A DNA stretch of 64,000 bases from Rhodospirillales bacterium. GTDB taxonomy: Bacteria; Pseudomonadota; Alphaproteobacteria; Rhodospirillales; JASLQF01. This document shows, piece by piece, positions 1 to 64,000 of the stretch. Both the position numbers and the translations under genes were made by a program. Below the pieces are notes generated by a model. That model saw only the letters and a program-made list of their open reading frames with translations, had not been told where the DNA came from and ran no database searches. The stretch is from positions 1 through 64,000 of the forward strand of contig JASLQF010000037.1 of NCBI GenBank assembly GCA_030744625.1, read 5' to 3'. How positions within the stretch are numbered: position 1 is the first letter of the stretch; each line of letters begins with the position of its first letter.

Positions 1-45
1 TTCGGGAGGCGGGGGCCGGAGGTTCAAATCCTCTCACTCCGACCA
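1..45 (+). tRNA. tRNA-Pro (anticodon CGG), 3' part only
   Basis: The window opens inside a tRNA gene. The first seven bases TTCGGGA fit an anticodon loop with anticodon CGG (bases 3-5), followed by the 3' anticodon arm, a five-base variable loop, a T stem (GGAGG / CCTCT) around TTCAAAT, a 3' acceptor strand CACTCCG, discriminator A and an encoded CCA at 43-45. The same layout and T-arm sequence occur in bacterial tRNA-Pro genes, which start with CGG. The 5' half lies outside the window, so the acceptor pairing could not be checked. Confidence 0.85.
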
Positions 46-108
46 ATTTCCTTAAAAATACAAAATTGCTTATGGCTTTCTGCCGGTGCCCTGGCGCACC
101 GTTCGCAG

Positions 109-1722
109 TCAACCTTGGCCGGCGTATTCCCGGTCGCGCAGCACGCGGCGGCGGATCTTGCCGGTCACCGTTTTCGGCAGGTCGTCGACGAAGGCGATGC
201 GGCGCGGATACTTGTATGGCGCGGTAACGCGCTTGGCGTGGTCGCGGAGCTCCTCGGCCAGTTCCTGGCTCGCCGCATATCCCGCATGGAGGACGATGAA
301 GGCCTTGACCACTTCGCCGCGCTCGGCGTCCGGGCTGCCGACGGCGGCGCATTCCTGCACCGCCGGATGCTCCATGAGCGCGTTCTCCACCTCCTGGGGG
401 CCGATGCGGTAGCCGGCCGAGTTGATCACGTCGTCGGCGCGCCCGAGATAGAAGAAATAGCCGTCCTCGTCCCTGTACGCGTTGTCGCCGGTGAGGAACC
501 ACCGGGCGCCGCCCGCCTCGACGATGGCGGCCTGGGTCATCGCGGGCTCCTTCCAGTAACCCAGCATCTGTTGCGGATTGGGCAGGCGCACCGCCAACTG
601 CCCCGGTTGGCCGGACCCGGCGAGGGTGCCGCCGTCGTCGATGACCGCAACCTCGGTCCCCGGCAGCGGGCGGCCCATGGAGCCGGCCTTGACCGGCATC
701 CCCGGATAGTTGAGGACGGTCATCAGGGTCTCCGTCTGCCCGTAGCCGTCGAGCAGGGGCACCCCGCTCAACGCCCGCCATTTTTCCACGATCTCCGGGT
801 TCAGCGCCTCGCCGGCCGAGACCGCGAGCTTCAGAGACGAAAGGTCATGGGACCCGACGTCCTCGGCGATGAGGCGGCGGAACTCGGTGGCGGCGGCGCA
901 GAACACGGTAACCCGGTAGCGCTCGAGCAACTCGAGCCGCCCCGCCGGGTCGAAGGGACCGTCGTAAAAGAGTACTTCGGCGCCTTGGCTCCAGGGCCCG
1001 AAGAGGATGCTGGTACCGGCCTTCGACCAGCCGGTATCGGCGGTGCACCACATCAGATCGTCGGGCCCCAGGCCCAGCCAGTAGCGGGCCGAGCCCCTCC
1101 AGGCATAGAGGCCGCGCGCCGCGTGCATGGCCCCCTTGGGCGCGCCGGTCGAGCCCGACGTGTAATAGAGGATGGCCGGGTCCTCGCGCGCCATGGCGAC
1201 CGCGTCGAAGGCGTCGGAGACGCCGCCCATGGCGTCCTCGAAATCGAGCCACCCGTCGCCGCCGCCGACGCTCACCCGGCAGCACAGATTTGGCTCACCA
1301 TGAAACTTGTGGACATTTTCGCGGGTCGTCACCGCCGCCACCGCCCCCGAGTGCGCCGCCCGGTACGCAATGTCGCCCTCGGTCAGCATGGTCACGCAGG
1401 GCACCGGCACGGCGCCCAGCTTGGCGCAACCGACCACGGCGATCTGCCACTCGGGAATGCGCGGCAGCATGACGATCACCCGATCGCCCTTGCCGACCCC
1501 GTGGCCGCGAAGCAGGTTGGCGAAGCGATTGGACAGCCGCGCCACCTCGGCGAAAGTCAGGCGCCGTTCGCGGCCTTCACCGTCGCACCAGATCAGCGCC
1601 GGCTTGGCCACGTCCGCCGCCCACGCATCGACCACGTCGGCGCCGAAGTTGAAATGCTCGGGCACTTCCCAGCGGAAGGCCTTGCGGGTGGCCGCGTAAT
1701 CCGTCATCGCCGGTCCGCTCAT
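109..1722 (-). CDS. acyl-CoA ligase (AMP-forming), medium-chain acyl-CoA synthetase type
   Basis: This 537-residue protein would activate a carboxylic acid with ATP through an acyl-adenylate and transfer it to coenzyme A in the cytoplasm. It carries the adenylate-forming signature YYTSGSTGAPKG near residues 186-197, the GYGQTE motif, the hinge region FLTGDNAYRDEDGYFFYLGR, and a C-terminal PKTVTGKIRR with the catalytic lysine. The layout and length match the acetyl-CoA/medium-chain acyl-CoA synthetase branch rather than long-chain FadD; the substrate cannot be read from sequence. An ATG at 1722 lies directly behind an AAGGGTGGAG stretch; a GTG one codon upstream and an ATG five codons downstream are alternatives. 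It is transcribed away from the cold-shock gene and stands alone. Confidence 0.9.
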   Translation of the reverse strand: MSGPAMTDYAATRKAFRWEVPEHFNFGADVVDAWAADVAKPALIWCDGEGRERRLTFAEVARLSNRFANLLRGHGVGKGDRVIVMLPRIPEWQIAVVGCAKLGAVPVPCVTMLTEGDIAYRAAHSGAVAAVTTRENVHKFHGEPNLCCRVSVGGGDGWLDFEDAMGGVSDAFDAVAMAREDPAILYYTSGSTGAPKGAMHAARGLYAWRGSARYWLGLGPDDLMWCTADTGWSKAGTSILFGPWSQGAEVLFYDGPFDPAGRLELLERYRVTVFCAAATEFRRLIAEDVGSHDLSSLKLAVSAGEALNPEIVEKWRALSGVPLLDGYGQTETLMTVLNYPGMPVKAGSMGRPLPGTEVAVIDDGGTLAGSGQPGQLAVRLPNPQQMLGYWKEPAMTQAAIVEAGGARWFLTGDNAYRDEDGYFFYLGRADDVINSAGYRIGPQEVENALMEHPAVQECAAVGSPDAERGEVVKAFIVLHAGYAASQELAEELRDHAKRVTAPYKYPRRIAFVDDLPKTVTGKIRRRVLRDREYAGQG

Positions 1723-1975
1723 CACTCCACCCTTTCCGACCCAAAAACGGCGACCACGGAGCCCACAAAATTCAAGGCCAAAGGAAAAGCGGCCTTGATT
1801 ATCGCCGAAAACAGCGATAGGTATCTCAAATCACTGGGATTGCATATCTTGGCGTTTCTTGATTGGCCGCCGCGGCGACCAGACTAGTTGCTCCTTGTCA
1901 TTGTAAGACCGTGTCCGCTGCCGAGCCTGCGTTTTGCCCGTGTTCAGCGGCTTTTGACTTGAATAAGGAGTCGAC

Positions 1976-2185
1976 ATGACTATTGGAACCGTCAAGTGGT
2001 TCAATCCCGCCAAGGGGTTTGGCTTCATCCAGCCCGACGATGGCGGCAAGGACGCTTTCGTTCACATTTCGGCCGTTGAACGCGCCGGACTGCCCAATCT
2101 CCACGAAGGCCAGAAGGTCGAGTACGAACTCACACCCGGCCGTGACGGCAAGTCTTCCGCGGAGAACCTCTCCATCATCGAATAA
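1976..2185 (+). CDS. cold-shock domain protein, CspA family
   Basis: A 69-residue single cold-shock domain protein that binds single-stranded RNA or DNA and is expected to melt RNA secondary structure. RNP1 (KGFGFI) and RNP2 (AFVHIS) are both intact, as is the N-terminal GTVKWFN strand. The start is set by AAGGAG at 1965-1970, five bases before the ATG. About 250 bases separate it from the divergent acyl-CoA ligase, long enough for the extended 5' leader known for many csp mRNAs, but I could not define a promoter or thermosensor structure. A small membrane-protein frame follows 88 bases downstream. Confidence 0.97.
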   Translation: MTIGTVKWFNPAKGFGFIQPDDGGKDAFVHISAVERAGLPNLHEGQKVEYELTPGRDGKSSAENLSIIE

Positions 2186-2273
2186 CGCATTCCATTCACG
2201 GGCGCGTAGATGTAAGGCGGTGGCCGCTGCCGGTGCCGCCCAGTGTCGATCACGGCCGAAAAATGAGAGTAAT

Positions 2274-2360
2274 ATGAGCGCCTTAAAAAAAGTCCCCGTG
2301 GTGGTTTGGCTGGTCGTCGCCTTCGCCGCCCTGATTACCATCGGCGTGACCCTCAGTTAA
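2274..2360 (+). CDS. putative 28-residue single-span membrane microprotein
   Basis: A short frame from ATG at 2274 to TAA at 2358 encodes 28 residues: a basic start (MSALKK), about 19 consecutive hydrophobic residues (VPVVVWLVVAFAALITIGV) and a short tail. This is the profile of a small single-helix inner-membrane protein. The ribosome site is weak (GAGAGTAAT before the ATG). It lies 88 bases after the cspA-like gene on the same strand with no terminator seen between, so it may share that transcript. It is too short for family assignment, and chance cannot be excluded, though an uninterrupted hydrophobic run flanked by start and stop argues for selection. Confidence 0.5.
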   Translation: MSALKKVPVVVWLVVAFAALITIGVTLS

Positions 2361-2443
2361 CGAACAGGGCCCGTCCGCGTCGGCTTCGATGCGGCGTGGA
2401 CCCGCACCGTCGCCGGACCGACAGCCTCGGCACGTTACGTCAG

Positions 2444-4324
2444 TCACGTCCCCTTCGCCGCCCCTACGGTCCCGGTTCGCGGCCGCCACGCGCTGGCGCG
2501 GGCTTCAACCTTTGATATCTGTCCGGCGCTCAGGCGTTTGGCGACGCGGGTGCGGAGATATCTGGCCTTGTCCCTGCCCCGTCCTTTCTGGTGCTCGACG
2601 ATCACGGTGAGCCAGAACAGGGACTCAGCCAAGTCCCGAGCCACGCCCGTGCCCTTCAGATAGAAGTTGGCAATCCTCATCTGTGCCTTGGCGTGGCCCC
2701 GCTCGGCGGCCTTGCGGTACCATTTGGCGGCTTTCTCCTTGCTTTTGGGGACACCACGCCCTTTCTCGTAGACGACGCCTAGGTTGTTCTGGGCCCGGGC
2801 AAAGCCCTGCTCGGCGGCATCACGGAACCACTTCGCCGCCAGGGCGTCGTCGCGCGCGACGCCAACGCCCTTGGCGTACTTCACACCGAGGTTGTACTGG
2901 GCCATGGCGTGGCCCTGTTCGGCGGCCTTGAGGTACCAATACGCCGCCTGTTCCTTGTTTTTAGCGACACCCCGCCCCTTCTCAAACATGACACCGAGAT
3001 TATTTTGGGCCAGGGCATGGCCCTGCGCCGCCGATTTCGCGTACCAGGCCGCGGCCTTTGCATCATCGCGCCGAACGCCCCGGCCCTTGTCGTAGAAAAC
3101 GCCCAAGTTGTACTGGCCGAGGACATAGCCATTTTCCGCCACCTTGCGGTACCATTTGGCAGCCTCGGAAGGATCTTGCGCAACGCCCCGGCCGACGTCG
3201 TACATGGTGCCAAGCTTGTATTGGGCGATGACGACACCCTGCTCGGCGGCCTTGCGGTACCATTTCGCCGCCGTCGAATGATTGAGCGCGATCCCCTGGC
3301 CATTGCCGTACATGGCACCGAGGGCATGCTGGGCCGCGGCATGGCCTTGCTCGGCGGACCGGGTCATCAATCTGGCCGCCGCCGCATGGTCCGGGCGCAT
3401 TTTCAGCCCGCTCAGAAGTACCTGAGCGAGCTGGAACTGCTCCCCCGCCGACCCCTCCCGGAGAATCCTCTCCATCTCGGCCGCGGCGTACTTTTCGACG
3501 GCCTGTTGGGCGGCTCCTGCAATGCCCTTTTTGGCAAGGTCGGCAACATAGTCCTGGAAGACCGTGAGCAAACCCGGCACGTCGGGATTAAGAGATTCCC
3601 AAAGCCCGACCGACGAGGCGGCATTTTTCCGCATGTAGCGCTTGAAATCCGAGCAGTACCCGTCAACGAAACCGACGCCTTCGAGCTCCTGGCGAAATTC
3701 GATCATTTCCCTCGACGATTTGTCGAACCCGAGCTTCTGGTAGGCCAGCTCCTCGTAGAGCCAAGACTCGCATTCAAGGTCGACGTTGCGCATTTTCTCG
3801 AGGCGTTCCTCGAGGTGTTGCATCCCGTGGCCGACCAGTTCGTGAACCAGCACGGCGGCCAGTTCGCGCGCCGGCCACTTGATGCCATAGCGGCTGACGA
3901 TGGCCACGAAATTCTTTCCGCGCCCCTGCCCCGCCTTCTCCAAATAGTGGGGCAGGAAGGCGGCGACCCGGACCGTACTCATGCTGGACTTGGGATCCGG
4001 ATAGTTTGGATCGTAGGCGAGCACCACCACGCCGTTCCGCTTCAGGGTTTCGATCTTCGCCATGCCGAAGGCGATACTCCCGTAAACGAGATCGAGGGCT
4101 TCGGCCATCCGGTCCAACGCGGCGGACGCATCGATGGGTTTCACGTCGTATTCCGCCCCCTTCTTGGGAGGCAGGGACATTAGTGAAACGTCCTTGTGTG
4201 TCCGACGCACCGAAGCCTGATCTTGGGCCGCGGCCCCGGTGGCGACCACGCCGCCACCGAGGACCGCCAGGACCAGCCCGCCGGCAAGCGTCCTCGCAAC
4301 TGGCAGCGGGAGAATTGGTGGCAT
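2444..4324 (-). CDS. exported Sel1-repeat protein with an HExxGH motif in its N-terminal half
   Basis: A 626-residue protein with an N-terminal signal peptide (hydrophobic core ending near GAAAQD, residue ~33) and two parts. Residues ~60-300 form an unassigned domain with HELVGHGMQH at 161-170 and an acidic LECESWLYEE stretch 13 residues later. From about residue 330 there are seven to eight Sel1-type repeats of 36 residues (pattern A-WY-KAAEQGxAxAQxxLGxxYxxGxGV), which build an alpha-solenoid used for protein-protein contacts. ATG at 4324 is preferred over a GTG eight codons upstream because GGAGG sits 8 bases before it. It diverges from the DctP gene. A periplasmic scaffolding role, possibly with metal binding, is inferred; HExxGH is the spacing of the DPP III (M49) motif, not the usual HExxH. 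Confidence 0.85.
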   Translation of the reverse strand: MPPILPLPVARTLAGGLVLAVLGGGVVATGAAAQDQASVRRTHKDVSLMSLPPKKGAEYDVKPIDASAALDRMAEALDLVYGSIAFGMAKIETLKRNGVVVLAYDPNYPDPKSSMSTVRVAAFLPHYLEKAGQGRGKNFVAIVSRYGIKWPARELAAVLVHELVGHGMQHLEERLEKMRNVDLECESWLYEELAYQKLGFDKSSREMIEFRQELEGVGFVDGYCSDFKRYMRKNAASSVGLWESLNPDVPGLLTVFQDYVADLAKKGIAGAAQQAVEKYAAAEMERILREGSAGEQFQLAQVLLSGLKMRPDHAAAARLMTRSAEQGHAAAQHALGAMYGNGQGIALNHSTAAKWYRKAAEQGVVIAQYKLGTMYDVGRGVAQDPSEAAKWYRKVAENGYVLGQYNLGVFYDKGRGVRRDDAKAAAWYAKSAAQGHALAQNNLGVMFEKGRGVAKNKEQAAYWYLKAAEQGHAMAQYNLGVKYAKGVGVARDDALAAKWFRDAAEQGFARAQNNLGVVYEKGRGVPKSKEKAAKWYRKAAERGHAKAQMRIANFYLKGTGVARDLAESLFWLTVIVEHQKGRGRDKARYLRTRVAKRLSAGQISKVEARASAWRPRTGTVGAAKGT

Positions 4325-4501
4325 GGCACGGCCTCCACATGCACGCACTCGACGCCTGAACCGGATATCACCGGAAGGCCGAGCTTAGCGCTTTCACCTC
4401 GCCGATTGAACCCGTCCATCGCGTATTCGGTGATGCCGCCTGTGTGGACGGGAATGGTCCAGCCGGGGTAAGAACAAGGGCCTCGCGGCGGGAGAACCGA
4501 C

Positions 4502-5653
4502 ATGCGTAACGGCGTCATCGGAATTGTCATCGGTATCGTGGTCGGCGTCGTCGTCGGCGCCACGGTGGTGGCTCCGAGACTGGCCCCAAAAATACCGCCT
4601 CCCGGCACCCGCATCGCGGTCCACAGAAACGTGCCCCAGCCGGAGACCATCGCAAGATCGAAACCGGCACCCAAACGGGGGCCGGAACAGGCCGTGCGCT
4701 GGAGGATGGCGAGTGCCTTCGCGGCGTCGCTCCCCCAACTCGGGACCCTCGCCAAGCGCGTCGACAAACGCATCTGGCAGGTGTCCGGCGGCGGGATGGA
4801 GATCAAGTTTCACGAGCCCGGCACCCTCGTTCCTACCCTTGAGATGTTCGACGCCGTGGCCTCGGGGGCCGTCGAGGCGGCCTTCTCCTCACCGGCATTT
4901 TGGAGCGACCACGCGCCCGCCCTGCAAATCTTCGCCGCGGTGCCTTTCGGCCCCTCCGCCGGAGAGTTTCTGGCCTGGATGTACTTCGGCGGCGGCAAAC
5001 CCCTGCTCGACGAAATTTATCGCCGCAACGGCATCCACGGCATCCTGTGCGGGCTCATCGCATCCGAGGCCTCGGGTTGGTTTCGCAAGGAAATTCGCAC
5101 GCTCGATGACCTGAGGGGCTTGAAGATGCGCTTCGCCGGCCTCGGTGCCAGGGTCATGGAAAACCTGGGAGTGAAAACGGTACCGCTCGGCGGCGGCGAC
5201 ATATTCGTGGCGCTGGAGACGGGCGCCATCGACGCCGCCGAGTACTCCATGCCGGCCGTCGATTTGAAACTGGGCCTCCACGGGATGACCAAACACTACT
5301 ACTTCCCGGGATGGCACCAGCCGGCGACGCTATTCGATCTGATGATCAATTTGGAAAAGTGGAACGCGCTCTCCCCGGCCCACAAGGCGCAGATCGAGAC
5401 GGTGTGCGGAGACAATATCCGTTATGGCTTGGCGGAAGGCGAATCCCTGCAGTTCGACGCGATGAAGCAACTGAGCGCCAAGGGTGTGCGCCTCCACCGC
5501 TGGCCCTCGAAGATCCTCGACGCCCTGGAACTGTCGTGGCGGCAAGTGGCGGCCGAGGAGGCCGCCAAGGACCGCGAATTCAAGAGGGTCTGGCAGTCTC
5601 TGAGCGGCTTCCGGGAGAACTACTCCATATGGAAGGAATTGGGATACTTGTAG
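4502..5653 (+). CDS. TRAP transporter solute-binding protein, DctP/TakP type, membrane-anchored
   Basis: A 383-residue periplasmic solute-binding protein of the DctP family. It captures an organic acid and hands it to a DctQM permease. The core (residues ~65-383) shows the family landmarks: the linker region LRGLKMRFAGLGARV with the carboxylate-binding arginine, then ALETGAIDAAEYSMPAVD and the YYFPGWHQP segment characteristic of the TakP-like branch. The N-terminus is a long glycine-rich hydrophobic helix (residues 3-25, repeated GxxxG spacing) without an evident cleavage site, so the protein is probably tethered to the inner membrane, followed by a proline-rich linker. No permease gene is adjacent; the only DctQM pair in the window is at 56494-58365. 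The ligand is unknown. Confidence 0.87.
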   Translation: MRNGVIGIVIGIVVGVVVGATVVAPRLAPKIPPPGTRIAVHRNVPQPETIARSKPAPKRGPEQAVRWRMASAFAASLPQLGTLAKRVDKRIWQVSGGGMEIKFHEPGTLVPTLEMFDAVASGAVEAAFSSPAFWSDHAPALQIFAAVPFGPSAGEFLAWMYFGGGKPLLDEIYRRNGIHGILCGLIASEASGWFRKEIRTLDDLRGLKMRFAGLGARVMENLGVKTVPLGGGDIFVALETGAIDAAEYSMPAVDLKLGLHGMTKHYYFPGWHQPATLFDLMINLEKWNALSPAHKAQIETVCGDNIRYGLAEGESLQFDAMKQLSAKGVRLHRWPSKILDALELSWRQVAAEEAAKDREFKRVWQSLSGFRENYSIWKELGYL

Positions 5654-5695
5654 CCCCATTCGCCTTCGGGCCAGCCGCTCTCGGCGGTTCGCCCC

Positions 5696-6829
5696 TCAGG
5701 AAGCGGTCAAGGAGTCGGCGGTCAACTGTCCCATCTTGGTTAACAGGTATTCCAGGTCGTCGGAATCGAATTCCACGCCGAGGTCGCCGTACTGGGTGAG
5801 GATGCGCTCGATCATGCGGCGCGCGTAACGCTCGCGGTCGTTCTCCTCACCGTCGTAATCGGTCTCTCGCGCCACGTCGATGGCGGCACGCACCGCCGGA
5901 AAGTGGGAATTCGGCAGGCCCGCCTTCTCGAAGGCGGTCCTGAGGCCGAGCTTGCCCGGATCGTGGATCAGCTTGCGCGCGTTGAAGAGCGATATCCCGA
6001 GCAACTCGGCGAAAGCCGCTTCGAAGAAGTTGATATCGCCCATGCACAAGCCGCGCAGAATGATGGACGGGGTCAGCCTGCCGTTCTTGTTCAGCTGTTT
6101 CACGAGGCTAGCCAACTCATCGGCGCTCGTTTCGCTTGAAAGCGTGATGGTGGCACGCTCGCGGCTTTGCAGGATGAGGTCGGTAGCCAGGGACGGCGGC
6201 AACTCCTGGTGTTTGACCAGCTCTTCCTTCATGCCTTCCGAAATCATCGTCACGAGGCGTTCCGAAACGGTAACCGGTAGCCTGGACCGGTGGATCATGG
6301 CGGATTGGATGCCTTCCCGGTCACCGAAGTCGCCGACCACCTTTTGCAGGGATCCCTCTGAAATGTCGGCGCCTTCGTTGGAAACCAATGCCGTCACCGC
6401 GTCTTCGTTTCGCGTTTCCACCAGGGCCTCGGAAACCGATTTTGAAATCGTCGAGCGTTGCGCGATGGCCACCTGTTTCTCGGTATTATGGCCGCCCACG
6501 ATTTCAATCAAGTCCTCATCGGACAAGGCCTCGGAAAACTGCAACACGGGCATCGCCACCGAGGCAACGTCCTTCGCCAAACTTACCGCCACGTCTCGGG
6601 GGACGTTCGGGTTTTCCTTGAGATTATGAGCCATGGCCTCGCGGACCCGCACTTCCGCATCCCGAACCATGAGCCGGAAAATTTCTTCCGCCAACTGGCG
6701 CTCTTGGTCGGTCAGGACGCCAGTATTGAATCCCGCCGCGATCTTGACCGCCGTATCCGCCCGCGCGTCCCCGGACGGGTCCGTCAACAACTGGGCAACG
6801 TCTTGTTCCGTTAGGGTAATTCGCGCCAT
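5696..6829 (-). CDS. DUF2336 domain-containing protein
   Basis: A 377-residue, acidic, all-helical soluble protein that matches the pattern of the alphaproteobacterial DUF2336 family: an N-terminal ITLTEQDVAQLLTDPS, tandem HEAT-like helical pairs (for example VRVREAMAHNLKENPNVPRD) and a C-terminal ERYARRMIERILTQ region. Family members in Caulobacterales and relatives are linked to PopA/PleD-type or cell-cycle signalling in a few cases, but most are uncharacterised and no function is claimed here. The ATG at 6829 (MARITL) is preferred; the frame stays open 34 codons further upstream through a serine- and cysteine-rich stretch that does not look coding. It converges with the DctP gene, 42 bases apart. 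Confidence 0.8.
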   Translation of the reverse strand: MARITLTEQDVAQLLTDPSGDARADTAVKIAAGFNTGVLTDQERQLAEEIFRLMVRDAEVRVREAMAHNLKENPNVPRDVAVSLAKDVASVAMPVLQFSEALSDEDLIEIVGGHNTEKQVAIAQRSTISKSVSEALVETRNEDAVTALVSNEGADISEGSLQKVVGDFGDREGIQSAMIHRSRLPVTVSERLVTMISEGMKEELVKHQELPPSLATDLILQSRERATITLSSETSADELASLVKQLNKNGRLTPSIILRGLCMGDINFFEAAFAELLGISLFNARKLIHDPGKLGLRTAFEKAGLPNSHFPAVRAAIDVARETDYDGEENDRERYARRMIERILTQYGDLGVEFDSDDLEYLLTKMGQLTADSLTAS

Positions 6830-7145
6830 CGGTGTTCTTCCAGACATGCCACGGGCCAAAGCATCGTGACCGCGCGCAATCTCACAGCAGGGCGATTCCT
6901 TCTGCGAATTCGAAGCTTGTCGCGATTTCAATCATTTAGGTAAATTTCTCGAATTTTCTATAATCCGAAAGTATATGTTGCCGGTAAACAATTCCGGACC
7001 GATTTCATTCGTGGGGCGGTTCGGGCGACATACCGCCCGCCTGCAATCGGTCACCGGTTCACGGTAACTATTGCAAGGTTTGGTCGCCTCGATGATAATG
7101 CGCGCCACGCTTCGTGGGGGAGAAACACTGCAGGAGTAGTCCTAA

Positions 7146-7523
7146 ATGTTTTCAAGGAAGTTTATCGTTTTAGCCGTGGCGGCCACCGTGGCCCTGGTCG
7201 GAGGCCCGGCCCTGGCGGACCATGGTGAGAAGGTCTTCAAGAAATGCAAAGCATGCCACACGATCAAAGCCGGCAAGCACAGGGTCGGTCCCTCCTTGGC
7301 GGGTGTCTTTGGGCGCAAAGCGGGCACCGCGGAGGGATTCAAGAAATACAAGGGCCTCAAAGGAGCGGACTGGACCTGGGATGACGCCAACCTCAATGAA
7401 TACCTGACGGACCCCAAGAAATTCGCCAAGAAGAAGGCGGGCAAGAAGTCTTCCATGGTGCTCAAACTGAAGAAGAAGAAGGACCGCGAGCACATCATCG
7501 AATACTTGAAGACGATTAAGTAG
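7146..7523 (+). CDS. class I c-type cytochrome, unusually lysine-rich
   Basis: A 125-residue exported monoheme cytochrome c. It has a signal peptide cleaved after ALA (residue 24), a heme-attachment motif CKACH at 34-38 and the expected VGPSLAGVFGRKAG segment after it. The sixth ligand is probably Met104 in KKSSMVLK. The protein is a periplasmic electron carrier related to cytochrome c2/c550. It contains 26 lysines; residues 91-112 are about half lysine and replace the usual PGTKMxFxG loop. The start follows CAGGAGTAG at about 7131-7139. It is monocistronic, with a strong terminator 33 bases after the stop. Redox partner is unknown. Confidence 0.93.
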   Translation: MFSRKFIVLAVAATVALVGGPALADHGEKVFKKCKACHTIKAGKHRVGPSLAGVFGRKAGTAEGFKKYKGLKGADWTWDDANLNEYLTDPKKFAKKKAGKKSSMVLKLKKKKDREHIIEYLKTIK

Positions 7524-7555
7524 CCGAAATTCCGTTCGGCCAACGTCGGCAGCTA

Positions 7556-7602
7556 TCGCGGCGCCCGCGTCCGGGAACGGACGGGGGCGTCGCCGTTTTT
7601 TT
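7556..7602 (+). terminator. rho-independent terminator of the cytochrome c gene
   Basis: A GC-rich hairpin (arms roughly 7558-7572 and 7579-7595, GGGAAC-type loop, one mismatch and a small bulge) is followed directly by seven T residues at 7596-7602. It sits 33 bases past the cytochrome stop codon and separates it from the converging UspA/TRAP operon. Confidence 0.8.
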
Positions 7603-7642
7603 CGGTCTCGGGCTCAGGGTGCAATCGTTTCGATCCAGGGCC

Positions 7643-8071
7643 CTAATCCCTGACGACCAGCACCGAACACTTGGCGTGGCGCACCACCCGCGCGGCATTA
7701 GGACCCAGAAGGTAATCCTGGTGTTCGGGCTGGGGTGACGCCATGACGATGAGGCTGCACTCGATGTCCTCGGCGATACGAAGGATTTCCTTGTAAACGG
7801 ACCCGTACCCGACGACGGGTCGGACGTGCAGGTCTTCGGGCACGTGCCTGGCGAGAAAGGCGCCAAGGTCATGGTCGGCGGCGCTGACCGACTTTTCCTG
7901 GAAATCGTCTGGAAAGAAGTGACCAACGACGGTCATGCCGAAGTCCGGCACCACGGTGACCACGTGCAGGTCCGAGCCGAAGGACTTGCAAAATTCCACC
8001 GCCGTCGGCAGCGCCTTCTTCCAGGAGTGCTCTTGGTTGAGGTCGATCGCCAGGAGGACGTCCTTGTACAT
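7643..8071 (-). CDS. universal stress protein (UspA family), TRAP-associated
   Basis: A 142-residue single Usp domain with the N-terminal strand DVLLAIDLN and the C-terminal LIVMASPQP...LLGPNAARVVRHAKCSVLVVR. The glycine-rich ATP loop (GxxGx9GS) of the canonical family is only partly present, since SPQPEHQDYLLGPNA lacks the first glycines, so ATP binding is uncertain. It starts 15 bases after the TRAP permease stop, with a strong AAGGAGGGGCGGAG ribosome site, and closes the operon. A Usp partner is known from the Halomonas TeaABC-TeaD TRAP system, where TeaD regulates the transporter; a similar regulatory role here is inferred from position. Confidence 0.93.
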   Translation of the reverse strand: MYKDVLLAIDLNQEHSWKKALPTAVEFCKSFGSDLHVVTVVPDFGMTVVGHFFPDDFQEKSVSAADHDLGAFLARHVPEDLHVRPVVGYGSVYKEILRIAEDIECSLIVMASPQPEHQDYLLGPNAARVVRHAKCSVLVVRD

Positions 8072-8085
8072 CTCCGCCCCTCCTT

Positions 8086-10491
8086 TCAGCCGCCGGCGGC
8101 CGGCGCGGCCCCTTGCCGGGCGCGCCGCCAGCGCGGAATTTGCATCGCGAAAACCAGACCCAGGAGGATCAGCCCGAACGGGTAGACCAGGTATTTGGAG
8201 GGCAGGCCGACCTGCTCGACATCGATATCGGTAACGGTATCGCCGATCTCGATTCCAGCCTGTTCGGCAAGCCCGTTGAATTCCACGTTGACGACTTCGT
8301 ACCCCCCGTCCTCGGCGGACTCGATCTTGACCCCGTAGCGCATCTCGGGAGCGGCCGTCGCCATGTCGGGTGTCGCCACCCGATACAGCTTGAAGCGGTC
8401 GCCATAATCGGTCGAACGCACCAGGTGGAAGCGGATGGTGAAGCCGGGCGGCGCGGAGGCTTCGCCGGCGACGAACTTGCCGAGGTCAAGCGGCGCGAAA
8501 GACGGGTAGAACCAGTCCATGACGACAGTCGGCCGGAACAGGGCGAGAATCACCAGGGCAAGCATCAGTCCCTCGTGCAGCCTCACCTTGACCAACAGCC
8601 AGCCTTGGGTGAGCGAGGAGAAACTGAGCAGGGCGACCAGCGAGACCACAAAGATCATCAGCCCCTGCCAGAAGCTGTCGACGCCGACCAGCAGGAGCTC
8701 CGGGTTGAAGATGAAGATGAAGGGCAGGATCGCCGTCCGGATGTCATAGGTGAAGCCCTGAATCCCGGTCTTGATGGGATCGGCGCGTGAAATGGCGGCG
8801 GCGGCGAACGCCGCCAGACAGACCGGTGGCGTGTCATCGGCCAGGATGCCGAAGTAGAACACGTAGAGGTGGACGGCGATCAGCGGCAGCACCAGGCCGG
8901 CGGCGGTTCCCAACTCCACCAGGACCCCTGTCAACAGGGTGGCGACGACCAGATAGTTGGCGGTGGTCGGCAGGCCCATGCCGAGAATCAGGCAGAGCAC
9001 CGCGGTGAGCCCCAGAAGGATGTAAACATTGCCGCCGGACAGCGCCTCGATGACACCGACCAGGGCGTTGTTGAGACCGGTCGAGGACACGGCGCCGACG
9101 ATGATGCCGGCCGACGCCACGGCGATGGCGATGCTGATCATGTTGCGGGCGCCGGCGACCATGCCGTCGTAAACCAGTTCGATGCCGTCCTTGAGGGCGT
9201 TGACAAAATCGGCCTCGCCGCCGCGGACTTCGTGCCAAACCCGCTCGATCAAAATGATGACCATCAGAAGAATGATCGAATAGAAGACGGCGGTGCCGGC
9301 GGTCCACCGTTCCACCATCAACAGATAGACCAGCACCCCTATCGGGATGAGGAAGTGAATGCCCTTCCTGAACGTCCTGCCCAAGTGCGGGATGCGGTCA
9401 CTCGGCAGGCCTTTGAGCCCCAGCTTCATCGCCTCCAAATGCGAAATGTACATGAGAGCTATGTAGCTGATGACGGCGGGGATGAAGGCCGCCTTGACCA
9501 CCTCGAAATAGCTGATGCCGATCAACTCGGCGATGATGAAGGCCGCCGCCCCCATGATCGGCGGCATGATCTGGCCGTTGGTCGAGGCCGCGACCTCGAT
9601 GGCGCCGGCCTTGATCGCCGGGATGCCGATGGAACGCATCACCGGAATGGTGAAAACGCCGGTGGTCACCACGTTGGCGATGGAGGAGCCGGAGATCAGG
9701 CCGGTCATGCCCGAGGCCAGGATCGCCGCCTTGGCCGGACCGCCGCGGAAACGGCCGACCAAGGCGAAGGAGAGATCGAGGAAATACCTGCCCGCCCCGG
9801 CCTTGTCGAGGAGCGCCCCGAACAGCACGAACAGGAAGACGAAGCTGACGGAAACGTCGATCGGTATGCCGAAAATGGCCTCGCCGCCGAGCCAGTGGTA
9901 GCCGATCATCCGGGTCAGCGAGAGACCCTTGTGCGAGATGATGTCGGGCATGGATTGCCCGAAAACGGAATAAAGCAGAAATATGCTGGCGATGATGACC
10001 AGCGGCAGGCCGATGCTGCGCCGCGTCGCCTCCAACAGCAGTACTATGCCGATGCCGCCAAGGATGGCCTCGAATGGGAATCTGTAGCCGGCGATGTCCC
10101 ACTGCCACAGGATGCCCTGACGGTCCACCAGGCCGTCGTAACCCAGCCAAAGGTAAAGGGCGCACCCGGCCCCCAGCATCGCCAGGACGATGTCTTGGAT
10201 GGGAATCCGCTGCGTCGCCATGGACTTCGCCGCCGGAAACATCAGGTAGCAGAGCAACAATCCAAAGGCGAGGTGCACGCCGCGCGCCGGGACGTCGACG
10301 ATGATGCCGATATCAAACATGAAGGGAAACGGCGAGGCGATCCACATCTGGAACAAAGACCACGTGAAACCGATAACGCCGACCACGACGGCGAGACGCG
10401 GGCCCTGCTTACGGCCCACGTATTCGACTTCATCGATTTGCTTTTCGATCTCTGCCTGGGAAACGTCGGGAATCGACGACGGCTCGGCCAT
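8086..10491 (-). CDS. TRAP transporter fused permease (4TM/12TM), TAXI type, with C-terminal PDZ-like domain
   Basis: An 801-residue inner-membrane protein in which the small (DctQ-like, residues ~25-190) and large (DctM-like, ~190-640) TRAP permease subunits are fused, as is typical when the binding protein is of TAXI type. DctM signatures include GLISGSSIANVVTTGVFTIP and GQIMPPIMGAAAFI, and further on LGMGLPTTANYLV. After the last core helices the protein continues for about 130 residues with a DUF3394-like segment containing a PDZ-like loop (GLAEQAGIEIGDTVTDID), then one more hydrophobic helix and a basic tail. It drives solute uptake with an ion gradient. The binding-protein gene lies 74 bases upstream, past a hairpin; the UspA gene follows. 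Substrate is not deducible. Confidence 0.95.
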   Translation of the reverse strand: MAEPSSIPDVSQAEIEKQIDEVEYVGRKQGPRLAVVVGVIGFTWSLFQMWIASPFPFMFDIGIIVDVPARGVHLAFGLLLCYLMFPAAKSMATQRIPIQDIVLAMLGAGCALYLWLGYDGLVDRQGILWQWDIAGYRFPFEAILGGIGIVLLLEATRRSIGLPLVIIASIFLLYSVFGQSMPDIISHKGLSLTRMIGYHWLGGEAIFGIPIDVSVSFVFLFVLFGALLDKAGAGRYFLDLSFALVGRFRGGPAKAAILASGMTGLISGSSIANVVTTGVFTIPVMRSIGIPAIKAGAIEVAASTNGQIMPPIMGAAAFIIAELIGISYFEVVKAAFIPAVISYIALMYISHLEAMKLGLKGLPSDRIPHLGRTFRKGIHFLIPIGVLVYLLMVERWTAGTAVFYSIILLMVIILIERVWHEVRGGEADFVNALKDGIELVYDGMVAGARNMISIAIAVASAGIIVGAVSSTGLNNALVGVIEALSGGNVYILLGLTAVLCLILGMGLPTTANYLVVATLLTGVLVELGTAAGLVLPLIAVHLYVFYFGILADDTPPVCLAAFAAAAISRADPIKTGIQGFTYDIRTAILPFIFIFNPELLLVGVDSFWQGLMIFVVSLVALLSFSSLTQGWLLVKVRLHEGLMLALVILALFRPTVVMDWFYPSFAPLDLGKFVAGEASAPPGFTIRFHLVRSTDYGDRFKLYRVATPDMATAAPEMRYGVKIESAEDGGYEVVNVEFNGLAEQAGIEIGDTVTDIDVEQVGLPSKYLVYPFGLILLGLVFAMQIPRWRRARQGAAPAAGG

Positions 10492-10516
10492 GGCAAATAT
10501 CCGCTAAAAATATAGA

Positions 10517-10550
10517 GATGCCCGGCGCCCCCGAAGGGGCGCCGGGCATC
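10517..10550 (-). terminator. intra-operon hairpin between TAXI binding protein and permease
   Basis: A perfect inverted repeat: 15-base arms at 10517-10531 and 10536-10550 closing a four-base loop, very GC-rich, in the 74-base gap between the binding-protein stop and the permease start. Read on the minus strand, the hairpin is followed by a moderately T-rich stretch (TATATTTTT). It likely acts as a partial terminator or 3' mRNA protector, giving more binding protein than permease. Confidence 0.75.
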
Positions 10551-10565
10551 GAGGGGCCCTGAAGA

Positions 10566-11567
10566 TTACATCCAGCCCTTTTCCTTGTAATACTTGGCGG
10601 CACCCTTATGGAGCGGCGCCGACAAGGCGTTCTTTATCATTAGAGCGGGATCCAGATTGGCGAACGCGGGATGCAGCTTGCGGAAGTCGTCGATGTTCTC
10701 GAATACCGCGCGCACCACCTCGTAAACGACTTTCTCCGGCACGTCGGCGCTGGTGACGAAGGTCGCCATCACGCCAAACGTCGTGACGTCGGCATCCGTC
10801 GTCTTGTAGGTGCCCTGGGGAATGGTCGCGAAGGCGTAGAACGGGTTCTTGTCGACCAGCCCCTTCTCGACGCCGGATTTGAGGTTGATGATCTTGGCGC
10901 CGCAGCCGTCGGTGGCGATGGAGACGCCGGCGTTGGGCACGCCGACGGTATAACCGTAGGCATCGATCTTGCCGTCGCAAAGGGCCTTCGACTGTTCGGT
11001 CGAGGTCAGCTCCGTGGCGATCTTGAAATCGCTCTTCTTGGTGCCGTAGGCCGCCATCAGAACCTCCGTGGTGCCCCGCTGGCCGGAACCCGGGTTGCCG
11101 ATGTTGAACCGCTTACCCTTGAGGTCGCCCCACGACTTGATGCCCGAACTCTTACCGACGATGATGTGGTAGGGCTCCGGGTGCACCGAGAAGACGGCCC
11201 GCAACTTCTTGAAGGCATTGCCCTTGAATTTGCTGGAGCCGTTAAAGGCGTGGTACTGCCAGTCCGACTGGGCGACACCGAAGTCGAGTTCGCCTTCGCG
11301 AATCTGGCCGATGTTGTAGGTCGAGCCGCCAGTCGACGGCGCCGAACAGCGAATTCCGTGCTTGCGACCCGTTTTACGGCCTTCCGCCGCCGCCTTGTGG
11401 ACCATGCGACAGATGGTCTGACCGACGACGAAGTAGACGCCTGTCGGACCGCCGGTGCCGATGGCGATGAAGCGCTTTTTCTGGGCGAAGGATTCGCCGG
11501 CGGTAAGGAACGAGCCCGCGGCCAAGGCCACGACCAACGCCACCGCCATTCCGGTAAACTTCCTCAT
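10566..11567 (-). CDS. TRAP transporter solute-binding protein, TAXI family
   Basis: A 333-residue periplasmic binding protein. A signal peptide (hydrophobic residues ~7-22, cleavage near SFA-QK at 28) precedes the TAXI fold, recognised by FIAIGTGGPTGVYFVVGQTI near the mature N-terminus and by STGGSTYNIGQI and DFGVAQSDWQY. The C-terminus ends in LHKGAAKYYKEKGWM, normal for the family. It is the first gene of the operon with the fused permease and UspA. The ATG at 11567 follows AGGGAGGATG. Family members often bind glutamate/glutamine-like compounds or other carboxylates, but the ligand here is not known. Confidence 0.95.
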   Translation of the reverse strand: MRKFTGMAVALVVALAAGSFLTAGESFAQKKRFIAIGTGGPTGVYFVVGQTICRMVHKAAAEGRKTGRKHGIRCSAPSTGGSTYNIGQIREGELDFGVAQSDWQYHAFNGSSKFKGNAFKKLRAVFSVHPEPYHIIVGKSSGIKSWGDLKGKRFNIGNPGSGQRGTTEVLMAAYGTKKSDFKIATELTSTEQSKALCDGKIDAYGYTVGVPNAGVSIATDGCGAKIINLKSGVEKGLVDKNPFYAFATIPQGTYKTTDADVTTFGVMATFVTSADVPEKVVYEVVRAVFENIDDFRKLHPAFANLDPALMIKNALSAPLHKGAAKYYKEKGWM

Positions 11568-12017
11568 ATCGAGACATCCTCCCTAGTTATAGTTATACGA
11601 GACGAATTGAAACATAGGACAGCGGCAGCCGAACATCGCGCCGCCAATTCCCGGGACCGAACGACCGGGATATTCGCCGTTTTATGTGGGGCAACAGGCG
11701 ACCGGTGCCCTAGCTCGCGCGTTGGAAATCCGGTCTTTAACACCTTCCGCCATCTCCCCTTTGCGACAATCACCACGAACTCACTACATCGTCGCGTTGT
11801 CGCGTGCGCTTGATCCAAGTTTAAAGCGCCCACCGGCAGCGGCAACCCTTTATCACGTCGGGTCGGCGCCCACGGAAAAGGCCGCGAACACGCGCCGCTC
11901 CTCGTCTTTCTACCTTATCCCGCAAAACCGGCATTCCGCAACAAACGATTCGCATTCGCCCATTATGATTCCAAATGATCCATGACCGATTTCGTGGCCG
12001 CCAAGCCCGGCGGCCCC
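11568..12017. other. 450-base gene-free interval
   Basis: No convincing gene. The right-hand side of the TAXI start (about 11580-11610) should hold that operon's promoter; an AT-rich patch TATAACTATAACT on the minus strand is a candidate -10 area, without a clear -35. A seven-base inverted repeat at 11996-12015 follows the stop of the next minus-strand gene but has no T tract. The middle is of slightly lower GC than its neighbours and I see nothing else in it. Confidence 0.5.
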
Positions 12018-12515
12018 TCACTCCGGTTCAAGCCCCACCGGGATGTTGCGCCACTCCTTCCACACGCGGTCGTCGAAGGGCTCGCCCTTTTCCGTCTCGC
12101 CCTGTTTGAGCGCCGCCTCCACGTGGGGGAAGCCGCGCTTCAACACCGCCCATAAGCGGCGGCCCAGCGGCCTCAGATCGGACACGTTGAGGCTGCGCAG
12201 CGAATACGACCACACCATGGCCGCCGCCGAATCCGCGCCCAGGCCCTTTCTGGCGAAGTCGCGCGCCAGTTTGTTCAACCGCAATTGATACTCCGCCAGG
12301 TCCTCGGGCGAGGAAAGCTCGCCCTCCCACAAGAGCCCCTCGGGCAGGACGCCGTGGTTTTCCATGTTCACCCGCACGACGGTGGCGACGGCGGCGATGA
12401 CGCCGATGTCCCGTGCCGTCATGGCCTCCATTCCTTCCACGAACTTGGCTACCTCCTGGGCGCTCTTCTCGAGCGCGCGGGAGCCTATGGCGTTGCGCAG
12501 CCATTCCTTGATCAT
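12018..12515 (-). CDS. conserved-looking hypothetical protein in the RpiR-aminotransferase operon
   Basis: A 165-residue soluble protein that I do not recognise. It is predicted to be mostly helical, with an N-terminal amphipathic stretch (IKEWLRNAIGSRALEKSAQEVAKF), a hydrophobic helix (IGVIAAVATVVRV) and a C-terminal half rich in R, W and E ending in KEWRNIPVGLEPE. There is no signal peptide or clear membrane span. It begins 18 bases after the aminotransferase stop on the same strand, so it is most likely the third gene of that operon. Codon use and GC content look like its neighbours, supporting a real gene. Confidence 0.7.
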   Translation of the reverse strand: MIKEWLRNAIGSRALEKSAQEVAKFVEGMEAMTARDIGVIAAVATVVRVNMENHGVLPEGLLWEGELSSPEDLAEYQLRLNKLARDFARKGLGADSAAAMVWSYSLRSLNVSDLRPLGRRLWAVLKRGFPHVEAALKQGETEKGEPFDDRVWKEWRNIPVGLEPE

Positions 12516-12533
12516 GGCGGGGTCACAGCCGAG

Positions 12534-13868
12534 TCATGGGGCGAGGTCCTGGAGCGCCGCGTCGATCGCCTCGCCGAGGCGGGCGACGATCTCGGCCACC
12601 TCGCCCTCCTCGACGATGAACGGCGGCGCCAGGAGCACGTGATCGCCACGCGTGCCGTCGGCGGTGCCGCCGCCGGGATAGCAGATGAGGCCGCGCTCCA
12701 TGGCCGCCGCTTTTATGCGCGCGTGCAGCTTGAGCCCGGCATCGAAGGGTTCCTTGGTGGCCCTCTCGGCAACCAGCTCGACGCCCCAGAACAGTCCGCG
12801 GCCACGAATATCGCCGACATAGGGATGGTTTCCGAAGCGCGCCTCCAGAGCGTCCGACAATACGCGACCCTGGCGCTTGACGTTAGCCAGCAAATCGCGT
12901 CCGCCGATGGCCCGCTGCACGGCGAGGGCAGCCGCGCAGGCCATGGGATGTCCCATATAGGTGTGGCCGTGCTGGAAGATCCCGCTGCCATCGCGGAAGG
13001 TTTCGAAGACCCGGCCCGACACCAGCGTCGCACCGATCGGCTGATAGCCGGCGCCCAATCCCTTGGCGACGCAAAGAAGGTCGGGGGCGATTCCTTCCTG
13101 CTCGCAGGCGTGCATGGTGCCGGTGCGCCCCATGCCGCTCATCACCTCATCGAGGATCAGCAGCACCCCGTGGCGGTCGCAAATTTCGCGGATGCGTCGA
13201 AAATAGCCGGGCACCGGCGGCACCACCCCGGCGGTGGCGCCGACCACCGTCTCGGCAATAAAGGCGGCGACGGTGTCCGGGCCAAGCTCCACAATCGCCG
13301 CCTCCAACTCGTCGGCGACGCGGCTGCCATAGTCCGCTTCCGTCTCCTCCGGTCGCATGCCGCGGTAGGCGTAGCACGGCGAGATATGTGTGGTCTCCAA
13401 CAGCATGGGATCAAATGGCCGGCGACGCATCTCGTTGCCGCCAACCGACAGCGCGCCGAGGGTGTTGCCGTGGTAGCTTTGCCGGCGGGCGATGAAATGG
13501 CGGCGCTCTGCCTGGCCGATCTCCAGGAAATACTGGCGTGCCATCTTCAAGGCGGCTTCGATGGCCTCGGAACCGCCGGAGACGAAATAGACGCTGACGA
13601 TGCCCTCCGGCGCCCCGTCGATGAGGACGCCGGCCAGCTCCTCGGCGACCTCGGTGGTGAAAAATCCGGTGTGCGCGAAGGCCAGCTTGTCGGCCTGGTC
13701 CTTAATGGCACGAATGACGTCGGGGTCGCCGTGGCCGAGGCACGACACCGCGGCGGCGCCCGAGGCGTCGAGGTAGCGCCTACCTTCACTGTCCACGATG
13801 TAAACGCCCTCGCCGCCGGCGGCCGCGGGAAGCTCGGCGTGTATCTGGCGCTGAAAGACAGCCGTCAT
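12534..13868 (-). CDS. class III PLP-dependent aminotransferase
   Basis: A 444-residue fold-type I aminotransferase of class III (omega-amino acid/ornithine-type group). The PLP-phosphate region SGGSEAIEAALKMARQYF, the cofactor-pairing aspartate in LILDEVMSGMGRTG and the Schiff-base lysine in CVAKGLGAGYQPIGATL are all present. It would move an amino group from an amino acid or amine to a keto acid in the cytoplasm; the donor cannot be told from sequence. The start is the ATG at 13868, which overlaps the RpiR stop codon as ATGA; the frame remains open 21 codons upstream, but that stretch overlaps RpiR. It is followed by the hypothetical gene at 12018-12515. Confidence 0.93.
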   Translation of the reverse strand: MTAVFQRQIHAELPAAAGGEGVYIVDSEGRRYLDASGAAAVSCLGHGDPDVIRAIKDQADKLAFAHTGFFTTEVAEELAGVLIDGAPEGIVSVYFVSGGSEAIEAALKMARQYFLEIGQAERRHFIARRQSYHGNTLGALSVGGNEMRRRPFDPMLLETTHISPCYAYRGMRPEETEADYGSRVADELEAAIVELGPDTVAAFIAETVVGATAGVVPPVPGYFRRIREICDRHGVLLILDEVMSGMGRTGTMHACEQEGIAPDLLCVAKGLGAGYQPIGATLVSGRVFETFRDGSGIFQHGHTYMGHPMACAAALAVQRAIGGRDLLANVKRQGRVLSDALEARFGNHPYVGDIRGRGLFWGVELVAERATKEPFDAGLKLHARIKAAAMERGLICYPGGGTADGTRGDHVLLAPPFIVEEGEVAEIVARLGEAIDAALQDLAP

Positions 13869-14788
13869 CTCGCGCCGTCCTTGGGGCGATGCCTCGCCCG
13901 GTGACGCTTCTTCACCGTCTGGCTCCGCCAATAGGCGTAGAAGTTGGCGAGCTGGCCCTCGCTTTTCTCAATGGATTCGAGAGTCGCGGGCCCGCCCTCC
14001 GCCACCATGAGCACGATGAGGGCCTCTGCCACCGCGATGGCCGGGGCGACGGAATGGAAAAAGGAAGGGGTCTCGTTGTTGACGATGAGGACGTGGTCGG
14101 CGCTCTCGGCGAGGGGCGAAACCAGGCTGTCGGTCAAGACCACGACGGCGGCCCCTTGTCCCTTGGCGTATTCGACGGCCTTGACGGTTTCCACGGTGTA
14201 GGGCTCGACGCTGATGGCGAGCATGACGTCGCCCGAGGCCAAGGCGCGCAGACCATCGGCGAAGGTTCCCGCGTGTCCTTCCAGCAGAACCGCGTTGCTG
14301 CGGAACATGCGGTAGACGTAATGGAAGAAAAACGCTACCGGGTAGCTGCTGCGCAGCCCGGCCACGTAAATGCGCTCGGCACCCGAAAGCGTCTCGGCGG
14401 CGGCCGCGAACTTCCCCACGCCGTTGGCCTCGAAACTGACACGCAAGTTCGCCAAGTCGGCGGACAGAAGGTCCCACAACAGCGCCGCCGGTTCTCCCTC
14501 GGCACCGCGCGCCTGCAAGTCGCGGGCGCGCGCCAGGTATCCGGCGGGACTGATGCGCAGGTGTTGCTGGAAGGGTTCGCGCAACTGATTGTAGCTCGTG
14601 AAATCGAAAGCGCGCGCCAGGCGCACCATGGTCGAGGGGTGTACGCCGGCGCGCGCCGCGAGCCCGCGCATGGACATGAGCGCCACGTCGTCGGGACGGT
14701 CCAGCACGTGACGGGCGGCCCGCTGCAACTGGGGGCTCAAACGGGGAAACGTCTCGGCGATGCGCTTGCTGAGGGTCGCGAAGTCCAT
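13865..14788 (-). CDS. MurR/RpiR family transcriptional regulator
   Basis: A 307-residue regulator with an N-terminal RpiR helix-turn-helix (residues ~1-78; MRGLAARAGVHPSTMVRLARAF) and a SIS sugar-isomerase domain (~125-260; RIYVAGLRSSYPVAFFFHY, AVVVLTDSLVSPLAESADHVL) that usually binds a phosphorylated sugar or related effector. It is the first gene of an operon with the aminotransferase (four-base ATGA overlap), so it probably controls that gene in response to the pathway metabolite. The ATG at 14788 (MDFATL) is taken as start; in-frame codons upstream are in a region that looks like the promoter. The apt gene diverges from it. Confidence 0.92.
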   Translation of the reverse strand: MDFATLSKRIAETFPRLSPQLQRAARHVLDRPDDVALMSMRGLAARAGVHPSTMVRLARAFDFTSYNQLREPFQQHLRISPAGYLARARDLQARGAEGEPAALLWDLLSADLANLRVSFEANGVGKFAAAAETLSGAERIYVAGLRSSYPVAFFFHYVYRMFRSNAVLLEGHAGTFADGLRALASGDVMLAISVEPYTVETVKAVEYAKGQGAAVVVLTDSLVSPLAESADHVLIVNNETPSFFHSVAPAIAVAEALIVLMVAEGGPATLESIEKSEGQLANFYAYWRSQTVKKRHRARHRPKDGAR

Positions 14789-15006
14789 GGTAACGGTGCC
14801 TTGGATGGTCGCCGGCCGAACGCGATGGTAAATCCCGACTGGCCGCCAATGCAACAATATGAACCGCTCGACCTTGTCTTTAAACGATTGTTTTTTCCTG
14901 CTTGGGCGGCGTGCGACACGCGACCATCAACAAATTGCCGCGCCCGGCGCCAGGCGATAGGATACGCCGCTCAACAGGCGTTTACAGCAAAAGGCGGTGC
15001 TGGATC

Positions 15007-15522
15007 ATGGACCTCAAGGAACACATCCGCGGCATTCCCGACTTCCCGAAGCCGGGCATTCTGTTCTACGACATCTCCACCCTTCTCGCCCACGCGGACG
15101 CCTGGCAGGTCGCCATGGGGCGACTCGCCAAGATCGTCGGCGGGTACCGTCCGGACATGCTGGCCGGCATCGAATCGCGCGGCTTCCTGGTGGCGGCGCC
15201 GCTGGCGTTGAAACTCGGCTGCGGCTTCGTCATGGTACGCAAGAAGGGCAAGCTTCCGGGCCCCACCATTCCTCACGAGTACGCCCTGGAATATGGTACC
15301 GACACCATCGAGATACAGGAAGACGCCGTACATCCGGGGCAAAAGGTGGCGCTGGTCGACGACCTGCTCGCCACCGGCGGCACCATGAACGCCTCTATCG
15401 AGCTGTTTGGGAAGCTCGGCGCCGAAGTGGTCGGCGCCGCCTGTATCATCGAGCTGACGTTCCTCGGCGGCCGCTCGAGGTTGAACGTCCCCTTCGAAAC
15501 CCTGATCGCCTACGACGATTAA
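15007..15522 (+). CDS. apt: adenine phosphoribosyltransferase
   Basis: A 171-residue purine-salvage enzyme that makes AMP from adenine and PRPP. The PRPP-binding signature [16 protein letters not shown] lies near residues 115-130; [18 protein letters not shown] at the N-terminus and [16 protein letters not shown] are typical of Apt. The ATG at 15007 gives the usual length; AAAGGCGG is found about 8-12 bases upstream. The gene converges with mutY and the two coding regions overlap by four bases at their 3' ends. Confidence 0.97.
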
Positions 15523-16610
15523 CCGGATGGCGCGCCCTCGAACGCGTGGCGGGCCACCTTTTTCATCACCGTCGGCAGGGCGTGGTCGGACAGGCGCCCG
15601 AGAGGGCACCAGACGCCGCCGTGGTTGCCGTCGCCGCCGCCGTTCACCCGGGCGGCGAGCACCGTAAGCTCCAGGTGAAAGTGGGTGAAGGTATGGCGCA
15701 CGACGCCGGGTACCGGCCGCCACGACCCCGCCACCGGCGCGTGGCGGCGCGCCTCCTTCAGGGTCCACGACGCTAGCCGCCACTCGGTGCCAGGGAACTC
15801 CATCATGCCGCCGAGAAGCCCCTTCTCGGGGCGGCGGCGGATTAGCACCGCGCCGTCGGCGCGCCGCAACCAAAAGGCCACACCGCGGCGCGTCGGCTTG
15901 GCCTTGGAAGCCAATTTACGCGGCAACTCCCTGGTCCGTCCCATGCGCCGAGCGGTGCAAGCGTCCTCCCACGGGCACTCGCTGCAGGCCGGGCGCCGCG
16001 GAACGCATACGGTGGCGCCCAGATCCATCAGCGCCTGCGCGAAATCGCCGGGCCGGGCGCCAGGCGTCAGACCGGCGGCCAGGGAAGCGATGACCGCGCC
16101 GGCGCCGGGCAGCGGTTCGTCCACCGCGAAAAACCGGGCTATCACCCGCAAAACATTGCCGTCCACCGGCGTCGTTCGGCGCCCGAAGGCGATGGCGGCG
16201 ATGGCGGCGGCAGTGTAGGGGCCGATTCCCGGGAGCCTGCGCAAGTCCTTCTCGTTGTCGGGGAATCGTCCGCCCAGGTCGCCGGCGACGACGGTGGCGC
16301 AACGCAGCAGGTTGCGCGCCCGGGCGTAGTAACCAAGGCCCTGCCAAGCGTGCAGCACCTCGTCGGTTCTGGCGGCGGCCAGCGCCTCGACGTCGGGCCA
16401 GCGGGTCACGAAGTCGTTGTAGTAGGGGATGACCGTGGCCACGCTTGTCTGCTGGAGCATGATTTCGCTAAGCCACACCCGGTAAGGATCGGCGGTGGCG
16501 CCGGGCGGCGCCCGCCACGGCAGCGTCCGCCGGTTGCGGTCGTACCAAGCCAGCAGGCGGCGGCGCAGGACTGCGGGCCGGGCAATGTCCTGTTGAGCCG
16601 GAGGGGACAT
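15519..16610 (-). CDS. mutY: A/G-specific adenine DNA glycosylase
   Basis: A 363-residue base-excision repair enzyme that removes adenine mispaired with 8-oxoguanine. Seen in order: the catalytic glutamate in [10 protein letters not shown], the helix-hairpin-helix [13 protein letters not shown], the catalytic aspartate in [10 protein letters not shown], a [4Fe-4S] cluster set C-x6-C-x2-C-x5-C ([17 protein letters not shown]), and a C-terminal NUDIX-like domain (from ~240) that reads 8-oxoG, with [15 protein letters not shown]. Length is normal. It diverges by 53 bases from the DUF721 gene, a common alphaproteobacterial arrangement. Confidence 0.97.
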
Positions 16611-16663
16611 GTCCCTACCATATCTTTTGACCGAGCGGCGGGGAACCTGTGTATGGGCATTGG

Positions 16664-17158
16664 ATGACTAGAAGAAGCGGCGTGCCACGCGCCCTCGCCG
16701 CGACCGTGGATCGCATCACCAAGCCGCTGTTCGGCCGGCGCGGCTTCGCCGAAGGCGCGGTGATCGGCGACTGGCCGTCCGTCGTCGGGACCGTACTCGC
16801 CCAGCACACCTCGCCCGAGCGCATCGTTTTCGAGCGCGGCGCGCGGCGCGAAGGGATACTTCACCTTCGCGTCGACGGCGGCGGCCACGCCACCGAAATC
16901 CAGCATTTCGAGCCGCAGATCGTCGAGCGGATCAACGGCTATTTCGGTTACCGGGCGGTGGCCCGCCTGAAGTTGATCCAAGGGCCCCTGCCGCCCAGGA
17001 AGACGGTTTCCCCGTCAAGGCCCCGCCCTTTGGGCTCCAGCGAGGAAAAGGACCTTGAAGAGCGGCTCGCGGGCGTCGACGACGACGAGCTGAAGTCGGC
17101 CCTCGAGGGACTGGGCCGCGCCGTGCTCGCGTCCCGACACGAGAAATCGGGAAGATGA
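16664..17158 (+). CDS. DUF721 (DciA-like) protein
   Basis: A 164-residue basic protein with an N-terminal DUF721 domain (residues ~10-105; FGEGAVIGDWPSVVGTVLAQ-like region and LHLRVDGGGHATEIQHFEPQIVERIN) and a charged C-terminal tail. DUF721 is shared with DciA, the ancestral loader of the replicative helicase DnaB in bacteria without DnaC; that role is an inference here. ATG at 16664 is chosen; a GTG five codons upstream is possible. It heads the run DUF721, dsbA, smc on the plus strand. Confidence 0.85.
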   Translation: MTRRSGVPRALAATVDRITKPLFGRRGFAEGAVIGDWPSVVGTVLAQHTSPERIVFERGARREGILHLRVDGGGHATEIQHFEPQIVERINGYFGYRAVARLKLIQGPLPPRKTVSPSRPRPLGSSEEKDLEERLAGVDDDELKSALEGLGRAVLASRHEKSGR

Positions 17159-17271
17159 GCGGATTTCGCGCCGCAAACGGCGGACACGGCCGGCGGCCGA
17201 TCAGCATGGGGGCTTGAAGAGGGGCCGGCGTGGAATTATAGTCCGCTATATCTTGTGTTCTGGAGGCGGAA

Positions 17272-17883
17272 TTGCGCCAAGGTGTTGTAGGAATCGCGTT
17301 TCTCATCGGCTTTTTGAGCGTCGCCCCCGCCAACGCCGGCGTGGTCTCGCTGGAAGAGGCCCTGGCGGAAAAGGCCATGGGCAAGGAAGACGCACCGGTG
17401 ACGATGATCGAACATTCGTCGCTGACCTGTCCCCATTGCGCGTCGTTTCACAAGGAGACCCTGCCCCGAATAAAGAAAGCTTATATAGATACTGGCAAGG
17501 TGCGACTGGTCTACTGGGACTTCCCACTGGGCACGCTGGCGTTGGCGGCCGCCATGTTGGCGCGCTGCAGCGGCGACAGCCGGTACTTCGGGATGCTGGA
17601 AGTACTCTTCCGCAGCCAGGAGACGTGGGCGCGCTCCAACAATCCCCTGGCAGAGCTCGAGCGCGTCGTCCGCTTTGGCGGGCTCTCGAAGACTGACGTG
17701 GGCGAATGCCTGAACAACGAGGGTCTGATGACCGCCATCCAGCAGCGCGCGGCGGCGGCGCAAAATAAGTTCGGCATCAATTCCACGCCCACCTTCGTCA
17801 TTGATGGCAAGGTTGTCCCCGGCGCCCTTTCCTTCGGAGAGTTCCAGAAGATCCTCGACGAAGCCGTCGCCAAGAAGCGCTAG
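17272..17883 (+). CDS. DsbA-family periplasmic thiol-disulfide protein
   Basis: A 203-residue thioredoxin-fold protein with a signal peptide (cleavage near ANA-GV, residue ~22) and the redox motif CPHC in SLTCPHCASFH. The cis-proline loop STPTFVIDGK and the final KILDEAVAKK are in place. It belongs to the DsbA/BdbD-like group that is oxidised or reduced in the periplasm. The start is a TTG at 17272 behind TGGAGGCGG. It lies between the DUF721 gene and smc, the position this gene holds in many alphaproteobacteria; the smc start follows 15 bases after its stop. Confidence 0.92.
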   Translation: MRQGVVGIAFLIGFLSVAPANAGVVSLEEALAEKAMGKEDAPVTMIEHSSLTCPHCASFHKETLPRIKKAYIDTGKVRLVYWDFPLGTLALAAAMLARCSGDSRYFGMLEVLFRSQETWARSNNPLAELERVVRFGGLSKTDVGECLNNEGLMTAIQQRAAAAQNKFGINSTPTFVIDGKVVPGALSFGEFQKILDEAVAKKR

Positions 17884-17898
17884 GGACGGGACGGGGCT

Positions 17899-20800
17899 TT
17901 GCTGCAATTCAACAAACTGCGCCTTTCGGGGTTCAAGTCGTTCATCGATCTCACCGACATCTCGATCGAGCCCGGTTTGACCGGAATCGTCGGCCCCAAC
18001 GGTTGCGGAAAGTCCAACTTGGTGGAAGCCCTGCGCTGGGCCATGGGCGAGACCTCCGCCAAGCAGATTCGCGGCGGCGAAATGGACGACGTCATCTTCG
18101 GCGGCACCGCTAACCGGCCGCCGCGCAACATCGCCGAAGTGGTGATCTGCCTCGACAACGCGGCGCGTTCGGCGCCCGCCATGTTCAACGACTTCGAGGA
18201 TATCGAGATCAGCCGCCGCATCGAGCGCGGCAGCGGCTCCACCTATCGGGTCAACGGCCGCGAAGTGCGGGCCCGCGATGTGCAACTCCTGTTCGCCGAT
18301 TCGGCGACCGGGGCGCGCTCCACCGCCCTGGTCAGCCAGGGCCGCGTCGGCGCCGTGATTGCCGCCAAGCCGACGGCGCGCCGGGCCCTGCTGGAAGAAG
18401 CCGCCGGCATAACGGGATTGCATTCGCGCCGCCACGAGGCCGAGTTGCGGCTGCGCGCCGCGGAAACCAACCTGACCCGCCTCGACGACGTCCTCGGCAC
18501 CTTGGAGGTGCAGTTCAACAGCTTGAAGAAGCAGGCCCGGCAAGCCACCCGCTACCGCAACATCAGCGACCACATCCGGCGCGCCGAAGCGGCCCTCTAC
18601 CTGGTCCGCTGGCTGGCCGCCGAGGAGGAATTGGAATCGGGGCGCGTGCGATTGTCCGAGGCCGAGACCGAAGTCACCGAAATGACGCGCCGCGCCGCCG
18701 CCGCCGCCGCCCGCCAAGGCGAAACGGCGAGCGATTTGCCGGCGTTGCGCCAAGCGGAAGCGGAGGCCGCCGCCGAGTTGCAGCGCCTGGTCCTGGCGCG
18801 TGACGGCCTCGAGACCGAAAGCCAGCGGGTCGAGACGGAGCGCCAGGAAAGCCAGACCCGTCTCGACCACGTGAACGCGGACATCGAACGGGAGACGGGC
18901 CTCGCCGACGAGGCCGCCGCCGCCATGAAGCGCCTCGACGCCGAGCGGCGGGAAATCGAGACGGCGAGGAATGGCGAAGCGCAGGCCCTGACCGAGGCTG
19001 GAAAGCGCCTGGCCGAAATAGGCGAAAAAGTGGGTGCCCTGGACCGCCGGCTCGCCGAGCTTACCGAGCAGGTCGCCGACGACGAGGCGCGCCGCGACAG
19101 TCTGTCGCACCGCGTTGCCGAACTGCACCAACGCAAGGAACGTCTCACCGCCCGCGCCGGCGACATCTCCGAACAGCGCACCGCCCTTGAGGTCGAGGCG
19201 GTGGACAGCCAGGAGCTGAAGGCGGCTGGCGCCGCGCTCTCCGAAGCGCGCGAGGGGCTGGAAAAGGCAAGAACTAGCGCCGAAGCGGCCGAAGACGCCC
19301 GCGCGGAGGCGTCGGTGACTGCCGCCTCCGCCCTTTCCGGGCTGCAAGCAGCGGAAACATCGGCGGCCCGTCTGGACGCCGAGGCACAGGCCCTGACCGA
19401 CATTCTCGACGCCGGGAAGACCGACCTTTGGCCACCCCTCATCGACTCCATTACCGTCGAGGCGGGGTACGAAGCAGCGCTCGGTGCCGCGTTGGGCGAC
19501 GACCTCTCCGCCCCCGCCGACGAGCCGGCACCGGTCCATTGGCGTACCCTGGCGCCTTTCGAGGGGCCGCCGCCCATGCCCGCCGGGACCGCGCCGCTGG
19601 CCAAATTCGTCACCGGCTCGGCGTCGCTGGACCGCCGGTTGTCGCAGGTTGGCGTGGTCGCTGGCGAGGACGAAGGAAACGCGCTGCACGGCCTACTGGT
19701 CCAGGGTCAACGCCTGGTCAGCCGCGATGGCGCGTTGTGGCGGTGGGACGGGTTCTTTATTTCGGCCTCCGCCACGACGACGGCGGCGGCGCGCCTCGAG
19801 CAGCGCAACCGCTTGAAGGACGTACGCGAACGGCTCGTCGAAGCCAATAACGCCCTGACCAAGGCCGAAGGTCAGGCGCGCCAAGCCAGCGCGGCGGCGG
19901 AAGCGGCGGCGATCGCGGAAAAGGCGGCCCGCGACATGGCGCGCCAGACCGACGCCGCCCATATCGCCGCCCGCGATTCCGAAAGTTCCCTGCGCGAGCA
20001 GGTGGCCGAGCACGCCTCGCGCCTTGCCGCGCTTGCCGAGGCCTCCGAGGCCATCGCCGCCGAGACCGCCGAGACCGAGGCGCAGACCGAGGCGGCAACC
20101 GAAACCCTGGCCGCCCTGCCTGATCCGCGTGACCGCCGCGAGCTCCTCGGCGAACTCAGGAGCGAACTGTCCGAGGCCCGCGCCCTTCAGCTCGAACACA
20201 AAGCAACCCATGACCGCATGGTCCGCGAGGCAGAGGGCCGCCAGCGGCGCCTCGACGACATGGCCCGCGAGGAGGAATCCTGGCGGGCCCGCGGCAACGG
20301 CGCCACCGGGCGCCTCGGACACTTGAAGGAAAGGCGCGAGGCGGCGATTGCCGAACTCGAACGGCTGTCGGCGCGACCCGCCGAGATCGACGCCCAGCGC
20401 CGCAAGCTACTCGGCGCCGTCGAGAATGCCGAGGAAAAGCGCCGCGCCGCCGGTGACCGCCTGGCCGAGGCCGAAAGCCGCCTCGCCGAGGTGGACCGTG
20501 CCTTGAAGGAGGCCGAAACCGAGCTTGCCCAGCGCCGCGAAGAAAAGGTGCGGCGGGGCGGCGCCGTCGAGCAATGCGAGCTGGTGTGCAAGGGGATAAG
20601 CGAGCGCGCCGCCGAGCGGCTCGACTGCGTTCCCGACCAGCTCCGTGAAATCGCCGGGCTTTCGGAGGACGTCGAGCCGCCCGAGCTCGAGGCCGCGGAA
20701 AGACGTGTCGAACGCCTGCTCAGGGAACGCGATACCATGGGGCCGGTAAATCTGCGCGCCGACCAGGAGTCAGCCGAACTCAGGGAACAAATCGATTCCC

Positions 20801-21363
20801 TCGAGGCCGAACGCGGCGATTTGGTCAAGGCCATCGAAAAGCTTCGCCAAGGCATCAACGAGCTGAACCGCGAGGGCCGTGAGCGCCTACTGGCGTCGTT
20901 CACCGAAGTAAACAAGCATTTTCAGGAGCTCTTCGAACGGCTGTTCGGCGGTGGCCGCGCCCACCTCCAGCTCACCGAATCCGAAGATCCCCTGGAAGCC
21001 GGACTGGAGATCATGGCAAGCCCGCCCGGCAAGAGGTTGCAGATACTCTCGCTGTTGTCGGGCGGCGAACAGGCGCTCGCCGCCCTCTCCCTCCTATTCG
21101 CCGTCTTTCTCACCAACCCCGCGCCCATCTGCGTTCTCGACGAGGTCGACGCCCCCCTCGACGACGCCAATGTCGATCGTTTCTGCCATCTGGTCGAGGA
21201 TATCGCCCATTCAAGCAAGACACGTTTCCTGATCATCACCCACCACCGCATGACCATGGCCCGCATGGATCGCCTCTTCGGCGTCACCATGGCCGAACAG
21301 GGGGCCTCCCAGCTGGTGTCCGTCGACCTCACGGAGGCGGAACAGCTGAGGGCCATCGCCTAG
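17899..21363 (+). CDS. smc: chromosome segregation protein SMC
   Basis: A 1154-residue SMC ATPase that folds into a long coiled-coil dimer and organises the chromosome with ScpA and ScpB (not in this window). Walker A (GPNGCGKS, 32-39) is at the N-terminus; after coiled coil from ~165 to ~500, a hinge (~500-620) and returning coiled coil comes the C-terminal head with the signature LSGGEQALAALSLLFA and Walker B CVLDEVDAPLDD. The coils are very rich in A, E and R, as in other high-GC alphaproteobacteria. The start is TTG at 17899 (MLQFNKLRLSGFKSF), right at the usual N-terminus. It follows dsbA closely, probably in one transcript. Confidence 0.98.
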   Translation: MLQFNKLRLSGFKSFIDLTDISIEPGLTGIVGPNGCGKSNLVEALRWAMGETSAKQIRGGEMDDVIFGGTANRPPRNIAEVVICLDNAARSAPAMFNDFEDIEISRRIERGSGSTYRVNGREVRARDVQLLFADSATGARSTALVSQGRVGAVIAAKPTARRALLEEAAGITGLHSRRHEAELRLRAAETNLTRLDDVLGTLEVQFNSLKKQARQATRYRNISDHIRRAEAALYLVRWLAAEEELESGRVRLSEAETEVTEMTRRAAAAAARQGETASDLPALRQAEAEAAAELQRLVLARDGLETESQRVETERQESQTRLDHVNADIERETGLADEAAAAMKRLDAERREIETARNGEAQALTEAGKRLAEIGEKVGALDRRLAELTEQVADDEARRDSLSHRVAELHQRKERLTARAGDISEQRTALEVEAVDSQELKAAGAALSEAREGLEKARTSAEAAEDARAEASVTAASALSGLQAAETSAARLDAEAQALTDILDAGKTDLWPPLIDSITVEAGYEAALGAALGDDLSAPADEPAPVHWRTLAPFEGPPPMPAGTAPLAKFVTGSASLDRRLSQVGVVAGEDEGNALHGLLVQGQRLVSRDGALWRWDGFFISASATTTAAARLEQRNRLKDVRERLVEANNALTKAEGQARQASAAAEAAAIAEKAARDMARQTDAAHIAARDSESSLREQVAEHASRLAALAEASEAIAAETAETEAQTEAATETLAALPDPRDRRELLGELRSELSEARALQLEHKATHDRMVREAEGRQRRLDDMAREEESWRARGNGATGRLGHLKERREAAIAELERLSARPAEIDAQRRKLLGAVENAEEKRRAAGDRLAEAESRLAEVDRALKEAETELAQRREEKVRRGGAVEQCELVCKGISERAAERLDCVPDQLREIAGLSEDVEPPELEAAERRVERLLRERDTMGPVNLRADQESAELREQIDSLEAERGDLVKAIEKLRQGINELNREGRERLLASFTEVNKHFQELFERLFGGGRAHLQLTESEDPLEAGLEIMASPPGKRLQILSLLSGGEQALAALSLLFAVFLTNPAPICVLDEVDAPLDDANVDRFCHLVEDIAHSSKTRFLIITHHRMTMARMDRLFGVTMAEQGASQLVSVDLTEAEQLRAIA

Positions 21364-21505
21364 ACACGACCTGTCATTTATTCTATTATTTTCAAGTAGT
21401 TACCTCTGTAGTTTTCCACCTTGACAGGCTATCACCCGCTCTTTACCTTGCCCCGCGCGTAGGGCACGAACCCGCTTGGAGGGGGGATTTCCATACATTT
21501 TCGCG

Positions 21506-21880
21506 ATGGGCGAGGATAAGCCTCCGAATCGCCTCGATGAGTTCGATGCCCGCTTGCGGAGGGCGCGGACCGAAGGAGGGCCATCGGCATCGGATGCGGA
21601 TGAGGGCGCCGCAAATCCGATGGCGGGCTTTGGATTGGCCTTCCGCATCGGAGTTGAGTTGGTCGCGGCCCTGGTCGTCGGAGTGGGAATTGGCCTCCTG
21701 CTCGACAATTGGCTGGAAACGGGACCGTGGTTTTTGGTCGCTTTCTTTTTCCTGGGCGCCGCCGCCGGAGTACTGAATGTTTACCGCGCGGCGAGCGGCA
21801 TCGGGCTCGGCCCCGGCTACGGCGAACCGGCCGAAGGCAAACGGCAGGCGAAGAAGGATAACGGCGATGCGCCGACGTGA
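21506..21880 (+). CDS. atpI: ATP synthase assembly protein AtpI/AtpZ family
   Basis: A 124-residue inner-membrane protein with a charged N-terminal region and two transmembrane helices (ELVAALVVGVGIGLLLDNWL and WFLVAFFFLGAAAGVLNVYR), the AtpI/AtpZ layout. It assists assembly of the c-ring of ATP synthase. ATG at 21506 is taken as start; a TTG ten codons upstream is possible, and neither has a convincing ribosome site. It starts the Fo gene run, 30 bases before atpB, with about 140 bases of AT-richer sequence between it and smc that should hold the promoter. Confidence 0.87.
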   Translation: MGEDKPPNRLDEFDARLRRARTEGGPSASDADEGAANPMAGFGLAFRIGVELVAALVVGVGIGLLLDNWLETGPWFLVAFFFLGAAAGVLNVYRAASGIGLGPGYGEPAEGKRQAKKDNGDAPT

Positions 21881-21910
21881 TAGCGAATGGGACGACCCCA
21901 GGGGGGCTCC

Positions 21911-22636
21911 GTGGCTGGTCCCCTGAAGCAATTCGAGGTCAACGCACTGGTACCCGTCGAGCTGGGGGGCGTCGACGCGTCGTTCACCAATGCCAGCCTG
22001 TTCATGGTTATCGCCGTGCTCGCCATCACCTTCTTTTTGACCGTCAGCATGCGCCGGCGCTCCCTGGTGCCTGGCCGCTGGCAGTCGCTCGCCGAACTCA
22101 GTTACGAATTCATCGCCGGCATGGTGCGCGACAACGTGGGCAGCGAGGGACGCCGGTACTTCCCATTCGTGTTCTCGCTGTTCATGTTCATCCTGTTCGG
22201 CAACATGATCGGCCTCATCCCCTATAGCTTCACGCCGACCAGCCACATCATCGTCACCTTCGCCATGGCGATCTTCGTGTTCGTGGGCGTCACCATCGTC
22301 GCCATCATCCGGCACAGACTGCATTTCCTCAGCTTCTTCCTGCCTCCGGGCGTACCGGTGGTAATGGCGCCCATTCTCATTCCCATCGAAATTCTGTCCT
22401 ACCTGTCGCGGCCGGTGAGTCTTTCCATCCGGCTTTTCGCCAACATGATGGCGGGGCACACCATGTTGAAGGTCTTCGCCGGTTTCGTGGTGCCGCTGGG
22501 CATTATCGGAGGATGGGCGCCGCTCGCCGTGGACGTGGCGCTGACCGGATTCGAATTCCTCGTGGCATTCTTGCAGGCCTACGTGTTCACGATTCTCACA
22601 TGCCTCTATCTCAACGACGCGATACATTTGCACTAG
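21911..22636 (+). CDS. atpB: ATP synthase Fo subunit a
   Basis: A 241-residue polytopic membrane subunit that carries the proton half-channels next to the c-ring. The essential arginine is in SLSIRLFANMMAGH, and the C-terminal helix FEFLVAFLQAYVFTILTCLY is typical. The GTG at 21911 has an AGGGGGG ribosome site five bases upstream and gives the usual MAGPLKQFEV start; an ATG at 21887 in the same frame is the alternative. A short hairpin straddles its stop codon before atpE. Confidence 0.96.
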   Translation: MAGPLKQFEVNALVPVELGGVDASFTNASLFMVIAVLAITFFLTVSMRRRSLVPGRWQSLAELSYEFIAGMVRDNVGSEGRRYFPFVFSLFMFILFGNMIGLIPYSFTPTSHIIVTFAMAIFVFVGVTIVAIIRHRLHFLSFFLPPGVPVVMAPILIPIEILSYLSRPVSLSIRLFANMMAGHTMLKVFAGFVVPLGIIGGWAPLAVDVALTGFEFLVAFLQAYVFTILTCLYLNDAIHLH

Positions 22637-22653
22637 TGGATAAAATCCACTAG
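22633..22653 (+). promoter_or_regulatory. intercistronic hairpin between atpB and atpE
   Basis: A perfect nine-base inverted repeat CTAGTGGAT / ATCCACTAG with a three-base loop, beginning in the atpB stop codon and ending 60 bases before atpE. There is no T tract. Its place fits control of the high expression needed for the multi-copy c subunit (mRNA processing or stability), which is an inference. Confidence 0.6.
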
Positions 22654-22713
22654 GTGTTGTCCGACGTCTTGCCGGGCGCCCGAAACAAACCAAAGAACCG
22701 AAGGATAAGAACC

Positions 22714-22938
22714 ATGGAACTTGATGCGGCAAAAATGGTTGGCGCCGGGCTGGCCGTTATCGGCCTTGGCGGCGTGGGTGCCGGCATCGGCAATATCTTT
22801 TCGTCCCTGATCGGCTCCATAGCGCGTAATCCGGCGGCCCGCGGCCAGGTTTTTGGCTTGGCCATGCTGGGCTTCGCCCTGGTCGAGGCGGTGGCCCTTT
22901 ACGCGCTACTGATCTCCTTCCTGATCCTGTTCACCTGA
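22714..22938 (+). CDS. atpE: ATP synthase Fo subunit c
   Basis: A 74-residue hairpin of two transmembrane helices that forms the rotor ring. The first helix carries the glycine-rich [18 protein letters not shown], the polar loop is ARNPAARGQ, and the proton-carrying glutamate is in [13 protein letters not shown]. No sodium-type ligand pattern is obvious. The ATG at 22714 has AAGGATAAG about seven bases upstream; an in-frame extension to 22654 is not protein-like. Confidence 0.97.
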
Positions 22939-23002
22939 GACCGGGAAACGGCCTGGTCGCCCTCGGTGGCGGCTGGCGGCGGCCGTCCGGCGGGAACACG
23001 CC

Positions 23003-23572
23003 ATGCGCACTGTTCTAACCCAGGCAGCGCTTCTAGTAGCGGCGGTGGGCGCCGGCACCGGGCCGGCGTTGGCCGCCGGCTTGCCGCAGCTCGACGCCTC
23101 CAAGTATCCATCAATGGTCATCTGGCTGGCCATCTCGTTTGCTGTTCTCTACGTATTGATGGCTAGGGTGGCCTTGCCGCGCATCGCTCGCGTCCTGGAG
23201 GAACGCCAGGACCGCATCGACGACAATCTGGGAAAGGCCGCCAGCCTGAAAGCCGAAGCGGAAACCGCCGCCGAGGCATACGAAAAGGCGCTGGCCGATG
23301 CCCGCGACCAGGCCCAGGAGATTCTGCACGAAACGAGCCAGCGGCTGGCGACGACGGCGGCGAAGCGCCACGCCGAGGTTGCCGAGCGCCTGACCGGCGA
23401 GATCGAGGCCGCCGAGGAGCGCATCGCCCGGGCCAAGCAGGAAGCACTTTCCCACGTCGGCGAGATGGCGGCCGGCGTCGTCGGCGAGGCGACCGCCAAG
23501 CTGTTGGGCGAAGCTCCCGATGAAAAGTCGGTGAGCGCCGCCCTCATGTCCACCCTGAAAGGACGCGGATAA
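23003..23572 (+). CDS. ATP synthase Fo subunit b'
   Basis: A 189-residue stator subunit. An N-terminal hydrophobic stretch (possibly a leader, to ~25) is followed by one membrane helix (MVIWLAISFAVLYVLM) and a long charged coiled coil. This is the diverged b' copy found with b in alphaproteobacteria and phototrophs. It ends in the TAATG that overlaps the start of the next b gene, so the two are probably translated in step and form a b/b' heterodimer. Usually called atpF' or atpG. Confidence 0.94.
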   Translation: MRTVLTQAALLVAAVGAGTGPALAAGLPQLDASKYPSMVIWLAISFAVLYVLMARVALPRIARVLEERQDRIDDNLGKAASLKAEAETAAEAYEKALADARDQAQEILHETSQRLATTAAKRHAEVAERLTGEIEAAEERIARAKQEALSHVGEMAAGVVGEATAKLLGEAPDEKSVSAALMSTLKGRG

Positions 23573-24099
23573 TGAGCGCCTTGGCGGCGGAATCGGCGGC
23601 GGGTACAGCCGAGTCCTTTTACGTGACGCCTGAATTTTGGGTCCTGGTGGCGTTCGTCATCACCGTCGCCGCCATCATCAGGCCTTTCCTGCGCTTCGTC
23701 ACCACCGCCCTCGACAAGCGCTCGCAAACCATCGCCGAGCGCATCGAGGAAGCCCAGCGCCTGCGCGAGGAAGCGCAGGACCTGCTCGCCTCCTACCAGC
23801 GCAAGCAGCGCGACGCCGTCAAGGAAGCCGAGGAAATCGTCGACCACGCCCGCCGGGAGACCGAGAGAATGGGAGGACGGGCCACCGCCGATCTGGAAAA
23901 AGCGGTGGAACGGCGCGAACAGATGGCTATGGAACGAATCGCCCAGGCCGAGGCCAAGGCCGTCGCCGAGGTGCGCAGCGAGGCCGTGGACGTCGCGCTC
24001 GAGGCGACGCGCCGCCTGCTTGCCGAGAAGCTCACCGGCCAAAAGGCCGACGCACTCGTCGACGACGCCATCAAGGATTTGCCCGAGAAGCTGCACTGA
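23572..24099 (+). CDS. atpF: ATP synthase Fo subunit b
   Basis: A 175-residue stator subunit with one membrane helix (FWVLVAFVITVAAIIRPFLRF) and a long E/R/A-rich coiled coil that links Fo to F1. Its ATG overlaps the stop of b' by one base. It is the last gene of the Fo operon; the F1 genes are not in the window, consistent with the split atp operons of alphaproteobacteria. It converges with ligA across 19 bases. Confidence 0.96.
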   Translation: MSALAAESAAGTAESFYVTPEFWVLVAFVITVAAIIRPFLRFVTTALDKRSQTIAERIEEAQRLREEAQDLLASYQRKQRDAVKEAEEIVDHARRETERMGGRATADLEKAVERREQMAMERIAQAEAKAVAEVRSEAVDVALEATRRLLAEKLTGQKADALVDDAIKDLPEKLH

Positions 24100-24118
24100 G
24101 CGACGTTCGGACGCCCCC

Positions 24119-27879
<3,761 letters not shown>

Positions 27880-27886
27880 TCCAAGA

Positions 27887-28723
27887 TCACCAGAACTTGT
27901 ACCAGGGCTTTTTCTCTTTGGCGCCGTCCTCGCGCCCGTCCTCGGTCACATCCTCGATGGAGACACCGGCGCCGCCAAACAGCGCGTAGGTGTCAACGTA
28001 CCAGCCGCTGCCCGGATAGTTGTGACCAAGAACGGCCGCCGTCTTGCGCGCCTCCTCTTCGACGCCGATGGCCAAGTAGGCTTCGGTCAGCCGGTGCAGG
28101 GCTTCGGGCACGTGGGTGGTTGTTTGGTAGTTGTCGATGACCGACTTGAAGCGATTGATGGCCGCCAGGTAATTGCCCTGCTGCAGGTAATAGCGGCCAA
28201 CCGACATTTCCTTTCCCGCCAGGTGGCCGTGGGTCAAGACGATCTTGATCTTGGCGTCACGGGCGTATTTGCTGCTGGGATAACGGGTGACCAACTCGTT
28301 CAGCGTCTTCATCGCCAACTCGGTCATTCTTTGGTCCCGGGCGACGTCGGAGATCTGCTCGTAATAGCTGAGCGCTTTGAGATAAAGGGCGTAGGACGTG
28401 TCCTTGTTGGAAGGATGGAGCTGGATGAAACGGTCCAGCGCGACGATGGCTTCGTCATACTGATTGCTCTGATAGAGGCTGTAGGCGGCCATTAACTGGC
28501 CCTTGGTCGCCCACACGGAGTAAGGATGCTGGCGCTCCACCTCATCGAAAAGGCTTGCCGCCTTTTCGTATTTTTTCGCCTCCAGAGAGTCCATGGCGCT
28601 GTTGTAGAGGTCGTCGGCCTGCCGCTCGACATAAACCGCTTTATCCTTGTCGGCACACGCAGCCAACGTAATCGCGGCTGAGAGCGCCGCGAGCAAGCCC
28701 AAATGCAGTAAGCCGCGATTCAT
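27887..28723 (-). CDS. bamD: outer membrane assembly lipoprotein BamD
   Basis: A 278-residue lipoprotein with signal peptide and lipobox LAAC (Cys23), then tetratricopeptide-like repeats: YNSAMDSLEAKKYEKAASLF, AAYSLYQSNQYDEAIVALDR and later copies. BamD is the essential lipoprotein of the BAM complex that inserts beta-barrel proteins with BamA. The N-terminal TPR region with DEVERQHPYSVWA is the family hallmark. It lies between lpxC (188 bases upstream) and recN. Confidence 0.96.
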   Translation of the reverse strand: MNRGLLHLGLLAALSAAITLAACADKDKAVYVERQADDLYNSAMDSLEAKKYEKAASLFDEVERQHPYSVWATKGQLMAAYSLYQSNQYDEAIVALDRFIQLHPSNKDTSYALYLKALSYYEQISDVARDQRMTELAMKTLNELVTRYPSSKYARDAKIKIVLTHGHLAGKEMSVGRYYLQQGNYLAAINRFKSVIDNYQTTTHVPEALHRLTEAYLAIGVEEEARKTAAVLGHNYPGSGWYVDTYALFGGAGVSIEDVTEDGREDGAKEKKPWYKFW

Positions 28724-28911
28724 GGTTTCACGCCGTTGAAATAGCCTATGCGGTCATCGGTGAAACAGCCGCCCGCTCATCGCCGCACTATATCACGCCG
28801 GCGCCGTATCTATGAATAGGCCACGGCAACCAAATCCACCGTCGCACGGCGATGGCAATTCCGGAGCAAATCAAGAATGGATTTGGTCGGCGGCAACCGC
28901 CACCCGGGTGC

Positions 28912-29886
28912 TCAAGCGGTGAAGGCGACGCTTGGCTGGTCGGATTCGGCCGTCCACACCGGCTCGCCAACGACCTGGGAGGCGGCCTCGGCCTCATCGG
29001 CGCCGACGGTCACGAGGCTCCATGCTTCGGCATCGGCGAACATGGCGCGCAGGAGACGGTTGTTCATGTCGTGCCCGGAACAGACCCCCTCGAAGCGGCC
29101 GATAATCCGCGCCCCGGCGAGGAACAGATCGCCGATCGCGTCCAACGCCTTGTGGCGCACGAACTCGTCCTCGTAGCGCAGACCGTCCGCGTTGAGGATG
29201 CTGTCCCCGCTGATGACGACGGCGTTGTCGAGCGAACCGCCGCGGGCGAGGCCCGCGGCCTGCATCGCCTCGACCTCGTCGAGAAACCCAAACGTGCGAG
29301 CGCTTGCCAGCTCCCGCTTGAAGGTGCCGTTGACCAAGCCGACCGTGATGGTCTGGCGGGCCACCGTCGGATTTTCGAACGAGATCTCGAAAGCGAGGGT
29401 AAATCCGTCCCCCGGGGCGAGCGAGGCGAAACGCTCGCCGTCACTGACGGTGACGGTCTTGTGCAGGCGGATGATGCGTAGTGGCGCCGGTTGTTCGACG
29501 AGGCCCACGCTCTCGATCATCGAGACGAACGGCGCCGAACTGCCGTCCATGATCGGCAGCTCCGGACCGTCGACCTCGACGACGACGTTATCGACACCGC
29601 ATCCGGAAAACGCCGCCATCAGGTGTTCGACGGTGGAAACGGTGTTACCGTCGTCATTGCCGAGCGTGGTGCACAACCGCGTATCGACGACCTGGTCCCA
29701 GCGTGCCGCGATGGGCGCGCTGCCGGCAATATCCGTCCGCTTGAAGACGATCCCCGCGCCGGTATCGGCCGGGGACAGGGTCATGGCCACCGCGGCGCCG
29801 GTATGCAAGCCGATTCCGTCGCACGCGACCGGGGAAATCAGCGTTCTCTGGTTTAGGGTATCGAGGTGGTCCAGACCATTAACCAA
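28912..29886 (-). CDS. lpxC: UDP-3-O-acyl-N-acetylglucosamine deacetylase
   Basis: A 324-residue zinc enzyme for the committed step of lipid A synthesis. QRTLISPVACDGIGLHTG at the N-terminus, the zinc histidine in TVEHLMAAFSGCG, VRHKALDAIGDLFLAG with zinc His and Asp, and the catalytic histidine in SGHDMNNRLL are all visible. No ATG fits the N-terminus; a TTG at 29886 preceded by AAAGGCAG gives the best start, another TTG lies at 29922. It follows ftsZ across a 200-base gap holding a stem-loop, the usual alphaproteobacterial order. Confidence 0.95.
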   Translation of the reverse strand: MVNGLDHLDTLNQRTLISPVACDGIGLHTGAAVAMTLSPADTGAGIVFKRTDIAGSAPIAARWDQVVDTRLCTTLGNDDGNTVSTVEHLMAAFSGCGVDNVVVEVDGPELPIMDGSSAPFVSMIESVGLVEQPAPLRIIRLHKTVTVSDGERFASLAPGDGFTLAFEISFENPTVARQTITVGLVNGTFKRELASARTFGFLDEVEAMQAAGLARGGSLDNAVVISGDSILNADGLRYEDEFVRHKALDAIGDLFLAGARIIGRFEGVCSGHDMNNRLLRAMFADAEAWSLVTVGADEAEAASQVVGEPVWTAESDQPSVAFTA

Positions 29887-30007
29887 TTGATGGCTGCCTT
29901 TCGTTCTTATTGTTGCCCCCAACTCTTAGCGTATTCATTCGCCGGTCTATGACGTTCGCCAGCGTTGTCTCGAATTATCGGCGATCCCGATCCCAAGTCG
30001 GAGAAGA

Positions 30008-30049
30008 GAGCGCTTCAGAGGTTGTGTATCAACATCCCCTGAAGCGCTC
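30008..30049 (-). terminator. stem-loop between ftsZ and lpxC
   Basis: Inverted repeat with arms at 30008-30021 and 30036-30049 (GAGCGCTTCAG paired to CTGAAGCGCTC, one mismatch further in, 14-base loop), 48 bases past the ftsZ stop. No T tract follows on the minus strand, so it may be a weak or rho-assisted terminator, or an mRNA-stabilising element between ftsZ and lpxC. Confidence 0.5.
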
Positions 30050-30096
30050 AAATCAAACATTGTTACCGATTGTTACCTTCTCTCAAGGCTTTACGA

Positions 30097-31764
30097 TCAG
30101 TTCGCCTGACGGCGCAGGAAGGCTGGAATATCCAGCAGGTCTTCCTCGGACTGGGATTCCGAAATGCGGTCGGCGGCGTCCAGCCCACCCATTCCCGACT
30201 GGTTGTCCACGGTCTTCTCCTCGGCCTCCGGAGACCCGGTGGCGTGGGGGGGGGCCGGTTCGGCCACCGACTTGGCGGCGCGGCCGGTTCCGGTGACTCG
30301 CTCGAACAGGCTCGGGCCCTTGCTTACAGCGGGCTTGCTTTCGGCGGGCTTCTCCGGCTCGCCCGAGCCATTGGCCATCGCCGCCGCCGCGAAGGGATCG
30401 GCGGGAGACCCACCGTCCCCATCCAGGTGCCGGACGGGTGGCGGCGGGATAAAGGCATCGCCGGCGTCGGCGGCGCTTTGCGAGTCGTCTTCGGTCGGCG
30501 GCTCGGCATCGGTATGGTCGGCCGGTGTTTCGGGGGGTTCGGAAACGGCTGTCTCGACGGTTGGCTCCGCCTCCGCCTGCGTCGCTCCGCCGGCCTCGTC
30601 ATTATCCGCCGTGCCGGCGCCCGTGCTGTCCGCACCACCATGCGGTTCTTCAGGGGCCACGCTCGTCGCCGAGTGAATGGCCACGACGGTGGCCGAAGAA
30701 GCCTCTTCCGAGGCCGGTTCCGGGGCCTTTGCCGCCCGTTCTCGCCAGGATACGACGTCGAGGACGTCTGGTGACGGTTGCGCCTGGGAAGCCCTGTCCA
30801 TCCCCGTGGCGACGATCGAAACCCGCATCCTGCCCTCTAGGCTATCGTCGAAGGTGGAGCCAAGGATGATCCGCGCCTCGGCATCGACCTCGGAGCGGAT
30901 GCGGTTGGCGGCCTCGTCGACCTCGAACAGGGTCATGTCCAAGCCGCCGGTGATGTTGATGATGACCCCTGAAGCCCCGTTCATGGAAATATCGTCGAGC
31001 AGCGGATTGCAGATCGCCGCTTCGGCGGCGTCCAAGGCGCGCCGTTCGCCTTCCGCCTCGCCAGTGCCCATGAGGGCCTTGCCCATCTCGCTCATCACCG
31101 TGCGGATGTCTGCGAAGTCGAGGTTGATCAAGCCGGGCATGATCATGAGGTCGGTGACCCCGCGCACCCCCGAATAGAGGACGTCGTCGGCCATCTTGAA
31201 GGCATCGGCGAAGGTCGTCTTTTCATTGGCCACACGGAACAGGTTCTGGTTGGGAATGATGATCAAGGTGTCGACGAACTGGGCGATGTCCTCGATGCCC
31301 GATTCGGCGATGCGCATGCGGTGGACACCCTCGAACTGGAAGGGCTTGGTGACTACGCCGACCGTCAGGATTCCCTGCTCGCGCGCCGCCCGCGCGATCA
31401 CCGGCGCCGCTCCGGTGCCGGTGCCGCCCCCCATGCCGGCGGTAATGAACGCCATGTTGGCGCCGTTCAGTTCCTCGACGATGTGATCGAGGGCCTCCTC
31501 GGCGGCAGCATGCCCGACGTCGGGCCGCGAACCGGCGCCGAGGCCCTCGGTAATGGTGGCGCCGAGCTGAATGCGGCGCTCCGCCTGCGACTGGGACAGC
31601 GCTTGGGCGTCGGTATTGGCGGCCACGAAGTCGACCCCCTCCAATTCGGCGCGGATCATGTTGTTGACGGCGTTGCCACCGGCCCCGCCGACGCCGAAAA
31701 CGGTTATCCGGGGTTTCACCTCTGGTGTCTCGTTGTTGCTCGGTACGCTGATATTGATCGTCAT
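30097..31764 (-). CDS. ftsZ: cell division GTPase FtsZ
   Basis: A 555-residue tubulin homologue that polymerises into the Z ring. The GTPase core (~15-325) carries GGGTGTG at 112-118 and the N-terminal [15 protein letters not shown]; a long, acidic, low-complexity linker (~335-540) rich in E, A, P and S follows, and the C-terminal peptide [14 protein letters not shown], which binds FtsA and other partners, closes it. The linker makes it clearly longer than E. coli FtsZ (383) and is typical of alphaproteobacteria. It follows ftsA by about 100 bases and ends the dcw cluster proper. Confidence 0.98.
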
Positions 31765-31866
31765 GTCACCCTCCGAAGGTTTGTCGAATCAAGGTCCATC
31801 CACCGGACGGTCGGAGGCGTCCGGCGTTCGCGGTGGTCAGGGTCAAGGGCCGGCGGCCCTTGCGGA

Positions 31867-33132
31867 TCAAAAGTTTTCACGCAACCAATGACCGAGCCGG
31901 CCGAAACGGCCGTTCGGCTCCTCTACTGGGCGGTACGCCCCGAAGGACGTCTCCGCACGATTGTTCACGGTGTGGTTCAGAAGTCCGACACAGGTCGCGA
32001 AGGCGGGTCCGGAAACCGCTTCGGCGAGCCCCTCGATGTGCCGCGGACGGCCCAGGCGCACCTGCTTGTCGAGCACTAGTCCGGCCAACTCGCGCGCCCC
32101 CGGCAATTGGCTGGCGCCCCCAGTCAACACGACGCGGCGCCCGGCGACCTTGTCGAATCCGGCCACCTCCAGGCGAGCGCGCACCAGCTCGAAGGTTTCC
32201 TCGAGCCGGGGCCGGATGATGCCGACAAGCATCGAGCGGGGAACCTGCTGGATCTCTCTTTCGTCCTCCTCGCCGATGAGGGGTACCTTGATGACCTCGC
32301 GGTCGTCGGAAGGCGAGGCGCTGGCGCTGCCGTAAAGGGTCTTAATTCGCTCGGCATCGGCAAGCGGCGTCGAAAGCCCGCGGGCGATGTCCTTGGTCAC
32401 GAGCGTCCCGCCCACCGGGATGGCGTCGGTGTGGATCGTCTCACCGTCGAAGAACACGGCAATGGTCGTCGCGCCGCCGCCCATGTCGACCACCGTCACG
32501 CCAAGCTGGCGTTCGTCATCCACCAGACAGGCCAGCGCAGAGGCATGGGACGAGACAACGCGGCCCTCGATCTCGAGGTGACATCGGCTGACGCAGGTAG
32601 CGAGGTTTCGCATGGCGCCCGCGCCGGCGCTGACCATATGCATATTCACGCCCAGACGTTCACCGACCATGCCGCGCGGGTCCCGCACGCCTCGGGTGCC
32701 GTCGATGCTGTAGCTCACGGGGTTGGCGTGTATGACCTCCCGGTCTTGCGCCATATCATCCGTTTCCCCGGATCCGTCCGCCACGCGGCGCAGGTCCGCG
32801 TCGCCGATTTCATGGCCGGCGATGGAAATCTCGTAGGCAACGAGCCGTGATTGCGGGGAACCGCAGGAGACGTTGACGACGACACCCCGGATGTTTTCCT
32901 CCGCCATCTGTTCCGCCGCCTCCACGGTGGCGCGGATGGCCGCCTCGGCGGCGTCCATATCGACGATGCTGCCGGAACCGACTCCGGCGGAAACCTGATG
33001 GCCGATTCCGACAATCCGCAATCCGCGCCCGCCATCGGCGCGGGAGATGAAACAGCATATCTTCGTGGTGCCCACGTCGAGCGCCGCGATCAGACCGCCA
33101 CGGTTTTTCGATGGGGATGTCCTGCGCTTCAT
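31867..33132 (-). CDS. ftsA: cell division protein FtsA
   Basis: A 421-residue actin-like protein that anchors FtsZ to the membrane. ATPase-fold signatures are LIAALDVGTTKICCFI (phosphate 1) and VTVVDMGGGATTIAVF (phosphate 2); the adenosine motif VVLTGGASQLPG follows. The C-terminal amphipathic helix RFGRLGHWLRENF is the membrane-targeting sequence. Positioned between ftsQ (40 bases) and ftsZ. Confidence 0.98.
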   Translation of the reverse strand: MKRRTSPSKNRGGLIAALDVGTTKICCFISRADGGRGLRIVGIGHQVSAGVGSGSIVDMDAAEAAIRATVEAAEQMAEENIRGVVVNVSCGSPQSRLVAYEISIAGHEIGDADLRRVADGSGETDDMAQDREVIHANPVSYSIDGTRGVRDPRGMVGERLGVNMHMVSAGAGAMRNLATCVSRCHLEIEGRVVSSHASALACLVDDERQLGVTVVDMGGGATTIAVFFDGETIHTDAIPVGGTLVTKDIARGLSTPLADAERIKTLYGSASASPSDDREVIKVPLIGEEDEREIQQVPRSMLVGIIRPRLEETFELVRARLEVAGFDKVAGRRVVLTGGASQLPGARELAGLVLDKQVRLGRPRHIEGLAEAVSGPAFATCVGLLNHTVNNRAETSFGAYRPVEEPNGRFGRLGHWLRENF

Positions 33133-33172
33133 GGCGTGTTCTTTCGTCTCTTCCCTTGTTCTTCGTCCGGCC

Positions 33173-34018
33173 TCAGGTTTCGCGCCCGGGTGGCGGCTTC
33201 GGATTTCCGGGGGGCCGCGTTTTGCGCACGATCAGGCGATCCGGAAACCGCAGGTCGAGGACCTTGACGTCGCGTCCCAGCACGTGGTGGATGTGCTCGT
33301 AGCTCGCCAGCCGCGCCCACGCCGAGGCGACATTTTCCTCGGGCAATTGAACGTCGACGCCGTTCTCCAGGCGCAGGTTCCAGCGCCGTCCACCGACGCG
33401 GACGGCGGCCCTGACGAGGGCCTTCAGGTCGGGTTGGGTCTCGAGCATCCGTAGAAGCGCCGCGGCGTGCGCCGAAGCGTCCTCGCCGACCACCAATACG
33501 AGATCGGAGAAACGCTCGAGGTCACGTTCCTCGATGGCTTTTCCCTCTTCGTCAATGAGGGAAAAGCGTCCCCGATGCTGCCACAGCGCCAACGGGCGGC
33601 GCTCGTCGAGATGCAAAAGAACGGTCCCCGGCAGCTTGCGTTCGACGACGGCTGAACGCACCCACGGTAGCGCCTCGATACGCCGTCTGGCGGTCTCTGG
33701 ATCGAACGCCAGGATGGGCGCGTTCTCGGCCAGGCGGGTAGCGCCCAGCAGGGCATCGCGCTGCGTCTGGCGGCGCCCGACGACCAGGATCTCGCGTACC
33801 CGCAGGCCGGCGTCCGCCGACAACGCGATGAGCTTCCACTTGAGCTGATCGGCGGCGTTCGAAACCGCGCCGCTGTGCCACATCAACCACCCGCCGCCGG
33901 CGCTCGACCCCAGCACCAGCGCCACCACGACGCCGAGCGCCCAGCGGCTGCGCCAAAGCGGCACGGCGCGGCGCCGTCGTTTGCCGGACTTGAGGGAGAG
34001 CCCCATCAATCTACTCAT
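33173..34018 (-). CDS. ftsQ: cell division protein FtsQ
   Basis: A 281-residue bitopic division protein. A basic cytoplasmic start (SGKRRRR), one transmembrane helix (WALGVVVALVLGSSAGGGWL), a POTRA domain (VREILVVGRRQTQRDALL...LPWVRSAVVERKLPGTVLLHL) and the beta domain ending in KVLDLRFPDRLIVR are seen. The ATG at 34018 shares one base with the ddl stop (TGATG); codons further upstream would overlap ddl more. FtsQ links early and late divisome proteins. Confidence 0.94.
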   Translation of the reverse strand: MSRLMGLSLKSGKRRRRAVPLWRSRWALGVVVALVLGSSAGGGWLMWHSGAVSNAADQLKWKLIALSADAGLRVREILVVGRRQTQRDALLGATRLAENAPILAFDPETARRRIEALPWVRSAVVERKLPGTVLLHLDERRPLALWQHRGRFSLIDEEGKAIEERDLERFSDLVLVVGEDASAHAAALLRMLETQPDLKALVRAAVRVGGRRWNLRLENGVDVQLPEENVASAWARLASYEHIHHVLGRDVKVLDLRFPDRLIVRKTRPPGNPKPPPGRET

Positions 34019-34920
34019 CAATCGCATGTCGCGTTCTCCACCATCCAAGCGCACATTTCGGGGAACGATATCCCGGCGTGGGCCGCCAGTTCCGGGACCA
34101 GGGACGTCGGCGTCATGCCGGGTTGGGTGTTGATCTCGAGGAGATAGACGCTCTCTTCGTCGCCGCGAAAATCGGCCCGCGTGATCCCGCGGCAGCCGAG
34201 CGTCTGGTGGGCCAGCAGAGCGAGGCGCATGATCTCTTCGTAGGCGGCCTTGCCGAGGGGCGCCGGCACCAGGTGAATCGAGCCGCCGTCGGCGTACTTG
34301 GCGTCGTAGTCATAGAACCCCCGGTTGGTGGTGATCTCCGTGACACCGAGCGCCCTGTCTCCCATCACCGCCACCGTCAGCTCCTTTCCCTGAATGAAGG
34401 GCTCGACCATGACCCGGTCCCCATAGGGCCAGGCCGGATCGCGGAATGGTTCGTCGTTGTCTCCTTCCCTGACGATGTGGACGCCGACGCTGGAACCTTC
34501 GTTGAGGGGCTTGATGACGTAAGGGCGAGGCATCACGTCGCCGGCCATGACGTCTTCGCGGCGCACGATCTCGTGCTCGGCGACCGGAATGCCGGCGTTG
34601 GCGAACAATCGCTTGGCCATGGGCTTGTCCATGGCCAGGGCCGAGGCCAGGAGCCCCGAATGGGTGTAGGGAACCTGCAGGATGTCGAGCAGCCCCTGCA
34701 CGCAACCATCTTCGCCGTAGCGCCCGTGGAGCGCGTTGACCACGGCATCCGGGCGCGGATACAGGCGGGTCAGCAAGACCCCCACGTCACGCTGCACGTC
34801 GATGGTGCTCACCTGGTAGCCGGACTCCCGCAGGCCCCTGGAAATGGCGGCGCCGCTGACCAGCGACACTTCGCGCTCGGCCGACCACCCCCCCATGAGG
34901 ACCGCCACATGTCGGGTCAT
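34018..34920 (-). CDS. ddl: D-alanine--D-alanine ligase
   Basis: A 300-residue ATP-grasp enzyme that makes D-Ala-D-Ala for MurF. Landmarks are VAVLMGGWSAEREVSL, NALHGRYGEDG, the ATP-grasp lysines around YVIKPLNEGSSVGV and the magnesium-binding EINTQPGMTPTSLVP. The ATG at 34920 overlaps the murB stop as ATGA, and ddl in turn overlaps ftsQ by one base. This is the dcw-type copy (DdlB). Confidence 0.97.
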   Translation of the reverse strand: MTRHVAVLMGGWSAEREVSLVSGAAISRGLRESGYQVSTIDVQRDVGVLLTRLYPRPDAVVNALHGRYGEDGCVQGLLDILQVPYTHSGLLASALAMDKPMAKRLFANAGIPVAEHEIVRREDVMAGDVMPRPYVIKPLNEGSSVGVHIVREGDNDEPFRDPAWPYGDRVMVEPFIQGKELTVAVMGDRALGVTEITTNRGFYDYDAKYADGGSIHLVPAPLGKAAYEEIMRLALLAHQTLGCRGITRADFRGDEESVYLLEINTQPGMTPTSLVPELAAHAGISFPEMCAWMVENATCD

Positions 34921-35864
34921 GGCCGGGCCTCCTCCAGGTTGATGGCGGCGGCGACGCCGATGCGGCGGATCTCCCACTCCAATTTCACGCCGGTGGCCGC
35001 GAATACCCGTCTGCGCACCTCCTCGCCCAGGCCTTCCAGATCGGCGGCGGTGGCCTTGCCCGTGTTGACCAGAAAGTTGCAATGCTTCTCCGAGACCATA
35101 GCGCCACCGCGGCGCAGCCCCCGGCATCCGGCGCGCTCGATCAGTTCCCAGGCCTTCATGCCCGGCGGATTGGTGAAGGTGCTGCCCCCGGTGCGCGCGC
35201 CGAGCGGCTGGCTGTCGGCGCGGGCCGCTTGGATGGCCTTCATGCGCCCAGCGATGTCGGCCCGCTTCCCGGGGCGCCCCCGCAACAGCGCCGCGATGAA
35301 AATCCAGTCCTCGGGAACGGCGCAGCGGCGATAGCCGAATCCGAGTTCCGCCGCGCCGAGAACATGGACGCGCCCCGCCGCGTCGAGCGCCTCGACGCTG
35401 GCCACCACGTCCTTGATCTCCGCCTCGTAGGCGCCGGCGTTCATACGCAGCGCGCCGCCGATGGTGCCGGGCACGCCCTTGAGGAATTCCAGGCCGGCGA
35501 TGCCGGCGTCGCGGGCCCGGGCGGCCACATGAACGTCCATGGCCGCCGCCCCGGCCTTGATCTCCGTCCCCTCCGCCTCGATACCGGCGAAGGCGCCGCC
35601 CAGACGCACCACGACGCCGGGGACCCCGCCGTCGCGCACCAGCAGATTGGACCCCACGCCGACCATGGTGAGAGGGATATCGGCTTCCCTGTCGGCCAGG
35701 AATCGGGCTAGGTCCTCGGCGTCCTCGGGCTCGAAAAGGACCTCGGCCGGCCCCCCGGCGCGGAACCAGGTTAGCCGGGACAGCGGCGCCCTCTCCTCAT
35801 AGGCGCCGCGAACGGTGGGCAGTCGATCGATGAGACGGGGAATTCGAACCTTGGCCGCCATCAT
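34917..35864 (-). CDS. murB: UDP-N-acetylenolpyruvoylglucosamine reductase
   Basis: A 315-residue FAD enzyme that reduces the enolpyruvyl group to give UDP-MurNAc. It has the FAD-binding [37 protein letters not shown], the catalytic serine in [10 protein letters not shown] and the late acidic residue in LEWEIRRIG. It is the type I form. Start at 35864 overlaps the murC stop by four bases; the next codon is also ATG (35861). Confidence 0.96.
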
Positions 35865-37303
35865 GCGCCCGCCCCCCCCTGGCGCGCCGCGCCACCGCCG
35901 CGCAGATCGCTCAGTTGCCCGGGCAGGGCGCTCGCCCATTGGGTGACGGTTCCGGCGCCCAGGCACACCACCACGTCACCCGCCGCCGCCAGGCCGTTGA
36001 CCGCCGTGGCGAGGTCTTCGGGCGCTTCCAGTGCCACCACCAACCGATGTCCGTGCGAGCGCAGGCCGTCGACGAAGGTGTCGCGGCTGATGCCTTCGAT
36101 AGGCTCCTCACCGGCGGCGTAGACATCGGATACGATCACCGCGTCGGCGTCGTTGAAACAGGTGCAGAAATCCTCGAACAGGTCGTGTAGCCGCGAATAC
36201 CGGTGCGGCTGGACGACGGCGATGACCTGGCGCGCGGCGGCGAGGCGCGCCGCCTTCAGCACGGCGGCAATCTCAACCGGGTGGTGTCCGTAATCGTCGA
36301 TGACGGTAATGCCGTCCACTTCGCCGGTCTTGGTGAAGCGCCGGTTGACGCCCTCGAACTCGGCGAGGGCGCGACGCAGGACCGCCTCGTCGATGGCCAT
36401 TTCGCTGGCGATGGCGACGGCGGCCAGCGCGTTCTGCACGTTGTGGGCGCCCAGCATGGGCAGTCTCAGGTCGCCAATTTCCCGAAATTCATCGATCTTG
36501 CGGTCCGCCACCACGACATCGAAACGGGTGTCGTCGGCGTCCGTGCGCAGGTTGACGCCGCGGATGTCGGCCTGCGGACTGAAGCCATAAGTGACGATCT
36601 TGCGGTCCGCCACCCGGGGAATCATGGCCTGCACCTCCGGGTGGTCTATGCACAGCGCCGCGAAACCGTAGAACGGAACGTTCTCGACGAAGGCTTCGAA
36701 GGCGGCGCACAACGCTTCGAAGGACCCGTAATGGTCGAGATGCTCAGGGTCGATGTTGGTGACCACGGCAATGGTCGCCGGCAGCTTGAGGAAGGTGCCG
36801 TCGGACTCGTCGGCCTCGGCGACCAGCCAGTCGCCGCCACCGAGGCGGGCATTGGACCCCCAGGCGTTGATGATGCCGCCGTTTATCACCGTCGGGTCCA
36901 ACCCGGCCGCATCGAGGAGCGCGGCGACCAGCGACGTCGTCGTGGTCTTACCGTGGGTGCCGCCAACCGCGATCGACCACTTGAGGCGCATGAGCTCGCC
37001 CAGCATCTCGGCGCGCCGCACTACTGGCACCAGCCGCTTGCGGGCGGCGGCGACCTCCGGGTTGTCGGACTTCACCGCCGAGGAAACGACGACGGCCTGG
37101 GCGTCGCCCAGATTTTCCTCCCCGTGGCCAATGGCGACGGCGATGCCAAGGGTCCGCAGGCGCCGGACGTTGGCGTTCTCGGCGAGATCGCTGCCTTGCA
37201 CCGCGTAGCCCAGGTTGTGAAGGACTTCGGCGATGCCGCTCATGCCGATACCGCCGATGCCGACGAAATGGATGGTCCCGATGTTCAGGGGAAGCGCCCT
37301 CAT
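35861..37303 (-). CDS. murC: UDP-N-acetylmuramate--L-alanine ligase
   Basis: A 480-residue Mur ligase adding L-Ala to UDP-MurNAc. The N-terminal nucleotide loop [15 protein letters not shown] loop GTHGKT (115-120), central [10 protein letters not shown] and the C-terminal domain with [10 protein letters not shown] are intact. It overlaps murG by four bases and murB by four bases. Confidence 0.97.
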
Positions 37304-38436
37304 GCCGCTTCCCTCCTGTCCTCGGACTCGCCGTTGGGCATGAGTCCGTAGACGGCATCCGCCAGGCGCCGAGCGGCGTCGGGCAGGGAGGCGGCGTGCC
37401 CGGCGGCGGCGGCCTTGATCAGTGTATGGGGAAGCTCGAAAAGCGATTCCAACCGTGCCGACAGGGTCTCCGGCGCAAATGCGTCCTCGGGCATCAGCCA
37501 GCCGCCCCCTGCGGCGTCAACCGCATGGGCATTGGCCGACTGGTGGTCGTCGATGGCATGTGGATAGGGAACCAGTATGGCCGGCCTGCCGACGACAAGG
37601 ACCTCGGCCACGGTCGACGCCCCGGCCCGGCCAATCAGCAAGTGGGCCTCGGCCAGCCGCTCGGGCACGTCGGCGAAGAACTGGGCGATCTCGGCGTCGA
37701 TTCCTATCCCGCCGTAGGTGCGCCGTACGCCGTCCAGGTCCTCGGGACGGCATTGCTGAACGACGTGGAGCCGGCGCCGCCAGGCCTCCGGCAAGCGGCG
37801 CAGCGCCTCGGGGACTACCCGGCTGAACACGCGCGCGCCCTGACTGCCGCCCAGGACCAAGATGTAGATGGCGCCCGTCTCGCCGATCGCGGCATAGGGA
37901 CGCTCCCGCATGGCGGCGACGGCCGGGCGTATGGGCATGCCGGTGTGCACCACCTTCGGCTCGGCGCCGGCGGGCAAGCCGGCCGGCGTCTCGAAGGACG
38001 TCGCGATGCGCGCCACCCGGGCCGCCAGAAGGCGGTTGGCGCGCCCCAGCACCGCATTCTGCTCGTGGATGACCGTTTGGAAACCTCCGAAAGACGCCGC
38101 CATCATGGTCGGTACCGAGGCGTAGCCGCCAAAACCAACCACCACGTCGGGGGCCATGCGCTTTAACAGGCGCCGCGCCTGCAACATCCCGACGGCAAGC
38201 TCGGGGGCGCTGCGCAGACGTGCGGCGAAGCTCTTGCCTGCCATGCCGCCGGCACGGATACGGTGGGTCTCGAACCCGTTCAACTCGCCGCCGAGCGCAC
38301 TGCCTCGGCGGTCGGTGACCAGGGCAATGCGGCAGCCCCGCGTCCTCAGTTCCGCGGCCAGCGCCTCGGCGGGGAACACATGCCCGCCGGTGCCGCCGGC
38401 GGCGAGTACCACGAGGGGTGCGCGCGCCCGCGTCAT
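37300..38436 (-). CDS. murG: UDP-GlcNAc transferase of lipid II synthesis (MurG)
   Basis: A 378-residue membrane-associated GT28 glycosyltransferase that turns lipid I into lipid II. The glycine loop [12 protein letters not shown] lies at 12-23, GFGGYAS and [12 protein letters not shown] follow, and the donor-binding C-terminal half shows [13 protein letters not shown] and [22 protein letters not shown]. Both ends overlap neighbours by four bases (ftsW upstream, murC downstream). Confidence 0.97.
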
Positions 38437-39551
38437 GGCATCCTTCCCGGACGCTCGCGGGTGAGGGCGAGCACCGCTCCCATGGCAAACGCCAAGGCGA
38501 GGGTCGAGGAACCGCCGTAGGATATGAAGGGCAGTGTCATGCCCTTGGGCGGCATCAGGCGAATGGTGGTGGCCATGTTTATGACCGTTTGCAGGCCGAA
38601 CTGCGCGAGCAGGCCGCCGACGGCGAGAAGAATGAACAGATCGTCCTCGCGAAGGACGCGGATAAGGCCGCGCAACACGACGAAGGCGAACAGCCCGACG
38701 ATGGCCAGACAGACGAACAGGCCGAACTCCTCGCCGGCGACGGCGAAGATGAAATCGGCGTGAGCGTCTGGCAAGACGTCCTTGACGCGGCCCTCTCCGG
38801 GGCCGCGGCCGAACATGCCGCCCTCGCGGAACGCCTCGAGAGCACGGCCCACCTGGTAGCTCTCCCCGGCCGTGGGATCGAGGAAACGGTCGACGCGGGC
38901 CTGCACGTGGCTAAAGGCGAAGTAGGCGGCGACGCCGCCGCCCACGAACAAAGCCGCGATCAGAGCCACCCATGCCATGGGCAGCCCGGCGACGAAGAAC
39001 TGAAGAGACCATACGGCGACGACGACCACGGTCATGCCGACATCAGGCTGCGCCAGCAACAACCCCACCACCAACACCATAAGGCCAGTGGCGACGGCGT
39101 ATCCCGGGAAGCGCTCGTCGAGGCGGCGCTGAGCGAACAACCAGGCGGCGACGATGACGAAGCTCGGCTTGACGAACTCGGAAGGTTGCACGGACAAGCC
39201 GCCCGCCCTGATCCACCGGGTCGCCCCGTTGATTTCCTCGCCCAAGAACGGAACCGCCGCCAACAGGACGAGGGCGACGGCGAAGCTCGCCATGGCCAGC
39301 CGTCGGATTCCGCGCGGCGCCAGCAATGACGTGGAGATCATCACCACGAACCCCAGGGCAAGGAACACGAACTGCCGGCGGGCGAAATAGAATGTCTCCA
39401 GCCCCATGCGCTCGGCCACCGGCGGCGACGCGGCCATGGTCAGCACGGCGCCGAAGGCGGCGATGAAGAACAACGCCGTCAGGGTCCAGCGGTCCACAGT
39501 CCACCACCAGCGCCCCAACAGGCTGGTGTCGGTGCGCGCCAAGGCGTTCAT
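38433..39551 (-). CDS. ftsW: septal peptidoglycan polymerase FtsW
   Basis: A 372-residue SEDS-family polytopic protein (about ten membrane helices) that polymerises lipid II at the septum with FtsI. WIRAGGLSVQPSEFVKP and the large extracellular-loop segment ending PDAHADFIFAVAGEE, with the catalytic-type aspartate, and PFISYGGSS are family marks. ATG at 39551 overlaps the murD stop (ATGA); an upstream open extension is only an antisense-like continuation inside murD. Confidence 0.96.
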   Translation of the reverse strand: MNALARTDTSLLGRWWWTVDRWTLTALFFIAAFGAVLTMAASPPVAERMGLETFYFARRQFVFLALGFVVMISTSLLAPRGIRRLAMASFAVALVLLAAVPFLGEEINGATRWIRAGGLSVQPSEFVKPSFVIVAAWLFAQRRLDERFPGYAVATGLMVLVVGLLLAQPDVGMTVVVVAVWSLQFFVAGLPMAWVALIAALFVGGGVAAYFAFSHVQARVDRFLDPTAGESYQVGRALEAFREGGMFGRGPGEGRVKDVLPDAHADFIFAVAGEEFGLFVCLAIVGLFAFVVLRGLIRVLREDDLFILLAVGGLLAQFGLQTVINMATTIRLMPPKGMTLPFISYGGSSTLALAFAMGAVLALTRERPGRMP

Positions 39552-40983
39552 GACGGCCGGCCTCCCGGCTGCCCGCCGTCGGCCTCGCCAGCGCGGCCGG
39601 CCGGCATGGCTTCGACGAGGGCGCGGAAGGCGTCGCCGCGCGCCTCGAAGTTGGCGAACTGATCGAAAGAGGCACAAGCCGGGGAAAGCAATACCACCGC
39701 GTCCTCGAAGCCCTCCCGCACGGCGGTATCCCGGGCCCGCCACACGGCGGTTGCCAAGTCGCCGCAAAGCGAGATGTCCACCTTGCCGCGCAACGAGTCG
39801 GCGAAGGCGGGGGCCGCTTCGCCGATAAGGAAGGCGTGGCGAATCCGTCCCATGAGGGGTTCCAGGCCTTGCAGTCCACCGTGCTTGGCCTGCCCGCCGA
39901 CGATCCAGTAGACGTTGTCGTAGCATGCCAGCGCCTTGGCCGAGGCGTCGGCGTTGGTCGCCTTGGAGTCGTTGACGTAGGCGATGGCGTCGACGATGCT
40001 CACCAGTTCCTGGCGGTGGGCGAGGCCGGAATAGGTGCCGATGCCCTCGGCGATCAGGCGCGGCGCGGCACCGGCCGCCTTGGCGGCGGCATAGGCGGCG
40101 GCCGAATTCTGCCAGTTGTGGGCACCTGGCAACGTAGTCAGGCCGCGCAAGTCCATCACCGGCGCGGCACGGCCTTCGGTATCGTCGTGCAGTACGCCGT
40201 CGAATACGAAGACGCCGCCGGCGGCGCGCGCGTGTCCGGAGACCGGAATGACCGCCTGCCCGCTCGCCGCGTCGAGGTCCTCGAATATGGAACGGCAATG
40301 CGCGTCATCGATACAGACGATGGCCGTGTGGGCCGCCGTCTGGCCCTGGAAGATCATCTTCTTGGCGGCCACGTAACCGCTCATGCCTCTGTGGCGCTCC
40401 AGGTGATCGGGGCTGATGTTGAGAAGGACCGCGACATCGAAAGTGACGGATGGTGACAGTTCCAACTGGTACGACGACATTTCCAAAACGTACGTGCCGT
40501 CGCTGCCCAGGGGCTCCATGGCCAGGGCGGGGGTACCGATATTACCGCCCACTTCGATGCGCTGACCGGCCGCCCCCAGGACGTGGTCGATCAGGGCCGT
40601 GGTCGTCGATTTTCCGTTGGTGCCGGTGATCCCGATGTATCGGGCGTCGCGCTGGCTGCGCGCCAGCAACTCCACGTCGCCGATGATCTCGCACCCGGCC
40701 TGGCGGGCCAGGGCGGCAACCGGGTGGGGGCTGGGATGGGTGTGCGGAATGCCGGGGCTCTGGACGAGCGCCGCCACGTCCGACCATTCGCAGGCGTGGA
40801 GGTCGACCAGGGGAACGCCTTCCCCGGCGGCGACACGGCGCGCCTCGGCGTCATCGTCCCACGCCCAGACATCGGCGTTGCCACGCTTCAAGGCCTTGGC
40901 CGTGGCCAATCCGGCGCGGCCGAGCCCGAGCACGGCGACCGATCGACCCTGCAAGGAAACGACCTCGATCACACCCGGCCCCC

Positions 40984-40987
<4 letters not shown>
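39548..40987 (-). CDS. murD: UDP-N-acetylmuramoylalanine--D-glutamate ligase
   Basis: A 479-residue Mur ligase adding D-Glu. It has the N-terminal [18 protein letters not shown] Rossmann loop, ATP loop [24 protein letters not shown] and the C-terminal [20 protein letters not shown] at 40987 overlaps the mraY stop by four bases. The length is slightly above E. coli MurD (438), as in other alphaproteobacteria. Confidence 0.97.
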
Positions 40988-42072
<1,085 letters not shown>

Positions 42073-42085
42073 GCGTGGCGGCCCC

Positions 42086-43549
42086 CTATTTCCCGTTGAC
42101 CACGCGTTGGGAGTCGTATCCGCCGTCATCGGAGTCGAGGGCCAGCAGCGCCCGCACAATCTGCCCGGTACGGCTACCCGCCGATCCCTTCACCGTGACC
42201 ACGTCGCCTGGGCGCACCGCGCTTACCACCAGCGGCGCCAGCTTCTCGGCGCTGGCGGCGTGGCCGCCTCGCATCGGCGGCGGCAGCTTGTCCCACAAGT
42301 GGGCCATATGACGGCCCGCCGTGAACACCAAATCGACGCCGTTGTTCTCGAGCACCGGGGCGAGGTCGGCGTGGTACGATTCCGACGCCCTTCCCAGTTC
42401 AAGCATGTCGCCGAGAACGGCGAAGCGGCGGCCCCCGGAATCCGGCGGCGTGCGGCCGACTACTTCTATGGCGGCGCGCATGGAGGCAGGGTTCGCGTTG
42501 TAGCTCTCATCGATGACCCGAAACGCCCCCCCCGGAATGCGCACCCGATGGCGCCGGCCGCGGCCGTTGGTCGGGGTGAGCTCGCGAAGCGCCTGGGCGG
42601 CCATCTCGACATCGGCCCCCACGGCCAGGACCGCCGCCAACACGCCAAGGCTGTTGACCGCCCAATGGCGGCCCGGGACGCCGATGCGATAGGACACCCG
42701 GTGGCCCGCCACCTCGGCCACCACATCGGAGAATTCGGGGCCGATATTCAACTCGACGAGCCGGGCCACCGAATCGGCGTGGGCGCCGAAGCCGAGGATA
42801 TCTTTTATGTCCCGCGCCCTGGCCGCCGTCTTGAGACGCCCGAAGTACTGGTTGTCGCGGTTGAGGACCGCGGCGCCGCCACCCTCCATGCCGGCGAATA
42901 TCTCCGCCTTGGCGTCGGCGATCTCGTCGGTCGAGGAGAAGAAGGCGCCGTGCACCGCCTCGACGGTGGTGACAAGGGCGACGTGGGGCCGAGCCAGTCG
43001 GGACAGGGGTTCGATTTCGCCGGCATGGTTCATGCCCATCTCGAAGACACCGAAGCGGGTGTCTTCGGGCATGCGCGCCAAGCTCAGGGGCAGGCCCCAG
43101 TGGTTGTTGAGGCTGCCCTCGTTGGCGCTGGTCGGCCCCTGGTCGCCGAGGGCCAGCTTCAGGGCTTCCTTGGTGCCTGTCTTGCCGACGCTGCCGGTCA
43201 CCCCGATGACGCGCGCCCGAGAACGGAGACGGGCGTGCCGTCCCAATTCGCCCAGGGCGTCCAGCGTATCGCCGACCACCACCAGCGGCGCATCCTCGGC
43301 CACGCCCGGCGGCGGGTGGGAGACGACGGCCCCGGCGAAATCGCGGGACAGGGCGTCGGCGACGAAGGCGTGCCCGTCGAAGTTGGGTCCCCGCAGCGCG
43401 ACGAAGAGGTCGCCGGGCTGGCCCGTGCGGCTATCTATGGAAACCCCGGTGGCGTCGAACGGAGCGGTGCACCGCCCGTCGGCCGCCGCCGCCACCTCGG
43501 CGCCGGTCCAAAGTACCTGTCCCTGATGGCTGGATTCGGGGCCGCTCAT
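42086..43549 (-). CDS. murF: UDP-MurNAc-tripeptide--D-alanyl-D-alanine ligase
   Basis: A 487-residue Mur ligase adding D-Ala-D-Ala to the UDP-MurNAc tripeptide. ATP loop [14 protein letters not shown], then [12 protein letters not shown] and the C-terminal [16 protein letters not shown] are present. ATG at 43549 overlaps the murE stop as ATGA. Length is slightly over the E. coli enzyme (452). Confidence 0.97.
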
Positions 43550-45012
43550 GGGGCCAGCTCCTTGACGGCGGCACGCGCCGCCTCGGCGTCGTCGAAGGGC
43601 CGTGTCTCGGAGCCCACGATCTGACCCGTTTCGTGCCCCTTGCCGGCGACCACCAGGAGATCGCCGGCGCCGAGTTCCGACACGCCGGCCCCGATGGCAT
43701 CCCGGCGCGCGCCGATATCCCGCGCTTTGGGACACCCGGCACGAATCTGGCGACGAATCTCGGCCGGCGCCTCGTGGCGCGGATTGTCGTCGGTGACGAT
43801 GACCATGTCGGCGAGGTCCGCCGCCCGACGCCCCATTTCGGGGCGTTTTCCGGCGTCCCGGTCGCCACCGCAACCGAAGACCACCACCAACCGGCCCGTA
43901 ACGTGGGACCTGAGCGCCGAAAGCACCGCGGCCAGGGCGTCGGGGGTGTGGGCATAGTCGACATAGATGGGAGCGCCGTTGGGATGACGCGCCACCAATT
44001 CGACACGGCCACGGACCCCCTCGAGGTGCGAAAGCGCCGCGACGACCCCCTCGCGATCCTCGCCACAGGCCAGGACCACGGCCAGGGCGCAAAGAGCGTT
44101 GGAAGCCTGGAAAGCGCCGAGGAGCGGCAGGTCCACCGTATGGGGACGTCCTTCTATATTCAACGTCAGCCTCTGGCCTTCGGCGAGGGGTTCAACGGCG
44201 TCCAGGTGAACGTCGGCGCCCGCCGCGCCGTAGCTCAGGACGCGCTGGCGGCGCCCCTCGGCGATCTCGCGGAGGACGGGAAAGCTCGCCTCGTCGGCGT
44301 TGAGAACGGCCGTCGCGCCAGGCTTCATGATGTCCCTGAAGAGACGCGCCTTGGCCTCCAGGTAGGCCGCCATGGTGCCGTGGTAGTCGAGGTGGTCGCG
44401 GCTCAGGTTGGTAAACGCACCGACGGCGACCTCGACGCCGTCAAGGCGGTATTGGGCGAGCCCATGGCTTGAGGCTTCGAGGGCCAGGCACTCGGTCCCC
44501 TGCTGGGCGAGGTCGCGCAGGCGGCGGTGCAACTCCACCGGGTCGGGCGTGGTGAGGTGCCCCGGCGCCTCCACCTCCGGCGCGGAGATGCCGAGGGTTC
44601 CCAAGCTGCCCGCCGCGCGGCCCAGCCGCGTCCATATCTGGCGCGCGAACGATACCACCGACGTCTTGCCGTTGGTCCCGGTAACGGCGGCGATCGTCGC
44701 CGGCTGCTTTTCAAAGTAACGCGCCGCCATCCGGGCGAAAAGGCAGCGCGGATTGTCGCTGGCCAGCAAGGGCACCGGCGACCCCTCGGGGAGCCGCGTG
44801 CCCGAGGGGGCCAGAACGCAGATAGCGCCGCGCCCCAGAGCCTCGCCGATAAATGCCCTGCCGTCGGCTTGCGCGCCGGGCAGTGCCGCGAACAGGAAGC
44901 CGGGTTCGACCTGGCGGGAGTCGCAGGTCAACCCGGTGATGTCCGTGTTTGCAGTTCCTGCTTCGTCCTTCACCTCGGGCAGGTCTCCTCCCAACAGGTC
45001 AATTAGCCACAA
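43546..45012 (-). CDS. murE: UDP-MurNAc-L-Ala-D-Glu:meso-diaminopimelate ligase
   Basis: A 488-residue Mur ligase. ATP loop AAVTGTNGKTSVVSF and the specificity motif DDNPRHEAP, whose DNPR signature marks meso-diaminopimelate rather than lysine as substrate; so the cell wall is DAP type. Its start is a TTG at 45012 that overlaps the ftsI 3' end by 14 bases, with a G-rich ribosome site inside ftsI. It overlaps murF by four bases. Confidence 0.96.
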   Translation of the reverse strand: MWLIDLLGGDLPEVKDEAGTANTDITGLTCDSRQVEPGFLFAALPGAQADGRAFIGEALGRGAICVLAPSGTRLPEGSPVPLLASDNPRCLFARMAARYFEKQPATIAAVTGTNGKTSVVSFARQIWTRLGRAAGSLGTLGISAPEVEAPGHLTTPDPVELHRRLRDLAQQGTECLALEASSHGLAQYRLDGVEVAVGAFTNLSRDHLDYHGTMAAYLEAKARLFRDIMKPGATAVLNADEASFPVLREIAEGRRQRVLSYGAAGADVHLDAVEPLAEGQRLTLNIEGRPHTVDLPLLGAFQASNALCALAVVLACGEDREGVVAALSHLEGVRGRVELVARHPNGAPIYVDYAHTPDALAAVLSALRSHVTGRLVVVFGCGGDRDAGKRPEMGRRAADLADMVIVTDDNPRHEAPAEIRRQIRAGCPKARDIGARRDAIGAGVSELGAGDLLVVAGKGHETGQIVGSETRPFDDAEAARAAVKELAP

Positions 45013-46750
45013 CGCGCCGCCCCCGAACCTTCGCCGGCTTGCCGCTGGCGGGAACGAAAAGGGGAGGACCGGGTGCCGGCGGCTCTTCGCTCTGGGCCGG
45101 CGCTATACCGGCGAGCGGCGCGATTCGCCGCACCAGGCGGCGCACCACCGGGGCGGCGACCCAACCGCCGGTGGCGTAGCCGCGCGTGCTCTCCTGGCCC
45201 TTGGGCTCGTCCAGCAGGCACAGCACCACGTAACGCGGAGCGTCCATGGGAAAGGCGCCGACGAAGGACGAGATCAGCGGCCGGGAGTCGTATCGTCCCG
45301 CCCGCAACTTTTCGGCCGTTCCCGTCTTGCCGCCGACGCGATAACCGACCGCATCCGCCTTCCTGCCTGTGCCGTGGCGCACCACCAGACGCATGAGAGA
45401 GCGCATCTGCCGCGAGGTCTTGGCCGACAGCACCCGCCTCCCGGCCGGCGGCGCGGCGGCGTGATGCTTGAGAAGGGTGGCGGCGTGGCGTACCCCTCCG
45501 TTGACCACGGCTGCCACGCTTTCGGCGAGCTGCAAGGGGCTGACGGCGATGCCGTGACCGTAAGAGATGGTCATGGTGTTGATATCGCGCCAGGGCGCCG
45601 GCACCAGAGGCGCCCCCACTTCCGGCAACTCGATCGCCGATGCGTCGAGGAGTCCCAATCGGCCGAGGTATGCCCGTTGCGTCTGAGTGCCCACGTCCAG
45701 GGCCATCTTGGCGGCCCCGATGTTGGAGGAGTAGACAAGGATTTCAGGCACCGACAGCCAGCGCTTCTTGCCGTGGTAGTCGTTGATCGTGAAGCGGGCG
45801 ATGCGGATCGGCTTCGAGGTATCGTAGCCGTCCTCGAGGGTCACCGTCCGGCTGTCCAGCGCCATCGCCGCGGTGAACACCTTGAAGATCGAACCCAACT
45901 CGTAAACGCCCTTGGTGACTTGGTTGAACCTGGTTTGGCCGGAGAATGCGGCGGGGTTGTTGGGGTCGAAGTCGGGCAGCGAGGTCAAGGCAACCACTTC
46001 GCCGGTGTTGGCGTCGAGCACGATCGCGGCGCCGGCGATGGCATCGAACTCGGCCACCGTCACGGACAATTCCTCCCGCAAGATGGTCTGGACACGGATG
46101 TCGATGGAAAGCTGGAGGTGCCCGGAGCCGCTCCGCAGGAGAGTGTTGAAATAACGTTCGGCGCCGGCAATGCCGCGGCCGTCAACGTCGGTAAAACCGA
46201 GGACGTGCGCCGCCTGGCGGCCGTGGGGATAGACGCGGCGCTCGGCGCGGTGAAAGCGCAGGCCGGGAATGCCCAGTCGGTTGACCGCGTACTGCTGGGT
46301 CGGCGTCAAATTGCGGCGCAGCCAGACGAAACCCGACGGCGAGCCGAGCTTGGCCACGACCTCGGCGCGGTCGAGGCCCGGCAGCACCGAGGCCAGCTTG
46401 TCGGCCGCCGCGTGCCGGTCCAGGACTTCGCGGGGGTTGGAGAAAAGCGAGGCCGTCGGAAGGCTGGTCGCCAGAATAACTCCGTTGCGATCAATGATGT
46501 CGGCTCGCCCGGCCACCGTCGGTTGGACGACAGCCGACCGTGCCAACTGCGGTTCGTCACCCCTCTCGAGGACCGCAAGGTGGATGAGACGCCCACCGAC
46601 AAGCATGAAAACCAGCGCGAACAGGGCTCCGGTCACCAGCAACCGGTGGCGGCCGGTCTCCAGGGCCACCTTACGGATGCCTTCGAGGCGCACGGGGCGA
46701 ATGCCGGGGGAAGCAGTCGGCTCCGGGCGAGGTGGCTGGCGCGACGTCAT
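44999..46750 (-). CDS. ftsI: septal transpeptidase FtsI (PBP3, class B)
   Basis: A 583-residue class B penicillin-binding protein that crosslinks septal peptidoglycan. One N-terminal membrane helix (~37-55), a pedestal domain with GRADIIDRNGVILATSLPTA, and a transpeptidase domain with Ser287 in SIFK (287-290), SSN at 341-343 and KTGT at 475-478. A proline-rich basic tail of about 40 residues follows the last beta strand. ATG at 46750 overlaps the ftsL stop by four bases. Confidence 0.97.
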   Translation of the reverse strand: MTSRQPPRPEPTASPGIRPVRLEGIRKVALETGRHRLLVTGALFALVFMLVGGRLIHLAVLERGDEPQLARSAVVQPTVAGRADIIDRNGVILATSLPTASLFSNPREVLDRHAAADKLASVLPGLDRAEVVAKLGSPSGFVWLRRNLTPTQQYAVNRLGIPGLRFHRAERRVYPHGRQAAHVLGFTDVDGRGIAGAERYFNTLLRSGSGHLQLSIDIRVQTILREELSVTVAEFDAIAGAAIVLDANTGEVVALTSLPDFDPNNPAAFSGQTRFNQVTKGVYELGSIFKVFTAAMALDSRTVTLEDGYDTSKPIRIARFTINDYHGKKRWLSVPEILVYSSNIGAAKMALDVGTQTQRAYLGRLGLLDASAIELPEVGAPLVPAPWRDINTMTISYGHGIAVSPLQLAESVAAVVNGGVRHAATLLKHHAAAPPAGRRVLSAKTSRQMRSLMRLVVRHGTGRKADAVGYRVGGKTGTAEKLRAGRYDSRPLISSFVGAFPMDAPRYVVLCLLDEPKGQESTRGYATGGWVAAPVVRRLVRRIAPLAGIAPAQSEEPPAPGPPLFVPASGKPAKVRGRRVVAN

Positions 46751-47121
46751 TGGCGCCGCCTCCCCGGATTTCCCGCCACCGCATCGCCGGAAAGGGGCCA
46801 GGCGCGGCCCTCCTCGGGTCGGACGGCATCCGTACCTTCGGTGTCCGACGGGCGCGGCGGCAGATCGGCGATCGTGGCCAGCTGGTTGGGCGTAACCGGC
46901 TTCATTCCCAGGTGCCGGCGGGCCAGCGAACGCAAGCGCCTGGGATCGTTGAGGTGGCTCCACTCGGCCCTGAGCACATGGATGGCCTCCTCGTCGGCGA
47001 AAATGGTGCGGTTGAGTGTGACCAGCTCGTCCTCGAGGTCCTGCACCTGGTACTTGAGCGCGAACAGCGCCAAGCTGAGGACGCCGGCCAGCACGAGGGG
47101 CACAAACGTGGCGGGGCGCAT
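46747..47121 (-). CDS. ftsL: cell division protein FtsL
   Basis: A 124-residue bitopic protein with a membrane helix at the N-terminus (FVPLVLAGVLSLALFALKY) and a coiled-coil stretch (VQDLEDELVTLNRTIFADEEAIHVLRAEWSHL), then a disordered P/R/E-rich tail. Assigned by size, topology and position between rsmH and ftsI; the WSHLNDPRRLRSLARRHLG segment fits alphaproteobacterial FtsL. It joins FtsQ and FtsB to activate FtsW-FtsI. Confidence 0.9.
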   Translation of the reverse strand: MRPATFVPLVLAGVLSLALFALKYQVQDLEDELVTLNRTIFADEEAIHVLRAEWSHLNDPRRLRSLARRHLGMKPVTPNQLATIADLPPRPSDTEGTDAVRPEEGRAWPLSGDAVAGNPGRRRQ

Positions 47122-47135
47122 GGCCTATTCTCCCG

Positions 47136-48113
47136 TCATGCCGCCCGCCGCCGCGCGGCGGGGCCCGGCGGGGCGGGCCACGGTGGCGCGGCGGTGCGTT
47201 CGGCGGTTCGCAAACGCGCCGAGCGGGCGCGCGGATTGGCGGCGACTTCCCGCGCCGTCGGTTTGGCGACGCGCCGCTTGACAAGCCGGAAAGAAGGGGT
47301 CGAGGCGGCTTCCCCGCTGAAAGGCTGGTGACGCGACGGCCGGGGTCCCGCGCCGCCGCGCTCGCGCAGGAAATCCTTGACCATGCGGTCCTCCAGGGAA
47401 TGGAAGGACACGACGACGAGCTTGCCGCCGGGCCGCAGCAGGACCTCGGCGGCGCTGAGGCCGCGCTGAAGCTCGCCCAGTTCGTCGTTAACGTAAATGC
47501 GCAGTGCCTGGAAGGTGCGGGTAGCGGGATCGAGACCGTCCCGGGAGCGCGGCACGACGCGGCGTAACAGATCGGCCAGTTGGGCGGTGCGGGTCATGGG
47601 TGCCCGCGAGCGAGCGTCGACGATGGCCCGCGCGATGCGGCGCGCCACCCGCTCCTCGCCATACCTGTATATGATGTCGGCCAGTTCCTTCTCGTCGAGG
47701 CCGTTGACCACGTCGGCGGCGGTCATGCCGTCTTTGCTCATGCGCATATCAAGCGGCCCATCGGCGCGGAAGGAGAAGCCGCGGGCGGGATCGTCGAGTT
47801 GCATCGAAGAGACGCCGAGATCGAGGGCCACGCCATCGACCCGATCGACGTCGACGTCGCCGAGCAGGCGGACCATGTCGCCGTAGCACCCGCAAAGGAC
47901 GGCCAGACGCCCCTCGTAGCGGCGCCCCAGATCGGCGCTCCTGGCCGCGGCGGGGTCGCGATCGATCCCCCACACCGTGCACGAGGCGGCTTCCAGCAAA
48001 CCCTTGGAGTACCCGCCGGCGCCGAAGGTGCCGTCCACATAGACACCACCGTCGCGGGGCGCCAGGATATCCAGGACCTCGCGGAGCATTACCGGTGCGT
48101 GGACGTCGGCCAT
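47136..48113 (-). CDS. rsmH: 16S rRNA m4C1402 methyltransferase RsmH (MraW)
   Basis: A 325-residue SAM-dependent methyltransferase acting on 16S rRNA C1402. N-terminal [16 protein letters not shown] loop [36 protein letters not shown] and the late [15 protein letters not shown] are all intact. ATG at 48113 begins two bases after the mraZ stop. The C-terminus is basic and arginine/alanine-rich. Confidence 0.97.
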
Positions 48114-48115
48114 GA

Positions 48116-48589
48116 TCAGCTTCCCTCGTCTCGTGGCTTGGCGGACCTGAGACGCAAGGTGGCGCCGCGGGCGCGGGCGCGCTCGAGCGCCTTGACGCTG
48201 TTCGCCTCGTAGGCCTTGGGGTCCCAGATCTGCATGCGCGCCCCACGACCGACGAATATCACCTCCCCGGCGATGCCGCCGTGGGCGAGCAATTCGCCGG
48301 GCAGGACGATGCGCCCCTCCGTGTCGAAGGCAAGGGCGTGGGCGCGTTCGAGAATGGCGGCGGCGAGATCGTCCTGCTCGTCGGAGAAGACGTCGAGGTC
48401 GTCGAGGCTCTCGCCGAGGCGCATCATGAACTCCTCGCCGCACGCCTCGATCGCCGGATACTTGAACAGCGGGTAGGCGTAGATGCCCTTGAAGGCTTGT
48501 CCCTTGAAGGAACCGCGGAAGGGCTTGGGTACGGACACCCGCCCTTTCTTGTCGATCTTGTTGACGTACCTGCCGACCAATAACGGCAT
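48116..48589 (-). CDS. mraZ: transcriptional regulator MraZ
   Basis: A 157-residue protein with two SpoVT/AbrB-like halves ([15 protein letters not shown] at the N-terminus, [17 protein letters not shown] in the second), the MraZ pattern. It forms ring-shaped oligomers and in E. coli represses its own dcw promoter by binding TGGGN repeats. ATG at 48589 gives the normal [11 protein letters not shown] start. A matching ten-base-period repeat array lies about 100-150 bases upstream. First gene of the dcw cluster. Confidence 0.96.
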
Positions 48590-48684
48590 TTCGGCCCCCA
48601 CAAACCGGCGTTTCCTGCTACGGGCATCGCCTGGAATCCCTCCGGTGGCGACGATCTTCCCCACGAAAGCATGACGGTCTTTGT

Positions 48685-48739
48685 TGGGATATCATGGGCT
48701 TTCATGGGCGTCAATGGGACCATCTGGCATTACTTGGGT
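48685..48739 (+). promoter_or_regulatory. MraZ-box array: six TGGGN-type repeats with 10-base period
   Basis: Six five-base units start exactly ten bases apart at 48685, 48695, 48705, 48715, 48725 and 48735: TGGGA, TGGGC, TGGGC, TGGGA, TGGCA (degenerate), TGGGT. The period of five plus five bases equals the known MraZ site, for which three or four repeats are typical. The motif reads on the plus strand, that is, against the direction of mraZ transcription. It lies 96-150 bases before the mraZ ATG, where the dcw promoter should be. Confidence 0.85.
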
Positions 48740-48854
48740 TAACAAAGTCTTTCCAAAACGTAAATTTTCACTGACTTGGCGACGCGCAGGTAAAACCGCG
48801 GTTCCCTAAAAACCGCCGATTTGAATAAAGAGAATAAGAATGGGGCAGAATTAT

Positions 48855-48869
48855 GTTCTCTTAATGTTC
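48855..48869. promoter_or_regulatory. LexA-type site GTTC-N7-GTTC
   Basis: GTTC at 48855-48858 and GTTC at 48866-48869 are separated by seven bases, the direct-repeat form of the alphaproteobacterial LexA box. Read on the minus strand it is followed at once by CATAAT (one mismatch to the -10 consensus), so it would overlap a promoter pointing to mraZ, 266 bases away. With eight defined bases, one or two such matches are expected by chance in 64 kb, so this is a candidate only. Confidence 0.4.
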
Positions 48870-48983
48870 TTTTCACGTTTATTTCTTGACGCCGCGACCG
48901 CAAGGCGCCACCACCGGCTCGTCGCAGGACGTGGCGGAGCCCCACCTGGGCGCTCGCCGGCAACCGGGAATTCATACGAAGAA

Positions 48984-49384
<401 letters not shown>

Positions 49385-49400
49385 CTGCGAAGGTAGGAAC

Positions 49401-50087
49401 TTAAGTGGCCAGACGCAACAACGCGTCCAACAAACCCACCGTTTCCGCATCCGCCGCGCCATCAACGCGGGCCTGGCGGAAACGACGCTGGAAGGCGCGC
49501 AACGTCGCTTCCAGGTCGTCGGTCTCGTATCCGAAGGCGGCGAGCAGGGCGGAAACCTCTTCGCCCTCGGCCTCCCTCGGTTCGGACGCTCCGGGCCACA
49601 GGCCGACGCCCGCCGCCGCCAGGCGCGCCCAGTCGAAGAGTTCTCCGGGATCGCGCTTGCGCCTCGGCGCCACGTCCGAATGGCCGACCACGTTGCGCGG
49701 CGGGATCGGGTGGCGGGCCAGGATGTCCCGGGCCAAACCCTCCAGCGCCGTCATCTGGGCGTCCGCGAAGGCCCGGTAGCCGAACTCGTGGCCCGGGTTG
49801 ACCAGCTCGATCCCCAGCGAGCTGGCGTTGACGTCGCCGCGCCCCCGCCACGAGGCGGCGCCAGCATGCCAGGCGCGGCACCCTTCGTCGACCAGGGCAA
49901 GCACCGTTCCTTCTTCGTCGATTACGTAGTGGGCACTCACCTTGGCCGCCGCATCGCACAGGCGAGCGAGCGCCTCTTCGGCATCCCTCATGCCCGTATA
50001 GTGGAGCACCAGCATGTCGACGACGGCCTCGGCACCGGCGGGCCGGCGGTCGAAGTTGGGCGAAGGGCGTTCGACGGGGGCGCTCAC
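49401..50087 (-). CDS. N-acetylmuramoyl-L-alanine amidase (AmpD-like) with C-terminal peptidoglycan-binding domain
   Basis: A 228-residue Amidase_2 protein that cuts the MurNAc-L-Ala bond. Zinc ligands are the histidine in VLHYTGM, the histidine in VVGHSDVAPRRKRDPG and the aspartate of the same motif; SLGIELVNPGHEFGY is also typical. Residues ~180-228 resemble a PG_binding_1 helix bundle. No signal peptide is visible, so cytoplasmic recycling of anhydro-muropeptides is likelier than an exported role. The start is a GTG at 50087 overlapping the EamA stop (GTGA). rnpB follows 16 bases downstream. Confidence 0.93.
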   Translation of the reverse strand: MSAPVERPSPNFDRRPAGAEAVVDMLVLHYTGMRDAEEALARLCDAAAKVSAHYVIDEEGTVLALVDEGCRAWHAGAASWRGRGDVNASSLGIELVNPGHEFGYRAFADAQMTALEGLARDILARHPIPPRNVVGHSDVAPRRKRDPGELFDWARLAAAGVGLWPGASEPREAEGEEVSALLAAFGYETDDLEATLRAFQRRFRQARVDGAADAETVGLLDALLRLAT

Positions 50088-50947
50088 CGAGACACCCGCC
50101 GCCACTCGAAGCGAAGCTGGATCATGGCGACGCCGGCGAGCACCAGCACGCCGCCGGCGACGACCCCGAAGCTCAACGCCTCTCCCAGGATGAGAACGGC
50201 GAGCAGCACTGCCGCCACCGGCGTCAGCAGCGTCAGAGGCACCACCTGGTTCACTTCGTATTTGCGCACCAGATAATAATACAGGCCATGGGAGACGATG
50301 GTCACCATGATCGCCATGAACGCCACGGCTCCCCAGGTACGCCAATCCGCCCCGCGTAGCGCCGCCATCTGGCCATCCTCCAATATCAGCGTCGCGGCGA
50401 GAAGCTGAGGCACGGTGAACAGCGCGATCCAGGCGTTGAGGGTGAAGATGCTGATCGGTCCCAGACGCTTGATGAGGATGGTCGCCAACGCCAGGGCAAA
50501 CGCGGCGCCCACCACCAACAGCAGGTACGGCGCCCGCGGCTCCCTTTCCGCGTCGCCACCCAACACGTAGACGCCGGCGAACGCAATCATCATTCCGGCA
50601 ATCTGCAAAGCGGTTAGCCTTTCGCGGAAGAACGCCCAGGCGAGGACGGCGCTGAACGGCACCATCAGCTGCACAGCGATGGAGGCGGGGCCGGCGTCAA
50701 TGGCGCTCAGGCCGACGAACATCAGGCTGTAGTGCACTCCCCCGAGAGCCACGGAGACGACCGCGAGCTGACCCATGCGCCCGTGTTGCACCCTGAGGAA
50801 GGGGATGAGCAGAATGGCCACCAGGGAGAAGCGCAGCGTCATCAGCAGCAGCGGCGGTATCTGCGCCAAGCCGATCTTGCCGGCCACGAAATTGAGCCCC
50901 CAGATGAGGATGACCGCCAGCGCCCAGAACGTGTCGAGCGGCTTCAC
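50084..50947 (-). CDS. EamA/DMT-family membrane transporter
   Basis: A 287-residue protein with ten predicted membrane helices in two EamA halves (first from FWALAVILIWGLNFVAGKIG, second from LLLVVGAAFALALATILI). DMT transporters of this kind usually export amino acids or other small metabolites; no substrate is implied. It shares a four-base overlap with the amidase gene, a pairing that may reflect a common transcript more than a common job. Confidence 0.92.
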   Translation of the reverse strand: MKPLDTFWALAVILIWGLNFVAGKIGLAQIPPLLLMTLRFSLVAILLIPFLRVQHGRMGQLAVVSVALGGVHYSLMFVGLSAIDAGPASIAVQLMVPFSAVLAWAFFRERLTALQIAGMMIAFAGVYVLGGDAEREPRAPYLLLVVGAAFALALATILIKRLGPISIFTLNAWIALFTVPQLLAATLILEDGQMAALRGADWRTWGAVAFMAIMVTIVSHGLYYYLVRKYEVNQVVPLTLLTPVAAVLLAVLILGEALSFGVVAGGVLVLAGVAMIQLRFEWRRVSR

Positions 50948-51014
50948 CGAGAGCCACCTTTCCCGGGCTCCGCCGCCACCACGCGCACGGACCGCCGGAG
51001 GGAACGTGGCCTGC

Positions 51015-51740
51015 TCACGGGAGCTTGCGTTCCTTTTCTATACGGTCGTAGGCGGCGTTGATGTTGGCCATCTTTTCGTTGGCGAGATCGATGAACTCCT
51101 GGGGCAAACCCTGGGCGATAAGCGTGTCGGGATGGTTCTCGCGGATGAGCCGTCGATAGGTATTCTTGACCTCAGCATCCGTCGCGTCGCGGGCCACGCC
51201 GAGGACCTCGTAGGGGTCCACCTCCTCGGGGTCCATCTGGCCGGCGCGGATGCGCTCGAAGCCGGGCCCGTCGAAACCGAAGATTTCCGCCACTCGGCGC
51301 AGGTATTCGAGCTCGGCCGGGTGGATGACGCCATCCGCCCGGGCGATGTGGAAGAGCCCGCCGATAAGCTCTTCCAGCACCGCCGGCTCGCCCGCGAACA
51401 TCCCGGCGATCTGCTCGGCGTAGGGTTCGAAGCCTGAACTATCCTGGCGCGCCTCGTCGAAAAGGCGTCCGACGTTCTTCATCTCCCGAGAGGGGATGTG
51501 GAACACCTGCTTGAAAGCGTCGATCTCGACCCGCGTCACCCGGCCGTCGGCCTTCGCCATCTTGGCGCTGAGCGCGATGACGGCAATGGTGAAAGCGATC
51601 TGGCGGGTGCCGAGCGCGTCCGCCGCGCCACCGCGCATGCGATCGAAGGCGTGGCCGGCGGCGGCACCAAGCAGTCCGCCAAGCGGGCCGCCGAGGGCGA
51701 ACCCGGCGACGCCTCCGATGACCTTTCCCCAGATGCTCAT
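51015..51740 (-). CDS. TerB- and DnaJ-domain protein (DjlA-like)
   Basis: A 241-residue protein with a glycine-rich hydrophobic N-terminus (VIGGVAGFALGGPLGGLLGAAAGHAF) that could sit in or on the membrane, a TerB-like helical domain (~45-165; ALSAKMAKADGRVTRVEIDAF and a second DGVIHPAELEYL half), and a C-terminal J domain (~172-241) with the HPD motif in RENHPDTL. It probably recruits and stimulates DnaK at the membrane, as DjlA does. Transcribed with the DUF3750 gene 43 bases upstream. Confidence 0.92.
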   Translation of the reverse strand: MSIWGKVIGGVAGFALGGPLGGLLGAAAGHAFDRMRGGAADALGTRQIAFTIAVIALSAKMAKADGRVTRVEIDAFKQVFHIPSREMKNVGRLFDEARQDSSGFEPYAEQIAGMFAGEPAVLEELIGGLFHIARADGVIHPAELEYLRRVAEIFGFDGPGFERIRAGQMDPEEVDPYEVLGVARDATDAEVKNTYRRLIRENHPDTLIAQGLPQEFIDLANEKMANINAAYDRIEKERKLP

Positions 51741-51783
51741 GTCTTTGCCGGCTCGAAAATGTTTTGGACCAAAGAGCCGGCGG

Positions 51784-52572
51784 CTAGCTGCCCGACGGCC
51801 CGACGCGTCCGACGGCGGGAAGCTTCAGCGCAAAATTCATGGGATCGATACCGAAGGTGAGCCCGAGCAGGTTGATTTCCAAGCCCTCCTCGGCCCCCAC
51901 CAGCACGCCGAAAAGCCCGAAAAGAGAAAACTGGTATCCGGTGCCACTTGGAGCGCGCGCGAACAGGTCGCCGTTCGGCAGGTAGTCCTTGCCGATGGCG
52001 GTGGGCGGCAGGTCGAGCCTGAGCTCGGGCACACGGCGGGCGACGAAGGCGGTGAAGGTGTTGGAATTGGGGCCCGGCCACACGCGGTATTCGTGGGCGT
52101 GGGGATAGTCGCGGGCGGCGCCGTCGATGTCCTTTATGACTTCGTCGATGCCCCCGCCCCTGAGATCGACGATGATCTCCGGTTCCGCCCCGAACCAGCG
52201 CCCGTCCGGCGCGCGGCCATTGATGGAAAGCACCGACATCCCGTGGTAGGCGCGCCAACCGATCACCTCGTAGACGGTAAAGGTAGGAGCGCCCGTCGGC
52301 TTCACGGCGATCCAGCTGTGCACGCCAAAGGCGCCGCGCCACGACCAGGCCCGCGCCACGTACACCTGCACGACGGCTTCCCTTATGGTCGCCGGATCGG
52401 GCGCGATGCCGGCGGATTCACGGCTCGCCGTGCGCCAATCACCGGCCATGACCACGCCCGCGTAATAGGCGAGCCCCCCGGCAATAAGCAATAATGCCGC
52501 GACCGTTCCCGTTATCCATTTCAACACTCGCATTCGAAGCCGTAATTTAAGGTTGACGCGGCCCCTCGCCAA
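51784..52572 (-). CDS. DUF3750 domain protein, membrane-anchored
   Basis: A 262-residue protein with one N-terminal membrane helix (WITGTVAALLLIAGGLAYYAG) and a DUF3750 domain recognised by AWSWRGAFGVHSWIAVKP, WRAYHGMSVL and YRVWPGPNSNTFTAFVARR. The last segment with conserved histidine, cysteine-free aromatic motifs and LDLPPTAIGKDYL suggests an extracytoplasmic catalytic or binding fold; the function is not known. The start could be the ATG at 52572 or a later one (codon 14). Confidence 0.87.
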   Translation of the reverse strand: MARGRVNLKLRLRMRVLKWITGTVAALLLIAGGLAYYAGVVMAGDWRTASRESAGIAPDPATIREAVVQVYVARAWSWRGAFGVHSWIAVKPTGAPTFTVYEVIGWRAYHGMSVLSINGRAPDGRWFGAEPEIIVDLRGGGIDEVIKDIDGAARDYPHAHEYRVWPGPNSNTFTAFVARRVPELRLDLPPTAIGKDYLPNGDLFARAPSGTGYQFSLFGLFGVLVGAEEGLEINLLGLTFGIDPMNFALKLPAVGRVGPSGS

Positions 52573-52590
52573 GGGGCGGCGGGTTCACGA

Positions 52591-52767
52591 TTAGGTCAGC
52601 GACCTCATCTCCCGACCATGCGCCGGCAAAAGGGCGGGATCATTGCCGGTAGCATGATTATGGGGGTCGCGCCACGGCAAAAGATCGAAAATGTCGGAAT
52701 AGACGCCGCCCGACGGCACCCGCCACGAAACCGCCGCCGACGAGGACGCCGTGCCAGCCGTGTCCAT
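52591..52767 (-). CDS. possible small protein of 58 residues
   Basis: A short minus-strand frame from ATG at 52767 with a consensus GGAGG seven bases upstream. The product has no signal or membrane helix and resembles nothing I know; it is rich in S, A, D, P and H (SDIFDLLPWRDPHNHATGND). It lies directly upstream of the DUF3750 gene (18 bases) and downstream of a TATAAT on the minus strand at 52826-52831. The ribosome site is the main support. Confidence 0.35.
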   Translation of the reverse strand: MDTAGTASSSAAVSWRVPSGGVYSDIFDLLPWRDPHNHATGNDPALLPAHGREMRSLT

Positions 52768-52813
52768 GGCGGCGCCTCCAGACAAAAGAAAATCGTCGCG
52801 CGTGGTTTCGTAA

Positions 52814-52891
52814 ACGTATAGAATCATTATATAAAATTAAAAACTAGGGATATCTGGCCGTTTGACGCCCAATCGGACCACGTATAGAATC
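52814..52891. repeat. pair of direct repeats ACGTATAGAATC in front of tolC
   Basis: Twelve identical bases at 52814-52825 and 52880-52891, 66 bases apart, in the AT-rich region between the minus-strand genes and tolC. The second copy sits inside CCACG-N8-CGTGG. Spacing of about six helical turns and location suggest two operator sites for a regulator acting on the divergent promoters. Confidence 0.55.
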
Positions 52892-52941
52892 GTGGGATCC
52901 GAGAGACGCATGGCGCGTCCTGACGCGACACGGTTAAGCGA

Positions 52942-54282
52942 ATGTCTGGAGGAAAACATACTTTGAGGTTCGGGCGTATAAGCTTTGCGGGAGTGGCGAT
53001 GGCGGCCGTTGTTTGCGCCGCCTCTCCGTCGTTTGGCCGGTCTCTCGAAAAAGAGCTGGCCGGCTTGCTTCTCGATCATCCGCAAATCAATGCCAGCCAA
53101 AAGGCGGTCGAAACGTCGCGCGCCCAGATCAAGCAGGCACTCGCCGAGTTCCTTCCGCGGGTGGGCATGTCCTCCAGTATCGGCCCCGAGATCACGGACG
53201 GCCCCTCTCAGAGAAACCGCGGACTGGACCGGGGCGCCATCGCGCAAACAGGCATTTCGACATCGGTCACCGTCACGCAGGGCCTTTTCAGCGGCTATTC
53301 CACGGCCTCCTTGGTCAGAACGGCACGCCTCAACAAGTGGCTCTCCTTGATGACCCTGGATGGGACGCGCCAGGGGGTGCTTCTCGAGGGTATCAACTCC
53401 TACATCAACGTTCTCCGGCAAAAGCGCCTCATCGAGTTGGCGCGGCTCAACGAAACCAACATCCAGAACCAGCTCAACCTCGAGGACGAACGGGTGCAGC
53501 GCGGCTCCGGCATTGCCGTCGACATTCTGCAAGCCAAGTCGCGGCTGCAACTGGCCAAGGAACGCCGCATCAATTTCGAGGGCGGCCTCAAGGACGCCGT
53601 CAGCACGTATATCCAGGTGTTCGATCACCCGCCCGGTCTTTCGGAGATGTTGGATCCCATACCGCCGGTGGGGATTCTGCCGACAAGCGTCGAAGAGGCC
53701 CTGGAAACAGCGCTGAAGAACAACCCGGCGTTGGGCAGTGCCTCCGCGACCAGCGAGGTGGCCAGGGAACGCAGGCGATCGGTGATGGCCCAATACTTTC
53801 CGACGGTCGATCTGGTCACCACTTGGACATATGAGAAGAACAAGGCGGCGGTTATCGGAACGAGCCGAGAGTATTCGATGCTCCTGCAAGTCAACTGGGA
53901 TCTGTTCACCGGCTTGTCGACGAGGGAAACCCTGGCCCAGGTGGCCTTCGATTACGGGGCGAGCAAGGACAACCACCGCTTCATCGCCCGGCGCGTCATC
54001 GAGCAGACGAAACTTTCCTGGCAGGGCCTTCTGACCGTCAGCAATCGGCTGGAGCTGTTGGAGAACGCCGTGAACATCGCCGCCGCGGTGTTCGAATCCC
54101 GAAGGAAGTTGCGGGAAGCGGGGAAGGAAACCGTGATCAACGTGCTCGACGCCGAAAGCGAAATCTTCAATGCCCAGACCAGCTATACCTCCGCCTCCTA
54201 CGACCGCCGTCTCTCCGTTTACCAAATCCTTCTGGCGCTCGGCCAGTTGACGACTGAGCATCTCAAGTTGAATGTGGAATAA
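52942..54282 (+). CDS. TolC-family outer membrane efflux/secretion protein
   Basis: A 446-residue outer-membrane channel subunit with a signal peptide (cleavage near SFG-RS, residue ~32) and two repeats of the TolC helical/beta unit (LFSGYSTASLVRTARLNKW in the first, LFTGLSTRETLAQVAFDYGA in the second). It should form a trimer spanning outer membrane and periplasm for a type I secretion or RND system whose other parts are not in the window. The ATG at 52942 precedes GGAGGA at 52948-52953; a TTG at 52963, nine bases after that site, is a good alternative start (MRFGRISFAG). Confidence 0.92.
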   Translation: MSGGKHTLRFGRISFAGVAMAAVVCAASPSFGRSLEKELAGLLLDHPQINASQKAVETSRAQIKQALAEFLPRVGMSSSIGPEITDGPSQRNRGLDRGAIAQTGISTSVTVTQGLFSGYSTASLVRTARLNKWLSLMTLDGTRQGVLLEGINSYINVLRQKRLIELARLNETNIQNQLNLEDERVQRGSGIAVDILQAKSRLQLAKERRINFEGGLKDAVSTYIQVFDHPPGLSEMLDPIPPVGILPTSVEEALETALKNNPALGSASATSEVARERRRSVMAQYFPTVDLVTTWTYEKNKAAVIGTSREYSMLLQVNWDLFTGLSTRETLAQVAFDYGASKDNHRFIARRVIEQTKLSWQGLLTVSNRLELLENAVNIAAAVFESRRKLREAGKETVINVLDAESEIFNAQTSYTSASYDRRLSVYQILLALGQLTTEHLKLNVE

Positions 54283-54419
54283 GCGGGCGCCGGAGCGCGC
54301 CGCCACGGCCATGGCATTCACGTCGGGCCACAGCGGGCACCGGGCATCACATCCGGATCGGAGGCCCACGGAGCCGCCGCGGTTGAAGCAATGACGATTT
54401 CCATCCCGGACGCGATATC

Positions 54420-55943
54420 ATGAACGTCGGCAACTTATTCAAGGATTCGGTGAAGCTCAGGCCGGACCGGGTGGCGCTGATTCAAGAGGATCGGCGGTTA
54501 ACCTACGGCGAGCTCGATACCCGCACCAACCAGGTGGCGAACGGCCTGAGGGACCTGGGGGTGAAGCGGGGGGACACGGTCGGCGTCCTCGTGAAGAACG
54601 ATATTCGCTTCGTCGAGTGCATGTTCGGGGCGCTCAGGCTGGGCGCCGTCGTTACCCCCGTAACCACGCGTGCCCATTACGACACGCTGGTACACATCAT
54701 GGAAGACAGCGAGACCAAGGTGCTGATCGCGTCGCCCCATTTCGCCGAGGAAGCGGCGCGGCTCGAGACCGGGGTGTCTGGGCTCGGCCACGCCCTGGTC
54801 ATGGACACCGCCACCGACGGCGCCACGGATTACGAGTCCTGGCGCGAAGCAGCGGCGGACACCGACGTGGATACGCCCGTCGACGACGGGGACCTTTGTC
54901 TTCTTCCCTACACGTCGGGCTCGACCGGCCTGCCCAAGGGCGTGCTCCTGCCCCACCAAAATGTCGAATGGTGGACGCGGGCGGTGCGCCGCGCCATGCT
55001 GCTGGGCCCCGAGGATCGCACCCTCCTGGCGATACCGGTATTTCACGCCAACGGCATGTTCATGGCGCTCATGCCCATGCTCGAGTGTGGTGGGTCCCTG
55101 GTTATGCTGCACGACTTCGACGCCAGGGAGGTGATCACCGCACTGAGCCGCGAAAAGTGCACCTACACCACGGGCGTGCCGGCCATGTACAAGCTGCTGC
55201 TGCGCGAGGAGGACTTGATCGCCGAGACCGATTTTTCGTCCCTGCAGTTCGTGCTCTGTGGGTCATCGGAAGTGCCGGAGGAGTTGCTTTCCGAATTCGA
55301 GGCGCGCTTCGGCGCGCCCATGCTCGAAGGCTACGGGTTGACCGAGGGCGGGCCGCTGGTCTGCTACAACCCGCGTTGGGGCATCTCGAAGCACGGCACC
55401 TCGGGTCTGCCCTATCCCGGCATCGAGTTGCGCGTGGTCGATCCCGATGACCCCGCGAAGGACGTGCCCCAGGGCGAAATCGGTGAGCTATTGATGCGCA
55501 GCCCGGCGCCGTCCAAGGGCTACCACAAGCTGCCCCACGTGACCAAGGAGCGCTTCCTCGAGGGAAAATGGCTGAAGACCAACGACTTGGTGCGCGCCGA
55601 CGAACAGGGCTACATCAAGATCGTCGGACGCCAGGACGACATGATCAATTGCGGCGGCGAAAACGTCTATCCCAAGGAAGTCGAGAACGTGCTCATGACC
55701 CACGCCAACGTCGCCGACGTCGCGGTCGTGCCGGTGCCCGACGACATCAAGGGCGAGGTGCCGGTCGCCTTCGCCGTCGAAAAGAATTCGGGGGACACGT
55801 CTCCCGAATCGTTGAAGCAGTACTTCCTGGACAACGGCCCGGCATACGCCCACCCGCGCAAGGTTTTCATCGTCGACGAGCTACCCCTAACCGGCGCCAA
55901 GAAGGTGGACCGTACCCACCTCAAGGAACTGGCACGAGCGTGA
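54420..55943 (+). CDS. acyl-CoA ligase (AMP-forming), class I adenylate-forming family
   Basis: A 507-residue ANL-family enzyme, different from the one at 109-1722. Adenylate motif PYTSGSTGLPKG (~167-178), GYGLTEGGP, the hinge NDLVRADEQGYIKIVGR, NCGGENVYPKEVE and the C-terminal lysine in LTGAKKVDRTHL are present. The substrate is a carboxylate (fatty, aromatic or other); it cannot be named from the sequence. It has an ATG at 54420 without a strong ribosome site. A truncated thioesterase fragment follows two bases past the stop. Confidence 0.92.
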   Translation: MNVGNLFKDSVKLRPDRVALIQEDRRLTYGELDTRTNQVANGLRDLGVKRGDTVGVLVKNDIRFVECMFGALRLGAVVTPVTTRAHYDTLVHIMEDSETKVLIASPHFAEEAARLETGVSGLGHALVMDTATDGATDYESWREAAADTDVDTPVDDGDLCLLPYTSGSTGLPKGVLLPHQNVEWWTRAVRRAMLLGPEDRTLLAIPVFHANGMFMALMPMLECGGSLVMLHDFDAREVITALSREKCTYTTGVPAMYKLLLREEDLIAETDFSSLQFVLCGSSEVPEELLSEFEARFGAPMLEGYGLTEGGPLVCYNPRWGISKHGTSGLPYPGIELRVVDPDDPAKDVPQGEIGELLMRSPAPSKGYHKLPHVTKERFLEGKWLKTNDLVRADEQGYIKIVGRQDDMINCGGENVYPKEVENVLMTHANVADVAVVPVPDDIKGEVPVAFAVEKNSGDTSPESLKQYFLDNGPAYAHPRKVFIVDELPLTGAKKVDRTHLKELARA

Positions 55944-55944
55944 T

Positions 55945-56109
55945 ATGATTGCCCGCGGCGCCGGGCCGGTGACGCTGCGCACCGTCGGAAAAATCGTCAA
56001 GGTTGGACGCATCGCTGGCGTCGCCGACGCCTGGGTGTTCGATCCGGATAACAAACTCTTGGCCAGTCGCCGCGGCGCCTACAGCGCGTCGATGCCGGAG
56101 CACGGGTAG
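55945..56109 (+). pseudogene. 3' fragment of a hotdog-fold (PaaI-type) thioesterase
   Basis: From 55945 a frame of 54 residues runs to a TAG at 56107. Its core, GPVTLRTVGKIVKVGRIAG then VADAWVFDPDNKLLASRRG and AYS, matches the last three beta strands of PaaI/YbgC-like acyl-CoA thioesterases (pattern KIVKxGRxxxxADAxVxDxxGKLLAxGxGxY). A full enzyme needs about 80-90 residues more at the N-terminus; upstream is the intact ligase instead. It appears to be a remnant left by a deletion that joined a ligase to the tail of a thioesterase. It has no ribosome site of its own. Confidence 0.6.
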
Positions 56110-56493
56110 CGGCCTGCCCCGCGCCGGCATCACACCGAGCGCCGGCGGCGCCGGACGCCCAATCGCAGGTAGGTTTGCAAGACGACGGATTCATGGTACT
56201 GACGCGAAACTAAGTGCCGACCTCGGCGATTTTGGGGGACCCGAGCCTGCCATCCGCCACTCGACGGTTCGGGCCAATCGCCGGCCAAAAGTTATCTCTT
56301 GCAATGTTGTCATGTTTAGTTTCAATTGCCCGGCACACTAACGCTCATGAAAGGCGATAAAGACCCAGGGAACCTCTGCTAGGTACGCGGCCCCCGACTC
56401 TCGTGGAAGCGTTGGTGTGACGTGCACGGTCGCCTCGGCCGCGCGTTGTCGCTCGGCCCAGCATCCCAGATATAACCGAACTGGACGATTCAG
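56110..56493. other. gene-free interval before dctQ
   Basis: About 380 bases without a convincing gene. GC content drops around 56280-56345 (ATCTCTTGCAATGTTGTCATG), a likely promoter area for the dctQM genes, but I could not fix -35 and -10 boxes. A binding-protein gene, which usually lies here, is absent. Confidence 0.5.
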
Positions 56494-57024
56494 ATGGCAT
56501 TACTGTTGATCATTGAGCGGTTTGTCCGCGTCTTGGGAGCGATTTCCACGGGGCTCCTGCTCATCGTGATCGGGAGCATGATGTACGAAGTGGTCTCCCG
56601 TTATGTCTTCAACGCGCCCAACCTCTGGGCCTTTGATATCCCATGGATGGTTGCCGGTGGATGTTTCCTGCTGTCGGCGGCGGTCACCCTGCAAGCGGAG
56701 GGCCACGTGCGCATCGATTTCCTTGCCACGATGATGCCCTTGCGCATGCAGCATCTGGCCAACCTTCTGTTTTACTTGGTTATATTTTTGCCGGCGATGA
56801 GCGCCATCATCTTTTTCGCATTCAAATTAACATGGATCGCCTATGTCACGGACGAGTTGGAAGCGCAGAGCGCCTGGCAGCCTTTGATCTGGCCGTTCTA
56901 TTCTGCCATCGCGATCGGGTTCTCTTCCTTCTGGCTGCAGATTATTGTTTCGATGATCCGCCACGCCATGGGAATGCGCGAACCGGGCTCGGTAGACGCC
57001 CCCGGCCAGGCACCACCTTACTGA
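56494..57024 (+). CDS. TRAP transporter small permease subunit (DctQ)
   Basis: A 176-residue, four-helix membrane protein with the DctQ signature YEVVSRYVFNAPNLWAFDIPW and HVRIDFLATMMPLRMQHL. It packs against DctM to make the TRAP permease. ATG at 56494; ribosome site weak. dctM begins 18 bases after its stop. No binding-protein gene adjoins. Confidence 0.94.
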   Translation: MALLLIIERFVRVLGAISTGLLLIVIGSMMYEVVSRYVFNAPNLWAFDIPWMVAGGCFLLSAAVTLQAEGHVRIDFLATMMPLRMQHLANLLFYLVIFLPAMSAIIFFAFKLTWIAYVTDELEAQSAWQPLIWPFYSAIAIGFSSFWLQIIVSMIRHAMGMREPGSVDAPGQAPPY

Positions 57025-57042
57025 TAGGGACGGGAATTTACG

Positions 57043-58365
57043 ATGGAGATCAACCTCGCCGCGCTTATGTTCCCGGCCCTGTTCGCCCTGATATTTCTGG
57101 GAATCCCGGTTTCTTTCAGCCTGCTTGGCGTTGCCATAGGATTTGGCTTCGCGGCGTTCGGGACCAAGATTGGGCTTCAGAGCTTCCATTTCATCACCAG
57201 GACGTCGTCGGTTTATGTGCTGGCGTCCATACCGCTCTTCATTTTCATGGGCTCGACCATGGAGCGTTCGGGAATCGCCGAACGCCTGTTCCACGCCATG
57301 CGTCTTTGGGTGGGCCGCTTCCCGGGCGGCCTGGCGATCGCCACCATCGCCATTTGCGCAATCTTCGCGGCGGGCACGGGCATCGTCGGCGCCGTCGAGG
57401 TCATGGTCGGGTTGATGGCCATACCGGCGATGATGAAGTACGGCTACGATCGCGGCCTGATCGCCGGCACCATCTGTGCCGGCGGCTCCCTGGGCACCAT
57501 GATTCCGCCGTCGATCGTCGTCGTCATCTACGCGACGATCGCGCAGATTTCCATCGGAAAGCTCTTCGCCGGCGTCCTCTTTCCAGGCGGCATGATGGTG
57601 CTGTTTTTTCTCCTCTATCTAATCTTGCGTTGCTGGTTTCGCCCGCAGGATGGCCCGCCCATGGAGCGCGAAGAGTTCGAACAGGTCAAATTTGGCGAGT
57701 TGATGTGGCTCACGTTCACGGCGCTGATTCCGCCCATCGCGCTCGTCGTGACCGTGGTTGGCTCGATCCTCGCCGGGGTCGCCGCCGTCACCGAAGCCGC
57801 CGCGGTGGGCGCCGCGGGTGCCTTGTTGCTGTCCGTCATCTATCGCCGATTTTCCTTGGAGATGTTGTGGGACTCGCTGAAGAAATCGATCGTCATCAAC
57901 GCCATGGTCATGCTCATCATCCTCGGCGGCACCATGTTCACCACCATCTTCCGCATGCACGGCGGCGGCGAGCTGGTCGAGGCGATCATCGAATACCTCG
58001 ACCTGTCACCCCATGGAATGGCCGGTCTTTTCCTGGCCATCATTTTCATGCTTGGAATCGTCCTGGACTGGGTGTCGATCGTCCTCATCGTGGTCCCCAT
58101 CTTTTCGCCACTGCTCGACGCTGCGGGGATCGATCCGGTGTGGTTCGCCGTCATGGCGATCATCATGATCCAGACCTCCTACCTGACCCCACCCATGGCG
58201 CCATCCATTTTCTACCTGAAAGGCATCGCGCCACCGGAGATGACATACAAGGACATGTATTTGGGCGTGATGCCGTTCGTCCTGCTGCAGCTCCTTGTGC
58301 TGGTGGTTATCGCCCTTTATCCGCCGACGGCGACCTATCTCCCGGAATTCTTCCTCGGGAATTGA
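57043..58365 (+). CDS. TRAP transporter large permease subunit (DctM)
   Basis: A 440-residue, roughly twelve-helix ion/solute symporter subunit. DctM marks include GTGIVGAVEVMVGLMAIPAM, GGSLGTMIPPSIVVVIYATI and LGIVLDWVSIVLIVVPIF, with a final MIQTSYLTPPMAPSIFYLKG. With DctQ it would take up an organic acid delivered by a DctP protein encoded elsewhere; the solitary DctP gene at 4502-5653 is the only candidate seen. The start is preceded by GGGACGGGAATTTACG. Confidence 0.95.
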   Translation: MEINLAALMFPALFALIFLGIPVSFSLLGVAIGFGFAAFGTKIGLQSFHFITRTSSVYVLASIPLFIFMGSTMERSGIAERLFHAMRLWVGRFPGGLAIATIAICAIFAAGTGIVGAVEVMVGLMAIPAMMKYGYDRGLIAGTICAGGSLGTMIPPSIVVVIYATIAQISIGKLFAGVLFPGGMMVLFFLLYLILRCWFRPQDGPPMEREEFEQVKFGELMWLTFTALIPPIALVVTVVGSILAGVAAVTEAAAVGAAGALLLSVIYRRFSLEMLWDSLKKSIVINAMVMLIILGGTMFTTIFRMHGGGELVEAIIEYLDLSPHGMAGLFLAIIFMLGIVLDWVSIVLIVVPIFSPLLDAAGIDPVWFAVMAIIMIQTSYLTPPMAPSIFYLKGIAPPEMTYKDMYLGVMPFVLLQLLVLVVIALYPPTATYLPEFFLGN

Positions 58366-58392
58366 CGGGGCGGGCGTCGGCATCCGCCCCGT
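58365..58392 (+). terminator. hairpin after dctM
   Basis: A perfect nine-base inverted repeat ACGGGGCGG / CCGCCCCGT with a ten-base loop, starting at the last base of the dctM stop codon. A second, overlapping stem (GTCGGC at 58376-58381 with GCCGAC at 58395-58400) could compete with it. No T tract follows, so termination may need Rho. Confidence 0.5.
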
Positions 58393-58493
58393 TCGCCGAC
58401 CATACAATTTGAAAAACATTTGGCGGTGTTCCCGCCGACTGGTATCTTGCGTCGCCAAGCACTCCCTGCTCCCGCCATGGGTAGGCTTGGCGC

Positions 58494-59948
58494 ATGAACA
58501 TATTCCTCGACCGCACATCGCCGGTGGCGCTGCGTGACCAGATCGTCGCCTATTTCGAGACCCAGATAAGTCTCGGGGTCTTTCCGGGCGGCATGCGCCT
58601 GCCCTCGGTGCGCACGCTGGCCAGCCAGATACGCGTCAATCCCTCAACGGTCCGCGAAGCGTACGCCGAGCTCGCCTGCCGCGACATGGTCGAGGGACAG
58701 GGTGGGCGCGGCACCTTCGTCCGCATGGGCCATGGTCCGGCCGCGCCGCTCACCATCGATCTGGACGTGGCCCGCGAAGACCCGCACCGGTCCATCGTCT
58801 ACACCACCATGGTGGCGCCCGGGCGCACCGATATCCTGTCTCTCGATCAGCAGGTGCCGGCGCCCCATCTTCTGCCGTTCGTCGATCTTGACCTGGCCAC
58901 CCGCCACATTTGGAACCCCAACAACCAGGCGCTTCACCATTTCGGCGATCCGCAGGGCCTTTTCGACCTGCGCGAGCGCCTGGCCCACCTCGTTGCCTGG
59001 CGCGGTGTGACCCGGGTACGCGCCGACGACCTTCTGGTCACCAGCGGCGTCGTGCAGGGGCTCTTCCTTTGCCTCAGCCTATTGTGCCGCAAGGGTGATG
59101 GGGTGATTGTCGAATCACCGACCTGGGGCGTCGCCCTGTCCATGTTGGACCACCTGGGGCTGGTGGCGCGGCCGGTGCCGTTGACGCCCGAGGGAATGGA
59201 CATCGACGAAGTCGACCGCATCCTCGAACGCCGACGGGCGCGGGCCATTTTCACGGTGCCTTGCGGCCACAACCCGACGGGCGTCTCCAGTTCCGTGGAG
59301 CAGCGGACGGCGCTCCTCGATGTCGCACGTCGCCACGGCGTCCCCATCATCGAGGATGACATCTATGGCCTGCTCGGCCTGAGCGGGGAGGAGGCACCGT
59401 CGCTCCTCGCCCTCGACGACGAACGGGCCATCGTCTTCTCTTTGACCGGCGTCAGCAAATCCCTCGGACCGGCGTTCCGCCTGGGATGGATGGTGCCGCC
59501 GCCGCGCTTTCTCGACCGCTTCATCGCCACCAAGCAAAATCTGGACCTGCACACCAACCACATCGTGCAGTACATACTGGAGAGGTACCTGTCCCTGGAC
59601 CGCTTCGACGCCCATCTGCGGCGCACGCGCGGCGCCTACAAGGAAATGCGGGACGCCCGCATCGGCGCCGTGCGCGACGTGCTCGGCGATCGGGCCGAGG
59701 TCCATGAACCGGCCGGCGGCTTCGCGCTGTGGGTGCGCCTCAACGGCGGGATGCCGGCCCGCGAGATCGTCTCCCGCTCCTTGCGCGATGGCGTCTACGC
59801 GACGCCCGGCGCTTGCTTCTTCCCGGTGGACAAGGAGGAGGAAGGCGACCGATTCCTGCGCCTCTCCTTCACCTTGCCGGAGGAGGGCCAGTTCCTCTCT
59901 GGATTGCGGGTGCTGGCCAAGGCCATGCGATCCGCCGCGGCCGCCTGA
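58494..59948 (+). CDS. MocR-type regulator (GntR HTH fused to aminotransferase domain)
   Basis: A 484-residue protein: a GntR-type winged helix at residues ~1-75 (MRLPSVRTLASQIRVNPSTVREAYAEL) joined to an aspartate-aminotransferase-like domain (~120-475) with the PLP lysine in SLTGVSKSLGPAFRLGW and HNPTGVSSS. MocR proteins bind PLP and often control B6 or amino-acid genes. The target may be the converging iorAB pair or the upstream dctQM; neither is proven. ATG at 58494 is 128 bases past dctM. Confidence 0.93.
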   Translation: MNIFLDRTSPVALRDQIVAYFETQISLGVFPGGMRLPSVRTLASQIRVNPSTVREAYAELACRDMVEGQGGRGTFVRMGHGPAAPLTIDLDVAREDPHRSIVYTTMVAPGRTDILSLDQQVPAPHLLPFVDLDLATRHIWNPNNQALHHFGDPQGLFDLRERLAHLVAWRGVTRVRADDLLVTSGVVQGLFLCLSLLCRKGDGVIVESPTWGVALSMLDHLGLVARPVPLTPEGMDIDEVDRILERRRARAIFTVPCGHNPTGVSSSVEQRTALLDVARRHGVPIIEDDIYGLLGLSGEEAPSLLALDDERAIVFSLTGVSKSLGPAFRLGWMVPPPRFLDRFIATKQNLDLHTNHIVQYILERYLSLDRFDAHLRRTRGAYKEMRDARIGAVRDVLGDRAEVHEPAGGFALWVRLNGGMPAREIVSRSLRDGVYATPGACFFPVDKEEEGDRFLRLSFTLPEEGQFLSGLRVLAKAMRSAAAA

Positions 59949-59978
59949 CTTCCGGCGGTCGGGTTCCCGGCGGCCTTC

Positions 59979-61550
59979 TCAGGCGACTTCCCGGGTCAAC
60001 CTGGCTTCGCCGGCTCGCGTGGCATCAAGATATTCGCGCAGCTTGCCGCCTTCCGGTTCCGCCAGCGCCGCCTCCCTCCCTTCCCGCATGAGCCGGGCGG
60101 CCTCCGCCGGGGCCAGGCCACCCTTCTCGACGGCGTCGAGGTGCGGGTCGACCAACCCTTCATAGATGGCGTCAAGGTTCCCCGTCCCGCGTCTGTGGGT
60201 ATCGCCATAGCCCTTGACCAGGCGCGACAGTTCGACGATCTCGGTGGCCAGCGCGGCATCCTTCTCCGCCGCTCGCCCGACCCTGGAAAGCCAGCCCTCG
60301 ATCCTCTCCTGTTCGCAGCGGTAGCGATACGAGTACGGCCGCCAAAAACGCAGGGTGCTCAACAGCCGAAGCAGCACGAACCCCCAAATCTTCGTCGTCG
60401 GCACCTTCAAGCCCACGTGCGGCCTGTTCTTGTCCTCGATGCCCTGGACGCCCCCCTCCAACTTCTTGGCGAGGAAGGGTGGCAGCAGATCGAGGGCCTG
60501 ATCCAGGCCGGGTTTCAGAAACTCGGTGATGACCACCTTTTGGCCGGGCGCCGCGCCGAGCTCGCGGCGCACCCGTTCCTCGCGCTCCGCCCGGGTCTTG
60601 AGATCGGCGACGCGGATGACGTCCTCATAGGTCATCCAGATGGCAAGGCGCTTGGCCAGAATAGTCGTGAAGTCGGCGTCGTTCTTGAGCGGCATGGCGG
60701 CCAGCCGGTCGAGGAAGAGGCGCGCGTAGGCCGTCCCCTGGAAATCGATGAGCCGGGCGAGCGCCATTCTCACGATCGCCCGGCTGGCCTCCGAATAGCT
60801 CGCCACCGCCTCTTCCATGGGGGCCGGCAGGACGGGCCCGGAGGCCGCCGCGGGTTCTTCGGCGGTACGCGGTGCCGGCTTCGCCACAGGTGCCACAGGT
60901 GCTTGCGGCTCCGACCATTTGGCGAGCCCCGCCTCGAAGCCGCGCAGATTGCGCTCGACGGCGCGTCCCTGGCCGGCGATGGCGGCGCGGTAGCACTCCT
61001 CCGCCATGGGCAGGATGCCGGCTCCGGCAATGGCGCCGAAGATGACGGCGTTGGCGGCACTTCCCTTCTCCAGGGCCAATGCCTCGGCATCGAAAACCAG
61101 GGCCCGCTTGGAGACGCCCTCGAGGAAAGGCTCGATGATGCCCCCGGGATAGCGACCGTCGTCCATGGCCATGCGTTCGGTGAGCGTGAAGGCGCGATGG
61201 CTGCTCGCGATCGTCACCGTATGGCCGGGCGTCACGTAGCCCATGTTGGCCATGCGGCCGGCCTCGATCATCTCGCCACCGACCAGGAGGTCGACGTCGC
61301 CCTTGATCGGATAGACGGCGAGGACCGGTTTTCTGCCGTTGAGTTCGACCTCGGGGAGCGGAAAGACCTCGATGTAGTAGGTGGTAGCACCGGTGCGCTG
61401 GGCGACACCCGGGATGGACGATCCCTGGACGATCAGTCCCGCCTCGCGCGCCGCCTTGATGATCCAGTTGGCGAGGACTCCGCCGCCCTGGCCGCCAAGC
61501 GCGGCGATGAGGACCCGGATCGGGCGAGGCACCTGGGAGTCCATGACCAC
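59979..61550 (-). CDS. iorB: indolepyruvate oxidoreductase subunit beta, extended with DUF6537-like C-terminus
   Basis: A 523-residue protein. The first ~200 residues are the pyruvate:ferredoxin oxidoreductase gamma-type domain (VLIAALGGQGGGVLANWIIKA, VVARGA-free loop PGVAQRTGATTYYIEV, LVGGEMIEAGR), which closes the active site. A proline-rich linker (PQAPVAPVAKPAP) leads to a ~290-residue helical part like the DUF6537 domain of long IorB proteins. With IorA it oxidises indolepyruvate and other aryl-pyruvates to aryl-acetyl-CoA. It begins 7 bases after the iorA stop. Convergent with the MocR gene. Confidence 0.93.
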   Translation of the reverse strand: MVMDSQVPRPIRVLIAALGGQGGGVLANWIIKAAREAGLIVQGSSIPGVAQRTGATTYYIEVFPLPEVELNGRKPVLAVYPIKGDVDLLVGGEMIEAGRMANMGYVTPGHTVTIASSHRAFTLTERMAMDDGRYPGGIIEPFLEGVSKRALVFDAEALALEKGSAANAVIFGAIAGAGILPMAEECYRAAIAGQGRAVERNLRGFEAGLAKWSEPQAPVAPVAKPAPRTAEEPAAASGPVLPAPMEEAVASYSEASRAIVRMALARLIDFQGTAYARLFLDRLAAMPLKNDADFTTILAKRLAIWMTYEDVIRVADLKTRAEREERVRRELGAAPGQKVVITEFLKPGLDQALDLLPPFLAKKLEGGVQGIEDKNRPHVGLKVPTTKIWGFVLLRLLSTLRFWRPYSYRYRCEQERIEGWLSRVGRAAEKDAALATEIVELSRLVKGYGDTHRRGTGNLDAIYEGLVDPHLDAVEKGGLAPAEAARLMREGREAALAEPEGGKLREYLDATRAGEARLTREVA

Positions 61551-61557
61551 GCCCCGC

Positions 61558-63756
61558 TCAGGCCGTCGCCGACAAGGACGTCGGACGCCGGCGCATCAGG
61601 CCGATGACGAAACGCCGCCACCCTTCCAAGGCGCGCTCGAGGAAGGACGCGTTCTCGATGATGTCGGCCCGGTAGAACGAGGGACAGAGGACGGCCACGT
61701 GTGCAACCTCGCCGCAATGGCCGCAACCGACGCAAGTGTTGTCGACATGGGCCACCGGATCATCGCGCAAGGGGTCCGGTGAGGTCTTGACGGTGAGCGA
61801 CGGGCACCCCGAAAGCCGAATGCACGAGCGGTCGCCGGTGCACACGTCCTCGTCCACCCCGAAGCGTGGACGCACGACACGCTTGCCGGCCTTCTCGCGG
61901 GCCTCGTTTTCCGGGCGCAGGCGGCGCTGCCTGTTGAGCTGGCACTCGCCCTTGACGATGATGGTCTTGACGCCCTTGACGTTCGTCGTCAGGGCCTCGC
62001 GCAAGGTCTTCACCGTCTCGCTCAAATCATAGGAATCGATGGTCGTCAGCCAATCCACACCGACACCCTTGAGGGCGCGGGCGAGGTCCATGTTGACGGC
62101 CTCTCCGCGGTGATTGATGCCGCTCGACGGGATGCGCTGCTGGCCGGTGGCCGAGGTGAAGCCGTTGTTGATGACGGCAAGCACCGTGTCCTGCTTGTTG
62201 TAGACGGCGCCGGCGACGCCCGCGGTCAGCCCGCTGTGCCACATGCCGCCATCGCCGATCACCGTGATGGTGCGCCGGCTCGACGCCGGCTCGACGGCCG
62301 CCGCGCTGGACAGGCCCATGCCGTAGCCGGTGGTCGAGTTGGTCAGATTGAACGGCGCGTTGGCGGCAAACGTGTGGCAGCCGATGTCACCGGAGACGTG
62401 AGTCGGTCCCAACTCGCGCTGCACTATTTTGAGGGCCGTAAAGAACGGGCGCTCCGGGCACCCGGTGCAGAAAGAGGGGGCGCGCGGCGGCAGGGGCTCG
62501 GGCAGGTTGCTGCCCGACATGGGGGACCCGCCGTCAAGCGGTTCCGGACGGTTGGCAGCCTCGGCGATGCGCGCCGCCAGGACATCGTCGCGGGCGGCAA
62601 CGTCGCCGGCGTCCAAGCCGGCCGGGCGGCTCGCCTCGACGTAGCGGCGCAGGCCGGCACGCACCAATTCCGGCGTGTACTCGCCGGCCTGTTTGAGGAG
62701 GTCCTTGCCGTGTATCGTGCTCTGCACGTCGGCACGCCGCAGGAAGACGTTGACTTCCTGTTCGATATATTCGGGCGTGCCTTCCTCGACGATCAGCACC
62801 GAGCGCTTGGTGGCGCAGAACTCGGTGATCTGCTCGGGCACCAGCGGATAGGTGGCGTTCAACACGAGCAGCGGTATGCAGCTCTCGCCGAAAGCATCGG
62901 CCAAGCCAAGCTGGTTGAGGGCGGCGATCAAGGTGTTGTAGAGGCCGCCTTGAAGGATGATGCCGACGTCCCTAGAAGGGTCATCGCAGAAAATCTCGTT
63001 GATGGCGTTGTCGACGATAAAGCGGCGTGCCGCCGGCAGCCTCCTCTCCACCTTATCCTGCTCGTTCTCGAACAACGCCGGTCCGTAGTTGATACGGCTC
63101 GGCGTGAAGGGGGCGGGCTCATCGAACGGGTGCTTGCGACTCATCTTGGGCTCGACGTTGTCGCGGGCAACGAAGCTGCCGTTGAGGTGCGCCGCCCGGA
63201 TGCGCAGCATCAACATCACCGGCAAGTTGCTGGCCTCCGAGAGCTGGAAGCCCTTCTCCACCATGTCGACGACGTTCTGCTGTTCGGGCCTGGGGTCGAG
63301 GAGCGGCATCGTGGATTTGAGGGCGAACGCGTGCGAGCGCTCCTGGATGATGCTGGTGCCCTGGCCGTAGTCCTCGCCGATGATGATCAGGGCGCCGCCC
63401 TCGACCCCGACAGAGGCGATCGCCGACAACGGGTCCGCCGCCACGTTGGTGCCGACCACCGACTTCCAGGCCACGGCGCCGCGCATCGGGTAGCTTACCG
63501 AGGCCGACAGCATGGCCGCCGCCGACGCTTCGCTGGCCGACGATTCGAAATAGACGCCGAGGGAATCGAGAACCTCCTCCTTGGCGTCGGCGAGCACGTC
63601 GAGAACGTGGCTGACCGGAGCGCCCTGATAGCCCCCGACGTAACTTACGCCCGACTGCAGAAGCCCCTTGACCACGGCCATGACGTTCTCGCCGTCCATG
63701 ACCTCGCCCTCTCCATTGAGGAGGGAGGCGACCTCACTCTTGTACGAAACTTCCAT
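61558..63756 (-). CDS. iorA: indolepyruvate ferredoxin oxidoreductase subunit alpha
   Basis: A 732-residue thiamine-diphosphate enzyme subunit. The N-terminal PFOR-type domains (~1-370) are followed by the TPP domain with TVIGDGGMWHSGLTAG and VINNG (~510-560), and a C-terminal ferredoxin-like region with CVGCGHC and CPSF, plus CTGDRSC and GCPSL, where the first cluster set has unusual C-x5-C-x5-C spacing. A FCTGCPERPFF motif precedes the TPP domain. ATG at 63756 starts the normal N-terminus; the frame stays open 31 codons further without coding character. Operon iorA-iorB. Confidence 0.95.
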   Translation of the reverse strand: MEVSYKSEVASLLNGEGEVMDGENVMAVVKGLLQSGVSYVGGYQGAPVSHVLDVLADAKEEVLDSLGVYFESSASEASAAAMLSASVSYPMRGAVAWKSVVGTNVAADPLSAIASVGVEGGALIIIGEDYGQGTSIIQERSHAFALKSTMPLLDPRPEQQNVVDMVEKGFQLSEASNLPVMLMLRIRAAHLNGSFVARDNVEPKMSRKHPFDEPAPFTPSRINYGPALFENEQDKVERRLPAARRFIVDNAINEIFCDDPSRDVGIILQGGLYNTLIAALNQLGLADAFGESCIPLLVLNATYPLVPEQITEFCATKRSVLIVEEGTPEYIEQEVNVFLRRADVQSTIHGKDLLKQAGEYTPELVRAGLRRYVEASRPAGLDAGDVAARDDVLAARIAEAANRPEPLDGGSPMSGSNLPEPLPPRAPSFCTGCPERPFFTALKIVQRELGPTHVSGDIGCHTFAANAPFNLTNSTTGYGMGLSSAAAVEPASSRRTITVIGDGGMWHSGLTAGVAGAVYNKQDTVLAVINNGFTSATGQQRIPSSGINHRGEAVNMDLARALKGVGVDWLTTIDSYDLSETVKTLREALTTNVKGVKTIIVKGECQLNRQRRLRPENEAREKAGKRVVRPRFGVDEDVCTGDRSCIRLSGCPSLTVKTSPDPLRDDPVAHVDNTCVGCGHCGEVAHVAVLCPSFYRADIIENASFLERALEGWRRFVIGLMRRRPTSLSATA

Positions 63757-63911
63757 GGAAAATTTTTCCCGACGACGCGCCCCTGGGGCGGTCTCCACGC
63801 CGGGCGAAAGCCGCGATGGCCCGCACCGACCGCAATATTTGGTTATCAAAAATACTAGGTTGCCGGCGCACTTCGGTCAAGGCGGCCGCGGCGGACGATA
63901 CACGTTTCAAA

Positions 63912-63956
63912 TCGCAATTAAGGTGACTTCGCAATTAAGGTGCAAATTAAGGTGAC
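63912..63956 (+). repeat. AT-rich direct repeats (AATTAAGGTG units)
   Basis: TCGCAATTAAGGTG occurs twice, at 63912-63925 and 63929-63942, 17 bases apart, and a third related unit AAATTAAGGTGAC follows at 63944-63956. The composition is far more AT-rich than the flanking coding DNA. It runs straight into the inverted repeat at the window edge. Confidence 0.85.
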
Positions 63957-64000
63957 ATGATATTTAATTATGTTTAATTAAGTATCATGTCACCTTAATT
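63945..64000. repeat. perfect 18-base inverted repeat at the window edge
   Basis: Left arm 63945-63962 (AATTAAGGTGACATGATA) and right arm 63983-64000 (TATCATGTCACCTTAATT) are exact reverse complements around a 20-base AT-only-rich spacer. Each arm contains the same AATTAAGGTGAC unit as the adjacent direct repeats. The window ends at the last base of the right arm, so the element may continue. It looks like the end of a mobile or REP-like element. Confidence 0.9.

Follow-up and report, generated by a model that had tools for sequence, protein, structure and literature searches.

The locus raises the question whether a frame of only 28 codons, located directly behind a cold-shock gene in a Rhodospirillales bacterium, is a real gene, and whether its function has anything to do with the gene in front of it. 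The window, by which we mean the whole stretch of DNA that was analysed (64,000 nt, positions 1 to 64,000 of contig JASLQF010000037.1), carries the following features at this place:

1976..2185, + strand: cold-shock domain gene csp, 69 aa (Pfam CSD, E 5.1e-23), the upstream neighbour, outside the conserved context of the family described below
2186..2273, + strand: spacer of 88 nt between csp and the microprotein gene, analysed by a pattern scan and by comparing its folding with that of shuffled sequences
2274..2360, + strand: microprotein gene, 28 aa with one predicted transmembrane helix, an N-terminal KK and the C-terminus ...IGVTLS

The frame starts with ATG at 2274, stops with TAA at 2358-2360 on the + strand, and encodes MSALKKVPVVVWLVVAFAALITIGVTLS. 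On its other side follows a convergent Sel1-repeat gene (2444..4348), so that the gap in which it lies, counted from the end of csp, measures 258 nt. The initial annotation had described a complete 28-residue frame with a basic start, one hydrophobic helix and a stop, 88 nt after csp on the same strand, and all of this was borne out by our analysis. The same is true for the poor ribosome site that it had noted, as the duplex with the anti-Shine-Dalgarno sequence reaches only -2.7 kcal/mol, a value that 45% of 896 random ATGs attain as well. A scan for a hairpin followed by a T-run found no terminator within 120 nt after the frame. A longer product from the open frame overlapping csp (TTG 1983, 125 aa) was also considered and rejected, since relatives have in-frame stops shortly before the ATG, five codons before it in three close relatives and 7-14 codons before it in others. 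A four-codon frame (ATG AGA GTA ATA TGA, 2263..2277) overlaps the microprotein start as ATGA, which is possibly chance or translational coupling.

Using the 28 window residues alone as seed, a search against 60 related genomes gave matches in eight of them at E<=1. Besides the window and its duplicate one match was convincing, a complete 28-aa ORF MERLKKVPVLVWLISAFATLIVIGVFFT with the Shine-Dalgarno (SD) sequence AAGAGG in a genome from another family (G033, E 1.4e-6), which is 69% identical to the window protein over 26 residues. Profiles were built stepwise from two (A1), twelve (A3) and twenty-three (A4) rows and searched in 317 genomes of the order, giving matches in 41 genomes at E<=0.1 for the two-row profile, most of them weak and many within long frames, and in 25 and 29 genomes at 0.01 for the 12-row and the 23-row profile, respectively. 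From these 29 genomes we left out G037, whose contig repeats 5960 nt of the window without a difference, as well as G169 and G177 with matches inside 598- and 271-codon frames, leaving 26. A class-wide draw with the 23-row profile matched 5 of 318 genomes, the window's own included, from which G498 and G463 were kept and G434 and G607 dropped, their matches lying inside long frames; when the class had been searched before, using the 12-row profile, there were matches in 5 of 385 genomes, the window's own again included. Together with the window the family comprises 32 members; of the 28 genomes that carry them, 26 belong to the order Rhodospirillales, and the family thus ranges over this order and some other Alphaproteobacteria. 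As a control, the reversed profile of the same 23 sequences matched 2 of 199 genomes, both times inside long frames and neither time a small ORF. As members were collected by iterated profiles, the weakest of them (e.g. L133) could be wrong. The distribution is patchy, with 29 of the 317 genomes of the order and 10 of the 212 good-quality genomes showing a match, and this patchiness and the weak start site in the window are the main cautions to be kept in mind.

Two of the sequences that were set aside deserve a comment. The second match in G498 (L138, contig G498:C104) is the C-terminal end of a 176-codon frame in which no own start was seen, and it was dropped as a member; the tail of this frame, ...KNKALIALVAGFAVLIGVGVMTS, resembles the microprotein, as if the helix could serve as a C-terminal anchor too. 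The duplicate in G037 (G037:C57, loci L002 and L066, JASLLZ010000151.1) is a 5960-nt contig identical to positions 3..5962 of the window, found in a metagenome-assembled genome (MAG) that belongs to another family and shows 7% contamination, and one of the two bins holding this contig is probably wrong.

All members are stand-alone genes of 23-37 aa with a conserved frame and a basic N-terminal tail of variable length. The tail is followed by a motif, A/G-F-x-x-L-I-x-x-G-I-x-x-S, whose distance from the stop does not vary. Counted back from the stop, A/G at -13, I/V/M at -8, G at -5 and S/A/T at -1 are present in 32/32 members, K at -23 in 31/32, and F at -12 and L at -9 in 30/32 each. The last 20 residues are free of D, E, K and R in every one of the 32 members, and the conservation is helix-periodic at 90-100 degrees (moment 7.5 at 100 degrees, permutation p 0.002), so that one face of the helix is the conserved one. 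The window protein keeps K -23, A/G-F at -13/-12, L -9, G -5, the small C-terminal residue and the fixed distance to the stop. An SD energy of -5 or better was calculated for 31/32 members compared to 168/896 random ATGs, the window copy being the weakest of the family; for several longer members we set the start codon by eye, which biases them towards good SDs, and the 28-aa members left hardly any choice. A hairpin with a T-run follows within 120 nt for 14/32 members compared to 11/180 control stretches. Between the window and the member L039 we found a dN of 0.24 and a dS of 0.62, and compared to more distant members most changes are at third positions. For the three g33 genomes, which are the closest mutual relatives, dN is 0.05-0.10 and dS 0.11-0.17, a ratio of about 0.5 that is not strikingly low and comes from few changes in only 28 codons. 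In the same three genomes the sequence TTGACC-16-TATA(A/T)G, 165-170 nt upstream, looks promoter-like; the consensus scan listed none there. From these comparisons we have high confidence that the microprotein is real as a family.

The most frequent neighbourhood, found for 13/32 members at 12 loci in genomes of several genera, is the order HIT-hydrolase gene, microprotein and ppdK. At 11/12 of these loci ppdK is present on the stretch and convergent with the microprotein gene, HIT is present at 11/12, and GlyS lies beyond ppdK where the stretch reaches that far; some stretches are short at contig ends, so neighbours could be missed there. The distance between microprotein and ppdK amounts to 66-650 nt at ten loci and to 1364 nt in G103. 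In the window's own genome HIT follows ppdK directly, with no microprotein between them. Four other members (L101, L102, L104 and L105) are located 154-250 nt after a gene of 96-116 aa on the same strand, C7, whose product has a signal-like N-terminus and no Pfam match, and the remaining members including the window have other neighbours. G033, G067 and G070 each have a second copy, and G086 has two copies in tandem. At L109 (964..1412) two different members lie in tandem between HIT and ppdK. No obvious membrane partner in an operon with the microprotein was seen at the loci viewed.

The initial annotation had further proposed that csp and the microprotein form a co-regulated cold-shock pair, and of this combined claim the microprotein half holds, given the conserved frame, the fixed C-terminus and the SDs described above, and the cold-shock half is not supported. 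When we looked for conservation of the frame downstream of other csp genes it was absent at all 28 loci (L011-L038), not counting L009 and L010, which are the window itself and the identical contig. This contig is the only other one with csp and microprotein and, being a 100% identical 5960-nt copy in another MAG, is not independent of the window. On the fetched stretches no csp gene adjoins any other family member, the nearest being 3.3 kb away on the opposite strand. Within the spacer (2186..2273) the folding is no better than that of shuffles (z -0.22), and the pattern scan found no terminator-like or promoter-like site. With no such site, transcription running on from csp is plausible, and both genes may be co-transcribed in this one genome. 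That they form a cold-induced bicistron, with the microprotein as partner of csp in the cold response, would agree with their common strand, the short distance and the lack of such sites between them, but we regard it as unlikely in view of the 28 csp loci lacking the frame and the other 31 members located away from csp; the missing terminator, moreover, is shared by 17/28 other csp genes (11 of all 29 have one, the window csp does not). The pairing with csp is peculiar to the window genome, and a cold-shock reading is not supported beyond it. In the csp leader (1860..1975, + strand) the SD AAGGAG can pair with an upstream CUCCUU, with an energy that is only a little better than for shuffles (z -1.04). 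Far downstream, at 48983..49382 on the - strand, the window also encodes a full-length bacterial class A RNase P RNA (Rfam RF00010, 302 bits).

Database searches did not connect the family to a described one. No match above cut-off was obtained in Pfam for 23 members (the best stray match being Sec61_beta with E 0.0044 in 2/23), none above the curated cut-off in NCBIfam for 12 members and no credible one in PADLOC for 23 members, and PHROGs gave stray matches only (12 members, best E 0.028). Solved structures gave no match either, nor did 72,556 plasmid and 50,697 phage records when searched with the window protein. As we recognised no paper on a microprotein family with the AF..LI..G motif, it is apparently undescribed, although large smORF catalogues (PMC11364881, PMC11796252) may hold members of it. 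We take it as a new family within a known kind, the small single-helix membrane proteins. AcrZ, CydX, KdpF and MgtS of E. coli are small accessory single-helix proteins of about 30-50 aa that act by binding a membrane protein. Our family resembles them in its length and its one helix, and partner binding is suggested by the conserved helix face; it differs from them in having no Pfam or NCBIfam match above cut-off and no evident membrane partner encoded in the same operon. Among Alphaproteobacteria, the small proteins SEP6, SEP16 and SEP20 of Sinorhizobium meliloti with their predicted transmembrane helix are similar; they differ in that SEP6 and SEP16 are conserved in Hyphomicrobiales and SEP20 (46 aa) is encoded in a cytochrome oxidase operon (PMC10117765).

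The explanation that we favour, and consider probable, is that the frame represents a genuine gene from a family of 23-37 aa single-pass inner-membrane proteins with N-in/C-out topology and a partner-binding helix face, the window copy of which sits behind csp and is expressed by read-through, if at all. According to the positive-inside rule a basic tail is found on the cytoplasmic side, and the basic N-terminal tail would thus stay in the cytoplasm, with the helix spanning the membrane and the short C-terminal end at its outer side. The conserved face (A/G-F..L-I..G...S) may pack against a membrane protein that serves as partner, or several copies may pack together into a small oligomer. A contact with a partner helix would make the microprotein an accessory or regulator that steadies or tunes its partner, in the way known from other small accessory proteins of the membrane. 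This accessory role, binding and modulating a membrane protein, is what the helix face may point to. Many members have their gene as a small transcription unit by itself, most commonly flanked by HIT and ppdK. In the window genome, where it is missing from this place and has a weak start behind csp, its expression would probably depend, if it occurs at all, on read-through from csp.

A more specific version, which we put forward only tentatively, is that the family represents an obligate accessory subunit missing so far from a membrane complex of Rhodospirillales and related Alphaproteobacteria. The invariant helix face and the C-terminus fixed to the residue would fit such a subunit, and it might have been overlooked because annotation passes over genes this short and because they lie away from those of the partner. 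Length and hydrophobicity would also fit the toxin of a type I toxin-antitoxin system repressed by an antisense RNA, and toxins like TisB, Ldr and Ibs consist of a tiny hydrophobic helix and are sometimes multicopy, which the second copies and the tandem pair mentioned above recall, as does the structured 5' region at one g33 locus (z -2.08). Unlike these toxins, however, our family has a fixed neighbourhood at 12 loci and no known antisense RNA. A toxin is made improbable by the position flanked by HIT and ppdK, which is stable across 12 genomes from several genera, by the strong SDs and by the absence of the window protein from the plasmid and phage records.

For the window copy itself one might assume a relocated and decaying paralog of a real family that is no longer translated, as it is the only member with a poor SD and has neither a terminator-like nor a promoter-like site of its own; its intact frame and the retention of all strongly conserved positions argue against decay, which we likewise consider improbable. 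That the frame is a chance ORF without function is hardly credible: it is short, and the G+C-rich window contains many spurious frames, but the homologues, their SDs, the synteny and the reversed-profile control all contradict it.

In summary, a conserved and apparently unnamed family is added to the bacterial microproteins on solid comparative evidence, and it supplies a motif and a helix face that can be tested. Furthermore, it illustrates that a neighbour present in one genome, such as csp, can mislead on function, whereas the wider neighbourhood of HIT and ppdK does not.

Follow-up and report, generated by a model that had tools for sequence, protein, structure and literature searches.

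Upstream of mraZ in the 64,000-nucleotide stretch of Rhodospirillales DNA analysed here (the window) lies an array of six TGGG-like repeats that reads against the gene. MraZ is a ring-shaped, widely conserved bacterial regulator of the operon that serves cell division and wall synthesis; to our knowledge, few lineages have had their MraZ operator studied. The locus raises the question of whether the array is an MraZ operator, and whether its orientation and number of units are peculiar to this DNA.

The TGGG array and the mraZ locus

The array, a putative MraZ operator conserved in the order and class, occupies positions 48685..48738 of the plus strand. Exact TGGG units are found at 48685-48688, 48695-48698, 48705-48708, 48715-48718, and 48735-48738, and a TGGC unit at 48725-48728. 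The initial annotation had described six units in perfect ten-base register, antisense to mraZ, and both observations hold: the period is exactly 10, and mraZ lies on the minus strand. The period-10 chain score is 10.5 on the array strand and 3.0 on the opposite strand. A pattern search elsewhere in the 3.2-Mb genome gave one isolated three-unit match, as did a reversed control pattern, and there is therefore no sign of a wider regulon.

The mraZ gene (48116..48589, minus strand) encodes a protein of 157 amino acids and is followed by rsmH (47136..48113, minus strand; TIGR00006, 5.4e-86), which comes next in the dcw operon. The RNase P RNA gene rnpB (48983-49382, RF00010) lies on this strand too, upstream of mraZ, with a terminator-like hairpin after it at 48816-48798, between rnpB and mraZ. 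The window protein has the marks of the MraZ family, namely two AbrB-like halves, D-x-x-x-R-type motifs (residues D13-K15-G16-R17 and D89-G92-R93), and family-model matches. It scores above the cut-off for Pfam MraZ and matches NCBIfam NF001477 at 1e-42, yet falls under the curated cut-off of that model. Its closest named relatives are from Rhodospirillales MAGs, at approximately 70% identity, in keeping with the placement in the initial annotation. Both within and outside the Alphaproteobacteria there is almost no variation in the D-x-K-G-R and D-x-x-G-R motifs, which suggests that the DNA-reading core of alphaproteobacterial MraZ is probably retained.

Comparison with known MraZ sites

The array has the features by which MraZ boxes are recognized: direct repeats with a TGG(G) core at a 10-bp period, and a position at the promoter of mraZ and the dcw operon. 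It departs from the coding-strand placement that is usual for MraZ units, though not definitional, in being antisense. The nearest described counterparts include the boxes of the E. coli mraZ1p promoter, which are bound by MraZ (Eraso et al. 2014, as cited in PMC7761207). Inspection of the E. coli K-12 sequence places the repeats, AGTGGGAAATTGTGGGGCAAAGTGGGAATA, on the coding strand, directly downstream of the -10 element. As in the window, these are TGGG direct repeats with a 10-bp period at the mraZ promoter. E. coli has three exact units and one degenerate unit, whereas the window has six units on the opposite strand that enclose the -35 and -10 elements. The MraZ protein of Burkholderia cenocepacia binds a four-repeat region in EMSA (PMC7761207). 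Those repeats also have a 10-bp period and lie upstream of mraZ, but they are four in number and located downstream of the -10 box, over the start site (PMC7761207); for the window array, MraZ would be the presumptive ligand. A related Burkholderia (L159) has a sense array. In mollicutes the MraZ site is given as AAAGTG[T/G] direct repeats (Fisunov 2016, as summarized in PMC8475190). From that summary, the mollicute site resembles the window array in that direct repeats, built on a GTG core, occur at the mraZ promoter, and differs in that the core here is ATGGG and the array of a mycoplasma (L157) is in the sense orientation.

Orientation of the array across bacteria

We took mraZ upstream regions from the window's order (30), the rest of the class (82), a third alphaproteobacterial set (25, close or named species, some of them perhaps genomes repeated from the other sets), and from outside the class (41: Gammaproteobacteria, Betaproteobacteria, Bacillota, Actinomycetota, and Mycoplasmatota). 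At a loose threshold of 4, 131 of 137 alphaproteobacterial regions have an antisense array, one a sense array, and five no clear array, counts that come from related sequences and are not independent events. Raising the threshold to 6 leaves 115 antisense arrays and no sense array, with 22 regions below threshold. Outside the class the picture is reversed, with 36 of 41 regions sense, one antisense, and four without an array at threshold 4, and 28 sense and none antisense at threshold 6. Antisense arrays occur in S. meliloti, R. leguminosarum, Shinella, Pelagibacteraceae, Sneathiella, and Rhodospirillales MAGs; sense arrays occur in Bacillus velezensis, Paenibacillus, Subdoligranulum, Nonomuraea, Tsukamurella, Legionella, Burkholderia, and Mesomycoplasma hyorhinis. 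The base before TGG also shows a modest shift, being mostly A in the Alphaproteobacteria and G outside.

The antisense orientation is the rule across the Alphaproteobacteria and is not special to the window locus. The initial annotation had proposed looking for the repeat in orthologous Rhodospirillales promoters, and there it is strongly conserved, with an antisense array at 29 of 30 same-order loci. Searches of open-access papers found neither published alphaproteobacterial MraZ sites nor a description of an inverted MraZ operator in the class.

The array encloses the predicted mraZ promoter

A feature that the initial annotation did not remark on is that the array encloses a candidate core promoter for mraZ, TTGACG-17-TATCCC on the minus strand. 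The -35-like TTGACG (48709..48714) sits between two TGGG units and belongs to a conserved TTGAnn. The -10-like TATCCC (48686..48691) has a TG two bases upstream and overlaps the unit at 48685, as part of an ATGnTATCCCA sequence conserved class-wide. The spacer is 17 bases in 31 of 35 loci of the order, and 17 or 18 in 75 of 92 other loci of the class. The predicted transcription start in the window lies at about 48677-48680.

Published leader lengths are consistent with this placement. In S. meliloti, the start predicted from the TTGAC-17/18-TATCCC pair falls at -169 to -172 relative to the annotated mraZ start, in agreement with a published leader of 170 nt (PMC5089854). The R. sphaeroides leader is 268 nt (PMC5089854), and at one locus, from a family that may be Rhodobacteraceae, the predicted start is at -263, a match that is suggestive only. 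TATCCC is a poor match to a sigma-70 -10 element, and this counts against an operator that lies on the promoter. A sigma-70 scan of the minus strand called no promoter because TATCCC fails the rule of the scan; the pair was recognized through its conservation. We also considered TTTGTTAACC as the mraZ -10 region. It was rejected, having no conserved -35 element upstream in the aligned order, and the S. meliloti start fits the TTGAC-N-TATCCC pair within the array instead.

A comparable arrangement is visible in Nonomuraea (L152), where TTGACG directly precedes sense GTGG units and TATGGT follows about 16 nt further on. Going by this locus, overlap between MraZ array and promoter may extend to the Actinomycetota, with the orientation reversed.

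Co-occurrence of the array with mraZ

We searched 30 genomes of the class that lack a Pfam MraZ match for rsmH. Seven have a divergent mraZ adjoining rsmH after all, and 23 are without mraZ. The array is absent at 22 of these 23 rsmH loci, so that it both occurs and disappears with mraZ, as is expected of an MraZ box. The exception is a reduced genome of 0.8 Mb (L196), in which CCCATTGACGCCCAGCTATTCCCATGTTAT upstream of rsmH is a three-unit remnant that still contains the promoter-like pair.

Number of units and alternative readings of the array

To count units we aligned the loci on the TATCCCA unit of the coding strand, taken as position 0. CCA occupancy at positions -50, -40, -30, -20, -10, 0, and +10 is 0.03, 0.09, 0.46, 0.89, 0.96, 0.95, and 0.66 in the rest of the class, and 0.66, 0.60, 0.86, 0.97, 1.00, 0.91, and 0.66 in the window's order, where off-register occupancy is 0.009 against 0.6-1.0 in register. 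These profiles point to a class-wide core of four to five units, to which the window's order has added two upstream units. The window array fills positions -50 to 0, without +10, and its two promoter-distal units (TGGC and TGGG, 48725..48738, plus strand) are the order-specific addition. When units in an unbroken row are counted, each with three or more matches out of four, 13 of 35 loci of the order have seven and 7 of 35 have six. The earlier statement that described boxes have three or four units holds for E. coli and B. cenocepacia. In the Alphaproteobacteria, however, five units are common, as are six or seven in this Rhodospirillales-like order.

The outermost unit overlaps a further conserved element, CTTTGTTAACC (48736..48749, minus strand). 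This order consensus adjoins the array on its upstream side in most loci of the order and is close to a CtrA half-site and to S. meliloti Motif 2, TTTGTTAACCAT, which is not assigned to a regulator (PMC3616915). Since the outermost unit overlaps conserved CTTTGTTAACCC, the extension may in part belong to another regulator, and this unit could belong to the TTTGTTAACC element. On such a reading only the four core units would be the MraZ operator, and the two distal units would form the site of another regulator (TTTGTTAACC, for example a CtrA half-site). The listing of S. meliloti mraZ among genes with CtrA motifs (PMC3616915) is in keeping with this, as is a locus (L013) whose distal unit reads TTTGTTAACCAT, the S. 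meliloti motif itself, and the -40 unit is seldom an exact CCCA (0.09). Against it, the -40 unit keeps an in-register CCA in 0.60 of loci compared with 0.009 off register, and at one locus (L028) six consecutive units are exact, those at -40 and -50 among them. We consider an effectively four-unit operator less likely than not.

We weighed two further readings of the array. The G-runs might form a template-strand G-quadruplex with a regulatory role at the dcw promoter. This has been proposed for S. aureus mraZ, where a G-quadruplex has been reported in a G-rich repeat at the promoter (PMC11796246). The window does fit the formal G3-N7-G3-N7-G3-N7-G3 pattern, with its G-rich strand as the template. 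Conservation, however, tracks TGG in helical phase rather than the G-runs: within the unit, conservation is lowest at the final G of the run, the T, which is no part of the run, hardly varies, and the units hold their exact 10-bp phase. Moreover, the strict pattern is present in only 43 of 91 class loci outside the order, and beyond the class the unit core is GTGG or GTGT, often without G-runs. We regard a G-quadruplex as highly improbable. A chance or neutral tandem repeat has nothing in its favour beyond the repetitive look of the sequence, and we assign it a negligible probability. The highest chain score in 100 order-2 Markov simulations of 64-kb windows was 6.5, against 10.5 for the real array; the units are conserved across some 30 families of the order, whereas the bases of the spacers vary; and the array is lost together with mraZ. 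Conservation refutes this possibility.

A model for MraZ repression of the dcw operon

We conclude that the array is very probably an operator for repression by MraZ of its own dcw operon, inverted class-wide and placed over the core promoter. MraZ binding, repression, and the engagement of one subunit per unit are inferred from sequence comparison. Neighbouring MraZ subunits would line up along the same face of the helix, each in contact with a single TGGG unit. As the units enclose the -35 (TTGACG) and -10 (TATCCC) elements, bound MraZ would keep RNA polymerase off the mraZ promoter. In the Alphaproteobacteria the whole array is inverted relative to the gene, compared with the other groups examined, and the window's order has added two upstream units. 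Steric occlusion is indifferent to orientation, and the inversion can thus be neutral for repression.

The initial annotation had viewed the array as an antisense MraZ box with extra units, which might let the MraZ ring wrap more DNA and strengthen or grade autorepression. The identification itself is borne out by sequence, conservation, and co-loss with mraZ, but the orientation proves not to be locus-specific. Because the array encloses the core promoter, repression by occlusion is explainable without extra DNA wrapping. Stronger or graded repression with more units is possible, though hypothetical. More tentatively, and with rather less than an even chance of being right, operator polarity may have been inverted once near the base of the Alphaproteobacteria, onto the core promoter. 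In the window's order the operator would then have grown to six or seven units, and a MraZ assembly that is opened or enlarged, or a pair of rings, might take part in repression there and give a graded or cooperative dcw switch.

The class-wide inversion, with its 10-bp register intact, makes it possible to test cleanly whether operator polarity matters to MraZ action. The six or seven units in the window's order exceed the four described for B. cenocepacia, and the added units provide a natural series (approximately 3 to 7) for how a ring-shaped MraZ counts boxes. The array is also a ready motif for dcw promoter annotation throughout the Alphaproteobacteria.

Exceptions to the class-wide arrangement

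Three exceptions weigh against the operator reading, namely the remnant at L196 described above and the arrays at L072 and L205. In one genome of the class (L072/L212, G280:C116), a GTGG array in the sense orientation accompanies a divergent MraZ at a contig end. Antisense arrays are present in two further genomes from its family, and contamination or transfer is therefore the likely source of the sense array. In family f41, which has a very divergent MraZ, the period-10 arrays are mostly CCCC or CCCG, as at L202, L206, and L210, where they are still antisense, and co-drift of the MraZ protein and its operator is possible judging from these sequences. Another f41 member with a very divergent MraZ (L205) has three sense GTGG units upstream of mraZ and is a possible exception to the antisense rule of the class.
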